A DNA stretch of 64,000 nucleotides from Polytrichum commune. Lineage: Eukaryota; Streptophyta; Polytrichopsida; Polytrichales; Polytrichaceae. Positions 1 through 64,000 of the stretch are shown here, piece by piece. The position numbers and the translations under genes were made by a program. Numbering within the stretch: position 1 is the first letter of the stretch; each line of letters starts with the position of its first letter. The notes beneath the pieces were generated by a model. It did no database searches, was not told the origin of the DNA, and saw only the letters and a list, made by a program, of their open reading frames with translations. The stretch is taken from contig OX485803.1 of the NCBI GenBank assembly GCA_950295325.1, positions 49,551,554 through 49,615,553 on the forward strand, read 5' to 3'.

Positions 1-3000
1 CCTTTGAAAGGCGACATCACTAAATTGGAGGCTGATTTTTTCAATGGTTATCGTGATGGTGACCGTGTGTTTTATCTATCGGCTACCGACTCTAAGGAAA
101 ATTTTCAATTTGTGGATGATAAGGTTCGTGCATCTTGGAGCCCAAATTGGGCTCAAGCTAATGCGGTGTTTAAAACTCAATTAGATGCCGATCCTTCATT
201 TACATCATACAAGAACAAGATGTTCTTCATATGGGATGGTAATCACAGATTTTTTGCTTGGAAAAGTTATATTGACCGTTTGCATACCGAAGATTACGAG
301 CGTCATGTCTTTGTCGATTCCATCATTTTGACGTCCGAGCTTGATGACATTCCAAGTTTGTTGACTGCTATGCACGACATCAACAAGTAATGCTCTTACT
401 TCTTTTTTTTCATTTATTTCTAGTTTGTATTTTGTTATTTGAATTATATCATCCTAAATTTATGAATTCAATATTTTTTCAGGTCAACAAAAAACTCTCA
501 CGTTTCTACCAATTTGGTGCATACTTTGTATCGGATGCAGAGTATTGGCACTATGTCTTTTACTTCTTCTAAAAAACAACTGGATCCTAGAAGTTATAAG
601 CGATGTGAGGAGAAGTCCGTCGAAACTTGGTATTCTTTGACGCGGCCAATTTTTTTTTATTACATGTACAGTGTAAGTTTTTCTAGCATTTTTTATTATG
701 TTTTTAATGTTTATTTATATTTCATTTACATCACATCTATATGTATTTATTAATTTTGGATTTTGTTTGATTTTTCAGCAAGAACTTGCCGAGTCTAGCG
801 ATATTGCTCTCAACCTTTACAATGAAACTCATCCTCTAGAACGAACTTCAGAAGGAGTTTCTAAAGCAATGTCCGCAGCTGTCAACAAAAAACGTGCAAT
901 GTTGTTATCTAGTTTTACAAAACAACTAGTGATTGCTGACATCAACCTCACCCCTGTTTTTCTTGAAAAAGTTAAGCACCATTGGGGTTCATTTTCGGTG
1001 CCGGAAATGTTACAAGAGAAACTTCATCGTGTTGCTGTTAGTAATGTGGATCCAGATGTCAAAGTCGGATGGCTCAAGCTTTGGAATGGCAATGATTTGA
1101 CAAAGATGCATTGCATTTCCCGAAATCACCCCTCTCTGATTTTGCACTTGATGATTGGTTATCAAAGTCTACATATTGGGCACAGTTAGAAAAAAAACTA
1201 TTGAAGAGCTTCAAAGTATTCTCTCATCTCCTCTTCAATTGCCTGCAGATGTGCCTACTATCTCCGAATATATCCAAACCTGGAAGTTTACGGCTTTCAA
1301 TTCAATATTCTATCGTGAATTCAAAAGCGGAAAAGTCAAAAAACACAACGTTTGAGATGAGCAACCGAATATTGATCTTACTATGAAGCGTGTTCTATAT
1401 AGGTACAACTTATTCTTTACTATTTCTTAATATTTTTTCATTACATTTTACTTTTCATTCAATATTTGGCTCATAATATTTTTGTGTGTAGGTATTTCCG
1501 ATATATTTTGATTCCGTACAAATGCGTTATAGGGGAACCTCGTTTTTTTCCAAATTGGCGTGACACTAGTGCGGAAGACTCATGCATGTTCACTACTGAG
1601 ATTTGTTTGGATTGGTCGCTCCCATACTATGAGGATTGTGATTGGTATCTTGATTGTCCTAAGGATGCATGTCCGTCAAGTGAGAAGGCAATCCGTCAGA
1701 TAAATGATGCCAAAAATGTAGATCCTCGTGATACTGCAATTTTGCAAGCACAAATTGTGCAGCTTAAACTTAGAGAGCCAGAACCAAAAGAGACAAAACG
1801 TCGTAAGAGAAAACATGTTCCTGAAACCAAAATACAAGGTCAATCGGAAATTTCACAACATGAAGAATTGCTTGTTCTTTCTATTGATTTGGATAAGAAT
1901 ACACTTGGAGGCGAAAGTTCAAAATCCGGGTGCGATGTATTGGAATTTCATTACTCGAGCACCTATGACGCTATTCATCGTGCGCCAACGAATGTTTTGA
2001 GAAAATAGTTATTCATACTGAAGAACTTTCTCACGCTCTCTTTTGCTCGATCTACTACTGTCAAGAACAAGTCTGAAGGGGTGGAAGTAGGCCTTCCTGA
2101 GTGGATCCAATGGCGGGCATTTCTTGAAAATGTAAGTAATCTTGATTTTGTATTTTCTCTAATGTTCTTACTTTCATTTGGGTTTTATTTTGTGTCTTAT
2201 ATTGTGATATGTTGTGGTATTTCAGTTCAAAGACAATCGCGAATTTCATGTCATGGGAAGTCCGACTCCCTTTGCCGTTGACTTGGTTTTCTGCAATTTC
2301 CGGACGGTCTTGACTTCAACCTCTCCAATAGACCTGCTGAAATTCCTCTTTGGAATAAATATGACAAAAACTGGATGGTTGCAACAATGTCCTTGTGCAA
2401 GTCCATCTTCTCTGATGATGGCGTCCTCATAGTATTTTCTACTATCGATATGCAAACCAAGAAGGTTTTGAATTCAACCTTACACAACGGCAACATGAAA
2501 GTTCTTAGGACTTTTATTTGCCTCAATTCGTACATGGTGTTCAAGGATCCGGAGTCTCCAACCTACACCGTAAGTATAACACATGACAATTGTTTCTATT
2601 TAATTATTTTGGTGTTATTTGCATTGTATATAGTTTTAACACAATTTATATTTTTTTGTAGACTCTGGCATTTATGGCTCATGTCTTGGTAAGAGATTTT
2701 ACTACCACAAAATCCACGAGACAACCAAACTCCACTTTTTTGGCATTGGATTGAAAAGCAAAACTTGCTTTTCAATTTTGTGGATGAAAAAAACATGTTT
2801 CTTCAAAAATCGGGAAGACCTTGGAGGGGGCCATATCAAAAATCGCCGCGTTTTTTTCAAGATCTTATTGAATTGTTTACACCATCGAATGGACGCGTTG
2901 TTGATTTGACATGTTCCACTGGAGCTTCTATCCTAGCAACACGCGCATGTGGCAGACATCTTCTTGCATTTGAGGGTGATAATGACATGTTTGAGCACAT

Positions 3001-3469
3001 ATTGAAACCGCTTTTGAAAAAGGTTTTGAAAGAGGTGTCATCTAAGGAGAATATACAAGATCTCACAAAAGAAGATGATGACCTCTCGGATGAGGAGATG
3101 CTTGAATTTGAGTGTGAGTAAGTTTTGATACAATAAATTTTTATTCAATTCATTCAATTCATTGGTTCATTTTTATTTCTTCACATTATTTACATGTTTC
3201 ATCGATTTGATTTCAGGAATACGATTGGAAATAGGACATGTCTCCTGTTTTGGGCACATAGACAATTCCTACGAAGTCCAAGCCGTAGCCCGCGTCTCCC
3301 ATCATATGCCGAGAATGTTGCAATTGCAATGTTGAATATCAAAGATTCGGATCCAAATGAAAAATCTTGCTATAGTTCCAAAATCAATTCGCAATGCAAA
3401 GGTGCTCGAATATATATAGATGACGAGGCAAAATATAGTTTCATGTCTAGTGCTACTAGTGATGAATAA
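1..3469 (+). pseudogene. ParB-like / DNA methyltransferase fusion gene, decayed, 5'-truncated by window edge
   Basis: Seven exons can be traced with GT-AG introns: 1-386, 483-672, 779-~1429, ~1492-2131, 2226-2569, 2662-3117 and 3217-3469 (TAA). Phases at the 386/483, 672/779 and 3117/3217 joins agree, so this was a real spliced gene. Exon 1 contains WDGNHRFFAWKSY, the DGxHR signature of ParB/sulfiredoxin-like folds. Exon 6 contains VVDLTCSTGASILATRACGR followed by LLAFEGDND, which resembles motif I of N4-cytosine/N6-adenine DNA methyltransferases. It lies downstream of a damaged DPP-like motif IV (about 2278-2310), the permuted order of beta-class enzymes. A basic RRKRKH stretch near 1800 could be a nuclear signal. 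Lesions: frame changes near 1110, at an A8 run near 1190, near 2000-2060, inside motif IV near 2295 and near 2730, plus an in-frame TGA near 1352. ParB plus methylase fusions are known in phages and bacteria; relatives in seed-free plants are recalled, not checked. Function of the ancestor is inferred. Confidence 0.6.
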
Positions 3470-6400
3470 ATATTTGGACTTCATGTTGTTTATCCTTCTC
3501 AACCCTCTTATTACTAAACCCTAAAATCATCATTTTTAAGGCCACAATTCCACGGTTATAGGATATTGGTGGCCCTATTACCAAAATTTTCATCTTCCTC
3601 ACTGCTCATAAGTTACCGCTCATCGCTCACCGCTCATAAGATAGCACTCCCCTTGTGGACTTGTATATTTTTTTGTATTTATCTTTGAGCATGTGTTTAT
3701 GCTTCACTTACGAGGTTGGATAGAAACACACCAATTTTTTAATATGATCTGACACACATTTTATTTCAAATCCCTAACAAACTTCTACATGTGCATGTTC
3801 ATGTGACTCACACTAATTATTATTGTCATGCTATTTTCATAATTGCACATATAGGTCTAGTGACCTTCATAATGTTTTGTACATCTAAGATCTAGTGTAA
3901 TTATTGTATTGATTTTCCTATTAGCATATTACTACTCCTTTGGTAAGATGAATTCACATAAGTGCAAACTCAATTGCATGATTTTACAAACAAATGTAGC
4001 AATAAATTCTACCAATTTTTTTTGGAATCATGAAACAAGTTCACTATAAAAAAAAAACCAATTTGATTGTATGTTATGAACAATTTCATGATTTGGTACC
4101 CATATTCACAACTTCACAAAATCAATTTCATGGATTGTATAACTTTATTTCACAAAGAACGGTACGTCATTTACAAGATTCTCCTAATCAATCCCCACGA
4201 TTAGCTCTACCAAAATTTTGATTGACCTCTCTTATCCAACCTTGGACCATGTTTTTAGAGATCACTTGTACATCGGCATTGATGTGACCTAACAATGTTC
4301 GATGATTTTGGAGACCACATGGTGCAAAAATATTTATGACATTGGTTTGGAAGATTCATGAAGTTAGAGGTAAAGGTCCACTATCATGAAATCAAGGTGT
4401 GCCACATGTCAAGTTGGTTTAGAAAAATCATGAACTAAATTAGAAGGTTCATGAAATTGGTAGAACACTCTGGCAACATGGGTTGGAAGGTTCATGAACT
4501 AGCTTGGAACCTTCATGAAATTGACTTTGCATATCTGTGAAGTCTTCTTAACAAAGGAGTATTACGTTAAAGTCCTCAAGTTCTAGATTTGACACCATTG
4601 TGACATTACTTTAGCACATTGAATGATGTTATATCATTACTTAAATTGCCTTATACTTATACATTTATCAATATGACCCACAATAAACCATACGAATTCT
4701 TTGGACGTGTATTTTCAAATCACAATATATCCAAGTTATATAAATACAAGTGGGTGTAATTTATCCTTTAACTTGTCCAAGGTCCTCTAAATGCACTACA
4801 CCGTTTATGATATTCAATGTCACGTACACTATTTGCAAACCCTAACATAGTTTCCATCACCAGTCTTGGATGCAACTTCTAAACTGGGCCATGTCAACGT
4901 TGGGCTCTCACCTTGGGGCCCACGCATGGTAGTCCCGTCGAAGCCTGGTGAAAACATTGATGATTTACTTTACCTGGTGTACATTGTCAATGTTTCATGG
5001 GATACATTAATGTGTGTCACACTGTTACATTGCAACGTTGGGCATGGGAGAACCATCCCCATAGACCATCATGCTACATCCGCCCATCAACAAAATGTAT
5101 GTAACATGATCCATGATCCATGATGTCTTGGAGCGGGAGTCTAGACATGGTATTTTGAATTGGACATGCATGGGCTTATTAGGGTTTAGGATAACAACCA
5201 CATATTTGAGTTGCCACCCTTATCTTCATTCACTATATATGGTTGCAAACTTTTGGTGTTTCAATTGGTTTGTGTAATGGACAATGTATTTGTTTCAAAG
5301 TACATTCTATGCAACAACAAATGTATTTAGTGAGTATGAATGGCTTTAGGGTTTTTTCATCCATCATGATGACCTTGTGCATTTTCTTTGTGGCGGCCAA
5401 CTTTGGGCATGCAAGAAGGAATCATTGGCATTGACTTGCATGCATGCCCTACTTTCTTCAATATTGTACGTGGCTCATCATTATTGGTAATATTGTCATT
5501 CTCTTTGTAACATTTCAATGTATGTTTAGAGCTTCAACATTGTGTCCACCTTCTCCCCCCCCCCCCTATTATATTAGTATGAAACACACAATGTATCATG
5601 AAACATCTTCTTGTTGACAATGTGATATACGATCCTTCCAAGTTTCATTCTCAAAATCCTTGCAAAATGCCTTACAACATTCCTTCACCTAACAATAAAG
5701 ACTAGATTCTCGAGAACATATCTTTCCTATCGGAGTTTTAATAGATTTTGCCTAACTATCAATGAGCGGTTAGGACGTTGGTGTCTCTTATGGATCTCGT
5801 AGACAAACCTTTCATATGAAATTCTACCAACAAGTTTTTGAAACTTCTTTTTTGGCTCCTCATTAATCATTACTTTCAAATTGCACATCCCATACTATCT
5901 ATTCTAGTATTTCTCCACTTCTCACAAGACATTTTGGTGCTACGCTCATTGTGCTATACAAATATGGACAAATTGAATTAAGAAGGGTTGTATTTAGACA
6001 TGCATGAAGTGCAACTAGAACAAATTGAAAAAGAAATGGTTCAATATCCTCCTCTTCGGTAGTTCAACCACCGAGACCTCATGTAGGACATACTTGCTCG
6101 TCACTATAGTGCCAACCACAAATCCAGGTTTGTCATGCGGTGCTACGTTCTCATTGATAAGGTCATTGACTTTTGCTTACCCATCTAGTAGTGGGGAACT
6201 ACTTATCACCTAGGAATTCCAGCTCTCTCATTGCTTCAAAACTCCCTTTTAATATTGATTCTACCGCCTACCATTACCCATATTGAATACTACCATGTAC
6301 CTCCGATCTTATCTTGACTCTATAGACTCCTTCACATAACATAATGTTGATAATTCAGACCTTGCTTCCAACTCTTAAGGTCCTTAATATGATTAACTAC

Positions 6401-7265
6401 ATACGTGTCATCAAAACATGGCCAAGTACCTAACAATCTTAAACTCAACATACACCCACTCATAGTAAGGAATTCCTATAACATCCTCCTCCTTTTATTC
6501 AAAATTGATAACCACAACCAAAACCTTCACAACATTTGAGTGATCTTGTTGATGTTGGCAAACACCTAAGGAGAAAAATCTATATTTATGATCCTTTATG
6601 GCTACAATGTAGACATTAAATTTACAAAAAATTCACGTTATAATCTACTTCACATGGGCATTGTCTGACATGAATATCTAAAATTTTACGTAGGGAACAC
6701 CATTCTCAACCATTATATCATAGAGGTTTTTCCAAATCATAGTTGCATTACGACTTCTTCGGGTTGCATATCACAAAAATCAATCATCCGTACTGTAAAT
6801 GATTTGTTGTCGCATCCATGGAATGAGATTATTATTCATCTTTCAAATGTTGACCATGGTCACATCTTTGAAATGGTCAGACTTCAAACAAGAGTGGTGT
6901 TTAAGAATCATGATACGAGCGATTAATCATTCCAATACCCATTGGAGTGAAATGATTGAACCCCTAAACATGTCAAGGTCGACATCTGCATGAACATAGT
7001 TTTGTCCTCTAGGTAGTACCCAACATTTAGCTTAGATATTGCCCAAAAATGAATAAAAGTCAATGTCCTTATGCAAAATAAAATTTTGTCTTGGAAGTTT
7101 TTTAAAAATAAAATTAATTTCTTTACATGTGGCCCCAACAAAACTTTCCAAGAGATTGGAAATGGCTTTGAATGAACCCCAAAATTTGATAGTCTCTCAC
7201 TAGAACACATGAGATACGATTATCAACATTTTAGTGATTAAATTGTGTTTAAGATTTAAGTTAAC
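3470..7265. other. AT-rich intergenic DNA, no gene recognised
   Basis: Only short random open frames are seen. Loose repeats of GGTTCATGAA/AAGGTTCATG occur at about 4340-4520, and a C12 run lies at 5555-5566. Nothing resembling a transposase, polymerase or host protein was recognised in either strand. Confidence 0.5.
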
Positions 7266-7269
7266 TTTC

Positions 7270-8560
7270 TCAATTGCTTTGAGAACAACCTCCGCAACAC
7301 TCCCTATGGCTTTCAAAGTCATCTAAATTAATAGAATTCAAAGAAACTAAAACTTTCCAACTAGGTGTGGACTATATAAATATCAACATTTTGGTCATTT
7401 CTAAATTTTCTCACAATTTCATTTACTATTTGCAAATGCTTTACACATAGCCCTTTAGCAACGCTTCCTAGGGCTTTCAAACGATTTTCAAAATTTTCCA
7501 TAGAACTGAAATTTGTATCTCGGATTTGAGGGTACAAATATCAACAATTTGGTAATTTTTTTAATTTTTAATTTTTTCTTTTCTTTTCTCAAATGCTCTA
7601 CAAATTGGCCTTTCAGTGCTTCCAAAACATCAAAATTCATAGCTGCGGATCCGAAGGTACAAATATCAACATTTTGGCAACTTTTAATTTTGCTAAAACA
7701 TTCTTTGATTTCTCAAATGCTTTACAATTGGCCCTCACAATGCTTCCTAGGGCTTTTGAAATGATTTGAAATGAATCTCCAAAAAATTGAAATTTGTACC
7801 CTCGGATCCAAGGGTACAAATTTCACCAATTTGGTCAATTTTCAAATTTTCATTTTTTTCTCAAATGTTTTACAAATGGCCCTTGCAATGTTTCTAAAGG
7901 GTTTTTGAAGTGATTCTGAAAAATCTACAAACATTTGAAGTTTATTCCTTCAGATTTGAGAGGGTCTAATATCACCATTTTGGTACGTTTTAATTTTGCT
8001 AAAAATTATTTTACTTTTATCAAACGCTTTATCACTGTCTTTTGAATCATTTCCAAGTGCTTTCAAAGTGCCCTAGATAAATTTGCAAAATATTGATATT
8101 TGTATCCATGGTGCCCATGATACAAATATCAATATTTTGAAAACTTTAGAGTTGGCTCAAACTTTTCTTTTCCTATATCAAATGCTTTATAATTGCCTCT
8201 TGCAATGTGTGCGAGGGCTTTCAATGTGACCTTAAATAATCTTCAAAATTGGTAAATTGGTAAATTTGGTGCCAAGGAAACAAATACCAACATTCAAAAA
8301 ACCTTGACATTGGTTTAAATGTTTTGTTATATTTGTTAGATGTTTTATAAATGGTGTTGTCAATGCTTTATGAACCTCCAAAAGTTACTTTGAACAATGA
8401 CCAAATTTTTGAAATTGGTATACTTGGTGCGAAGAATATAAATACCAAGGTTTTAATCATTTTTCAAAAATAATTATTTTCTCCAAATCCGTTGCAAATG
8501 ACCATTGCATTGGTCCTTCGGGCTTTGGAAATGAACTTGGAAAATGATCCAAAATCTAAT
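7270..8560. repeat. Degenerate tandem array, ~155-bp unit, about eight copies
   Basis: Each unit has, in order, a block like CTTCCTAGGGCTTTCAAA, a spacer, GAAATTTGTATCC, GGTACAAATATCAACATTTT, an AT-rich tract, and CTCAAATGCTTTACAAATGG. The 'gggcttt' block recurs near 7310, 7463, 7620, 7745, 7895, 8053, 8212 and 8528, so the period is roughly 145-160 bp. Copies differ substantially, suggesting an old satellite-like expansion. Open frames inside it (for example 7513-7764 and 7637-7819 minus) are products of the repeat and not genes. Confidence 0.75.
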
Positions 8561-9557
8561 TTTTTTGTGTTCAGTGTCAAAAATTATGATCATCTTGAAT
8601 TCAGTATAATGTTTTTTTTAAATAAATTACAACTTTTTCTATAAGTTTTGAGGTAAGGTTTGTACCATTTGGGTGTCCAAGCTAAAGGTAGACTTATACA
8701 AAAAAATTAGTCATAAATAATTAGACTAAGGTTTAGAAATCTTTATAAATGAAATGGATCTAGCTAATTGTACTAAATGCCTCAAGATCCAATTCAAGCT
8801 TAGTTGTTATAGAATGAACAACTTAGACCTTTCTAATGTATTATAGTCACTACAGTACATCCCAATGTGGCTGAAAGTCCATTATAATGAGTATAAATAG
8901 TAAAATATTTATTGAGACAAAAAGAAATTAAGATGTTGAAGTTGCTTCATGGAAATTCTTATAATTCTATCTCAAAATTTAGAATTTAATGAAACTACTT
9001 GGAATATATACAAATATTAAGATATACCTATGAACATAAAATTTGTACAAATTGATGGCTATTGGAAAACCATGGTAAGGTTCTAAAATTAGATGTTATA
9101 AATGGAAAGATATCCCATGGAAATATCTAAAACTTGTATGTAGAATTTTATAATTTCTTATGAAGTAAATTACATTAGAAATGCGATTTTAATACCTATT
9201 CATTGATATAGAGTTTGTAAAACATACACTTTAGATAAATCTATGATAAGCTTTTGAAGTCAGTTAATTTCATATAAAGGCATATTACTTCTAAACAAAA
9301 ATTTATATTCCTAAGATACAATGTGTATTATACAAAATACTTTAATATCTCTCCATTGATATAAAGTTTGCAAGAAATGGAGATCGTGACAAGACATTCT
9401 GAGCCTTTGAAGTCAAATGTTTTTAACTAACTAGGGGCTTCAAACTACTCAATACTAATATGAAATTATATATTACTTTTCTATTAAGTTAAAATCTTTC
9501 ATCATTCAAATGTCTTATGAAACTAATTATTATCATATAACTAAAGAAAATGGCATA
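8561..9557. other. AT-rich DNA without recognisable feature
   Basis: Very AT-rich, with no open frame worth naming, no clear inverted or tandem repeat and no RNA gene motif seen. Confidence 0.4.
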
Positions 9558-9957
9558 GGGAGGTCACTCCATTGTAAAGTTGAACAACCACGTGCAAACA
9601 CTTTACATGTAAAAAATCCTACTTTCTACATAAAGCATCACCAAAATGGGTCAAATTTTTATCAATTTTATTTCATAAGTAGATATACATGGTACCTATT
9701 ATGTAGTAAAAATGATAACTAAATTTGATGATCTTATTTTATTTATGAAACATATCGTTTCTAACTAGAATGACGCAAAATTGAACTAAAAATTTACTAA
9801 ACAAAATGAAGATGACTAAAAATTTATATATATATATCAATGGTTACGTATGTGTAGGAAAAATATCATAAATTTTAAAATCATCTATGGCATGTAATAT
9901 AGGGGTAGCAAACATTGTTTGCACGTGGTGTTCAACTTGACAATGGAGTGACCTCCC
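9558..9957. mobile_element. MITE-like element with ~42-bp terminal inverted repeats
   Basis: The left arm at 9558-9600 (starting GGGAGGTCACTCCATTGTAA) is repeated in reverse complement at 9916-9957 with very few mismatches, including the inner GCACGTGG/CCACGTGC block. The 400-bp size and absence of coding capacity fit a MITE. No target-site duplication is evident, so the superfamily is not assigned. The short open frame at 9510-9722 is accidental. Confidence 0.65.
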
Positions 9958-11879
9958 CGTGGAAGATGGTCAATATATATAATAATTTTAAGAGGCAAAA
10001 ATCAATATGATGAAACAAAAAATTTATTTCAGGTGTAAAAATCATAACACCATCTGTAAATCCTTCACTCAAAGTTGAGAGTTGGCCGGATGTGAGATAA
10101 AGTTAATAGAACGAAGGTCCGAACATTCTAGAGGTGGAAGTCAGAAATGAGAGATGATTGAAAACAAAGTTGAGCCCCAATTTCAAAGGGGTTGTCTCGA
10201 ATAGTGAGGGTGAGCCTCTTCCTTAACTTGCGCCTCATTGTCTCTCCAATTGACTTGGTGTAGCATTTATCACGGTTCATTTGTTTTAAATTTTTATTTT
10301 GAAAACTTAGTTTTGTCATTCTTCATCCGATAATTCTTTATGTATTGTGGACTTTGTAATATCAAAAAAATACTTGCCACGTAGAAAACTAAATCGCCAA
10401 GGTACATTCTACTAACGTAAAGGTTATATTCAATCAACAACTTATAAAGTCAACTTACTTTAGTTTGTTCAATTTTTTTGACATCTTGTCATCTCATATT
10501 TCTTAAAGTTAGCCTTTGAATCTCATGTCATTTTCCTTGAACCAAGTCACTATTTAATCCATCTTTTCATCTTCTTATGACATACTTTGACTTTAACTTA
10601 GCCTTCTCTATACAACATACCAATAATTATTTTGTATCCAATATATAGGCTTTAATCTATCTAAGCTAATTTCCATACTTAAAATCATCATAATTTTTAT
10701 TATAACTTCTTCTTTATCATTAATTCTTACAATAAAAAACTTAATCAAACAAAAATCAAATAAATCCTTCATACAAGTATGATGATAAAGTCGATTAGAC
10801 AATTAATATGATGTTTTACATGAAAAAAAATAAAAAAAATCAATGCTTCAACATATATTCCCATGTCAAGGGGTTGCATTTTACTAAGTACTTACCTAAA
10901 ATTAGAATTAGGTTTTGTGTTACAAATCAACCACAACTATTGATGAAGGGAAAGATTTGTTAAAAGACATGTATGAGTGGCGTTTGTAACCTTAAAAATG
11001 ACCACATAAGAAGTGGTGGTTATAATGATATTCTAAGGGTTACGTAGGCCACAAATCCTAGTACCTACTTGAAAAATGTAAAAGCGGGTGAGCAATACAA
11101 TGGAGTGGTAGAGCTTTGTGGTGTATGGCTTTGCTAATGAATGTAATGGTGTTGGTGCTTGGAATAATATTATTGGGTTGAAGAAATTCTTAACTTGTTT
11201 GTGGTTACAGTAGTGTCTGTCACTATGCAAGCAATTCATGCCAAGAAATTTTGCAGAGACAAGACTTATGTATGTCTTACCTTCAATTTTTCTAACAACA
11301 AGAAGAATCTGTTGCATTAATGTTAGAGTTAAGAGGGACTAAGATGGTTAATGCCTCGATGTCACTATTGGCTAAGGACCCACCTTCTATAGTATAGTGT
11401 TGTAATATTGGTCTTTATAAAGTAATTTAGGAAACTAGAAGTAAATATGATAGATCAATAAGGGGAGAAGTGCATAATCATGGGTTGATGGATTGTAACA
11501 TTGCATGTGTAAGATGGAGTATATCAATAGATATATCATGTAACTAATATAGAGATATGGTTATAAGTAGGTCAAATTATGAGGTAGTACACTTATGAGT
11601 CTCAACCAATATCAAGGGTTAGGCGGTACCGTTATAACCTTCGAGGATAGTGTCCATTTTAACATGGTGGTAATAATAAGGTCTAGGTAGTAGGGTAGCG
11701 CAAACTAGAAGTGCTAGTTAATAGGGGTAACAAGGATAATTTTAGTTGAGCTACCGACCTTCTTTAATCGCACTACTAGCATTAACCCAAATAACAAAAG
11801 GAAATGTGTCATGGAGAGGTGGATAATAAAAATATTCAAAGTCTTTGAAAATCATAATATAGGTGTCGACTAAACATGG
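9958..11879. other. AT-rich DNA, no gene recognised
   Basis: Several minus-strand open frames of 60-95 codons (10128-10319, 10608-10802, 11033-11317) show no domain and have the compositional look of chance frames in AT-rich DNA. Confidence 0.4.
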
Positions 11880-12600
11880 ATCAAACATTGAAATCAAACT
11901 CAAGGATCATTGCAGTTTGATTTAGTAGACATAGACTAAACATTAGGGGTTTGATGTAGTTTGAAACATAGAATGAAAGGACAAAAAAATTCTCAACATG
12001 CATCAAGGCAAAGTTGGAGGCTTATGTTATAGTCATATGTCTAAACAAATGAAATTAATTAATTAATTGATTACTTTTTAAATGCATTTATTCAAATAGA
12101 ATAAATAAGTTTTTAAATTAAAAATTAAAAACGTACAAGTTGAATATATGCTATTTGGGACAAACTACTTTGGGTCAAAAGATGAAGAAGACATGAACCT
12201 AATGTATGACATTCATCAATGTCAATAGTTCATAGATTATTGTAGCATTAAAATCAATATCAACAGTCATTGTAGACTGATACAGAAAACACTAAACTAA
12301 AACACAAGGACCATGGTGCAATTTAAAACATAGATTAATATGAAAAACAAGGAAACCCATGAAGCATGAAGGCAAGGCTTTATAATTATGTTACAAACAT
12401 ATGAGCAAAAAATTGTCACTAAGAAAATTTTAATTTAAAATTTTAAGAAAATAAGAAAAATGACACAGACATACAAGTTGAAGACATGCTATTAGGCTAA
12501 ATTTGGAAATGAAATAGTAGGAGCATGTTCCAATTTACAACATAGAATGAAAGGATAATAAACAAACTCACAAATCCAACAAGGTACCAATGATCGATGG
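11880..12600. repeat. Degenerate direct repeats
   Basis: A block containing 'caaggatcat...ttgaaacatagaatgaaaggac' near 11911 recurs in altered form near 12304 and again near 12520 ('caatttacaacatagaatga'). The matching 'acaagttgaatatatgctatt' (12136) and 'acaagttgaagacatgctatt' (12473) support a diverged duplication of roughly 340-390 bp plus a partial third copy. No coding potential. Confidence 0.4.
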
Positions 12601-13533
12601 CCATTTGCAAACAAGAGGGTCGCTCATGAGAAGCCATCAATGCAAACAATGGTTGTTTGAGTTGTGAAGTAGTATGTGAACGTCAATCCTAGGATGTGAG
12701 ACCCATTTCTCCATCCAAGATGTACCAAAGAGTAGGAGCAATTCGAAGTTGAGGTCTTTCATTTTTTTTTATGGTAAGATGCAAATCATTTGCCATCATG
12801 TTGGTCTTTGCCAATGCTACCGTACGCTACCTATCCAACTCCTCCTTTCTCCACTTCAAATAGCCAAGAGGGCATTGAGGGTAATAACAACGAGGTTGCT
12901 TAGTTGATCACTTGAGTGCTTCACCTAATATTTGTATGCTTGGATGCACATCCACAATGGTATGTGAGTTTTGAAGAGCGATAGGAGACACAAGTGGAAT
13001 ATGTGTGGGCAAGCTTGCAACCTTGGTGATGTCGTCATCAACATGCGCAAAGTTGTTGACACGAAAGGATAAGGATTCATGGATTGTAATATTGGGCTTA
13101 ACTTTTGAAGCATTAGTAGGGGGGTGAAGGTGCAACTACATTCAACAACATTTTCATTCATTTGGAAAAATAGCATTAATTTGAGAATTCTTTAGATCCA
13201 AAAACATCCATTCAAACAGATTTTTTTTTCTAAGTACCCATACAATGTATTATGATTTCTAATTAAACCTAGATGATATTGAGAAGAACATGGTATAAAC
13301 AACTTAAGAAAGCAATTTTGGTATGCTAACATGAAAATTAAACACATTGCAATGAAGATTGAAGATATTCATGAAATGTTCGTTACGGATTATCCAATAG
13401 TTGGTAGTGTCTTTATAATTGTGTGGAGTTGGACATATCATGGATCTTAAGCTAATTGCCATATCAATATTGCTAAGCAAGGTGTGCACCCAAAAACATA
13501 GGAATGTGGGACACAAATGGGGATAGGGAGCAT
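12601..13533. other. Region with minus-strand open frames, unassigned
   Basis: Minus-strand frames at 12908-13135, 12925-13176 and 13304-13516 overlap in different phases and show no known domain. They may be remnants of the element that received the adjacent LTR. Nothing else is recognised. Confidence 0.3.
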
Positions 13534-15003
13534 TGTGAGGCCAAACCCATCACCCTTAAGCGTCCTAGTCCGGGTGATGGTTTTGAGACTCGCATGTGTC
13601 ATACCAAAAGTAGCAACATAAGATATAAGTCCCATCTCAATGAACCCCCAACTTCTCTTAAGTCATGATGTTTTATTAATGCAATTTTCTTGAGTGGGCA
13701 TAGCATTGGCCGCCTCAAGGGTCCATCCCACGGCCTTAGCTACACATGCTCTTAAGGACTTCCCTCTTGAGACCCTAGTTCTGGCCGTTGATTCTTCACT
13801 AGTGCTCGTCACCTCGCTGAAGTTGTGACTTGTTGACTCCATGTGATGAGTACACAAGTGTTAAAAAACACTCATCACTCTCATCACTTAGCGTTACATC
13901 CTCTTCCGCAATTCTTCGCCATTCACTCCCAAGTTCGTTCATTCTTCGCCATGGCACCCTTAAGTGCTTGATTACAATCCCAACAACTTAACTACAAGTT
14001 TCCCCCCTTGATATCACCTTATAATGCCTTGTAGTCAACCCCCTAGCTAAATGTTCATTACCTAATTAGCATTAGGTAATATTCTTATTAACTAACTATG
14101 ACCCAATCTAATGTCCCAGCTGTCTAACTTCTGAACTAAATATTGTATTTCCAGCAACCTACCCTCTGACTAAATAATATATTTCCAGCAACCTACCCTT
14201 TGACTAAACACTGTATTTCCAGCAACTAAATACTATATTTCCAGCAACCTACCCTCTGACTAAACATTGTATTTCCAACAACCTAAATACTGTATTTCCC
14301 AAAGCTCTAAGAGCTCAACTCCTTAGAGGAGAGAGAGCTTTAAACTCAACATGAATGTGGATGCTGCAATTCTAAATGTCATGATTCCAAACACTATAAA
14401 TCTAAATATCATGAATCTAAATTCTATAAGTCACATACAACAAACTAAGCTCTAAATGTCTCAACCAAAGACTACTCCTAACAAATGTCAAACTAACTTC
14501 AAGGTGAATTAGTTTTGGTTCTTCACCTTGCACGCACATGTGCTCCGTTCTTGCTTCCCACACCCACACTTATAACACGTGGGGTGCCAAGGAGCACGAA
14601 GAAAATGAAGATGAGAGAGAGAAGAGTGAGGGTTTATATAGTGAGTTGAAAGGGAGTAGGTGAGTACCCTCAATATAAGCCCTTGTAATCATTTTCTACT
14701 TTGTAGGCTCTCATCCTATCTTCTAAGCCTTTGTCTCTTAAACTAACAACATAGATCCTAATTCAAACATTTAAACCAAGGAACTACCCTTGGTTCACCA
14801 CTCCCTACGTTCACCTAACTAAGAAACTTCTTCACGCTACCTACTTCTAATAAATCCTCTCCACACTAGCCTAATGACTAAACATAACTTCATTCAAGCT
14901 TCACTCTTTTTATATTTTTGTGGATAATCATAAAACATCAAAACATAACTTCTAATGGTTTCGAAGGGTTAAGAACACATGTGAGCACCATTTTGGGCTC
15001 ACA
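13534..15003 (+). mobile_element. Probable solo LTR, copy A (1.47 kb)
   Basis: It begins TGTGAGGCC and ends GGGCTCACA, i.e. TG...CA with a short terminal inverted repeat. The first ~70 bp (AAACCCATCACCCTTAAGCG, then TCCGGGTGATGGTTTT) closely match the start of the element at 29810, and the last ~30 bp (GTGAGCACCATTTTGGGCTC) match its end. A TATA-like 'gggtttatatagtgag' lies at 14630-14646, where an LTR promoter could be. No gag/pol coding follows. The 5-bp flanks (agcat / aacac) do not match, so the insertion is old or the edges are slightly off. Confidence 0.5.
14125..14300. repeat. Short tandem repeat, ATTTCCAGCAACCTACCCT unit
   Basis: About six copies of a 20-34 bp unit built on CTAAATANTRTATTTCCAGC with or without AACCTACCCTCTGA. 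It lies inside LTR copy A. Confidence 0.75.
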
Positions 15004-15188
15004 AACACTATTTCTTAAATGTTAATGGTAGACAGTAGCGCCGCAACATAGACTCAAGGCCTGAGATATTTGGATAGTTGGGGTTCCTATGTGATAGATG
15101 GCCAAAGTGGAAATTGACTTTTGGTAGTCCGGAAAGTTGTAGTAATGGTAGAGAGGGGTTACCAATACTTGGAGTTAGGAATAATTGC

Positions 15189-15410
15189 ACTAAATATGAT
15201 ATTTAGTGTCACTTTCTATACAGAGTTACACATTCCTTAATTTTTTTACTATTAATGCATTTGTTTACCACGTAGAGATGATTATGTTCTATAATGCCCA
15301 AACAACCAATTTGACCTTTGTTGGTTAAAGAAACGAGATTTACAATAATAATAAAATTATTCCGTTGCATAATTTCAAATAGTAAGTGACACTAGATATC
15401 ATATTTAGTG
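15189..15410. mobile_element. Small MITE, CACTAAATA-palindrome family, copy 1
   Basis: Left end CACTAAATATGATATTTAGT then GTCACTT; right end is its reverse complement with one change. About 222 bp, no coding capacity. The same ends occur at 35935-36146, 55363-55558 and 55759-55984. Each end is itself a palindrome (CACTAAATA / TATTTAGTG). Confidence 0.65.
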
Positions 15411-15580
15411 TATATAGGTATTCTCAAGAGTTATGGGTAACTAATAGACGTAATAGGCAAGAAAAAGGGCTACCGCTTTAAGAGATGATATCAACTACTA
15501 GTAATGAGTACACTAGATGCATAAGTGCATGAATTCAACCATACCTAGGTGATCGGCTTTGGTCAGTTTGTAGGTTTATT

Positions 15581-15928
15581 GTGGCTGGGAGTGGAGTGAC
15601 AAGGGCCACATGTAGTATGTCCACAATTATGTATTACAATCCCCAACACATGTGGGGCTTACCAAATGAAGCAAATAAGTTTACATCTGAAGAGGTTGCA
15701 GAGAACACTTGTAATGAGGATGACTTGCACAACGTATTACGACCAATTCAAGTATTTGGTGAATGCTATTGGGTCCGACTACCGAAGAAAAAGATTGATC
15801 ATCTCCAACGTGGTTACTTGACCCCCATAGAGAGACCAACATGCCACATAAGTGACAAGGAGAATTTTTTTTTCCTATGGCATTTGTTCCAAGACCTTCA
15901 AAATGTTCTTAGGATAGGAAAAAATTGA
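15581..15928 (+). CDS. Unrecognised 115-codon open frame
   Basis: An uninterrupted frame with an ATG at 15581 and fairly normal amino-acid composition, including the peptides FGECYWVRLPKKKIDHLQ and YLTPIERPTC. I do not recognise the family. The residue mix is more protein-like than in neighbouring frames, so it could be an exon or the remnant of a transposon-encoded protein. No splice-supported extension was found and no promoter can be identified. It sits in a repeat-dominated stretch just after a MITE, which favours a mobile-element fragment over a host gene. Confidence 0.25.
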   Translation: MAGSGVTRATCSMSTIMYYNPQHMWGLPNEANKFTSEEVAENTCNEDDLHNVLRPIQVFGECYWVRLPKKKIDHLQRGYLTPIERPTCHISDKENFFFLWHLFQDLQNVLRIGKN

Positions 15929-16809
15929 TCATATTTTTGAAAACACTATGTGACCTTGTGGCAGTCCTACCAAACATTAAAGCATTTTGTGCCTCTCCCA
16001 ATCCATTGGGGGTTCAACGGATGCGCCCACACCAAAAGGAATATCGGGTTACAAAGAGTACATCTTAGCCCTACCAATATGGCGGTAGTTTAGGATGTAG
16101 ATCATATTTGGACATATGTTAATGTACATTGGTAAGTAGGTAATATAAAGTATATGGTTACAAGTATATAATGGATGCATGTATGATAATTCCATCATTT
16201 TTTAATTGGATGAATATGTCAATCCTTATAAAGTATACTCATATCAATTTATTACATCCGCATCATTGTAATACCAATTCTATCTAAGCGCGGACTCCCA
16301 TGCATTTGAAGTTGAAATCCATGAATTCATTACATGTTTGCAGGACCTGACTCTAGAGCAAACCATAATGAACGACAACATAGTGACATTAATCTCATAA
16401 ATGATAGTGAGCACAAGACCGCTTATAAATTATGCGAAATTGATATTTACACATTATGTATATTTGAATCAAAGATATAGCATCATAGTATTAGGCATGT
16501 CTTGGTAATATGTGTCCAAAATGCTCATAAGGTTCGGAGTCAATATCCAAAGGTAAGGGAGTGTCATGACTCGAGCTCGCACCGTTCAATTTTTGTGCTC
16601 AAAGGGTTTGGTGTCTCGCCTCGGGTTCCTACTTTTGTTGAGGGCCCACAACTCCGCAACTTACACCTCCCTAGCTGCTTGTGAACGAGTGCAAATGTGG
16701 TTCCTAATGGCAAACCTTGGCAATTGGGAATGGCGGAGCACCTCTTGCATATTAGGGCTATTGTCTCTATCCCAAACGTCCATAAGGCCGTTGACGTATG
16801 TCCACTTGT

Positions 16810-17345
16810 TCAACTTGACATGAATATCTTTGTTTTGAATGCCACCTCTTGGTTTACAACTTTTTGCCTTTCTTCATAGCGCTGAAATTTTTGAACATCC
16901 AACATATTTTCCATGTCCCAAGTCATCGTCTCGCCTAAAATTGGATCACGTGGCAATACCCCTATGGCCACATTACCATTTGAGTCATTAATATAGCCTT
17001 GGTGGTGTGGGCCTTTGACAAACTCCCCTGTATCGCCAACATGGCCTCCCATGATTCGGTACGAAAATGCTATGTCACCACAAGCTTTAGGTGTAGAACC
17101 AAGGTAAAAGTCATGTGTCGTTCTTGTGATGTGCTTGGATCTTGGTCTGTCAAATACCCTCGGAGGTCCTTGATATATTGTCATGTTTGCCATTTGTAAG
17201 GTGGAGGATTGTTGTTCTCTGCGGGTGGTACACCATGTGTCCTATTGTACACTCATAATCCAAAGCCATTCCCCATTGCACACCAAATTGCTTGTACAAC
17301 CTACGATGGAGAAGGGCTTTGCTCTTCGCACATTCCAATCACGTG
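16810..17345 (-). pseudogene. Unrecognised minus-strand coding relic with one frame change
   Basis: Two minus-strand frames join in sequence: 17338-17150 (ending with the overlap LTNGKHDNIS) and 17193-16810, 127 codons. The second includes YQGPPRVFDRPRSKHITR, SYRIMGGHVGDTGEFVKG and DPILGETMTWDMENMLDV. The switch of frame near 17170 and stop codons upstream (17400-17560) suggest a decayed gene. I recognise no domain. Composition is protein-like on this strand only, whereas plus-strand frames here look accidental. It is likely part of a larger old transposon or a duplicated host gene; I cannot choose between them. Confidence 0.35.
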
Positions 17346-17559
17346 TTGCTCATCGAACCAGAAACTCATCGGGAGACATGAAATCCATGAGCAACCATGA
17401 GGTGAATAGAAGTTGACGATCATGCCATTCTTCGCAAGGACTCCTAAGTTTCTCAAGCTCATCCATCAAGGCCCTCTTGCGTATTGCACACATGAGGGTG
17501 GTTGTGACAATGCCCATGTAGTCATTCCTCTAACATCCAATTCGTCCTAATTACCCTGG

Positions 17560-19620
17560 TGTAAGCAACCCTATTATCTTCATTTTTTTGATGGCACATG
17601 CCCTCAATTATGTCCCCGGTTGGTCAATCTTGTTGTTCATTGTTGACCCTCGCAAGATTGCTCAATCCGGGCCTTCAACCCTTGGACCTCGTTTGGGTGT
17701 TCCATGCGGACCAACTCTAATTCTTATTTGTGGTCCGACTTGCATTTTGCCCACTCATCCCTCAATGCCTCCACTACATCATTGTCAACAACTACTAATG
17801 GTGGCGTTGGAACCTTTGATGTCATCTCCACATCAATTGGCGAAGATGGTGGACAAACCAAGCGGGCCCATATGGTTGTGTCATGTGGATTTTGTCACAT
17901 GGAAAGTGGTTTAACGAGTACCCCTAACATTATGGTCTACATGGTTGGAGGGTGGAGTTCATAGAGCTTGATGGCCTGGGAGTGGAAGGAAATCAAAATG
18001 GACCGCTAGAGGATTTGTTGAAGGTTGCCACGCCAATGAGATCAGGTGGCCAACATTTCGGCCTAGCACGGAGCTAGGTGTGTCCCTACTCCACTGCATT
18101 GCCCTCAAATTTGAGTTGGTACATGGGATGGTTGACTAGTCAATTTGTATGCCCAAAATGACCTTGGCATACACCAATTGTCACAACCATATGAGTATAT
18201 GCCCATGATCCAACTCCCTTGGTCCCCCCCCCCTGCCCGCCATGTATACTCCTAAACATCCATGCACTACTCTCCCAAAATCTTATGGTTCACCTCCTTC
18301 CATCACCCATACTTTTGTTTGGACATTCGATCGACATCCACACTTTGAACGAACATCCTCATCATATATGTGTTTACTCCACATACCTTTGAATAGTGCT
18401 ATACATCCACATACTCCTCTCATCTTGCCATCCAAGATTAGCAAAAATGATGGTATCCCTCACCACCTCCTTGGTGGGTTGTGGTCTACCCTTCATTACA
18501 TTTGGTCTTCATCTTCCTAGTGTACCTCCTCGTGTCAACCCTGGAGTCCGTATTGAAATCCCCCCAAAACATGATTCCGTGCCACATGGAGGTTTCGGTG
18601 GTATGTTTTCTTCATGTGCCATCGTTGTCATTAAACCAAACGTTTTTTTGTTTTTTTGTTTTTTTGGCCTCAAATTCATTTAATCTATAATGATAACGCT
18701 TCCAAAATAAAGCAGTAACACCCAATGAGTTTATTTTGAATAAAGCCTACCATTGGCATTTGGCACCACCGTTGAAATTAATGTGCATAACGTTATGTCA
18801 CTTGTCATGATCACACCTTCGTTAACACCTAGACCTTGTCAATAAGTTTATGGTATATGTACAAAAGCACATGACTAAATCTTGTAGTGGTAGACCTTAA
18901 GTGGTGTGGATGGTCTTACCTCAATGAATCCCATAAACTCACATGAACCAATCTCTATATCTTTATTGTTCAACTATTTTTCTTCAATCTCACATAGCCA
19001 GTACGTAGCTCTTAGTGTTGAAACCATTATCTCAAACTTTGGATTGTATTGTTAAACCTTCTCATCTATGTTCATACCAAATTTCACGATCAAATATATA
19101 ATATACGAAATGGTGGTGATGCTTTTCCTCAAACTAACATTTGGTCTCCACACTTTGCATGAAGACCTAATTATATTAAAGCCCGTGTTTTTCATTGAAT
19201 ATATTTACTTGCCATGAGAGTTTGACACAATTAGAAATAAAATAAAATAAAAATAGGGTAGATAGGACACTCCATTCAAAAGTGCATCACAGATAGCACC
19301 AATGTCATTGAGAACCAAGCCATCAAAGTAGAGTCGGTTAGTTGCCATAGTTTCTAGACCCTAGTAACAAACTTGCTTTTTGAAAAAGGACAAACCCAAC
19401 TACTCTCACTCCCCATGAGCTCCCCCTAGGGTGTATTTTGCTCCGGTCTAGTAAGTTTGAATAGCCACAGGACTTAAACAAATCACTTTAAAGAACCAAC
19501 CAAGCAAAGTCTTGCTAAGTAGTCTAGACACCAAGCGAATACATGACTGTGAAGATGACATTGGAGTTCTTGGAACCTAGTAACAAACCAAGGTCAATCT
19601 TGACTCTTGTGTGTTGCCAC
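17560..19620. other. Repeat-like DNA without recognised gene
   Basis: Several frames (17588-17914, 17704-17964, 18242-18520, 18396-18683) overlap in different phases and lack known domains. A C10 run is at 18224-18233 and a T-rich stretch at 18642-18666. Confidence 0.35.
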
Positions 19621-20079
19621 TAAGGGGCGGTTTACACTATGGACCATGAAGTTGGACCAGGGCTCTGCAAGGCAGCTGATTGGCTCTTGAAGTTGTCCCG
19701 GGACAACTTCGGTTTACACTAAGGAAAAAATGGCAGAGGGACCATGGAGGTTGAGGTCCCCAAAATATAATTTTTAAGGCCTAATAAATGCACTGACATG
19801 GTCCAACGGGTTTTACGTTGAGAGAGGCAAGAGAGGTGGTCTGGTAGGAAAAGGCAAGGGCCCATGTCAGAGAAATGCCATTTCAAGAATGTTTTAATGA
19901 ATCTACCTTTTATGTGCCTTAATTATATTATAGCCCATGAGACATACCAGCACTATCTTGCCCTACCCTTTAAACCCGCTTACACGTGTTTCATCAAACA
20001 ACGCGGGACATCTAGAACTCAAGAATTCAAGTGCAGATTTGTTTTTTTGGTCTACCAGCTGCAATGTTTGGAATTTGGA

Positions 20080-20140
20080 GGCGTGTAATGTACCGTTGGA
20101 AAGGTCTTGAAAATACCTTTCCAACGGTATATTACACGCC
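20080..20140. repeat. Near-perfect 26-bp hairpin with 9-nt loop
   Basis: Arm 20080-20105 pairs with 20115-20140 over 26 positions with a single G.T wobble; the loop is CTTGAAAAT. It is absent from the homologous part of the 62605 element, so it came with a later insertion. Confidence 0.8.
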
Positions 20141-20234
20141 CCAAAATGTTTAAAAACTACAGTTGCAAAAGAATAAAGAAAAATACATAGTCGTTTAGTG
20201 ATTGTAGATCAGGGTGGTCAAAAGAAGCGCAATG

Positions 20235-20342
20235 GGAAATCTTCTAACATTAATTATCAAAGAATTGAAATTTAGTGTTGAGCAAGGTTGGGTGGTAACA
20301 ACATTAGATATAATCAAACACTAAATATCCTATTTAGTGTAG
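20235..20342. mobile_element. Nested end fragment of the CACTAAATA hairpin element
   Basis: The sequence from 'cttctaacattaattatcaa' through 'aaacactaaatatcctattt' matches the right arm of the 744-bp element at 54505-55248 (about 55140-55248) almost base for base. The matching left arm is missing, so this copy is truncated. The corresponding position in the 62605 element lacks it. Confidence 0.65.
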
Positions 20343-21538
20343 TGAAACACAAGGTACATGTCACATGTACAATTGAATCGCTCATTTTCTTTTTGTAAAA
20401 ATTGTTGTGAGAAGATTTGCAAGCCACATCTTCGACACATTTAACAAGAAGTGAAGATAGTTGAAGCCTAAGAGATGACAAGAGAATGATCAAACTTTAA
20501 GGCGAAAAGAAGAAAAAACTAATTGACAAGATAAGTGAAGGCATATGCAGGCAAGTGAAGGCAAATTGAAGTCAACAAAATGGTCAAACTTCATTTTTCC
20601 CCAAAACTGCCCTTTTTGGGCTTATATTAAAAAAATCAGCACATCCACTTCTTGCCGCATGGTCATTCTTCATGGTCCACATTCGGTTTACACCTAGTGA
20701 AGGGCCCATGAACCATGAAAACTAATATTTTAGTAACTCGGACCATGGAAGTCACCCCATGAAGTCGTCCCACGCAAAATAGGCCTCTTACGTGGGACGA
20801 CTTCATGGTCCATAGTGTAAACCACCCCTAAGTTGTCAACCAAACCTAACATAACCTATCAAGTCCACATTAATTCTTGGGTGGGATGGGGTTGCCTTGC
20901 TCTAAGACCGACATTGGCTAAATCCATGCATGGATGTTGTGAAAATCCCCTTCCAAAGAACGAGTGGCAACAACAAGTCTAGGCACCATGCCACTTGATC
21001 CACATTAGTAAACCGTGTTCAGTGTAAGATGGTTGCTCTCACATACTTATTGCCCATGTTGCCCCTCTTAGGTTTGCTTCCTAAGAAATTAACACCCTCC
21101 ATTTCCACCTTCCCCCACTCGGGCTCGACTTACCAAAGCTTTGTAAACATGTTTTTGCTTTGTGAGCCAAAATGGATGTTTGTTTCTTCTTCGCAACATC
21201 TTGTGTTAAACATGAGGTGAACATCATAGACCAAATAAATTGTTACTTTAACACTGGCAAAGGGTTCATACAAATCGTCATGTGTCATGTATATACTCAA
21301 TCCAAGTCCTTTAAGGGTTATTGTTAACAAAGATGTAAAGAAATGTTTGCCCATTTTTGTAGGATCCACATTGACAACATAGGCCACAATTTTCAATCTT
21401 GGATGAAATACTTGACTTGGTGACAAGTACAATATGGAATCACCTTGTTTCTATGCTCAAGAGCCTTACCCCCTTCATTTCCCGCCTGAAAGCCCTTGTC
21501 ATACTATGTCTTACATTCTCACAAACATTAACCCCTTA

Positions 21539-22053
21539 GGGGCGGTTTACACTATGGACCAAGAGCCATGACCATGAAATTCTAAAATCTGTGATTGGAG
21601 AGTAAAGTGCTCTTGGTCCCGTTTGGCTTTACACTACCTTGAAAAAAGGAGAATGACCACTAACTTTGAGGTCCCTAAAAACTACTAAAATCTGCCATTT
21701 GGATAATGTGCCATGGTCCAACAGGTTTTCCGTTGAGGCCAGGCAAAATGCTCGACTCAACGGAAATCAAGGGAGCCGTAAGGCTGAAAATCAGCCATTG
21801 GCCGATTTTTTTTTTAATATTTTGTTTTCCCGGTTTTTTTTTGGGCATGTATTAAAAAAATCAGCACCTTCACTTTTTAGTGTGTGGTCATCCCTCTTGG
21901 TCCACATTCGGTTTACACCTAGTGAAGGGCCCATGAACCATGAAAACTAATATTTTAGTAACTCAGACCATGGAAGTCGTCCCATGAAGTCGTCCCACGC
22001 AAAACATGCCTCTTACGTGGGACGACTTCATGGTCCATAGTGTAAACCACCCC
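21539..22053. mobile_element. PIF/Harbinger-type MITE, 515 bp, TSD TTA
   Basis: The TIR GGGGCGGTTTACACTATGGA is inverted at the right end, flanked on both sides by TTA. The right ~140 bp (from 'ttcggtttacacctagtgaa') is nearly identical to that of 19624-20828, so the two are close relatives differing by internal deletion. Confidence 0.85.
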
Positions 22054-22699
22054 TTAGTCTTTATCCATTTTGATGACATCGCTCATACCACATAATCGAC
22101 CTCCACATCCACCTTCGGGACAAGTTCCTTCACACTTTCGCCATATATGAGATCGATAGCAATGTCAAAGTGCTCTCATTAGGTCAACATGGGATATACG
22201 GTACTATACCCAATTTGGATGATATATGGATGAATGTCGGGTTATTTATTTTACGCATCGTGCATGTAATGTATATATATATGTACGAGTTCAACACAAC
22301 ATTTTGAATTGCCCGATTTGGACTGTCTATGACACTTTTAATGGGCGGTCAATGAGATGACCTCTCATGTCGCGCTGTGGCACTTAGTAAGGGGTTAACG
22401 TTTTGCTTGTGTGAGAGCTATGGATGACAAGTAACCATAAATATCCATCCTTGGTCATCCATCCATCCATCCATCCTCATCCATCTATGGTACAAGGCTA
22501 TAACGGTACAAGAGTTGGGAAACGAGCTTGTACCCAACTTCACTTACAATCCCCAAATGCACATATCATATGAAGCAAAGATCATGATCAACTGTAGGGA
22601 CGCCGCAAATCCACACATAAGTTATGACCGTTGGTGAGTTGATTGCCTAACTTTAGCAAAGAGCATGGACCGCAACATAGTAATGGGGATCTAGACCGA
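22054..22699. other. Spacer with a CATC microsatellite
   Basis: CCAT repeats lie at 22461-22487. No gene seen. Confidence 0.4.
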
Positions 22700-23031
22700 G
22701 GGCCACTTCACACATGAGACTGAAGGCCCGTGACTGTTGTATTCTAACATCTCTCGTTAGTCGAAAAGGTCGAGACCGTCCAAATTCACTTCACACTGGA
22801 AGGTGAAGGCCTAAGGGTCCAAAGAAGTTACCATGGATTCTTACATGGCAAACTAGTGGATAATGTTTCATGCTTTGCCGCAATTTGCATTAGGTCCATC
22901 ATTAAGAGATAGGCTTCATGGACATTGTGACAGACCATGTCAATTAAAACGTTGTGTACATCCTTTAGATGAGAGTCAAGGGCCCTCACAATCGCATGGT
23001 CACGGCCCTGGGCTCATTTGTGAAGTGATCC
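22700..23031. mobile_element. MITE, GGGCCACTTCACACA-TIR family, copy 1
   Basis: Starts GGGCCACTTCACACATGAG and ends CTCATTTGTGAAGTGATCC, an imperfect terminal inverted repeat. It shares the internal 'cccgtgac...tggattcttacatgg' layout with elements at 34021-34527 and 47641-48375. Flanks cga / tga are compatible with a mutated 3-bp duplication. Confidence 0.55.
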
Positions 23032-24717
23032 TGATCGTCCACAAAGTTTTCTTTTGTGTCTTGCATCCCAAACCTCCACTAACCCATACATAAAATCTAG
23101 AAAGCTTTGCGTCCCAAAATCGAATTTGTTCTCCCTACTTGTCTACGTACTCTTTAATACTTTATGAATTTGTTTGATGTCATGATTCGTTTTGTATCAG
23201 ATATCAAGTTTTTGCTTATCCACTCATGTTACAAAAAATGATGCCAAGGTAGATGTGCCCGATTTGGTGTATGGTCTTAGATGGGCACCTAATGTATGTG
23301 GATTTTTTCGGATTTTTTTTCATGGTCTTCAACTTCTACCGATTAGATTTACACTACGAGATTTTGTTGCCTTCGCCGATCAACTATGAAGCATCATCAA
23401 ATATCGGATTGAAAAACAAACCTTCTCTTAGTTGGTTATGGTTATTAGAAGTATATGTTTGTTGATTCCTTAATCAATGACATAAGTCCTCCCAACTATG
23501 TCTACTACGGAGTTTGTGGAGTTGTTAATTACCTTTCACACATGTGTCTATTGGTGTGCATTATCTGATCCTCATTGAACCACACACCAATCAAATATAG
23601 ATGTTTGATTAAGAAAGGTAACATAAGAATATGAGCATCCTTTAAATTTGATTGGTGTATGGTTGGGTGTGAATCCAAGATTGGACGCCAAAGAGAGTGC
23701 GCGTTGAAAAGAGATTGTCAACATCTTGAAATTTTTCTTACTATTCTACAAAAGAACATAAATGGGAGGCCTTGGGAGGGGGAGGCTATGTGGTCACTTA
23801 ATAACTCAAAGAATCTTCACTTTGCCAATGAATGGGGTATTCATGCAAACTCCAAAAATCACAGAGAAGTTGGCTACGATTACAATTTGAATTTACTAAT
23901 CATCTTGCATTGATCGTGTGTCTCATACGTATGAGCTAGTTTGGAAATGGAAACACTCATTGCATTGATGCATAGTCATTTGCGAATATTCTTATTGATG
24001 AAATTGATTGTGAAAATGTCATAATCTTGTGAAAAAATACGAGTGATTGACAAACCAACCCTCTTGAATGGTATGGTGATATCACATACATGTGAGTTTA
24101 TAAGTTTGAACCATTTTTCTACTTTTGATATTATTATTAAAAAAAAATTCCCCGTCGTTTTAATATCATCTCAAGCTTGTACACATATGATTTTGTTACC
24201 AACAACTTACGGTTGTATGCTCTTTCTTTTTCCAGGGAACTACATGGATACGTGAATGTCAACTAGTTTGGTTCTCAAAGTTTTGCTATTAGTTTAGAGT
24301 ATCACAAAGATGGACAATGAGAGCTTTATGCTTGTAGTTCCTTTACAAATACATTTCAATAAAATCGGAGTTCGCCACGAAACATATGCGAAAACTCAAA
24401 AACGATGTACATAACACGTCCATGGCCATAAATAACAAAGGTCGAGCGTGTCCCAAAACCTCAACACTAGCGTGTGAGAAAGCACCACTGATTGGGATCC
24501 AAAAACAAACAAAAAGCAAATGTCTCTTGCTTTCTCTTACCTTTTCGGGAAACGACAACAAGTTGTCAACTTTTGGGGTCTATTGTGGGACGGGACTCAA
24601 GAGGCTGCCAAGTGCCGGGCCCATGCACTTAATTAACTTACCTTGCACTTGCTTGGAGTGGGCCATGAGCCACACATAATGCTCTCAAGCTTTCTTTGTG
24701 GATAGCTTTGTGTCATC
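23032..24717. other. No recognised gene
   Basis: Short frames only (longest 97 codons at 24386-24679), lacking recognisable domains and on both strands of the same DNA. Confidence 0.35.
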
Positions 24718-24722
24718 TTATT

Positions 24723-25043
24723 GGGTGGTTAGGTTTACACTAGGGTCAAAGACCAAAGAAACTCCAAATTTGAGCAATCTTATTGGCCGAGGAGAAAACA
24801 ACTGAACCCCAGGATTTCACATTAGAGTACGAGTTCATGAAAAGAGAAAGATGAAGTGGAACTATTGTGGCACCACTTTCCTACCAAATCTTGTTAGTCC
24901 CAACGCACGAAAACCCTCCATCCAATATGAGAAAACGAGCTTTGAGCTTGGGTTCAACCTTGAATTTTAGTGTAAGGTTCATTGAGGGGTGTTTTGGTTT
25001 GCACCTAAGTTTTTAAACTGCAAATCCTAATGTAAACCCGCCC
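24723..25043. mobile_element. Degenerate PIF/Harbinger-type MITE
   Basis: Left end GGGTGGTTAGGTTTACACTA; right end TGTAAACCCGCCC, flanked right by TTA. The left flank reads TTA followed by two extra T. Ends resemble the GGGCCGGTTTACAC family but are diverged. Confidence 0.5.
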
Positions 25044-25567
25044 TTAGAAACCAATGGAACATCAACACACATGGTAAAGTGAATTTTGTTAACCGAAGTA
25101 CCAATGTATATTCAACAACCTATGTAAAAGTCTATATGCACCCCCAACAACTAATAACTCCAAAATTTACTTGGACTATGAGATTAATTTAATATTTACT
25201 ACGACATGGAAGACTTGGGAGAACATGGTACATTAATTATCCCAACTAGTGCTTGTTACCGTTCGGAGTTATGCAATGTAATAATGTCTTATTCAAGGGT
25301 TTGGTTTTTACTAATGGAAGTTCAATAGGTCGTCCGGACATTATAGAACATAAATGACTTTGCTTGGTAAAATATCACATTCTCTATAAGTAGTTACAAC
25401 ACTACATGATTCCAAATAATAACATGCACCAATTGGGATGATCGATGTAGTGGATTGGAAGATAGTTTGGAATGACAATATATGTGTATGAAACACACAA
25501 AGAAATAATGAGGAAGAAGAAGACGTGTTGTCATGAACTTGTGGGATAAGGAAGCCTCTTTGTAAGG

Positions 25568-25700
25568 TTGTCACTACACTGATATTGTATTCAGTGTCAC
25601 CAATTCTATTTATCTTTCGAGACTAATTGTAAACTGCCCGTGTAGTGTCACCAACACTAAATGTAAACCTAATGCTATTTGTCACTCCTTGTAAAAAGAA
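25568..25700. mobile_element. Fragment related to the CACTA...TAGTG palindromic MITEs
   Basis: Contains CACTACACTGATATTGTATT then CAGTGTCACC, followed by two further CACTAAAT/TAGTGTCACC blocks. The layout resembles the ends of the 15189 family, but no clear second terminus is present. Confidence 0.35.
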
Positions 25701-27292
25701 TTGGACATTATAGATTTACAATGTTGCAATGGTTGTCACTTACTAAGTGATTCATCCAAATTTCAATCATCCATGACAATATCTCATTCCAAAATGCAAG
25801 GATGCATTATATATCAAACTTTGTTTCAATATTGGGCACGGATTCCATGCACTATGCCATCCAAAAGTGGGCGAGCAAGAGCAAGCACGCAAGCCACATA
25901 TCACCAATCTTGCGGAGCAAGTAGGGTTTTGGGCAGTGAAATGAACTAAAAGCAAATTGAGATGACAATATTTGTAGACTTATTTATTAGAAGCGTCATT
26001 AGAAAAGTTACCACGATGACATAAAATACCATATGACACTAAGTTTCAATATTTAATGCAACACGTACGATATGCTAGATGAAATGAAATTGATTTTAGA
26101 GTTTGGAAAACCACGAGGCTTGTGGGACTAAAGATACATCATGGTGGTGTCAAGTTGGTTACTTCTCTACAATGAAGAAGGGAGGTGGCCTCCGCAAGGT
26201 AAAGGCTAATATCAACTTGATGGTCTAATTGGAAGAAAGACTTGAGAGTCGCTAGTACTGCCTTCTCAAATAGTGATTGAAACTTATCTCTAGATGGGAT
26301 TCCTATCCCGTATGAAACTCCATTGTTATGAAGTTTGCAGTGTCCCACTCAAACGAGCTTCATGTATAATGTGGACCCTTGTACCTTGAGTTCATGCTCC
26401 CAATTGAGTCATCCTCCTAAAATTGTTGGAATTATTGTCACTATTGCAAATGTGTAGTGTGAATATATAACGATCTCCTGAGTTACCCACCCCTAGCAAT
26501 GAAATTGGTGACGTCGGGAAAGGTTGATACTCATCACCCAACAACAGAGTAGGTGTTTTAATAAGAAAATCATTTACAAAAATAGTAAAAGAGTAGAACA
26601 ATAAAGCATAAATGCTAAGAATACGAGACGATGCACATAAGCAGAGTGAAACACTACTAAGGATCTTGCAAAGACATGTTACATGAAGATCATGATACAA
26701 TAAAGTACCATTTCACATGGAGAACATCATACATTGAAGCCACATATTTGGAAATAATACAACAGTTTGAGCATGAAACAATATTTAGACAAAATAAAAC
26801 GTCAAACAACAACACCAACAACATTCAACTGCAGTGAGCCATTTCATTCTAAAATCAATCAACTAGAGCCGGGGCTACTAGTTTATTAAGTTGAATCTAT
26901 TATTAACAAGCATCCCAGAGGTACAATTCTTGTACCTTATATGACATATTCTCAGCCCCACCCAACCTTGTCACTTGGTTGGATAATGATACGATTGCAA
27001 AGAAACAAAACAAAAAAAGTTACCCAATGAATGATCTAGCAATATATTAAAATATCATATACTAAAATGTTTACCAAACTTGGCACAAATCATCTCCTTG
27101 CCGTCATCTAGAGCTTTTATTTGGATTTGAGTGCAAAAGATAAGGTAAAAGATGCCGCTTCGCTTACATCACTCTTTCCATTTGCTTACCCCCACTACCA
27201 GTAGATGATTTCATCTACCTTACCTTGCCGGTAGCTAAATCATCCATTAACCACATCCCTAATCTAGATACTTATATGGTCTTGAAGGATAC
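25701..27292. other. No recognised gene
   Basis: AT-rich spacer. Minus-strand frames at 26139-26348 and 26392-26700 show no domain. Confidence 0.35.
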
Positions 27293-27295
27293 TAA

Positions 27296-27669
27296 GGGCC
27301 GGTTTACACTACGGTGGAGAAGGCCTCCGGTCGGTCAAGAATGCTTGGCCAAGACATGGTTATATGAGGCAAATGGTGGATGTGCCGGAGAAGAATTAAA
27401 GGCAATAAAATATTTTTATTGAGTTGGGCTTCTCCGGAGGAGGAGTTTCTTGTGCGGCCTCTTGAGGCCGGAGAAGCCCAACTCCAAAAAGTGCCGCCAT
27501 GTAGGCGGCCATGTCATTTTATCATCCATGAGAAAAGTTCACCACCATTGTTTTCTTCACCTAGTGTAAACACCCACCGGTCAAGAGTTGCATTTTCGAC
27601 CAATCACAATTGAGAAACGCCTTTTTTTTCATGACCGGTGGACTTCTCCACCGTAGTGTAAACCGGCCC
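27296..27669. mobile_element. PIF/Harbinger-type MITE, 374 bp, TSD TAA
   Basis: TIR GGGCCGGTTTACACTACGGT inverted at the right end; TAA duplicated at 27293-27295 and 27670-27672. An internal inverted repeat pairs 27421-27437 (GAGTTGGGCTTCTCCGG) with 27468-27484. Much higher GC than its surroundings. Confidence 0.9.
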
Positions 27670-27672
27670 TAA

Positions 27673-28530
27673 TATGGTTACCCTCCTTCTTTCACTTCCC
27701 TTGTAGTACCTCATACTACTGGTGCTGAGATCTTAGTCCTTATTTGGGATTCACGTTGTTGACTAATAGCACGTCCCCTCCTTATCACAATGTTAAAGAA
27801 TGACCTCAATCCTGGACCAACTTTGTAATAATTCCGGCTACCGTTTATTTTCCGGCTACCGTTTATTCTCTTTGAAGTCCAAGTCTCTAATCCTACTCTT
27901 TCGTTCATAACCATTCCTTGAAAGTGTGGTTCCTTTTCAATGATTTTTTCATCCTATCCTTATTTAATCCCCTTTTCTAATCTTTGTATGCTTCCTACTT
28001 ACTTTCATCGTCATCTTATTACAGTAAGAATAACCAAATTTAATATTAACAGTAGTTGTATTCAAAGAAGCGGCCATGGCAAAAAAAAGAGGATTCAAGG
28101 TAGTGGAGTTTGATATTTTCGTGAGGTTGGGTGGAGGGTGGGGTCATGAGTTCGTATGCCCTTGACATGGAGGATGTCCAGCTGGATTATAACAAACCCC
28201 CCATAGGTTTGTCATCAGCTTTCATAGTAACAATTATCAATCAAAATGATGAGTTGAGAACTCAATTTATTTTCCTTGTAACGGCTGGTTACAATTGTAG
28301 ACCAAGTAGGTCTTGGTCTAAGCTCAACCACCCGACCATAGGAGAGAGACAAAAAAAATATCCTCTCTCCTCCCCCGAGCTTCCTCTTATGCCAAAGGTG
28401 CTACTTTTACTTTCTATTTTCACATATAGTAAAAGTACTCTATTCATAGCTATGTCTTTTAGTTCTACTATGAATCTTCTCTCTTTGATTCTTCTAGAAC
28501 GTTCTTCCATTTTTCAACTCAATCTCATTC
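27673..28530. other. Spacer with possible LTR-like transcription-start sequence
   Basis: A tight palindromic block TGTAACGGCTGGTTACA lies at 28277-28293, and duplicated 'ccggctaccgtttatt' at 27834-27867. The frame 28131-28550 shows no domain and is contradicted by a minus-strand frame. No gene is called. Confidence 0.3.
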
Positions 28531-28943
28531 TTCCAGTTGGAACTGTCTAATTCAAGTTGGATTCATCCATCCCTCGTTCTAGTTGGAACTATCTAATTCC
28601 AACTTAATTCATCCATCCTTTATTCTAGTTGGAACTGTCTAATTCCAACTTGGTTCATCCAATCATTCTTCTAGTTGGAATTGTTTAATTCCAACTAGAT
28701 TTATCTATTCATTGAGAGATGTCTAACTCTAATGAATAGCATTCATCTTTCCAGATTTGGAGTGGTCTAACTCAAGTGCACCTCATCGAGAGTTGTCTAA
28801 CTCATGTACACATGTTCTCGATTTGGAATGGTTTGATTCCAACGCACTAAATGCAGAGTTGTCTAACTCCAATGCACATGTTGTCAATCCGGAGTTGTCT
28901 AACTCCAGTCCATCCATCTTCAATTGGGAGTTGTCTAGCTCCC
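28531..28943. repeat. Array of about eleven small hairpins with co-varying stems and a GTCT loop
   Basis: Successive short palindromes share a loop core (GTCT, ATCT or GTTT) but differ in stem: the AGTTGGAA/TTCCAACT type at 28581-28604, 28627-28650 and 28673-28696; a long CTATTCATT/AATGAATAG stem at 28705-28739; GAGTT/AACTC at 28790-28803 and 28856-28869; TTGGAAT/ATTCCAA at 28823-28842; GGAGTTGTCTAACTCC at 28891-28906; GGGAGTTGTCTAGCTCCC near 28926-28943. Spacers include CATCCATCC and GCACATG. The first four units repeat every ~46-50 bp. Open frames on both strands (28757-29008, 28783-28992) are by-products. Confidence 0.75.
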
Positions 28944-29399
28944 ATCGTCCTCTGCTTACACACTGGCACATGTGCTTAGAATATTCAATCATCCATCAAT
29001 ATTTTTAATTACCTTACATGGATGCTAGTTGGGCATATGATTGGTGGGAGGGGCATGTGCATGGGAGAAGCCAGTCAGGGACCGTGTTCTTGGCACAAAG
29101 GTCAAGGGCAAATGTTCATTGGTCATGCACTTCCAACATGTAAGATTGTTAGAAAAGAGTTGTCAAACATGGTATAAGCCTTTGTTGTATATGTTAGTGC
29201 AGAGGCCTTTGAGGGTGGGATGATGGCAATTTGCAAGGACACGGAGCCATATGTCGATTTTGGGTCCTCCAAATTCACATAGTCGGCAAAATGTGGAAGG
29301 GAAAATTTGGGACCATGAAATATGTTTTTGGCAAGTGCCCATGCATTGGACATTCATGATTTGTAGAGTTTGAGTGAGTTAGAGGGTCGGGATGCCCAG

Positions 29400-29809
29400 G
29401 TGCTCCTCCCGGGGATGGAGTCTTCATACCACATACAAAGTAACATGAGGGTAAAAAGGTGTATTACTTGAGACATTAGTGTGTGTTATTTTTCCTAGTA
29501 TGTACATTTGAAAGGCTATTAAGAATTTTGAAGTAAAGGTGGATGTACAAAAGGGGATCCTAAGGTTGTAGGGGATAAAAATTGAGGTGTCAGTAGCATC
29601 CAAATAATATTTTCATCCATTGTTGTTGTATGATAATAGTCCTTAACGACTATCTTGTCCGTTCTTGTTAGGGTTTGCAATTGGGTTTTAGGTTTTTACA
29701 AAATGAAGGCTCATGGGAGCACTCATGGGCTCCCTTTAGTTTTGCTCTATGGATTGTGGCTAAGTTGTCATGCTCTTTGTTTGTTTGATGCAATTGTTGA
29801 GTTACATGT
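29400..29809 (+). repeat. Interspersed repeat R, copy 1, left part (interrupted by LTR copy B)
   Basis: Matches 50780-51225 in order: 'ggggatggagtcttcat', 'aaggctattaagaa', 'gaagtaaaggtggatgtaca', 'tccgttcttgttagggttt', 'ttgtggctaagtt', 'tgtttgtttgatgcaatt', 'gttgagttacat'. The match resumes at 31420 after the LTR. The peptide-looking frame at 29655-29864 crosses the junction and is not a gene. Confidence 0.7.
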
Positions 29810-31419
29810 TGTGAGACCTAAACCCCCACCCTTATGCGTCTGTGGTCCGGGTGGGGTTTTATGATTCACATGTGATCAGTATCTCGCTTAACCCTCAGTC
29901 ATGGCACCTATTGCTCCATCAATACAAATTTCAAAATATTATTTTATTTAAATAGGCAAGGTCGAGTATTGAGAAATACTCTACACCTTTAGATCACTCC
30001 CACACAACACATTTATCAACCTTCCTAATCACTAATGTTAGCCATCTAAATTGAAACCGCCGGGTTAACCCAAGTCCCCATTAGAAGGCCAACCCATTAA
30101 GCTATTGCTAATTGAATTACACCCTTGCTATATCCGAACCTATGATCCAGTGCCCTCTGCCACTAACCCAAGACCCTACTGGAGCACACTTATATGCCCT
30201 GTCTTCGCAGCTGGAATCCTAATCTAGGGGCGTCGCCTCGGGCACAACCTCCCCTCCCTTTACTGGCAAGCCTTCCGAGCTGCCTCTGCTGGTTCTCCTG
30301 TCTACTGAACCGCCCTTCAACTACTCCTGGTCCTCGGCCAGCAAGTGTTGGACGCCTCCGACCCAGCAGTCCCAATTGCTGCTGGTGCGCATTGAGCTTG
30401 CAACCCGATGTGACAGTTCCCAACATTCACCCAATTCTCCTACCTCGCACAAGGTGTTGGGCCAGTGAGGCAGCATCAAACCCCGACTGCCGCTGCCGCA
30501 GCCATCAGAAACAGAGTACCCGAAATGTGGCCACCTGGGATGATCCCTTCTCCTTCCTTCCCTTGGGTGGGCGATTCGGCCTGTCGGAGTTCGGCCTTCA
30601 GTTGCACCCCCCCCCCCCTCAAGCTGGATAGCCTATCCCGAATTCAAAAATGCACTACAATGCGGCACAAAGATTCAAAGACCATCAAAATTCCAATCTC
30701 CCTTCGCCCCTGTATTACTCATTGTATCCCAGGGCATTCGGTTTGCATTCAGGATCTTGTCTTGCCTTTCGGAGCACTTGTCTTTCCCCAGCGCACATCC
30801 AAAAGAGGTGCAACCGAATTCAGTTGTTCCTTCACAACACCCTCGCTCTCTGGACCTCCACCTTCTTCTTTGCCCATCCCCCTTCAATCTGGATAGCCTG
30901 TCTTGACCAGGTGGAATTAATGTCGCCCGACTGCCTCCTCCCGCAGCTGCAGCCCAACGCAGCTGTGGTAGCCCCTGGCCGAATGTGGTTTCGCAATCTC
31001 ACACTCCACGCAGGCTGCCACTCCGGCCGCCTCTCGCCGCACACCTACACACTCTTCCCACACCCACACAGTGCTACCCACCGAACGGAACATGGCCCCT
31101 TCCCTGATCCGGGAAACCAGCTTATTCCTCCCTTACCAACGACCTCAATGCTTAATAAGACCTTCTCAAGGCCTAAAAGGAACACTACCTTTACTTAAGT
31201 AAGTCAATAACATCCCCGCACCTTAGGCCTAAGGCCCTCTAGCTTACTCCCTTCCTTCTAAGGTTCCTAATCCTAATGTTCAAATCTAATTAGTCAATTC
31301 TATTCAAAACTTGGGATATCACTCTTTTTATGTTTTCATTTATGAAGTAGCAATCAAATCCTAAAGTCTACAGACACTTAAGCCTAAATCACATATGAGC
31401 ACACGACTTTGGGCTCACA
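29810..31419 (+). mobile_element. Probable solo LTR, copy B (1.61 kb)
   Basis: Begins TGTGAGACCTAAACCC and ends TTTGGGCTCACA. Its ends match copy A at 13534-15003. It splits repeat R exactly where two other copies of R (near 51228 and 60222) are continuous. The 5-bp flanks catgt / catgc agree at four positions. The interior (30190-31100) is unusually C-rich on the plus strand and holds overlapping plus frames (30194-30631, 30465-30896, 30650-31198) with low-complexity composition and no gag/pol motif. A C12 run is at 30607-30618. Confidence 0.55.
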
Positions 31420-31690
31420 CATGCCATGTATGAAAAGAAATGTTCAATGACTTTCTCATTTAAAGCGAAAGTGGAATCATATGCAATACATGCCTATTTA
31501 ATTCATGGTTTATATTTTGTATATGTAGAGGAGGCAATTATCACATGAACTTGAAAATATTAGTATAAATACATGAGTTGATTTTTTAGCATGTTGTTCG
31601 TTTTTTTCCCCCTATAGACTTCTCATGTACAAGGGGTTTCAATTCATAGTAACCCATACACGTCATTTAGGTTTCCAATGTAGTGTCCAA
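31420..31690 (+). repeat. Interspersed repeat R, copy 1, right part
   Basis: Continues repeat R: 'tatgaaaagaaatgttcaat', 'tttctcatt', 'tatatgtagaggaggca', 'acttctcatgtacaaggggt', 'catttaggtttcc', matching 51237-51430. Confidence 0.65.
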
Positions 31691-32271
31691 CCCTGGGAGT
31701 GTTCCCATAAATTGTTGAAGATGACGGTGTTGAGGAGTGTGTTGTTGGCCCATTTTTGGATGATAGGATGGCAACAGGTGACTCAATTATGAGGTGTTGT
31801 TTGTAGAGAACGGGAAAGTGGGTGTCGAGGTTGTGTATTACCATGGCGCGTAGTCACGATGTCATGGCAATCACAGTCTTTCTCACATCATATTACTCTA
31901 CTTGGTGGTTACACTTCCCACAAAATTATTCAATCACTACGAACCGCTTCATTGTAATACAATGAACACATTGCTTCACCTAAGTGTTCAATCTATATAT
32001 GTTAGTGCAATGCTATTTTGTGAGAATAAATAGAACATAATTTGGCTTATTCCCGGCCCCACCCAACCCAACGTACAAACTTCACTTAATAATGTTATGC
32101 CATCCAAAGAACACAAAGGCATATGACTAGGTAGGATGTGGAGGAGTGTTACGAGGCTCACGAGACACCATGTGAGGGCACAATTGCAACCTAGTACCAT
32201 CTTAATCCATAGGGGAAAAACGTTAAATAGGTTGTGTTATATTTCCATGGGCTGCCAATGTACCACATCCA
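31691..32271. other. No recognised gene
   Basis: Unassigned spacer; minus frames at 31644-31844 and 31988-32200 lack domains. Confidence 0.35.
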
Positions 32272-32370
32272 CAAAGGCTCAGACTCATTTAATTACAATC
32301 CCAATGTTTTAGGGTTTAGGGTTTAGGGTACCACATTGGGATTGTAATTAAATGAGTCTTTGAGCCTTTG
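32272..32370. repeat. Inverted repeat enclosing three telomere-type TTTAGGG units
   Basis: Arm 32272-32307 pairs with 32335-32370 over ~34 bp with only a 2-nt indel. The loop at 32308-32334 consists of three exact TTTAGGG units followed by TACCAC. Confidence 0.85.
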
Positions 32371-32885
32371 CGCTCATGATGATGGAGATGGCGAGCTTTT
32401 GTTAAATTAATTGACAAGCTCCCATGTCAATTTGTTCGCGGGAGCTCATGAGTGATCGTGGAGTGGTATATTCCCAACATTTGATGCACCACGAGGCTCA
32501 TAGCTCTTTATGCTCTCCCATGGCCTTGCATCACTCATACATACATACATAACCCTAGCATTGCTTATAAAACTCAAGCATTGCATATGAGTTGATGCAT
32601 TCTTGTTTGTTTGAAGGAGCGCCACTTCTTAAGTGAAATCCTACATGAGTACGCAAGTGTATATTGAAGCTATGTTTAACCAAGATTTTAATGTGATTGG
32701 ATCGGATGAGGTTCGTTATGACTTTTTCATGTAAAAAAATAAAATTATATATATTGTAAGCATAAAAATCATCACCTAGATTTTTATTGCAGTGAAGATA
32801 GTATGTATCCCTTGGCAAGTAAGAAATCTCAAAGAGAATTAAATTAGAAGAAGAAGGAAAAGAAGCACATGATTGTAACATCCTA
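32371..32885. other. No recognised gene
   Basis: ACATACAT microsatellite near 32540. The minus frame 32555-32893 (112 codons) shows no domain. Confidence 0.35.
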
Positions 32886-33450
32886 GAATTCAATTTGCAC
32901 TCAAATTTGAAATGGTTCTCAACGGTGTAGAATCTACAAATAAGGTCATTTTCTCAATCCCAATGATTGAAGGATGTATTAAAGCATCCCTAGAATTCAA
33001 TTTGCATTTTGGGCACTCAGATTTGAATGGTTCTCAACAATGTGGAATCCTACAAAGTGGGTCTTTTGTTCCATCCCAGTGGTTGAAAGACGTGTTGAAG
33101 CATCCATGGAATTCAATATGCATTATGGGCACTCAAATTTAAGTGGTTCTCAACAATGTAGAGAATCTATAAATCAGGTTCTTTTGCTCAATCCCGATGG
33201 TTAGAAGATGTATTGAAGCATTCATAGAATTCAATTTGCAGTTTGAGGACTCAAATTTAAGTGGTTCTCAATAATGTAGAATCTACAAATTAGGTATTTC
33301 GCCCAATCCCAACAATCAAAAGATGTATCGAAGCATCCCTAGAATTCAGTTTGCATTTAGGGCACCCAAATCTAAATGGTTCTCAATAGAATAGAATCTG
33401 CGTATCAGGCCTTTTGCTCAATCCCAACTGCTAAAAGATGTATTGTAATC
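32886..33450. repeat. Tandem array, ~116-bp unit, five copies
   Basis: GAATTCAATTTGCA-type starts recur at 32886, 32993, 33110, 33226 and 33342. Each is followed by 'gcactcaaattt', 'ggttctcaac', 'agaatctacaaat', 'ctcaatccca' and 'gatgtattgaagcat'. The first unit is shorter (107 bp). Confidence 0.85.
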
Positions 33451-34020
33451 GAACTCCAACACCTTTTGAAAAGAATATCTTCAACAGAGGTTTGAGAAGT
33501 TTTGCTATGATATTTGTCCATGCAATCAACCACTTTGTGGTCACCCCGTGTTGTTTAGGGTTAAATGTTGGTTTTGTATGGAGCAAGCATGAATGAAGAG
33601 CCACGAAGAGCCTCTTCACCCACATCCTATTATTATCCCCTTTTAGATGTGACTATTATACTATAAGAAGACCAATTTTGGGGACAACCTAAGATTTCAC
33701 ATTTGTTGGAAAAGACAACTTTGAACATGCATGCTCCTCTACTCAAAATAACTAAGAAGCTTTCCAAAACGTTGTGGACCCTCCCGGCATGGATAATACT
33801 TTACTTAATCACAAAGTTGTGCGGTAACTTGGGGCCAATGGGCTCTTCATGAAATATTGTTAATGTCATTTCTTATTGGTGGGAATAGTTGTTATGGTGG
33901 TCATTGCTGTACCATATAGTTTAATTAGGCACTAATTCTAACATTTTTGATTCCCAAATCTTACATGCTTGAAGCGAGGATAATAATTAGTTTATAGATT
34001 CATTGAAATGGAATCTCAAG
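33451..34020. other. No recognised gene
   Basis: Unassigned AT-rich spacer. Confidence 0.35.
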
Positions 34021-34527
34021 ACTGACCATTAAAATGGAATACACAAGACTGAGGGCCCGTGACCATTACACTTCAAGCACTCTCATTGGTTGAAAAGGCG
34101 GAGCTGGTCCAAGTTCGCCTCACACTACGCTTGAGGGACCAACAGAGTAGGCAAATGCAAGATGGACGTACATTCTACATGGATTCCTACATGGCATCAA
34201 ATGGATCATGTATCATGGTCACTTTAACTATTTTCAAAAACCTCTCTTAGAGGTAGGCCTAACACAAAAACCATGAGACCATGGCATTCTAAATGCTCAC
34301 AACCGTTGATTCATTCTATTTTATCATGTGTGAGGACCCGCATGAATAGAAATTCATTGAAATAGCATTTGGTTGAGGGCCCGGTCACATATGGCCTCAC
34401 ACTACACTTGAGGATCCATGACCACGCTGCATGATTTTGGAGGTGTCTTGGGATAGCCTTTCGACACTTTCTTTTGAGCTCTCACAATTTCATGGCTACG
34501 GCTCTTGGCTTGTGTGTGAAGTGGCCC
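34021..34527 (-). mobile_element. MITE, GGGCCACTTCACACA-TIR family, copy 2
   Basis: Read on the minus strand, 34527 to 34021 matches 47641-48136 closely along the whole length: GGGCCACTTCACACACAAGC, then 'catgaaattgtgagagc', 'caccacctccaaaatcatg'-like, 'ggtcacatatg' and 'gaatccatgtag' blocks. The far terminus is degraded. Frame 34059-34250 is by-product. Confidence 0.65.
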
Positions 34528-35411
34528 TCATTTAGATTTGGTCCTTAGGATGTTTGCACAAGACGATTATAAGTTAGAGACATTCCGCTTTGAAGACATA
34601 CTAATAAGAATGGCAAAAAGGTGAAATCTAGGCAAAGAGTGGATCCTAAGTTTGTACTAATGGTTATGTGAATTGAGTGTCACTTGTTGATATTGTAGGT
34701 CATGTAGTTCATTTCCTTGCTAATAGAGATTAGTCCATGCGATTCCAACTCATAAACATGTTTTTGGATTTGGTCCAATGAACTCGGATATATTTAGTAT
34801 TTTCAAATTAAGTATGAAGTAGGAAGGATGCGACTTAAATTTGGGTGTACCGTAGCTCTCTAGCAGCTTGGGCAAACAATAATTAATTTTAAAGATGCCC
34901 AAATTTTTGGGAAATTCATTTTGTTATGTGTGATTTGATATTGCAAACCGTGTTGCAACACACATCTCTATTGGAGAACCTCAACGAGGGCCATTTGTAC
35001 CGTTTGTTTGTTCATTTATTTTGTAAATAAAGCCATTCCACATTTTTTTGTCATTTCAGTTCAAAAATAAATGAAAGATGTGCACTCTCTTTATATTTAA
35101 AAGATAAATAAAGAATACCCAAATAATGTCATATTTCAAATGTTTTCATAACACATGTAATCAATATAAGGTTAAAAAAGTGTCGTGTTTCTATGCCTAT
35201 CCATTGATGACGATATCCTACTATATATTTTTGGTGTGGTGTAGTGTAGTGTGTGTCGATATATATATATATATATATAGTTTATTGATTTATCTTTTCC
35301 TCTTCACTTGAAAGTGCACTTCTTTACATCATTTACAAATCCTTATTGAGCAATTTCACTCTTCATACATATTTATTATGTCTATGTACAAGGTTTGCAA
35401 CTTATAGGCCC
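34528..35411. other. No recognised gene
   Basis: AT-rich, with a TA microsatellite at 35258-35279. Confidence 0.35.
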
Positions 35412-35479
35412 CCCACACATACTGGTGGTGGGCGGCAGTGAACGGGCGAACACCGTTCGCTGCCACCAGTAAGTGTGGG
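35412..35479. repeat. GC-rich 68-bp foldback
   Basis: CCCACACATACTGGTGG pairs with CCACCAGTAAGTGTGGG (one mismatch), then a 7-nt bulge, then CAGTGAACGG pairs with CCGTTCGCTG (one mismatch), loop GCGAACA. Its GC content contrasts with the surrounding AT-rich DNA. Confidence 0.75.
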
Positions 35480-35514
35480 CGAGAACCGGGGAGAGCCGGC
35501 GGTTAGTCCATATG

Positions 35515-35890
35515 AACATGTTGATTTTGAAAAATTACATGGTTGCAGTTCAAGACTTCAGGAGAATTTGGTACCTAAAGTTACAAAGATGCACTGGTTG
35601 ATTTTGAGAAATAACCCGGTTGAAGTTCGAGACTTCACGATAATTTTGTACTTTAAGTTACAAAGATGAACCAATGAGTTTGAGAAATAACCCGGTTGAA
35701 GTTCGAGACTTCATCATAATTTTGTACCTTGAGTTACAAATATGAACCGGTGAATTTGAGAAATAACCCAGTTGAACAAGACCTCACAAAACTTATCAAG
35801 TGTTCTAGAGGAATATAGAGAATATACCTCAAATTAATAAAGAAAAAACCGAAAGTTCACGCAACATGTAACCAATCGGACTTGAAAAGA
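35515..35890. repeat. Tandem ~77-bp repeat and related interspersed sequence
   Basis: 'TGANTTTGAGAAATAACCCG' starts recur near 35521, 35598, 35674 and 35751, each followed by 'gttgaagttcgagacttca' and 'aagttacaaagatg'. The tail 'agaggaatatagagaatatacct...aaccgaaagttca' is shared with 62100-62290, and partly with 55268-55345. Confidence 0.7.
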
Positions 35891-35934
35891 ATAGAATTTT
35901 AACCGATCATGCCAAAAAAATCTCCATGGACAAT

Positions 35935-36146
35935 TGGTCAAATTTCATATTTAGTGTGACTTACTATTTGGATTCACAAGGTGCTATATCCTTTTACTAA
36001 TGAAATAATTTTTTACCAAGTAAAGTTGTCAATGTTTTATAATGTCCAAACATCATTTGTTGGTAAAATATGAGATGTACAATAAATAGATATAGCACTG
36101 CGTAATTCCACATAGTAAGCTTTGCCTAAATATCATATTTAGTGTA
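35935..36146. mobile_element. Small MITE, CACTAAATA-palindrome family, copy 2
   Basis: Left 'tttcatatttagtgtgactt actatttggatt', right 'atatcatatttagtgtag'; the interior 'aggtgctatatccttttact...taaagttgtcaatgtt' matches 55363-55558. The outer left palindrome arm is damaged. Confidence 0.6.
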
Positions 36147-36204
36147 GTTATAGAGAGATATGAATTCATGGCCTCTATGTAGACTCACTCATTGCGAAGG
36201 TGAA

Positions 36205-36350
36205 AACGTAGCGATTTATCTCGCTTGAAATTATCCAGAAGTGACAAATTATCTCGCTCGATATTATGTAGTAGTGCGGAATTATCTCGCTCGAAATTAT
36301 CTAAGTGCAAAATTATCTCACTCAAGATTTTCAACTAGTACGAAATTATA
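36205..36350. repeat. Short tandem repeat, AAATTATCTCGCTCGAAATT unit
   Basis: About four copies of a ~36-42 bp unit alternating 'aaattatctcgctcgaa' with 'ttatctagaagtg'. No gene. Confidence 0.7.
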
Positions 36351-37658
36351 AAGGTGTGTGAAATCGTTGATCGCAACAGCGAATGAGCGAGTGGCAGGAC
36401 CGATGCGACCAGTCGCTGCCGCTGCTATAAAGTGATAAAAAAACTGAACCCTGTTGATGGGAGTCGCCGATTGGCCTCACCGCCAGCAGGTGTAGGGAGG
36501 CTATTATTGGTGTGGTGTGGTGTGGTGAGTATCCAAGTGCATACCACAACGGACATCTTGGCATGCAATGCAATGTGTATTATTAAGCATCTAAAAACAC
36601 AAACACACACACACACACGATAATGAAACTCTTCATAATACCTTCATGACCTCTACTATGATGTCGTAATCTTCAAGGGTTATTTAAAAAAAATCATCCC
36701 ATTGCTTCCCTCATTTAGCCCAAAATGTGTCTAATTCGGGTCCAACAATATCCATGGAAAATGATTCCAATGATGGTAGATATATGTAACTTGCCAACAT
36801 AATATAGTTTGGAGGGGTTCCATTTGTTGATGATCCATTTCAATATTATGAAACAATGGAGTAAACTTGAAGAAAAGAAAAGTGACCAACTCTAAGAACA
36901 ACACTAAGAAATATGGGGTACAACATGATGTTGGTGCAAGCTATGTGGGTGTAGAAGATGCATGTTTATGTTCTATGTCTTGTATTGTGATGTCATCAAA
37001 ATTATGTTAGCTTACATTTGTTTCATTATGACCTTATTTGCTTAAACAAGTCATGTAGCTATGCATTTGTAAGGAACATGTAGATTTCTTAAGAAGAGAA
37101 ACCTATAGTTTATTGAATTGAATTTAAATCCGCGTGCAAAGTTGGCTTTGCTATGTTATCAAACAATGGAGAAATGTTTAGTGATACCATAATATATGGA
37201 TAACCATGTGTTCTTATACATAGACATTGTGTGCATGTTACATTTGCATAATCCTTGAAACAATCTATCCATGTGTATGTTTCTTTGGCAATGTCTTGGC
37301 CTCTAATATTTTCATATGGACGTTTTTGTCCAAATGATGAAAGTTTAGAATGGTGGATAGTTGATGGGCATGCAAATGAAGTCTCTAAATTCGATTGCAT
37401 GGAAGTAGATGGCATGCATAACTACTTGTGAGAAGAAAAAAACATACAAGGTTTCATAAAGCTTTGCCAATTTCTTAAACCACAAATGTCTTGAAAATAT
37501 TGTGCATTCAAAAAACATTTTTTCACAAAATCCTTGAGAGCAAGAGATTTCCATTTCAAATATTAATTCTCATGATACAAAAGTTGTGGGCAAGGTCTTA
37601 TAGAGTACATTCATGCACTTTATACATGGCTTGGTCCTTATTGCACAAACAATTCATT
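36351..37658. other. No recognised gene
   Basis: CA microsatellite at 36600-36617. Frames on both strands lack domains. Confidence 0.35.
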
Positions 37659-37732
37659 TTGGTTGTCAATTGGGGGTATTTGGTTGCCAATTGCACAAAA
37701 ATTGCAACCAAAAACTCCCCCATGACAACCAA
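37659..37732. repeat. 74-bp imperfect hairpin
   Basis: TTGGTTGTCAATTGGGGGTA on the left pairs with TCCCCCATGACAACCAA on the right, and TTTGGTTGCCAA with TTGCAACCAAA, around an A-rich loop. Confidence 0.6.
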
Positions 37733-37866
37733 CATGATTTACTTTTGCATTTTCTTGCCATGAGTTGTAATGGACTAGTTGCAACATATGATTGAAGTGG
37801 GCAAGTTTTCTTCTAGTGTAACATTTCCATCCATATCATATATAAATAGTCATTTTGTACTCTTCC

Positions 37867-38209
37867 CTCGGGGGGGGGGGGCAGTGTGTTAAAAAGTTAA
37901 GGATATAGGTGCGAACAACCACTATTTTATAGGGGGTAATTACTTTCAATTCTCTTCTTTTTTTTACATGCTATCATTATGTGATTTTCTACTTTGACTT
38001 AATAGAAAAATGGCTTGCATTACTTATAATTCCAAATTACTTATTATTCCATACCCTATAGTACTTTAAAGATGTCCAATGCCATTTTTGATACCCTATA
38101 TTACTCTTAAGTCCATTTATAAATTTTAGCCCCCATGTTTTTAAAATACCCTATCATTTGTTCGCACGTATATTGCTACTCCATCCAATGACTACCCCCC
38201 CCCCCCGAG
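37867..38209. mobile_element. hAT-type MITE with poly-G TIR, 343 bp, 8-bp TSD
   Basis: The element starts CTCGGGGGGGGG and ends CCCCCCCCGAG. It is flanked by the perfect 8-bp direct repeat ACTCTTCC (37859-37866 and 38210-38217). Inside, GGTGCGAACAA near 37909 mirrors TTGTTCGCACG near 38158. Eight-base duplications are typical of hAT elements. No coding. Confidence 0.8.
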
Positions 38210-38316
38210 ACTCTTCCTCTCCAATAGATCGTGAACTTACATGTGTTCATAACACCTAAAAATCTTGAATCCAAAGCTATGTGAATCTTGATTTATGTTG
38301 AATCCATATAATTGCA

Positions 38317-38324
38317 AGAAGAAG

Positions 38325-38354
<30 letters not shown>
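38317..38354. repeat. AAG/GAA trinucleotide microsatellite
   Basis: Twelve or so perfect AAG units. Confidence 0.95.
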
Positions 38355-38355
<1 letters not shown>

Positions 38356-38379
38356 CTTTGGTATGCCAAAGAATTTCAA

Positions 38380-39775
38380 TGGCATCCACTTTTCATGTTG
38401 ACTACAAATATGCGACGTTGCGGACACAACTATGTTTTTTTACACCACAAAAGAGTTTGTTTAACCCTCACCATAGTAACACAAATGTGCTTTCTATCCT
38501 ACATCCCACATCAATATCATTACACACTATTTGTTTGCGATTCATCAATACACAAACTATATCTACATGGCCTCCTATTCCTAACCCTAATGTTGCCACA
38601 AGCAAAACCTTCTCCGAAGTTGCTCCACCAAATTGCACCACCAAGCGCCAACCCCATAATCTCAACAAAGTCTCCATCACCAACCATCAGCAAGAATCTA
38701 AACCGATATGCTTCCTCTCAAATCATATGGAAACTCCCGAAGCTATTCAACAATACTCCTCACACCCACTATGAGATACATTGGCCCCGGCCAAAAGTAC
38801 ACCCAAAAGATGGAAAATTATATAGACACATGGCTCTCCAACACAAACATACACATAAAATGGTCAAATGTATTATGGACGCCCCATGGATTACAAGTGC
38901 ACAAGTGCACAAATAAACGAACCCTCGAATTTAGATATGGAAGATACTTTGGGAACTATTCAAAAAAGACACATCCTCAAACAAGACATGTCCCCGACAC
39001 AGAACCTATGCATAGCCCACCATAATAATATATGCATCCACCTACTATCATGTTGCACTAATAAACACATAAACAATCTAAGGACAAACTGACACAATAA
39101 AGCTGTACACACAATAGCAAAAACACTATTAGCCCACTCCACAACCCGGTGCTTTTCCCTAATCAACGCCGGTAACATTAAAGACCACATACCTGACAAC
39201 ACCATACCCTCATGGCTACTATCTTCCAAGATGTAATTGCCCAACTCGACTTAGACCTGATATATTATGCATTGTAGGAGCCCCACCCATAACTAAACCA
39301 CTCTTCACACCCAACCCAAACCTCAAAGTACAAATAATTGAATTCACTTACTATAATGATAGATTCCCCGCATAAGCCATTGACTAATTTTTTTACAAAT
39401 ACACCACTCTAAGCCCTAAACCCTATCCCAACTAAGATGGATTATACTACCACCCATTAGGATCATGGTAGGAATAAGGGGCACTATACACATAACAAGT
39501 GTTAAACTCCTCCAAGACCTACAAATTCCCAAACCCCAAAATCCATAAACTAATGGAATCCTTCTTCCAAATGCTACAAGGTACCTACCATACATAATCG
39601 TAAACAAAAAGGAAATTAGAAAAGAAATAAGCTTGGTCCCACTTGACTAAACACACTTACTACCACTAAAACCCCAAACTAACATAAGACACATAGCCCT
39701 AACACTAACCATACAACCCACCTATGAAAATAGGCACTACGCCATCCCCACTCTCACGCTCACACGGACATGAAA
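38380..39775. other. Strand-asymmetric A/C-rich segment, no gene called
   Basis: For about 1.4 kb the plus strand is rich in A and C and poor in G. Overlapping plus frames (38295-38774, 38395-38916, 38708-39025) and minus frames (38960-39244, 39416-39607) follow from that bias. None shows a reverse transcriptase, integrase or other domain that I recognise. Confidence 0.4.
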
Positions 39776-40309
39776 GGGAGGCAATGAATGAACATCGCAT
39801 GTCATGGTAAAAGACTTTGACGTTCCTTCTTGTTTTCTTTCTAATTGCAAACAAAGTCCACTTGCATGGAATACACCAAATTATTGTAAGTTGATATCAC
39901 CAAGCTTGGTTTACATAGCTTTGCCTTTATACCCTTGCATTTAGCGGGTTCATGTGTAGCCTTAAGTCGTGAGAAAGTACTTCCCTACAACTCTCTTTGG
40001 AAGCAGTGCTGCAAACATGAAGAAAACCATACAGATTTTTATCACATTAGGATACCATAAGCGAACCGGGCTACCAAACTTCTTAAGAGTTAACAATCAT
40101 AAAATATAGTAACATTTTGAAGCTTCACGCGTGGCAACATAATAAGGGGCCCTATTTGATCACTCAGTAAACATGAAATTCCTTCACTTTGAGTATGAAC
40201 AAGACGTAGACACGGTTTTGATTTGCCAATGATCTCGCACTAATTTTGTGTTTCATATGCTATGAGGAGTGGGTGCAAAGAGAAAAGTGTAGTTTTAAGA
40301 CCCACTTAC
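39776..40309. other. No recognised gene
   Basis: Unassigned spacer before the satellite. Confidence 0.35.
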
Positions 40310-41640
40310 CTTAGGGTGCCCAATGCATGTGTGTGCTTGTGAGATGCATGCTTGGTAGAGAGAGAGAGACAAAGTCAAGCTAGGTGAATTTGATTTGCCC
40401 CTTTTTGTAACGAGCTAAGGGAAGCCTTCTTGTTGTGCCTAGTTTCTAAAACCCATTTGACAAAATAATTAGATTTTGAGTTGACACACATGATTCAACA
40501 CAACTCTCAGCCAATGAGAACATGACATGTGGCATTTGAACTCTCAATGTTACGGGTTAGCATTATTCATTATGCATGAAGCTCACATGCTCGTAGGGTG
40601 CCTAATACAAATGTTGTGTGTAGGTGGACATGGCAGATGGATAAAGTGAGGCAAGGAAGGTCCCTTTTGCTTTGTCCCTTTTGTGACAAGCTAGAAGTAG
40701 TGTGTTTGGGGGAGGGTTGGCAGGCCTTCGAATGTAGGGAGCCTTCAAATGTCGAGGTCGATTAAAAAACCCGTGTGACAAACTAACGAAATTCAAGATG
40801 CCACACATAATTTGAGATAGACTCTTAACCAATGACAACATGACACATGGCACTTAGAAACCCACACATTGTGAGTTAGAATCATGAGTGATGCATGTAG
40901 GGTACCGAATACAAATGTTATTCATACGTAAACCTTGACAAAGAGATAAAGTGAGGCAAGGTGAAATTGATGTGTCCCTTTTTGTAACAAGAAGCTATGG
41001 CTCTATGGGGAGCCCATGTATACATGGGGCCGGTTCACACTATGGCCAAACTTCGAGAGGAGAAGCGTTTGGACCAATGAAAATGTAGAAATGTCCAAAG
41101 TCTGTCCTCTCGGCCTTCACACTAGAGGCCGAAGTCCAAAGGACATCGCCTCCAAAAGAGCCTAGGTGGCAGCACTTTTAGGAAGTTATGGCGCCAAGAG
41201 TTCGGCCTCTCGAGCAAAGTCTGGGTCGAGCAAAATGCTCGACCCAAACTTCCGTCGAGGGGCCGGACTTTTTTTTCATTAAAATATTCAAAATCTGAAT
41301 ATAGCTTCTCCTCTCGACATAGTTTGGTCTAGAAAAGTGACGCTTCTCCTCTCGACTTGGGCATAGTAGTGTGAACCGGCCCTTATATGTTGTGGTACAT
41401 CACCAAAAGCCTTGGGTGCGATGCAACACATAACTTAAACAAAATTTCAAAGTGGCACACAGAAGTGAGGTAGAGCCCATGTCCAATGATGCCATGACAC
41501 GTGGAGCTTGCAATGCTTGGTTAGAGGTATTAATTATGCATGGGACTGACATGCATGCATGGAGTGGTACCAGCTTACTAATACAAAGAAGGTAATAACA
41601 TAGGAGGCTTCAAGTGAGGCGAGGTGAAAATGGGAAAGGG
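40310..41640. repeat. Tandem array, ~300-bp unit, about four copies, interrupted by a MITE
   Basis: Blocks 'agggtgcctaatacaaatgt', 'ataaagtgaggcaaggtgaa', 'tttgtccctttttgtaacaag', 'tgacaaactaa', 'ccaatgacaacatgacacatg' and 'ttatgcatg' recur. Unit starts are near 40314, 40596, 40899 and 41561. Subtracting the 356-bp MITE gives steady spacings of 282, 303 and about 306 bp. Confidence 0.8.
41027..41382. mobile_element. PIF/Harbinger-type MITE inside the 300-bp satellite
   Basis: TIR GGGCCGGTTCACACTATGGC inverted at the right end (...GTGTGAACCGGCCC). The right flank is TTA; the left flank does not match, probably from mutation. Size and ends agree with 27296-27669. Confidence 0.7.
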
Positions 41641-43792
41641 AGGGAAAATGCCCCAAAGGGCAGCCTAGTTTACCGCCTGGGTCGGTGGGGCCTAAATTGA
41701 CGGAAAGGAAGGCGCGGAACAGGGCGGGAGGGGGAGATGATGGATGGGCGATGGATGCGTTACCAGTATCATCCACGGAATGCTCCTCTAGTCATCCGAG
41801 CCATATCTCAAATTGCGCCAGTTTCTTTTAGTTTTGGAAGACTCACTGTTGTCTCGGGGGGCGTGGGTCAGCCGGCGATTTTGTTGCTTTTTTTGTTTGT
41901 TGGTTGGATGGGTGCAGCTAGAAAGGGGGAGGAGGTGGAGGTGAGGAGGAGAGAAAGAAAGAAAGAAAGAAAGGAAAATCATATTGTTCAAGTGCAGCCT
42001 CCGTGGAAGCAGAAAGGAAAGCATTTTGTTTATTCAGGCCCCAAACCCTGACGGGGAGGCGCTGGCTGGCTGGCTGGCTGGCTGGTGAGGAGCAAGCACC
42101 AGGGGTTTTGTGTTGACTCGCAACCTCAAATTCACACAGATCGATGATGCACCTTTTGTTGATGTTGTTGATGTTGCTTTAGAGGAAAACCTCACGAAAA
42201 AAGAGCACGGCCTCACTACTACACGCACGCACGCACGCACGGCGGGCGGCCGCGGCTACGGGAACCGGAAGTTGGAAGACAGAGAGAGAGAGAAAGACAC
42301 ATACATACTTCCTTCCTGCCTTTCCTTCCGAAAGAGGCCAACGGTCGGTCCTTCTTTCAAACATTTGAAACTCGTCGTCATTTCGTTACTAAGTTAACTT
42401 ACGTTACGTTTCGTTGCGTCGAGTTGTCACTACTTCGGTGTCTTCCCCGTGTGCGGTAGGTTTTGATATTTTGGGCTGGGGAGGTGCGGTGGAGGTCAGC
42501 GGAGGAAACTGTAGAGGTGGCGATTTCCTCTAGGGAGGTTTTGGAGAGAGCTTGGGGGGATCTCTCTTCTGTGTGCGCGCTATGAGAAGATGGAAATGAT
42601 CGGGGAGCTGTGTAGAGGGAGGTCTCCGGGGACTTTGTTGTTAACGGAGACAAAGAAGAAGAAGGATGGATGCAACTGTAAAAATTTAGTAGAGCAGGAG
42701 GCCTAGGTTTCGGAGGTTTAACCCTACCGCATGTCTGTCGTGCTCCCGCGCGCGAGTCTTCCCTTCCCGCCTTGTCGGTTCACTACTGGCAATAATATTT
42801 GCAGGTTTTCTTCCTGGAAAGCAGACTTTTGAATTTTCAGTTCTGATGTTATGCATGGCCATGCTCCCCCTCAGCTTGGAAGAATAGTCGCCTTTGCCAT
42901 CACTGTTTCCGAGAATGAATCTGTGGCAGTTTGTTCTTCGACTGCGCCGTTGGTTCTTCCGCACTTCTCGGTTCCCTTGCCGCTTTTACCTGCATGTAGA
43001 ATTCCTTCATGGATTTTGAAACCAATGCCTCTCTAGCCTCTCGCAAGAACCTTCGGAAAGACGCATGTCCTAGAAGCTGGAGATTTTAAAAACGCAATGT
43101 TGGCACACGCATCTTTGTGAAGGTTTCTTCTTTGGCAGGGAGGAGTTTTTATCTAGAAGGAAAGCTCTTGTGCCTTATTTGTCACGTCCATTTACACTTC
43201 CGTCTGGGATAAGGGGACCGAGAACCTCTCTCCCTATCTCTCACTTTTCGTTTTGGAAGAGTCTCAAATCAGGCAGAGTGCCTCTATCGTGTTGTATGTT
43301 CCTCACTTCTGCTGTTTGAAGTGGAAAGAAAGAAGCAAGCGGTCTTGGCTTGCCCATCTATCAGTCAGAGGCATAGTGTGAGGGAGTATGTGATCTGAAT
43401 AGAGTGAGTTCGTTCTCCTTGCACTCTTCTTTCCATCCCAGCGTTTGCAACTGCCATGCAAATAAACGTGAACAGTCACTGCCGGAGTAGCCTTTTTAAG
43501 AACCTGGAAGAAAAAAATGCCATTGAGGCTGTAGCTGGTTTTGAGGAGGACCGCTTGAGTTTGCAACTTGCCTTGTAAGCACGCTTTCTTGTTAGAGAGA
43601 GGCTTTCCTAGAAGACCGCCACATGTGTCCTGTTTGCGTGTAACTTGCAAATAAGCTCTCTGTTGTGATGCTCCTGTGGTCGCAGTTTCCACGTGGCACT
43701 TTCGACCTGCCTTATGTATTGTTATTCTACCTGCATTCTGTAACATGAGCAGGGACGGTGGCACTTTACTGAAATGCGTAGGAAGAGAGAGT

Positions 43793-43831
<39 letters not shown>

Positions 43832-45007
43832 AAAAACTCAGAAGAACTCGTACGAATAGGAGTTGTATTGCAACGCCAACATGCAATTGCGAATGAAGAT
43901 TTTGTTGAAGAATGTTGGCTGACGGTAGGCAGGCTTTGTAAGTGAACCTTATCGAAGTTTCTTTTAACCTCCGACGAGAGTTTCTCTCTGTTGTTCCGGC
44001 TTTGGAACCTTTGAGTTCTGAGCTCTTTTCGTCGCGTGGGAACTACAGACTATGAGATAGTAAGGGTTCCTCTGAAGGATAACAAGCAAGGTGGTCTCGC
44101 TGTTTTCACATGGATTTTCTAGGTTATGGTCCTGTTCGTTGGTTATGCTGATATCCTGGAGGTTTGTGGAGGACGTCGGTAGAGGGTGTACGCTACATTT
44201 AAACAATGGACCTCCCAAAGTGTGTTGGTTTCTGTGCACAAGAAGTGAAAGTCATTTTGGATGCCCGAGCCTAATCCTTTTATCATCGCCTGTATGACCG
44301 TATCAGATGATAAGGAAAGCTTCTATGTGGTGCACCATAACTACCTGTTGTAGAGAATGTCGAAGCATCAGACGATAGAGCGGCCAGGGCTTTATTTTTC
44401 ATCTTGTGTTTTCTTTTATCTGTGCAGGGGGTAGAATCAACAATTCACCGCGTTTCAGGAAGGCTGACAAAATGAGTTTCTCAACGAGAACGACGTATTG
44501 GTAAGTAAAGCTCGAAGATTGCAGTGGTTTTTGAGCTGAATCACATACTAGTGTTATTGTCAATAGTTTTAGGAGTCTGATGAAGTTTTCACGATCACCG
44601 TCACCTCTGTTGAGACGAGAACGTTCCACGTCCTACGAGATTTAAGGAATGTTGGCCGTCGAGCCGATGCTATATTTTGGAAGACTATTCTCTGTAGATA
44701 TCGATAAATGGGTTCTAGTTACGGTTTGATCGGGATTGGCGTATGTTGGCGGCGTAGCATTACATTACAGGTAAACGTCTTAGGGGTGATGAAGGTGCTG
44801 AGAGGTCGTTTGCGTTTATTGCAGGAGTCGAAGGACACTACATTGAAGCAGTTTCTGAGAGTTCTGGCTGGGTGGGTTACTGGCGAGTCGACCACCAGAA
44901 GTAGTTGTTACGGTTTTATGAGTAGATAATCATGAAATAGTTTGGCAGGGTTTATAGAAATCAGGTTTATTGGAGACAGATACTATCGGGGAGTGCAAAG
45001 GTTTGAG
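41641..45007 (+). promoter_or_regulatory. GC-richer upstream/leader region of the AT-hook gene
   Basis: The composition shifts from AT-rich to GC-richer DNA with transcript-leader character. Microsatellites: GAAA (41951-41975), GGCT (42060-42083), CGCA (42223-42241) and GT/GA (43794-43830). Acceptor-like pyrimidine-AG sites occur before 42840, 44430 and 44964, so one or more 5'-UTR introns are possible, but I cannot prove the exons. Overlapping frames on both strands (for example 41737-42051, 42399-42653 minus, 43303-43764 minus) show no conserved domain and are not called genes. No convincing TATA box. Confidence 0.4.
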
Positions 45008-45703
45008 ATGGAGGCGGAGCCTGCAACTGTGCCGCCTGTGAAGCGGCGACGAGGAAGGCCCCGCAAGAGTGAAGTGGCTGGAGTAACCCCAGGTGGAGAG
45101 AGCGGAGGAGAGTTTGCTACTCCTCAGAAATCAACTGATCCAAACAAGCAGAAGAGGCCAAGGAAGAAGAAAGGAGAGACGCCAGGAGGAGCCCCTACCA
45201 TTGTGGATGTTTCACTGATTGGTCAGCAGGTGACCGGCGTTTTGGATGGAACCTTTGATGCTGGCTATCTGTTGAGTTTGAGGGTTGGAAATACGGACAC
45301 TGTATTGCGGGGTGTAGTTTTTGGTCCTGGGTTGTCTGTTCCAATCACTAAAATCAATGACGTTGCGCCGAGTGTCAAACTTGTTAGAAGAGATGATAAG
45401 TTAGTACCTCCTAAGCCTGTAGCGCCTATACCCTTGGCATTCATTCCGAGCCAACCTGCTGTTGTCCTTCCTCCTCCCGGTTCCATCCCCCCTACATCAG
45501 CAGTATTGGAAGCCGCAGCTGCAGTGCTTACAAATCCTGCGAGTGCATCGTCTACTGCACAACTACCAGCCACAGGGTTGTCAGCAGCTTTGCAACAACT
45601 ACCAGGTGGGGGTTATAACCCTGAACCAACAGCATTTGCCCATGTAGCTTATCAAAGTGAAGCTGTTCAGAAACCGCATGTCAATGTGCAGTCGGGGGCT
45701 TAG
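45008..45703 (+). CDS. AT-hook protein, METABOLIC NETWORK MODULATOR 1-like
   Basis: A 231-codon single-exon frame. Start chosen at ATG 45008 (MEAEPATVPP); the frame is open upstream to 44942 but without an in-frame ATG. Residues 12-20 are a classic AT-hook (KRRRGRPRK), which binds the minor groove of AT-rich DNA. A second basic patch, KQKRPRKKK (47-55), could serve as a nuclear signal. Residues about 70-115 hold the family block: GQQVTGVLDGTFDAGYLL, then RVGNTDTVLRGVVF and PG. The C-terminal half is rich in Pro, Ala and Gln and likely disordered. This organisation matches plant AT-hook proteins of the MNM1 type, a nuclear factor affecting primary metabolism in Arabidopsis; that assignment is from memory. 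It is the only apparently intact gene in the window, with no stop or frameshift. Confidence 0.85.
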   Translation: MEAEPATVPPVKRRRGRPRKSEVAGVTPGGESGGEFATPQKSTDPNKQKRPRKKKGETPGGAPTIVDVSLIGQQVTGVLDGTFDAGYLLSLRVGNTDTVLRGVVFGPGLSVPITKINDVAPSVKLVRRDDKLVPPKPVAPIPLAFIPSQPAVVLPPPGSIPPTSAVLEAAAAVLTNPASASSTAQLPATGLSAALQQLPGGGYNPEPTAFAHVAYQSEAVQKPHVNVQSGA

Positions 45704-46400
45704 ATATTCAAAAAAACTAGATGGATACTTAGTGGTGGAGGGTAGATGTTCTTGAGAACATCTATTGGTGTACAATCGTGCTGTTAAAACCCTATTACAG
45801 GGCTCCTTCCTTGTTTGAGAAGCCGCAAACCCAGAATATTCAGATTTCTGGCTGCTGCACGCTTAGGCATCCATCATCCATGTACGGTTTGAAGAAGTTA
45901 TTCAACTTCTACTGAAGGGGTGGCAGGAGAGGAATTTGGATGCTGCTTAAGTTATCTTGGTGACATTGTCTGTACAGAAAGCATGTTTGGGTGGGATAGC
46001 ACATGCTTAGAGTCAGTGGTCTGCTGAGTGCCTTAGAGCAGTCATTTCTCTTAGAAGAAGATTTTTTGGTTTGTAAATCACAGGCGGGAAATCAGGATCT
46101 TAGTTGTGGTGGTGGTAATGTAGCATCTTTCACTCCTTTCAACATTCAGACACATCCGCTGCTCATGCACAGCAGCATCTGGGATTCCGAAGGTGTCGCC
46201 CTGGCCTCTAGGAGAATTTTTTTGCTGTTCAATTCATGTGGGACCTTAAATAGTCAGCACGAGTTGTTGAGTTCTACGAATCTGCCATTGACCTTTATGG
46301 ACAATGCCTCGGTTTCATTTATTCTTGACTTCTGCATTGAATTGACAATCATTGGCTTATGGATGTGCAGTCATCAGTGAGGGGTAATGTGCATAGCATC
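45704..46400 (+). other. Probable 3' untranslated region and downstream flank
   Basis: GC-moderate sequence continuing the gene's composition with no frame conserved in character. The 125-codon frame at 46003-46380 looks accidental. The end of the transcript cannot be placed. Confidence 0.35.
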
Positions 46401-46645
46401 TCTCATGGCATCTTTCTTGGTCCGCTTGCTGTTGTTTTGACGCCGTTGAGAGTCACCTGGTTGGAAGCCAGCACCCGTTGCTGAAATGACATGATGTCTA
46501 TTGGCAACATCGTTGGCTTCAAGTGCTCGCTGGAACCACATACTGATTATGTTACCGTTCCATTGATACGTTCACTTTGCTGATCTATGTACACATTCAT
46601 TTCTTAGCCCTGCTTTTGGAGTTTTAGACCTACTATTGCTTTTTC

Positions 46646-47230
46646 TTATATCATATTGATATATGCGCCCTCCTTCCAAACGTGCTTGTAGAGGAGCTTC
46701 CTAAGTACATCAGTTAGTTGTGTCAGATGTTTGTTTTCTTCAATATCACAGCTTTGGAAAATCTTTTCAATGCTTTCCAATCTCTGCCTTTCCTTTGTGA
46801 CCTGTGGAGGTCTGGAGTCTGCAGGAAGATCTCGTTGCAGCCATCTGACTGAACTGATGTTCTCATCATTGGCAGACTCGCTGACAGGATCTGATCTCAC
46901 CTCCCATGCTCATCAGTGCCTGCCCAGTCACCCTTTTGAGAGGCCAGATAGATATAAATATAGAGTGCAAGGCCCGCTGGCTTCATGTCATGCTCACCAA
47001 ATAATGCCCTTATGGTGGTGTCTTTAAAAAGGTCGCCGTAATCAACTCCCCCCTGCAGGGACCGGCCTTGTTGTACCTACGACAACAACAATATTGCAGG
47101 TTTTTCCTGTGGAAGCTGCTTCCATCTCAAAACCTTCCAACAGGGGGACCTGTGTCTTTGCCTTTATATCACTCGCAAAAGAGGTCAGGTGTACCTCCAC
47201 TCTTGCTGACAATATCTTCACATTTATCAT
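46646..47230 (-). pseudogene. Possible minus-strand coding relic, unrecognised
   Basis: Minus-strand frames 47230-47042 and 46900-46646, with a readable stretch between them in another phase (VDYGDLFKDTTIRALFGEHD), have protein-like composition, e.g. TQVPLLEGFEMEAASTGK and TKERQRLESIEKIF. They need at least two frame changes to join. No family is recognised. Plus-strand frames over the same DNA exist too, so this could be chance in a GC-richer segment. Confidence 0.2.
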
Positions 47231-47335
47231 GTCCTCTCCTACGACTCCCTGGTAAGTTAGCCAGCCTGCTCAGGAGCCAAGGAACCTGCCTCTTACCCAC
47301 CTCCAATCAACACTTCCTTTATAATAGCCTTACTC

Positions 47336-47470
47336 AAATGACTTGGAGCCTAGTAATCAGGCCTAATTTGGTTGCTTTTCTTCATTGGATGCATAAGCTG
47401 AGTGCGACCTATAATGGATCCTACATCTCAACACTAGGCCTTCATAGCATTACTCAGTCGAGTCTGTATG
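47336..47470. repeat. Partial copy of a ~360-bp direct repeat
   Basis: 'caaatgacttggagcctagtaatcaggcctaatttggttgc' resembles 48716-48760 and 48388-48420. The rest is lost before the MITE at 47641. Confidence 0.5.
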
Positions 47471-47640
47471 TTGTGTGGGGTTGGGAATAAGCCAGATTCT
47501 ATTTGGAATTATACTTTGTTTATTCTCACAGCAGAGTGCTGTACTGGTGGAATCAAGTTTGAGAAACTCCAGTGAAACAATGCAATGATATTATTAGAAT
47601 GGAATGGTTGAAATCAGTTGAAGAATGTTACGGTACTTAA

Positions 47641-48375
47641 GACCATTTCACATACGAGCCAAGAGCTGTGACCATGAAATTGTGAGAGCCCAGAAGAAAG
47701 TGTCCAAAGGATGTCCCATAACACCTCCAAAATCATGTAGTGTGGTCGTGGACCGCAGTGTAGTGTGAAGCCATATGTGACCGGGCCCTCAACCAAATGT
47801 TACTTCAAGGAATTTCTATTCATACGGGTCCTCACACATGATAAAATCAAATAAATCAATGGCTGTGAGCATTTGGAGTGCCATGGTCTCCGGTTTTTGT
47901 GTTAGACCTATCTCCAAGAGGTGGTTTTTGAAAATAGTCCAAGTGACCATGGAACATGATTCATTTGATGCCATGTAGGATTCCACGTAGACTTTACATC
48001 CACCTTGCATTCACATACTTTGTTGGTCCCTCAAACGTAGTGTGAAGTAGCGAACTTGGACCAACTCCACCTTTTCCACCAATGAGAGTGCTTGCAGTGG
48101 AACGGTCACGGGCTCTTAGTCTCGTGTGTGAAGTGGCCTTGAGTCCTACTTCCAAGAGGTGGGTTTTGAAAGTAGTCCAAGTGACCATGAATCGTGATCC
48201 ATTTGATGCCACGTAGGAATCCATGTAGACTTTACATCCAATCTTTCATTCACGTACTCCATTGGCCCCTTGAGCCTAGTGTGAAGTGACCTTGGACCGG
48301 CTCCACTTTTTCGACCAATGAGAATGCTTGAAGTGCGATGGTCACATGCCCTCAATGTTGTGTGTGAAGTGGCTC
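47641..48375 (+). mobile_element. MITE, GGGCCACTTCACACA-TIR family, copy 3, with internal duplication
   Basis: Left end GACCATTTCACATACGAGCC; right ends GTGTGTGAAGTGGCC at 48136 and GTGTGTGAAGTGGCTC at 48375. 47641-48136 is the inverted counterpart of 34021-34527. 48140-48375 repeats the right half ('ccaagaggtgg', 'tagtccaagtgaccatg', 'ccacgtaggaatccatgtag', 'aatgagaatgcttgaagtg'), so a second truncated copy sits in tandem. Frames on the minus strand here are by-products. Confidence 0.7.
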
Positions 48376-48387
48376 TTCAATGACTTG

Positions 48388-49130
48388 GGAATATGGTGAG
48401 TGGTCTTAATTCCATTACTAAATCCTAACCGGACCCGAGGTGAGTGCATTCATCATAAACCGCAACCTATTTTATGGATACTAGCATATTGGTATACAAT
48501 CGAGTGTAAAATGTACATATTTGAAAGAAAAATGGGTTTAGGTCAACTGTGACTTTCAGGCAGATCAATTGTCATGCTCATCACTTGGATTATGTAATTT
48601 TAATTTAGTAATCATCGAAACTCTACATATATATGTTGGCATCCGAAAAGTGACCATAAAATAGGGGCACTAAGCTTATAAGTACTCACCACCAATACTT
48701 CTCCATAGCCTAACTCCAATGACTTGGAATATGGTAATTGGGCCTAATTCGGTTACCTATCTTCATCGGACACAAAAGGTGAGTGCATTGATTATGAAGT
48801 GCAATCTACAATGGATCCTCAGCACCAGGCCAAAAATCTCAACACCGGGCCATACTTAAATGACTTGAAATGAAATGGTGCATCTATTATAAACCATTGC
48901 TTATGATGGATTCTAGTCTATCCATGTATATCCAAGTATGAAATGTACATATTTGGAAGAAACTCATTTTAGGTCAACTATGACTTTCACTCCAAAAATA
49001 GCGAGATCAACTGTCACGTTCATCACTTGGATTGTTTGATTCTTTGTTTACTTATCAGAGCTCTACATGTGACATGTGTTGAAATTCAAAAAGTGTCCAT
49101 AATAGGTGCATTGACCTTATAGGTAGTATA
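48388..49130. repeat. Direct duplication of a ~330-400-bp sequence
   Basis: 48388-48690 and 48718-49130 share, in order, 'aatgacttggaatatggt', 'ggtgagtgcattgat', 'aaatgtacatatttgaaaga', 'taggtcaactatgactttca', 'catcacttggatt' and 'ctctacat'. Confidence 0.7.
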
Positions 49131-50303
49131 TGAGCGGTGTGATTAGAAAGCGGGTTCAAGAACGGAAACCAAAAACATGTGTTTCAAAAGACATTGGATT
49201 ACGTGCTCAAAATTGATTTATTATTCTAGGTTCAATAGTCAACACCTTTTTTTTAAGGGGGGGGGGGACCTATATAAGAACATATGAAAAGAAAGGAGAA
49301 TCTTCAGTTTGATGTTCATTTGAGCTCCGACATTTGTGTGGAAAGGAAGTACGGCCTCAAATTGGATTTGCCATCCATCTTGTTGCGATCGCATGTTTAA
49401 TATCTTCCGTGAAGTGGGCTAATTGCGAAATTGAACAAATTAAGGGCCGCTTACTTTAAGTAGTAAAGCACTCCTTGGGTCCATGGTCCTTTCAATGACA
49501 TGTAAAGGTTGCATTTGAGTTGGTCGTAGGGGATGAACTAAGGTTCTCGTTTCCCAACACCTGCCATGGGGGTGTGCTTAACCTACATCCTACATGTTTG
49601 ATGATGTTTCATCCAAATTTAACCCCACCAGACTAATTTGAGATCTTTGACCTCGATCTAGATATTAATTTGACTTGAAATGATAATTTCGGGGTTCAAC
49701 ATAACAATAAGTGTTTCGCCGTCCCCCTTGGTGGGTGCTATGAAACATCACCCATGAACCCAACACTCAATCTAGAGGATAACTAAGACAAAAAAAACAA
49801 CCCCATGCCGCCCACATCAAACCCATAACATGAACTCTAAAGTTGCAATCTAAATGCACACATGTAGTGCGAGGGCAGGTAAAATTTATGGTTAGAACTT
49901 AGAGGTTCATCCACCATGGATGAAAATTGTTCCGGAGGGGGGGGGGATGGTGGAAAATATAAGTTAGTCAAACTTACTGAACAATGTACAGCTTCCTTTC
50001 CTTTTTTCCTTACCTAACGTAGATGATAAGCCAAGGATGCACACCCTGTGTGGATGAAAGTGTGACACCGTTGGATGAAGCTTCCTGAAATTGCACACCA
50101 TTTTTGCACCGATTTGGGACGGAAAAGCAAAAGTCTCGGCTACAAGTTCATCCATTGTAGATGAAAGCATAAGGGGTTTCAAGCAGAGGGCATTCACCAA
50201 AAAGGATGAATGTGTCCTAAAATTCCACGTACATTGCAGGTTGAATGGTTGCTCAAATCATCAAGGTTAATGAAATGGGTAAAGTGTCAGTGAAATTATG
50301 TGC
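49131..50303. other. No recognised gene
   Basis: G11 at 49257-49267 and G10 at 49937-49946. The frame 49964-50200 minus has no domain. Confidence 0.35.
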
Positions 50304-50317
50304 AATTGCATAATTGT

Positions 50318-50465
50318 GGTCCAAGATGACTCTAAACTACTGGATGATAGTGGAAGGGTTCCCAAACCGAATGGAGTGGTTGGCGGTTCGATTCCCAGCT
50401 GTGAAATCGTCTCTCTACTTGACGGAAAACTAGTCAAGTGGCCTCCTATGTTCCAAAAATAAATA
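50318..50465 (+). mobile_element. tRNA-type SINE, copy 1, with 14-bp TSD
   Basis: The body carries the Pol III B-box-like GGTTCGATTCCC and ends in an A-rich tail (CCAAAAATAAATAA). It is flanked by perfect 14-bp direct repeats AATTGCATAATTGT at 50304-50317 and 50466-50479. It aligns with 61814-62003 along the head (GGTCCAAGATGACTCTAAAC, CTACTGGATGATAGTGG) and the 'ccagctgtgaaatc...ctctctacttgacg' middle. Confidence 0.85.
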
Positions 50466-50779
50466 AATTGCATAATTGTTTCGTATAGTATTGAGGATTT
50501 TGGTTTCGAAAAAAAATAATTTGACTCCTAATTGTGATAGAGGCCCTAATGTAGTCTAGCAGCACTGAGTTGGAATGGAACAACAACAAACTTGGGGGAG
50601 TCTGATTTTTATTGCACCCCCTTCCCTTGGTACACTATGTATTTGATTTGGTGTGGCATCAAAATTAACATGCCACATACTTACCATGGGTCACATCAAT
50701 AATCAAACTGTTTAAAATTGATGTGTTGCCTTATTATAGGTTGATGATGAAGTCACTTATCAAAGGAGGAGCTCATATT

Positions 50780-51436
50780 ATTATGACAGTATCCCGGGGG
50801 ATGGATTCTTCATAGTACGTACGGACTAACATGAGTGTGAGAAGGGGCATTATTAGTTAAGGGGGGGGGGGTCTTATTTAAGGGAGGGGTATACACGAGG
50901 GAGAAGTATTATTTTTCTCTAGTGTGTACAATTTTAAAAGGCTATTAAGAAATCTGAAGTAAAGGTAGATGTACAAAAGGGGGCCCTAAGCTTTAGAGAA
51001 AACTTACCAACATTTGTGTTAGTTTCATCCAATTCACGTTTTCATCCATTTTAAATCGATACTCCTCGATGACAACCCTATCCATTCTTGTTAGGGTTTT
51101 CATTTTGGGTTCTAGGTGTTTACAAACAGAATGGGCTTAGAGTGCTCGTCAGCATTCATTGAGCTTTGCTCTCCACATTGTGGCTAAGTTATTGTGCTTT
51201 TGCCTTTGTTTGTTTGATGCAATCGTTGAGTTACATACTATGGATGAAAAATGCTCAATGGTTTTCTCATTGGAAAGTGAAAGTGGGTTTCATGTGTCAT
51301 AAAGGTGTATATATATCTTGTATATGTAGTGGAGGCATTCATTACATTAATTTGAAAAGCTTCTATAAACTTCTCATAAACAGGGGGTTTAATTTCATAG
51401 TCATCCGTGCACATTATTTAGGTTTCCAATGAGGAG
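50780..51436 (+). repeat. Interspersed repeat R, copy 2 (uninterrupted)
   Basis: Same block order as 29400-29809 plus 31420-31690, but continuous across 'gttgagttacatactatgga' near 51228, where copy 1 carries LTR copy B. Contains G11 at 50861-50871. Frame 51166-51432 is not conserved in copy 1. Confidence 0.7.
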
Positions 51437-51460
51437 CCCCCCCCCGGGGGGGGGGGGGGA
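51437..51460. repeat. Abutting C9 and G15 homopolymers
   Basis: Nine C followed directly by fifteen G, right at the end of repeat R copy 2. Confidence 0.9.
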
Positions 51461-52024
51461 ATAGTATTGACCCATAATAACCTATGTTACGAGAATTCAT
51501 GTGGCCCACAATAACAAACACTATATGAGAAAACATAATACTAGAAACAATACTCTACTCCACGATAAACCATCTACTGCTCATTGTTATGGAGTCACGC
51601 TTTGACGATCACACTACAATTGAGTGTGGCATCATAATTAATGTTCCACGTTGATTAGATTGGCCTTCATGACTTGCCATGGAACAACAAAGTGCATGTG
51701 CCACCCTCATCGGCTCCAATGCCAACCAATGATTCTAAGATTGTTTATGTGGGTCAATGATGAATGAGCCAAACCGTATGTATTGTGTACACGGAGGCCT
51801 CTTATTTAGTTAGTGCGGCTCACACTATTCATCATTGACCCATGTTAATTAATCGACTTGAAATCACACGAGACAAGTGGCATTACAAGAAAGTCATGAG
51901 GACCGCTCTACTACCACTTTCCACGCCACACTAAATCATGTCGTTAGTGTTGTTGTCATGAGCTGAAACTCTTACTGAATGGCACACAAATAAATCAAGG
52001 ATAGACGAGTCACCCGATATGGAT
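51461..52024. other. No recognised gene
   Basis: Unassigned spacer. Confidence 0.35.
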
Positions 52025-52030
52025 GATACT

Positions 52031-52585
52031 CATACCGGTTAAGTACGCATTTTTTGGCAAAAAATTTAGGGTTTGAGATTTATTAGTTGAACATGTCGTG
52101 AATCGTCATTTGGCGTAAGTTTTGAAGTTTTTCGCGTTTGGTTTTGAGGCCGACCGCTCGGATCTTGCTATGAAATGATTCAAACGGTTTCTTAAGGTCA
52201 TCGAATGTTTCCTCTGCTTCTGCTTGAACTTCAGGGCGGAGCAGCTGATCCTCGATGTCGGGAACCTACTTATAAAGAGAGTCAAAACCCTGGAATATAT
52301 CTCTGTTTTCTAAACCGACGTTCAATTCCTGAGTGTTAACATCGCCATCATCATGCATCGCCGTTTCAACAATCTTCACTCTTGGGCTAGAGCCCTTTTA
52401 CTCAGAGCATTTGTTTTGCTAAGCTTCGAGATGATTTCGCAGCGTTGATGCTCATTGAGACGCTTTCCGTTTGGTTTCTTCGACATTGTAGCGAAACACA
52501 AACAATTTGGGAAACCCTAAAGTACGCACCTACCAGCTAAGTACGCACAAACTGCGCATGTCCAAGTTGGACACTCAAGCGGGAG
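52031..52585 (-). mobile_element. pogo/Tigger-like non-autonomous element, copy 1
   Basis: Right end AAGCGGGAG and left end CATACCGGTTAAGTACGC are a diverged inverted pair, matching the ends of 53762-54356. The subterminal block 'cacctaccarctaagt' is shared by both. It is flanked by GATACT on each side (52025-52030, 52586-52591). It contains a transposase remnant on the minus strand. Confidence 0.55.
52083..52486 (-). pseudogene. pogo/Tigger-like transposase remnant (CENP-B-type HTH plus C-terminus)
   Basis: The ATG at 52486 (minus) begins MSKKPNGKRLNEHQRC, then EIISKLSKTNALSKRALAQE, before a TGA at 52376. This pattern, G-K-R-L-x-x-x-Q-R-x-E-I-I-x-x-L followed by S-K-R-A-L-A, matches the N-terminal helix-turn-helix of CENP-B/pogo-type transposases. 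In another frame, 52341-52083 reads an acidic segment with one internal TAG and ends RQMTIHDMFN plus stop. The catalytic DDE domain is absent, so this is an internal-deletion derivative. The terminal QMTIHDMF resembles a PCNA-interacting motif; pogo transposase is reported to bind PCNA, but here it is only a suggestion. Confidence 0.55.
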
Positions 52586-52591
52586 GATACT

Positions 52592-53761
52592 GTAGTATAT
52601 TGGAGTTGCCATGGAAAAGAACACTCTCCTTGAACAACACCAAAAAAAAATTACCGTTCCATTCACAAGGAGTTTCTCTTTTCCCTTCCACCACCTCCCA
52701 TAACGGGATTTGAACGAACCAACCCATTCCCTCGTTCCTCGTTGGATGCCTAAACCCTTGCCTCCAAGGAACCATGGTTGGTTCACCCCAGCCCCATGAC
52801 AAGTGCAATATAAACAAACAAAAAAAACATCGCCTTACATAAATCATCGCCGATTCACCTCAACTTCATCTCATCATACTTAACACACAACCCCTAACCC
52901 CAAATATAAGCGTTCCGTTCGTCCCAAACCCACACTCATCAACATCTTCACCGCCCTCCGCCTTGGGGGTAGGTCGCCAACCAAACTACTTCACCCCTTG
53001 ACAAGGATGAATGACTCCTCCCTCCCTCCCTCCCTCCCTCCCCCACCCAACATGGATGAAACTCCTCATCCATGTGAGTGAGGAGTAGGGCAAAGCGTGC
53101 GTGGGGCCCACCCACATGGCCACTGTCCTTGTGATATAGTTGCCATGGCCAGAAACTCTTTCCCTCAACGGTACACAAACTTACCGTTTCCTTTTCTCCC
53201 CGGGGGTAACAAGGATGAATACTCACACAGTATGGATGGCACACCTAAAATCATCCATCCAGCCAGCCATTCATCCATGTGCGTGGGGGGGCCCCAGTGG
53301 ATGGGATGGCCAAGTGTAGGGAGAAGGAGCCGTTGGCTGGGTAACCTACTAGGGCAGGTAGAAGTAGGCCTCTAGGGTTAGCCTCCACAAAGGGAGGGGG
53401 GTAGGGGCCTAGAATAGAGGGGAGTCTTCACGTGGCTACGCAAGTACCAGGGCACCTCACACACTTGCCACTTGAGAGAGAGAGAGAGGGGTTGTAGGTA
53501 GGTAGGTCCACACTACTACTGTTGTTGTTGTTGTTGTAGTAGTAGTAATGTTAATTGTAGTCTGGTGTAGGGTAGGCTAGGATATAGGCTAGGGAGATGC
53601 TCATGCTTTTTCTTTCCCCCTTTTACTTATTACCTTGCCCTCCCCTCGGATGCTTCCCCCATGGCCTGCACAATGCAATATAACGAGCCCCCCCCCCCCC
53701 CCACCCGGCTACTCCACTATATATGGTGGTGTTTATTAGTAGTGTCACTTACTACACTAAT
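52592..53761. other. Spacer with microsatellites, no gene recognised
   Basis: CTCC repeat at 53012-53042, GA run near 53475-53488, GTT/GTA repeats at 53520-53547, C15 at 53688-53702. Moderately GC-rich. Frames on both strands lack domains. Confidence 0.4.
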
Positions 53762-54356
53762 CTCCCGCTTAAGTGTGCAATTTCTTGGACAAAAAATAGG
53801 GTTCATATGTTGTTGTTTGAGCATTTCATGCAGAGTCGTTGGCCGTGAATGAATGAATGCATTCGTTTTTTTTTAATGCTTGACATTCCATGTCGGTTCG
53901 TTAATGTTTCGTCGAAACGTCTCAAACGATCGTCACGGTTCATCGTACCTTTGTCCAGCTTCCGTTTGCGACATCGAAGCAAAGCATTTGGTCGTCGATG
54001 TCGACAACAGTGCCGCCGTGGAGAGGAGCTTCGAAGCCGTTGAAGTTGGTAGCACTTTTAGGTTTAACAACTGTCTCGATAGGCTGCATTTCGTCCACGA
54101 TAGGTGGTTGGTTCGTCTTCTGAGGTTGTCGAAGCTTGTCCGTCGACATCGAGCCTCGATGGGAAGGGGATCGAATGAAACCAGCAGCTTTGTGAGCACC
54201 CTAGCATGTATTCTTCAGGGGTGAGCTAGATGGGTATTAAACGGTTATTTTTTCCGACTAGCCCAATCTGGAACATTGGCAATATGCGTAAAGTATGCAC
54301 CTACCAACTAAGTGAGCACCAACGGCTCCGGTTCAAAGTGCGTACTTGAGCGGGAG
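53762..54356 (-). mobile_element. pogo/Tigger-like non-autonomous element, copy 2 (595 bp)
   Basis: TIR CTCCCGCTTAAGTGTGCA at the left and TGCGTACTTGAGCGGGAG at the right. Read on the minus strand it carries relic coding (54149-53940 and other phases) ending in RPTTLHEMLKQQH, comparable to RQMTIHDMFN of copy 1, so orientation and gene end agree. No HTH start was found. The target duplication is unclear. CpG- and TCG-rich interior unlike its surroundings. Confidence 0.55.
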
Positions 54357-54382
54357 TTACGCAATTCTATTGCCTATTTGCC

Positions 54383-54418
<36 letters not shown>

Positions 54419-54504
54419 CATGTTTTTACCAACGAAATGTTAAATTGGTTGTTTGGATGTTGTAGGATACTCGTAACTTTACATGGTCAAGAAATTTACA
54501 TCAC

Positions 54505-55248
54505 TACACTAAATAGGGTATTTAGTGTTTGATTATATTTAGTGTTGTTACCACCCGACCTTGCTCAACACTACTTTTCAATTCCTTGGTAATTAGTGTT
54601 AGACGTAAATGTGTTGCTACCTTCCCTACTACCACCTCCCTTTATATATATATGTATATATATATATATCCTTACCAACACTAAATTCAAACATGGAGCT
54701 TCCACATATTACCATAGTTGGTATTTAGTGTTTGGGTTTACATTTGACATCACTCACTTTCATAGGGTTATTGATATTTAGTGTATCAAACACTAGATAT
54801 CCTATTTAGTGTAGTGGAAAGGATATAACATAGTGTCACTCCAACTAGTAAGTGACACTAAATGTCACGTTTAGTGTAGTTACAAATGGACCAGGTGAAT
54901 TTGAGAACTACAGCTAATAGGACATTTAGTGTTTGGTACACTAAATACGAACGCATACACTAAATATCAATAACTCTATGAAAGTAAGTAACATTAAATG
55001 TAAACTCAAACACCGAATACCAACTATGGTAATGTGCGGAAGTTACATATTTGAATTTAGTGTTAGTAAGGATATGAAACCAAAAAAGGAAATAATAATA
55101 ATAATAATAATAATAAAAGAAGAATCCCAAGATATCTTCTAGCAAATCTTCTAACACTAATTGTCAACGAATTGAAAATTGGTGTTGAGTAGGGTAGGGC
55201 GGTAACAACATTAAATATAATCAAACACTAAATATCCTATTTAGTGTA
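54505..55248. mobile_element. 744-bp nested-hairpin element with CACTAAATA ends
   Basis: The left arm from TACACTAAATAGGGTATTTA through 'caccacccgaccttgctcaacac' is mirrored by 55140-55248. A further inner inverted pair links 54660-54785 with 54955-55080. As direct evidence, the peptide LTNTKFKHGASTYYHSWYLV (plus, 54596-54781) has a near-copy on the minus strand at 54960-55157. The loop (54790-54890) holds another short CACTAAAT element. TA and AAT microsatellites lie in the arms (54647-54670, 55091-55117). Confidence 0.8.
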
Positions 55249-55362
55249 CTTGGTTGGAGTTGAAGGCGCCATCCTTTAAGAGGAATCTACAGAATGCATC
55301 CCGGTTCCATAAAGAAGAACCGAACGATGTCAACTTGCAACCGCTTGGACTTGGGAACAACA

Positions 55363-55558
55363 CTACACCAAATATGATATTTAGTGTGACTTACTATTTG
55401 GATTTACACGGTGCTATATCTTTTTACTATTGGATTTTTTTTTTAACAAGTAAAGTTGTCAATGTTCTATAATTCCCAAACTACCAATTTAAAAATTTGT
55501 TGGTAAAATATGAGATAAATCCAAATAGTAAGTCACACTAAATATCGTATTTAGTGTA
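55363..55558. mobile_element. Small MITE, CACTAAATA-palindrome family, copy 3
   Basis: Left TACACCAAATATGATATTTA then GTGTGACTTACTATTTGG; the right end is its reverse complement over ~40 bp with two or three changes. About 196 bp. Confidence 0.75.
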
Positions 55559-55758
55559 CGATTTAGATCGAGTGTATTTAAAAATCTCCCCGGACACTGC
55601 ATCCCCATTCTTTAGGCACAAATTTAGAGGTGTGTATACTAGGGGTAGGGGTCATCATTGTTGTTCTTTATTAAATAAGCTACTCCCCAGAATAGTAGCT
55701 ATGTTGATTATAGCCTGCGAGCAAAGGGAGGGAAGGCAACTGAAGCTTCATTATGAAC

Positions 55759-55984
55759 ACTACACTAAATACTTGTATTTAGTGTGACTTGCTAATCTGG
55801 AGTTCCACAATGCTATATATTTTTACTATTAATGTAGTTTTTTTACCAAGTAAAGATGTTTATGTTCTATAATGTCCAAACAAGCTATTTGAACTTTCGT
55901 TGGCGAAAAACGAGATATACAGTAAATAGTTGTGGCATTGCATGGCTTCAAATAATAAGTGACACTACATACAATGTTTAGTGT
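55759..55984. mobile_element. Small MITE, CACTAAATA-palindrome family, copy 4
   Basis: Left TACACTAAATACTTGTATTT then AGTGTGACTTGC; right 'aagtgacactacatacaatgtttagtgta'. The interior 'caatgctatat...taccaagtaaagatgtttatgttctataatgtcc' matches copies 2 and 3. Confidence 0.7.
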
Positions 55985-56559
55985 ACTGTCACCTCTTGGT
56001 GTGGGGTAACCATTTGAAGTTAGATTAGTGCTTTCACTTAATAATGGCGGCCATGGCTAGACAACCGGTTTGGTTTCCTAACACCTATTGAGGGGTGATA
56101 GTTAAAAACTTATGTCCTATATGTTGGTTTCTTATTCATCCTAGTTTGAGCTCACTAGACTACTTTAGGGTCGCAACCCCAATTTACAGGGCATGTTAGC
56201 TAAAAAAAATAACAACTTCTAGGCTTTGCGATAGCAATCCGCATTTCATCCTCCCCTCCCCTGATTCGTCTTGCCCCCCCTTGGGAGGTGTTGTGAATAT
56301 TCACCCCTACATACTCACTTCTTTGAGCTAGACACCCGAGGTGAAATCGTAGTCAATTATATCATTGGCATATGCTTTATTTTTTAAACGATTTGACCTA
56401 GAAAGTAACATCAGAGGCCCTGAATGAGTCTAGAGCGATCTACTTGAGGTGACTTGACCAAAAATCTATGGGGGACAAGATTTCACTAGGACCCCCTTAT
56501 CTCGGTGATAGTGGTGGGGGGCCAACTCAAAAAGGCATGGTGTCTAGCCTTGGCCTATA
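55985..56559. other. No recognised gene
   Basis: Unassigned spacer. 'gaggccctgaatgagtctag' at 56413-56432 resembles 50540-50560 and suggests another scattered repeat. Confidence 0.3.
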
Positions 56560-56775
56560 ATGATGATGTCATCGTTTATCCAACTAACATAAATAGCTAC
56601 TATGCACATCAAAGAATACGTTATAACTTATTTGGTGAAGAAAATGCCATCAGTAAAAGAATTATAGCAATGCATAATTTAAAATGGTAACCCACGCTAA
56701 TAAGCCCATAATGGTAGAGGTGGCATGTACACCGGTGTTGTTTATTATCAGTGGATTACCATTCAGGGTTAAACG
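56560..56775 (+). repeat. Direct repeat flanking the Harbinger relic, left copy
   Basis: Shares with 59564-59770, same orientation: 'taatgatgatgtcatcgttta', 'caactaacataaat', 'gcacatcaaagaa', 'tataactt', 'atgcataattt..aatggtaa', 'cccataatggtagaggtggca'. About 210 bp. Confidence 0.65.
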
Positions 56776-57169
56776 ATTGCTTTAGCTTTATTGGAGCATC
56801 TCCACTCCAACTCCATAAGGAGCCCCATAATGGTGTTGTTCAAATTTCAAGACCCATGCCTTGTTTTTAGAACCCTAGCTGGCTCGCATTGGCCAATAAG
56901 TTTATTGTAGGCTCATCAAAAATCCTTACTTGGCACAAAAAAGAGATGGGCATTTGTTGTGAGTCGAGATGCATGGCTCATTGTCTCCCTTTGGCCCACA
57001 TGTTAGCTAGGGATAATCCTTACCAATGTCATCCTCTTGTCCATTGGCAAATTTGTCCTCCTACATTGCATAGCTCTTGATCTTCATGAGTTCTCGATTG
57101 TACTACTTCATTTGTCAAACACACTCCCACCTTAACAAAATTCACAATGGTCACAAGTCAATTGTGGAC

Positions 57170-57804
57170 AATTAGCCAACAAATAAGAGGATCCAACTTC
57201 GACAATGATGAGCTCATGTGGCTTTGCAACTTGGTTAGTTGTGTCTTAGAATGCGGGCAAGGGGACTGGTTAAAAATCTGATGCATTTTGGGCACAAATT
57301 TCTCAATGTTTGAGGAATTAGGGGTAGGGAGGCGGTGCAAAGGCCCTAGTGTAGTCTAGAGAGCAAAAAGGGTACCACCAACATTGAGTGGCAAATTTTG
57401 CAAGGGCCTATGCTAGTGTTTGCGACCTTGATGAGAGTGGAACCAATGAGGATGATAGGAATGAGAAAGCCAAAATCATGTATCATAGGTCTACAAAGGG
57501 CAATAAGTTGTTTGTGATGCTTGACCGTTGGCGAGTTCTACGCCATGCTCCCAAGTGGAAATCCGATAGAGCAATAACCACTTGGCCAAAGCCTAGAAAG
57601 AGGTGGCTCCAACCTGATGGCAACACCCCTCTTGATTCTATGAGTGTACAAGGCACTGTTGAAGATGTTGCATCCATCGAGAAAATACCCAGGCCTCTAG
57701 GAAAAAAGAAGGTCAAGAGGATCACAATCTTTGAAGCCAAGGGAGCTAGGTTGGATTTGGAGTTCAACAAGGCTATTGCCGCAATGGCGGGCTACAACAC
57801 CTAG
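57170..57804 (+). pseudogene. Harbinger ORF1, Myb/trihelix-like DNA-binding protein, decayed
   Basis: The open part is 57388-57804. It includes ANFARAYASVCDLDESGTNE, then FVMLDRWRVLRHAPKWKSD and RPLGKKKVKR. These match the layout of plant Harbinger ORF1 proteins and related Myb-domain proteins: K-F-x-G-x-Y, S-G-x-x-E-x-D, an F-x-x-x-H-C-W-x-x-L-x-x-x-P-K-W line, and RP-x-G-x-K-x-A-K. Upstream, 57170-57330 reads NFDNDELMWLCNLVSCVLEC in another phase and looks like the start of the Myb-like fold, with frame changes and stops before 57388. Known role in the superfamily: DNA binding and nuclear import of the transposase. The C-terminal half seems intact, but the gene as a whole is not. Confidence 0.6.
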
Positions 57805-58125
57805 AAGACACATGTCATGAAGAGCCTATACATCTCCAACTCTTCACCACTCCCTTACACAATTTGGACGTTGATGCTCAAGAGTACATTCACCTTGGGA
57901 GAATGCAAGTGTCATAGTCTCTTTTGAACCACATTGTCAAACGTAAGCCATGATCCTTTGTGCTCCCAACCACCACATATGGAGCTAGCCGATAATTCCT
58001 CACGAGTATGCGATGTTTTGACTATTGCAAATGCTCAAGATGATGAGGATGCTCATTGAGAAGATTTGTATTTTTTGTTTTGTTTTGTTTTGAACCTTGC
58101 ATGGTTCTTCCTTGGTATCATGCAA

Positions 58126-59405
58126 TTACACATCCAGTTCATCTATGGTTTCCTTTTCATGCCATAAATGCTCAACTAGATTTTCTTTGAGTTGCAAATG
58201 ATTGGTTTTTAAAAAAAAAATTGGCCATTTCTTGTGCGAATCCCTAGGATGTGAGAACCTATGTCGGGCAATTGCTTCAAATCGTTGCACTGCACATCTT
58301 GAAGACATAGTCCTTAATTAACATTGAATAAAGATATGTCATCCTACACGATCACCACGGCGGTCCAAATCATCTTCATTGTAGACACCTTTCATAATCA
58401 TGCTAGATTCCTTTCACTCCCCATTGTGCTTTGAAAATGCCAAATGTGCGTTCCATATCCTTCCTCAATCCATCCTGCATCTTGTGTTATATATATATAT
58501 ATATAAAATCCTTGTGGCTTGGAAATCATTGTCTAGAACACAATCCGATCTAGAGAGATACCATACCCTAGAACATAGCACATATTGTAGTTTCAGCCAT
58601 TTACATTGCATTTTGCATGAGGAGCTTGCCCTCTCAACAAGTTGACCATGAAGGGTGGCCTATCAACAACATTGTTATTAGTGAGCACACTAGGCAAGCC
58701 AATGTAAGCATGCCGACTCCACAAATTGTTTGTGGCCACAACCTCCATGACCAAAGAGCGTTCTCCATCTTTATCTTGATATTGACCTTGCCAACCTATC
58801 AAACAATTCTTCCAAGTTTATTGGGTACAACCCACTGACCATACATGCATGGGAAGCCACATATTTCTTATTATGCATTTGGTTACCATATCAACACGTG
58901 TAGGGTAGTGCATGTATTTCTTTCCAAAATCCCCACTATTGCTTATGCAAAACACTTGAAGCATAAGGTGGTTGTGAATTCATCCACCCTCACATCGGTA
59001 GTCATTCCTCTTGCAAAAATCCTCATAGATGCGTTAATATTCTGTATGTTGGACAATCCTGGTTTGCCCAAACCATCATATTTCTCTTGGAAACATGGAT
59101 TATGTCTTACTACAACATGTGGATTTGGTTGAAGAATCACTTGCTCATTTGATACCAATGTCTAAATATTTTTGGCCCCAAAAAGGATTCCCGTTGAAGT
59201 ACTCTAGCCAAACCCTCTCATGACCAACAACAAAACCTTTATGAAGGTTTCCAGTCCACCCATGCAATGATCCTAAATGAATGCAAGGTGCAGGGACATT
59301 ATTAAAGCAGAGTTGTGCATGCATCAGGCATAACATATGGCATTGTTGTGCTTTGACCTCATTGTGCAGACGCCATGTGCTCGTTGAGCTAGGTGTTGAG
59401 GTCAC
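58126..59405 (-). pseudogene. PIF/Harbinger DDE transposase, decayed
   Basis: Reading the minus strand from 59405: EYFNGNPFWGQKYLDIGI, then EKYDGLGKPGLSNIQNINAS with MRIFARGMTTDVRVDEF (59158-58943), the conserved N-terminal line of plant HARBI1-like nucleases (D-A-x-G-x-x-G-x-S-x-x-Q-K-x-x-A-x-R-x-L-A-Y-G...D-E-Y). Further on, with several stops and frame changes, come CGFPCMYGQW (counterpart of GFPGMLGSLDC), DMERTFGIFKAQWG (counterpart of the D-V-E-R-A-F-G-x-L-Q line) and a C-terminal LKENLVEHLWHEKE (58308-58126). The order agrees with the family over its full length, but catalytic acidic residues cannot be confirmed in one frame. Non-functional as it stands. Confidence 0.75.
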
Positions 59406-59560
59406 CCACTGTCACTTCACGATTTGGAGAGGGAGTTCACAATGTTGGGGTGGTGGGTATATATGTAGAGGGTTGTATTCAAAGTAAATGGCCAACTTTA
59501 CACTCACTTAACAACTTGTTTACTTACTTCTTTATGGAGTTGGAGTGGAGATGATCTAAT

Positions 59561-59775
59561 GACAATGTTGTTGTTTACCCAATGAACATAAATGTGCACA
59601 TCAAGGAACATGATATAACTTGGTTAAAAAAATGATGCTCTTAGTTCAAAAAATAAAAATAACAACACATAATTCCAAATGGTAAATCCACACAAATAGA
59701 CCCATACCAGTAGAGGTGGCAAGGTTCACTAGTTTTGTCTATTCATGTGGGTTGCCATTTATAGTTATAACTTCT
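59561..59775 (+). repeat. Direct repeat flanking the Harbinger relic, right copy
   Basis: Begins at the right end of the transposon and matches 56560-56775 in the same orientation. Confidence 0.65.
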
Positions 59776-60199
59776 TACCAAGAGTGCCATTTATTACCAA
59801 TTAAGTTGCATCATAATCCTTGATATGAATATTGCATTGATTATAGTAAATTAGATTGCAAGCCACATTAATAATTTTAACACTAAAATAATTGGGGGTA
59901 ATATTGTGGGTGCACATCATTTACCAACCCACATTATATAACATTCTTAGGGGGTGCACTCAATATGGCATGTACGGACCCATGTGGGTGCACAAAAGGG
60001 ATATTATTTGTGCCTAGGGGTTACAAAATATACATTACATACATGTGTTCTTTATTCTAGCTTTGTCAATATACTAGGCGTATTATTTATATAATTCTAC
60101 TTGTTTTTCTACCTTTTGGCTCATAGTCAATTATAATAAAGTGAGCAGTCTACAAGATGTCCAAATGAATTCATTGCATTGCATTGCATCAACTACGAT
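59776..60199. other. No recognised gene
   Basis: AT-rich spacer. Confidence 0.35.
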
Positions 60200-60515
60200 G
60201 ACGTGTATTGTAAAACCAAATTTGTATGAGTTACATCAAATGGATGAATGAGTTTTCAATGATTTCATCAATGATAAATATATACGTCTTGCTAAGAGTA
60301 TTTTAGCCACACTTTCCACATGATCTTTTATTTTTGCGTATACATATCATTGGGGTCTATATGATTTATTTATTTATTGGTATATGTATCCAAGGGGATT
60401 TCCTAGCTCTATATTTGTATGTATATCAATTTTAGGAGGGGAAATCTTGTGTATTAGGGGTTTTTATTTCATGGTCATGCACACACGTGATTTATGTTTC
60501 TAGAAATAAGTGCAC
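60200..60515 (+). repeat. Interspersed repeat R, copy 3 (diverged right part)
   Basis: 'gagttacatcaaatggatga', 'gagttttcaatgatttcatc' and the tail 'aggggtttttatttcatggtcatgcac' with 'gtttct' parallel 51228-51430. No LTR insertion at the equivalent point. Confidence 0.45.
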
Positions 60516-61803
60516 CCCCGATTTAACAACACAAGTCCAAGAGAAAATGATCTTCTTCAAATCTCGCTTGTTTTCACAAACTAATAGTCCAGTTTGTTGA
60601 GCTTCTTGTGATTTTTCTAAGTGCATCAAGATCGTCTCCTAACTTTTAGCCAATTAAGAATTGGAAACCGGAAGAGGTTAGTAGGTGGGCCCATATTAGA
60701 GCAGATGAGAGTAGCAAATCGGCACATACAAACCCTACCCACCAGAGTCCATCTACATGTGGACAAGTCAGTCGTTATTCCCACTAGAATTTGGTGGCAA
60801 GCGGCCTACATGCAAACTCAACCTAATTGGGATAATCAGTGTTATGTTCTATGCTATTTCATGCATGATGTTGTATATTGTTGGCCACACTATAAATGCA
60901 AAGTGTTAAGTCATACTTTACATATGCCCTCAACATTTACAATAACCATTGTAGCTATTTATGTTAGTTGGGTAATTAATGATATTGTCATTATAAAAGC
61001 TATTGTAGTGTGTACCTCCAAAGTTTAACCCACACAATTATAGGTAATACTGGTGTGCCTAGTGCCGAAATGTAAATTCCACGTGGAATTCAAGTGTCTT
61101 GGCCATTGTAGGAATGACATATGGCATAATCTGAGGCTAAAGTAATTCTTTAGTGTCGAAATAAAGAGCCTTCTACAATAGTATCCTGTGCATGTATAAG
61201 ATTAGGCGTCTTTTAGTCATATTCACTTCTTTCTAGATGATGAGATTTTGGGGAACTAAGAACACAACAAACGTTGAGTATTTCAAGAATTCGTAGAACA
61301 AGGTTACCTAATTTTGAGAGTGTGTTAGCATATTCTTGTGCACGAATCATGTATTAAACAAAACATGGCATCTAGGTACATGTAGATTACTAATGGAACT
61401 TAAATTGGCAAGATGGATTATTTCATTTTTGTTGGACTCATATGATGGATGGCCGGCTTTGAACCATGGGCACATCTAGACATAACCTTTGCTCTTGAGA
61501 ATGATGGACCTTGCAACATAGATCTTGTTGTTTCTATCGATGACATCAACCCATACGTTGTTGTCTAGGGAACTAGTTTTTGCCTCTACATGTTGCGTGT
61601 ATGTTCACAACACCTACCAAACAAGAGGACTAACACAATGATTATTATTTTAAAGCCAAACTAAACACCTACATCGGGGTTAAGACCCACAACTTAATAT
61701 ACTAGAGTCAAATCAAAATGAATCAACAACAAATCTCTAGTGGTCACTTTTTTACTGTCCCCAAGTATTCATGACTCAGATAGATTTTGGGAAGTTTTCA
61801 AAT
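60516..61803. other. No recognised gene
   Basis: The frame 60621-61028 (135 codons) has no domain, and its composition (frequent Tyr, Cys, Ile near the end) suggests chance. Otherwise unassigned. Confidence 0.35.
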
Positions 61804-61813
61804 GCCAATTTAT

Positions 61814-62003
61814 TGGTCCGAGATGACCCTAAACTACCGGATGATGGTGGAGAGATACCCAAATCTCAAGGAAGAGGTTGGCGGTTCGAATCCCAGCTGT
61901 GAAATCTCCTCTCTACTTGACGAAAAACTTGTCAGGTGGTCAACTGCTTCCTGTGCTTTGGTGCTGGCATGTCGGTCTTCTGTCTCAAAAAAAAGGAAAA
62001 AAA
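61814..62003 (+). mobile_element. tRNA-type SINE, copy 2, with 10-bp TSD
   Basis: The head GGTCCGAGATGACCCTAAAC is followed by a B-box GGTTCGAATCCC at 61883-61894 and an A-rich tail ending AAAAGGAAAAAAA. Flanked by perfect GCCAATTTAT at 61804-61813 and 62004-62013. Homologous to 50318-50465, but with a ~40-bp longer 3' region. A possible A-box-like GATGGTGGAG lies ~40 bp before the B box. Confidence 0.88.
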
Positions 62004-62094
62004 GCCAATTTATCAGTCAGTTACGAAGTAATTTTGGTGTGTATGTGTGTGAGTGCCAGGAAGCTTGCCAAGGTAACATACTATGAGCCATGGC

Positions 62095-62290
62095 TTGGGA
62101 AGAACCGGTGGTTAGTTACAGGTGAACCGGTTGAGTTTGGGAAATAACCGGTTGAAGTTGGAGACTTCATGAGAATTACTAATCATTTTAGAGGAATCTA
62201 TAGAAGAATATACCTCCTCAAATGAATGAAAGCAAAACCGGAAGATCATGTCAACATGTAAGCGGTTGGATTTATTAGAATCACATGGAT
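62095..62290. repeat. Copy of the 35.5-kb interspersed sequence
   Basis: 'tgagtttgggaaataaccgg', 'ttgaagttggagacttcat', 'agaggaatctatagaagaatatacct' and 'aaaaccggaag' parallel 35674-35870. Confidence 0.65.
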
Positions 62291-62604
62291 CTTGAGTGAC
62301 TATATATTACGCCCAAAAGCTTCCCGGGCACTGCTATGAGCTGTGGTTCTTTTCACCACGGTCGGGTTTTAATGGCCCACAAACAAAAGCAACAGCCACA
62401 CTAATTATGAGCCCAGTTTCAATGCAAATGCTGGTAATCCATTCATTACTGCTACTACTACTCAATCATCATCATCATCATCATCATTGGCACCAACTTC
62501 AACTTACACATGCTCATAGCCTTTACCTTAAGTTATTATTTGGAGCTCATCCTTCAATGAGTCGTTTGCGCAAGATGAGTTAACTACACCGGTTATGGTA
62601 TTGA
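62291..62604. other. Spacer with ATC microsatellite
   Basis: ATC repeats at 62466-62486; no gene. Confidence 0.4.
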
Positions 62605-63551
62605 GGGCCGGTTTACACCATGGACCAAGAAGTCGTCCCAAGGGGATGTAAGAGCGTTGATTGGATGTTGAACTTGTCCCGGGACCACTTCGGTTTGTAC
62701 CAAGGGGAAAATGGCAGAGTGAGCATGAAGGTCGAGATCTCCAAAAGACATATTTCAAGGCCTAATCGATACACTGACATGGTCCAACGGGTTATGTGGT
62801 GAGAGAGGCAAGAGAGGTGGTCTGGTAGGAAAAGGCAAGGGGCCCATGGTAGAGAAATGCTGCTATAATAGTTTTTTAATGATATTTTTTTGGGGGGGTT
62901 TATATACAACTCTTCCCACTAGGTAAGGCTCACAAGGCACACTTTTCAACATCTATGTGATGCAATGAATCTTGAGAAGAAAGTCCACCCTTTATGTGCC
63001 TTGATCATATCATAGCCCATGAGACATACCATTTCTTCCATGCCCTACCCCTTAAATTGGCTCCCACATGTTTCACCAAACAATGTGGGACATCTAGAAC
63101 TCAAGAATGCGAGTACACATGGTGAAGCGGGTTGCAAACAATGCTCAATGTACAACACAAGGTACATGTCACAGGTAAATTACATTGAACATGTACAAAT
63201 TAAATCGCTCATTTATTTATTTAATTTATTTTGTAAACATTTTTGTGAGAAGATTTGGCAAGCTACATCTTCTACACATTCAACAAGAAGTGAAGACAAG
63301 TGAAGCCCAAGGAAAGACAAGAGAATGGTTAAACTTGAATTTCTTTCGTAAATGCCCTTTTTGGGCATATAATATAAAAACCATCACATTCACTTTTTGG
63401 TGCATGATCATTCTTCTTGGTCCACGTTTGGTTTACACCTAGTGAGGGGCCCAAAGGGCTTTGTAAATTGATTATTCAAAGAAATCAGACCATGGAAAAA
63501 GGCCATCTTCCATGGTCCGATTTCCTGGTCCATGGTGTAAACTAGCGGCCC
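62605..63551. mobile_element. PIF/Harbinger-type element, 947 bp
   Basis: Left GGGCCGGTTTACACCATGGA, right TCCATGGTGTAAACTAGCGGCCC (cited in two parts: TCCATGGTGTAAAC and GGCCC). Flanks TGA / TTA differ by one base from a TWA duplication. The interior is shared with 19624-20828, including 'gagagaggcaagagaggtgg' and 'gacatctagaactcaagaat'. It lacks the insertion that the 19624 copy carries. Confidence 0.75.
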
Positions 63552-63586
63552 TTAGTGTCACGTACATTATCTCCGAAGGGCCTAAA

Positions 63587-63990
63587 CTAGATGCCTAGAA
63601 GTTTCAAAGTGTCACATTTGCTATGTGCCAACATGCTACTATTCGTCAACATAAGTAAGAGAAAAGTGTTCACAATATGACATTTAGTGTTGCACATTGC
63701 AACACTTGAATGCGTTTCAGTATGCAACGGGAAACTATTATTGAGCACACTAATGCCAAGTGTCATGTGTTCACATTTTAATATGCAAGAGGCAACAAAT
63801 ATTCTTGAGCATACTAATATGCCAAGTGTCATTTGACCACTTTAGTCAACTTGTAGATCATCATGCAACATAGGCACACACCCCATAATATCACGTCTTA
63901 AACATACTTAACCAAGATAACAATACGCGCACTTGAACGCCAAGTGTCATGAAGCGACACTAGTGCTGAAGTTGTTGATCATTAGTGTAA
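63587..63990. repeat. Short direct repeats around GCCAAGTGTCAT
   Basis: Blocks 'tatgcaacgggaaactatt attgagcacactaatgccaagtgtcat' (63721-63766) and 'tatgcaagaggcaacaaatattcttgagcatactaatatgccaagtgtcat' (63782-63832) are tandem, ~62 bp apart. 'gccaagtgtcatg' recurs near 63939. Minus frame 63587-63832 is a by-product. Confidence 0.6.
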
Positions 63991-64000
63991 CCTATCATAC

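Follow-up and report, generated by a model that had tools for sequence, protein, structure and literature searches.

A methyltransferase-derived gene of Polytrichum commune is the second gene of a multicopy DNA transposon and may encode a reader of the element's own DNA

What kind of gene joins a DGNHR motif to a DNA methyltransferase-like domain at the start of the window, the whole 64,000-nt stretch of Polytrichum commune DNA analyzed here? The first-pass annotation had read positions 1–3469 as a spliced plant gene, in which a ParB-like motif is joined to a permuted DNA methyltransferase, and as a decaying member of an acquired host DNA-modification gene family. Seven exons and six GT-AG introns were found in this span. 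The gene is the right-hand gene of a two-gene DNA transposon and not a decaying host gene. The features of the window copy are the following:

1..386, plus strand: exon 1, 3′ part; DGNHR-motif domain, ParB/Srx-like by motif only; the start lies upstream of the window, in locus L005
483..672, plus strand: exon 2; GT-AG borders; 85.8% DNA identity to copy E2
779..1402, plus strand: exon 3; middle region; disrupted in the window copy, with 2 gap positions relative to E2
1492..2131, plus strand: exon 4; middle region with the basic stretch KRRKRK
2226..2569, plus strand: exon 5; covers the methyltransferase domain's first half, with QFPDG instead of DPPY as motif IV in family A; disrupted here
2662..3117, plus strand: exon 6; carries DLTCSTGAS (SAM motif) and the acidic FEGD; disrupted in the window copy
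3217..3469, plus strand: exon 7 and stop codon, by alignment to E2
3598..3652, no strand: right terminal inverted repeat (TIR), which contains short subrepeats of CGCTCA type; L005:2982 (C1:49544535) marks the left end of the transposon
3653..3662, no strand: right copy of the 10-bp target-site duplication (TSD), TTGTGGACTT; the left copy lies directly before L005:2982

In the window copy (E1; E2, E3 and E4 are sister copies of the same family, A), the DGNHR motif lies in exon 1, a PDG remnant in exon 5, and VVDLTCSTGAS followed by FEGD in exon 6. The copy is broken, with gap positions relative to E2 in exon 3 (2), exon 5 (1) and exon 6 (2). In E2 (C1:63.98 Mb; loci L008 and L007), the same seven exons splice into an uninterrupted frame that encodes 1,076 aa; DGNHR, FPDG, DLTCSTGAS and FEGD are at residues 190, 750, 922 and 944, respectively. 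The spliced structure with phase-compatible introns and the decay at this locus were borne out, and open paralogues occur elsewhere. The exons within the annotated span are real, but the span cut off the 5′ end of the gene and, covering half of the element only, missed the transposon context.

Comparison of four copies across 9–25 kb revealed a shared unit with abrupt ends, the right terminus being missing in E4. The element is 10.7 kb long in the window copy (C1:49544535 to window position 3652) and 11.7 kb in E2. Its ends are GAGGGAAGCTATCTTATGAGC and GGGGAGTGCTATCTTATGAGC, with one difference at the left end of the window copy, and the termini of E2 form a 62-bp inverted match with 87% identity. 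The TIR subrepeats are short, and the ends of families A and B are alike in kind. The terminus pattern (both ends, up to one mismatch) occurred 489 times in the genome versus 0 in the reversed control. Duplications of 10 bp flank the window copy as well as E2 (CTGCCTACAC). Twenty other copies were read for 60 bases per end; they were facing terminus pairs picked by eye, as a part of those visible, among the 100 places at the head of the listing, which lie on C1 and a part of C2. The duplication was exactly 10 bp in 16 of the 20, 10 bp with one mismatch in one and exactly 9 bp in one, and two had none. An obvious TSD was not seen in B1, a family-B element with both termini.

Exon 6 gave at least 151 matches in the 408-Mb genome (150 of 1,494 candidates scored), and each of the three second-gene exons searched gave at least 150 matches, across all seven large contigs. 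A host DNA-modification gene family that merely lies near repeats would agree with a spliced structure with open copies, but not with such numbers on every large contig or with a position inside TIR/TSD-bounded units beside a transposase gene. The TIR/TSD anatomy largely refutes this explanation, which we regard as highly improbable: in place of the acquired host family first proposed, the copies belong to a multicopy TIR transposon, as its second gene.

The left half of the element, outside the window, encodes a spliced, transposase-like protein on the opposite strand, with open frames of 742 and 455 aa in E2. Matches to its transposase frame and to the GNHR exon were compared with 150 rows listed on each side. 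For 95 of the 150 GNHR-exon rows, a listed transposase row lay within 12 kb upstream in divergent orientation, for which the chance expectation is 0.9% per copy; one had a partner in another arrangement and 54 had no partner. In L148, from a diverged family, the transposase piece and the methyltransferase exons lie on the same strand and are not divergent.

Classification of the transposase was less straightforward. Pfam, NCBIfam and PDB gave no support for a named superfamily. A CxC...CxH pattern is visible, and the match to the SWIM finger is weak (E 0.076 and 0.12, both below the cut-off). Zisupton/KDZ elements, which were considered for their cargo parallel, have a target-site duplication of 8 bp, and this does not fit the 10 bp found here. 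The MULE core PF10551 had no match in the transposase frames and, by inspection, none of the PF10551 places listed in the genome is a listed transposase row. MULE target-site duplications are given as 8–11 bp in the available text of a survey (PMC6446971), and the duplication length fits; TIRs, which are usual but not universal, are present, and the PF10551 core is undetected. The element is MULE-like by duplication length, TIRs and SWIM-like finger, and it was not filed as a MULE because the core domain was not found.

The permuted DNA methyltransferase domain read from the letters was confirmed, with an amino-methyltransferase match far above chance. The joined exons 5–7 of E2 matched PF01555 with an E value of 5.4e-4 over profile positions 30–218 of 221 (20.4 bits, cut-off 26.7). 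Exon 6 alone hit DNA methylases of phages, with E values between 4e-3 and 0.3 among the rows shown. A four-row profile from families A, B and C retrieved DpnA (5hek) at 2.5e-4 and CcrM (6pbd) at 1.7e-3. PHROG DNA methyltransferases were matched at E 6.2e-8 by family A and 2e-6 by family B. In addition, hhalign against the methyltransferase part of phage ParB-methyltransferase fusions gave P 2.6e-9, the fusion profile consisting of 51 of 54 proteins kept from 85 loci by a filter that required DPPY-like and ParB-like motifs. Descent of the second gene from a bacterial-type N6/N4 amino-methyltransferase is well supported by these comparisons. Among weaker PDB matches of the four-row profile (E 0.08 and above), unrelated chains also appear.

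Motif IV precedes SAM motif I, and the D, TGAS and ExD residues are invariant in four aligned rows. The structure-chain alignment sets DLiivdlPdGL on DLIFADPPYNL. Motif IV reads QFPDG in family A (FPNG in its copy E3), DLPEG in family B (L015, L016, L018), EYPDG in family C (L013, L014) and DVPEN in L148. DPPY is changed in every family read, typically to [D/E/Q]xP[D/E][G/N], and the catalytic [DNS]PP[YFW] is absent. The position of the motif and its proline are kept and the first residue is often D or E; the catalytic aromatic is mostly swapped for D or E. As judged from these alignments, the METHYLTRANSFERASE half of the second gene is real and its catalytic motif is not.

The second protein might still function as a DNA amino-methyltransferase despite its altered motif IV, and label the element's own DNA with 6mA or 4mC. 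The invariant SAM-site residues, the retained position, proline and often acidic first residue of motif IV, the purifying selection described below and palindromic repeats that would suit a methylase target are all in keeping with such an enzyme. The replacement of the catalytic aromatic, chiefly by D or E, argues against it, as does the bdelloid rotifer enzyme N4CMT, which is reported to lose activity when Ser and Tyr in its SPPY motif are mutated to Ala (PMC8885841). An active methylase is therefore considered unlikely. Ordinary methyl transfer has probably been lost, and the lost DPPY motif speaks against ordinary base methylation. Most likely, the second protein would no longer methylate DNA.

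The N-terminal half gave a different result. [DE]GNHR is conserved in all five divergent rows aligned (three families), and GNHR, motif IV and SAM motif follow one another as in the phage fusions. The GNHR domain has no Pfam family, no meaningful PDB match in a profile search and no phage match by tblastn. A PHROG ‘ParB-like’ family was matched at E 0.11, by one row out of the three scanned. With hhalign, comparison with the ParB part of the fusions gave P 0.16–0.27, whether a 44-column insert was included or left out; among 100 column shuffles, 29 did equally well. AF2 modeling of the window exon 1 as a single sequence reached a mean pLDDT of 36.5. The ParB half can thus be named, at most, by its motif, the profile tests having failed: the DGNHR motif of the first-pass annotation is present and conserved, and the ParB/Srx fold suggested for exon 1 failed every profile test. 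Likewise, of the profile search it had proposed for exons 1 and 5–6, the second part returned a methyltransferase (exons 5–7) and the first no ParB match.

The only Pfam hit of the full exon-1 frame of E2 was a weak one to NTR2 across residues 43–117, outside the GNHR part (E 0.0015; 18.6 bits against a cut-off of 27); this was taken as compositional. Two ParB-methyltransferase fusions were found in small, bacterial-looking contigs of the same assembly. Its contig C8 carries rbcL with accD next after it, a gene order by which the host is a land plant. No relatives beyond the Polytrichum genome were found at tblastn E ≤ 1e-3 with either profile in viral and genome contig collections, in a scan that reaches sequences with the chosen short peptides only.

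Selection on the second gene was estimated as dN/dS by the Nei–Gojobori method relative to E2, with codons containing gaps or stops left out. The window copy gave 0.20 over 831 codons, E3 gave 0.18 and E4 0.32 (840 codons each), and the further loci L002 (549 codons) and L003 (535) gave 0.40 and 0.48. The second gene is under purifying selection, with a dN/dS of 0.20 in the widest comparison. Between the window copy and E2, dS is 0.45 in exon 1 and has dropped to 0.02 by exon 6, and the pair is a mosaic.

These values bear on the idea that the second gene is a captured passenger, drifting and without function for the element. Stop codons are frequent among the element copies, and the window copy is broken, as a passenger would be. 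Against this stand the dN/dS of 0.20 over 831 codons and the retention of the second gene in families at only about 40% identity. Moreover, at least six elements are open in all four stretches searched (one transposase and three second-gene exons), as counted by inspection and leaving aside frameshifts elsewhere. A drifting passenger is quite improbable.

The two genes of the element differ in their histories. The transposases of A and B1 share 86.2% identity, those of A and B2 79.1% and those of B1 and B2 77.2%. For the second gene the corresponding figures are 40.3%, 37.5% and 58.4%. All identities refer to tblastn-alignable residues, of which the second gene has fewer; its alignments lack exon 7 of both B1 and B2, and also exon 4 of B2. 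By these alignments, the histories are discordant, B1 having an A-like transposase and a B2-like second gene. The second gene has thus either been swapped between lineages or diverged faster than the transposase.

Second proteins of the TnpA or MURB type are thought to act as repeat-binding transposition helpers. Similarly, the second protein could bind subterminal or internal repeats and assemble or regulate the transposase, with no role in anti-silencing. The divergent two-gene layout, the short TIR subrepeats, alike in kind at A and B ends, and the purifying selection on the second gene would all be expected of a helper. However, A and B1 have similar TIRs and transposases and yet second genes at 40% identity, an unexpected pattern for a protein that would partner both. 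We consider a pure helper rather unlikely.

Arrays in the noncoding DNA that separates the two genes hold long perfect palindromes, which are lineage-specific, being different in A, B1 and B2. In A, the core is GTGCGTTAACGCAC and the longest palindromes span 34–40 bp, with 8 copies in E1, 6 in E2 and 5 in E3. The B1 palindrome (core TTTCGGTACCGAAA) reaches 36 bp and has 4 copies, and that of B2 (core TCTCGGATCCGAGA) reaches 32 bp and has 3. Total palindromes were compared with 20 Markov control sequences per element or piece, with arms of at least 7 and repeated cores unscored (control means 0.3–1.25, maxima 2–4). The totals of 9, 6 and 6 in A exceeded the control maxima of 3, 2 and 4, and so all 20 controls. 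In B1 and B2 the totals of 4 each equalled the Markov maximum of 4, with no excess; there, length and repetition alone stand out. For 40 kb of the window, four palindromes with four different cores were recorded. A repeated perfect palindrome was not found in C (two pieces of about 6 kb each) or D (16 kb), where other tandem repeats occur.

The 24-bp A palindrome was located at 411 places; among the matches listed, all on C1, 50 of 50 lie inside elements, and five of these 50 share one 41-kb interval between transposase and GNHR rows. For the 18-bp B1 palindrome, 20 of 41 places have a listed element row no more than 15 kb away, and 21 could not be linked to an element. In E2 and E3, a second A repeat, TTTGGGTCG-NN-CGACCCAAA, is found within the intron of the transposase and ahead of exon 1. 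Since it also occurs outside elements (past the right end in L007 and in the left flank of B1) and is absent from the window copy, it is not private to A.

A precedent for such arrays is the Arabidopsis VANDAL system, in which the protein VANC is reported to bind repeated motifs in the noncoding DNA of the element, often tandem repeats that vary between related elements, and to induce methylation loss (PMC5735166; PMC10398659). The Polytrichum element is similar in that a transposase is accompanied by a further gene, which has diverged, and in that the noncoding tandem-repeat arrays differ among the relatives A, B1 and B2. It differs in that its second protein is methyltransferase-derived and likened to VANC by layout, not by sequence, in that the transposase has no MULE-core match, and in that anti-silencing is what we infer here.

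By analogy with VANC, the second protein could be a retired methyltransferase acting as a DNA reader, for self-recognition and anti-silencing. This reading is favored because the layout resembles VANDAL/VANC and the protein is methyltransferase-derived; it is held tentatively, at somewhat less than an even chance. The methyltransferase-derived protein would recognize, in a sequence-specific manner, the repeats between the two genes, the palindromes being its putative target. DNA binding of this kind would keep the element active, the protein either countering silencing by the host or controlling its own promoters, like VANC in VANDAL.

Several observations count against a reader. The SAM-site residues are kept, and a pure DNA binder would not need them. 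The C and D pieces are without repeated palindromes, and the B1 and B2 totals are no higher than the Markov maximum. In addition, TTTGGGTCG-NN-CGACCCAAA is present outside the elements and missing from the window copy, 21 of the 41 B1-type palindromes could not be linked to an element, the genes of L148 are on the same strand, and the MULE core is undetected.

In its most extended form, the proposal would be that a captured phage-type (ParB-)methyltransferase became a catalytically retired, sequence-specific reader that defends the element, co-diversifying with private palindromes and being swapped independently of the transposase. This would be a second, unrelated invention of the VANC strategy, and we regard the whole chain as doubtful.

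If the reader proposal is true, an amino-methyltransferase-derived protein in a MULE-like element would be a new protein class in the contest in which TET/JBP and DNMT cargo and VANC already figure, where elements confront chromatin silencing with their own proteins. It would also show a route from a bacterial-type enzyme to a DNA reader. A protein, the palindrome that is its candidate target, and sister lineages whose palindromes differ make ready test pairs. For annotators, there is a caution that a gene labeled ‘plant 6mA/4mC methylase’ can prove to be cargo of a transposon.

A literature search at the level of titles and abstracts, with most subscription papers and preprints outside its scope, found no amino-methyltransferase gene described in a MULE or other plant DNA transposon. 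The MULE survey (PMC6446971) does not use the word methyltransferase in its main text. The idea of such cargo is already known from fungal TET/JBP transposons (PMC12730594) and DNMT retrotransposons (PMC5890265). The former are DNA transposons described as carrying a DNA-modification gene that is exchanged between transposon lineages (PMC12730594); there, the gene encodes a dioxygenase and the hosts are fungi with other superfamilies, whereas here a relative of amino-methyltransferases, probably not catalytic, is carried in a land plant. The latter, the C5-methyltransferase retrotransposons of dinoflagellates and charophytes, are also mobile elements with a DNA methyltransferase-type gene, and one of their lineages is related to land plants. 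However, their enzyme is a C5 methyltransferase of host origin, reported as active and carried by retrotransposons (PMC5890265).

The phage and bacterial ParB-methyltransferase fusions (L021, L022, L026 and others) share the order of a [D/A/G]GxxR-type motif, motif IV and SAM motif, and their methyltransferase part is homologous. They differ in having an intact DPPY, an N-terminal domain without significant similarity, no long middle region and no introns. Finally, N4CMT of bdelloid rotifers is likewise a bacterial-type amino-methyltransferase in a eukaryote. According to the available text of its description, it is an active host enzyme with SPPY that silences transposons instead of riding on one (PMC8885841).

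Synonymous divergence (dS) between the second gene of the window copy (window 1-3117) and that of its sister copy E2 (locus L007) was 0.45 in exon 1 and fell steadily to 0.02 in exon 6. This gradient points to recombination among element copies, or to gene conversion.

The frames at L008:89-3823, left of E2, include a DUF4218 match (E 1.4e-37) and a further long frame, and they likely belong to a separate DNA transposon adjoining E2. Other features in or near the second genes and in the window were as follows:

L005:9311-9424 (locus left of the window), triplet-like repeat tract of TTG/TGGTGTTGC type, directly 5' of exon 1 and adjoining the second-gene start in the window copy

L016:2747-3078, MITE-like inverted-repeat insertion with arms CTGCAG / AAAGAACCGC, in an intron of a family-B second gene

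window 44936-45703, probable host gene, an open frame of 255 aa that contains the AT-hook-like stretch RRRGRPRKS

Strand asymmetry was unusual at window 38001-40000 (AT skew +0.16, GC skew -0.35).

L148:1-4753, from a diverged family, has its methyltransferase exons on the same strand as a fragment of a diverged transposase (38-52% identical), and motif IV in these exons reads DVPEN, the closest form to DPPYN. The Polytrichum commune assembly also includes the small bacterial-looking contigs C10, C12 and C23 (loci L020, L021 and L022), which are likely contamination or come from associated bacteria or phage; they encode ParB proteins as well as two fusions of ParB to a DNA methyltransferase. 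Both fusions keep DPPY intact.
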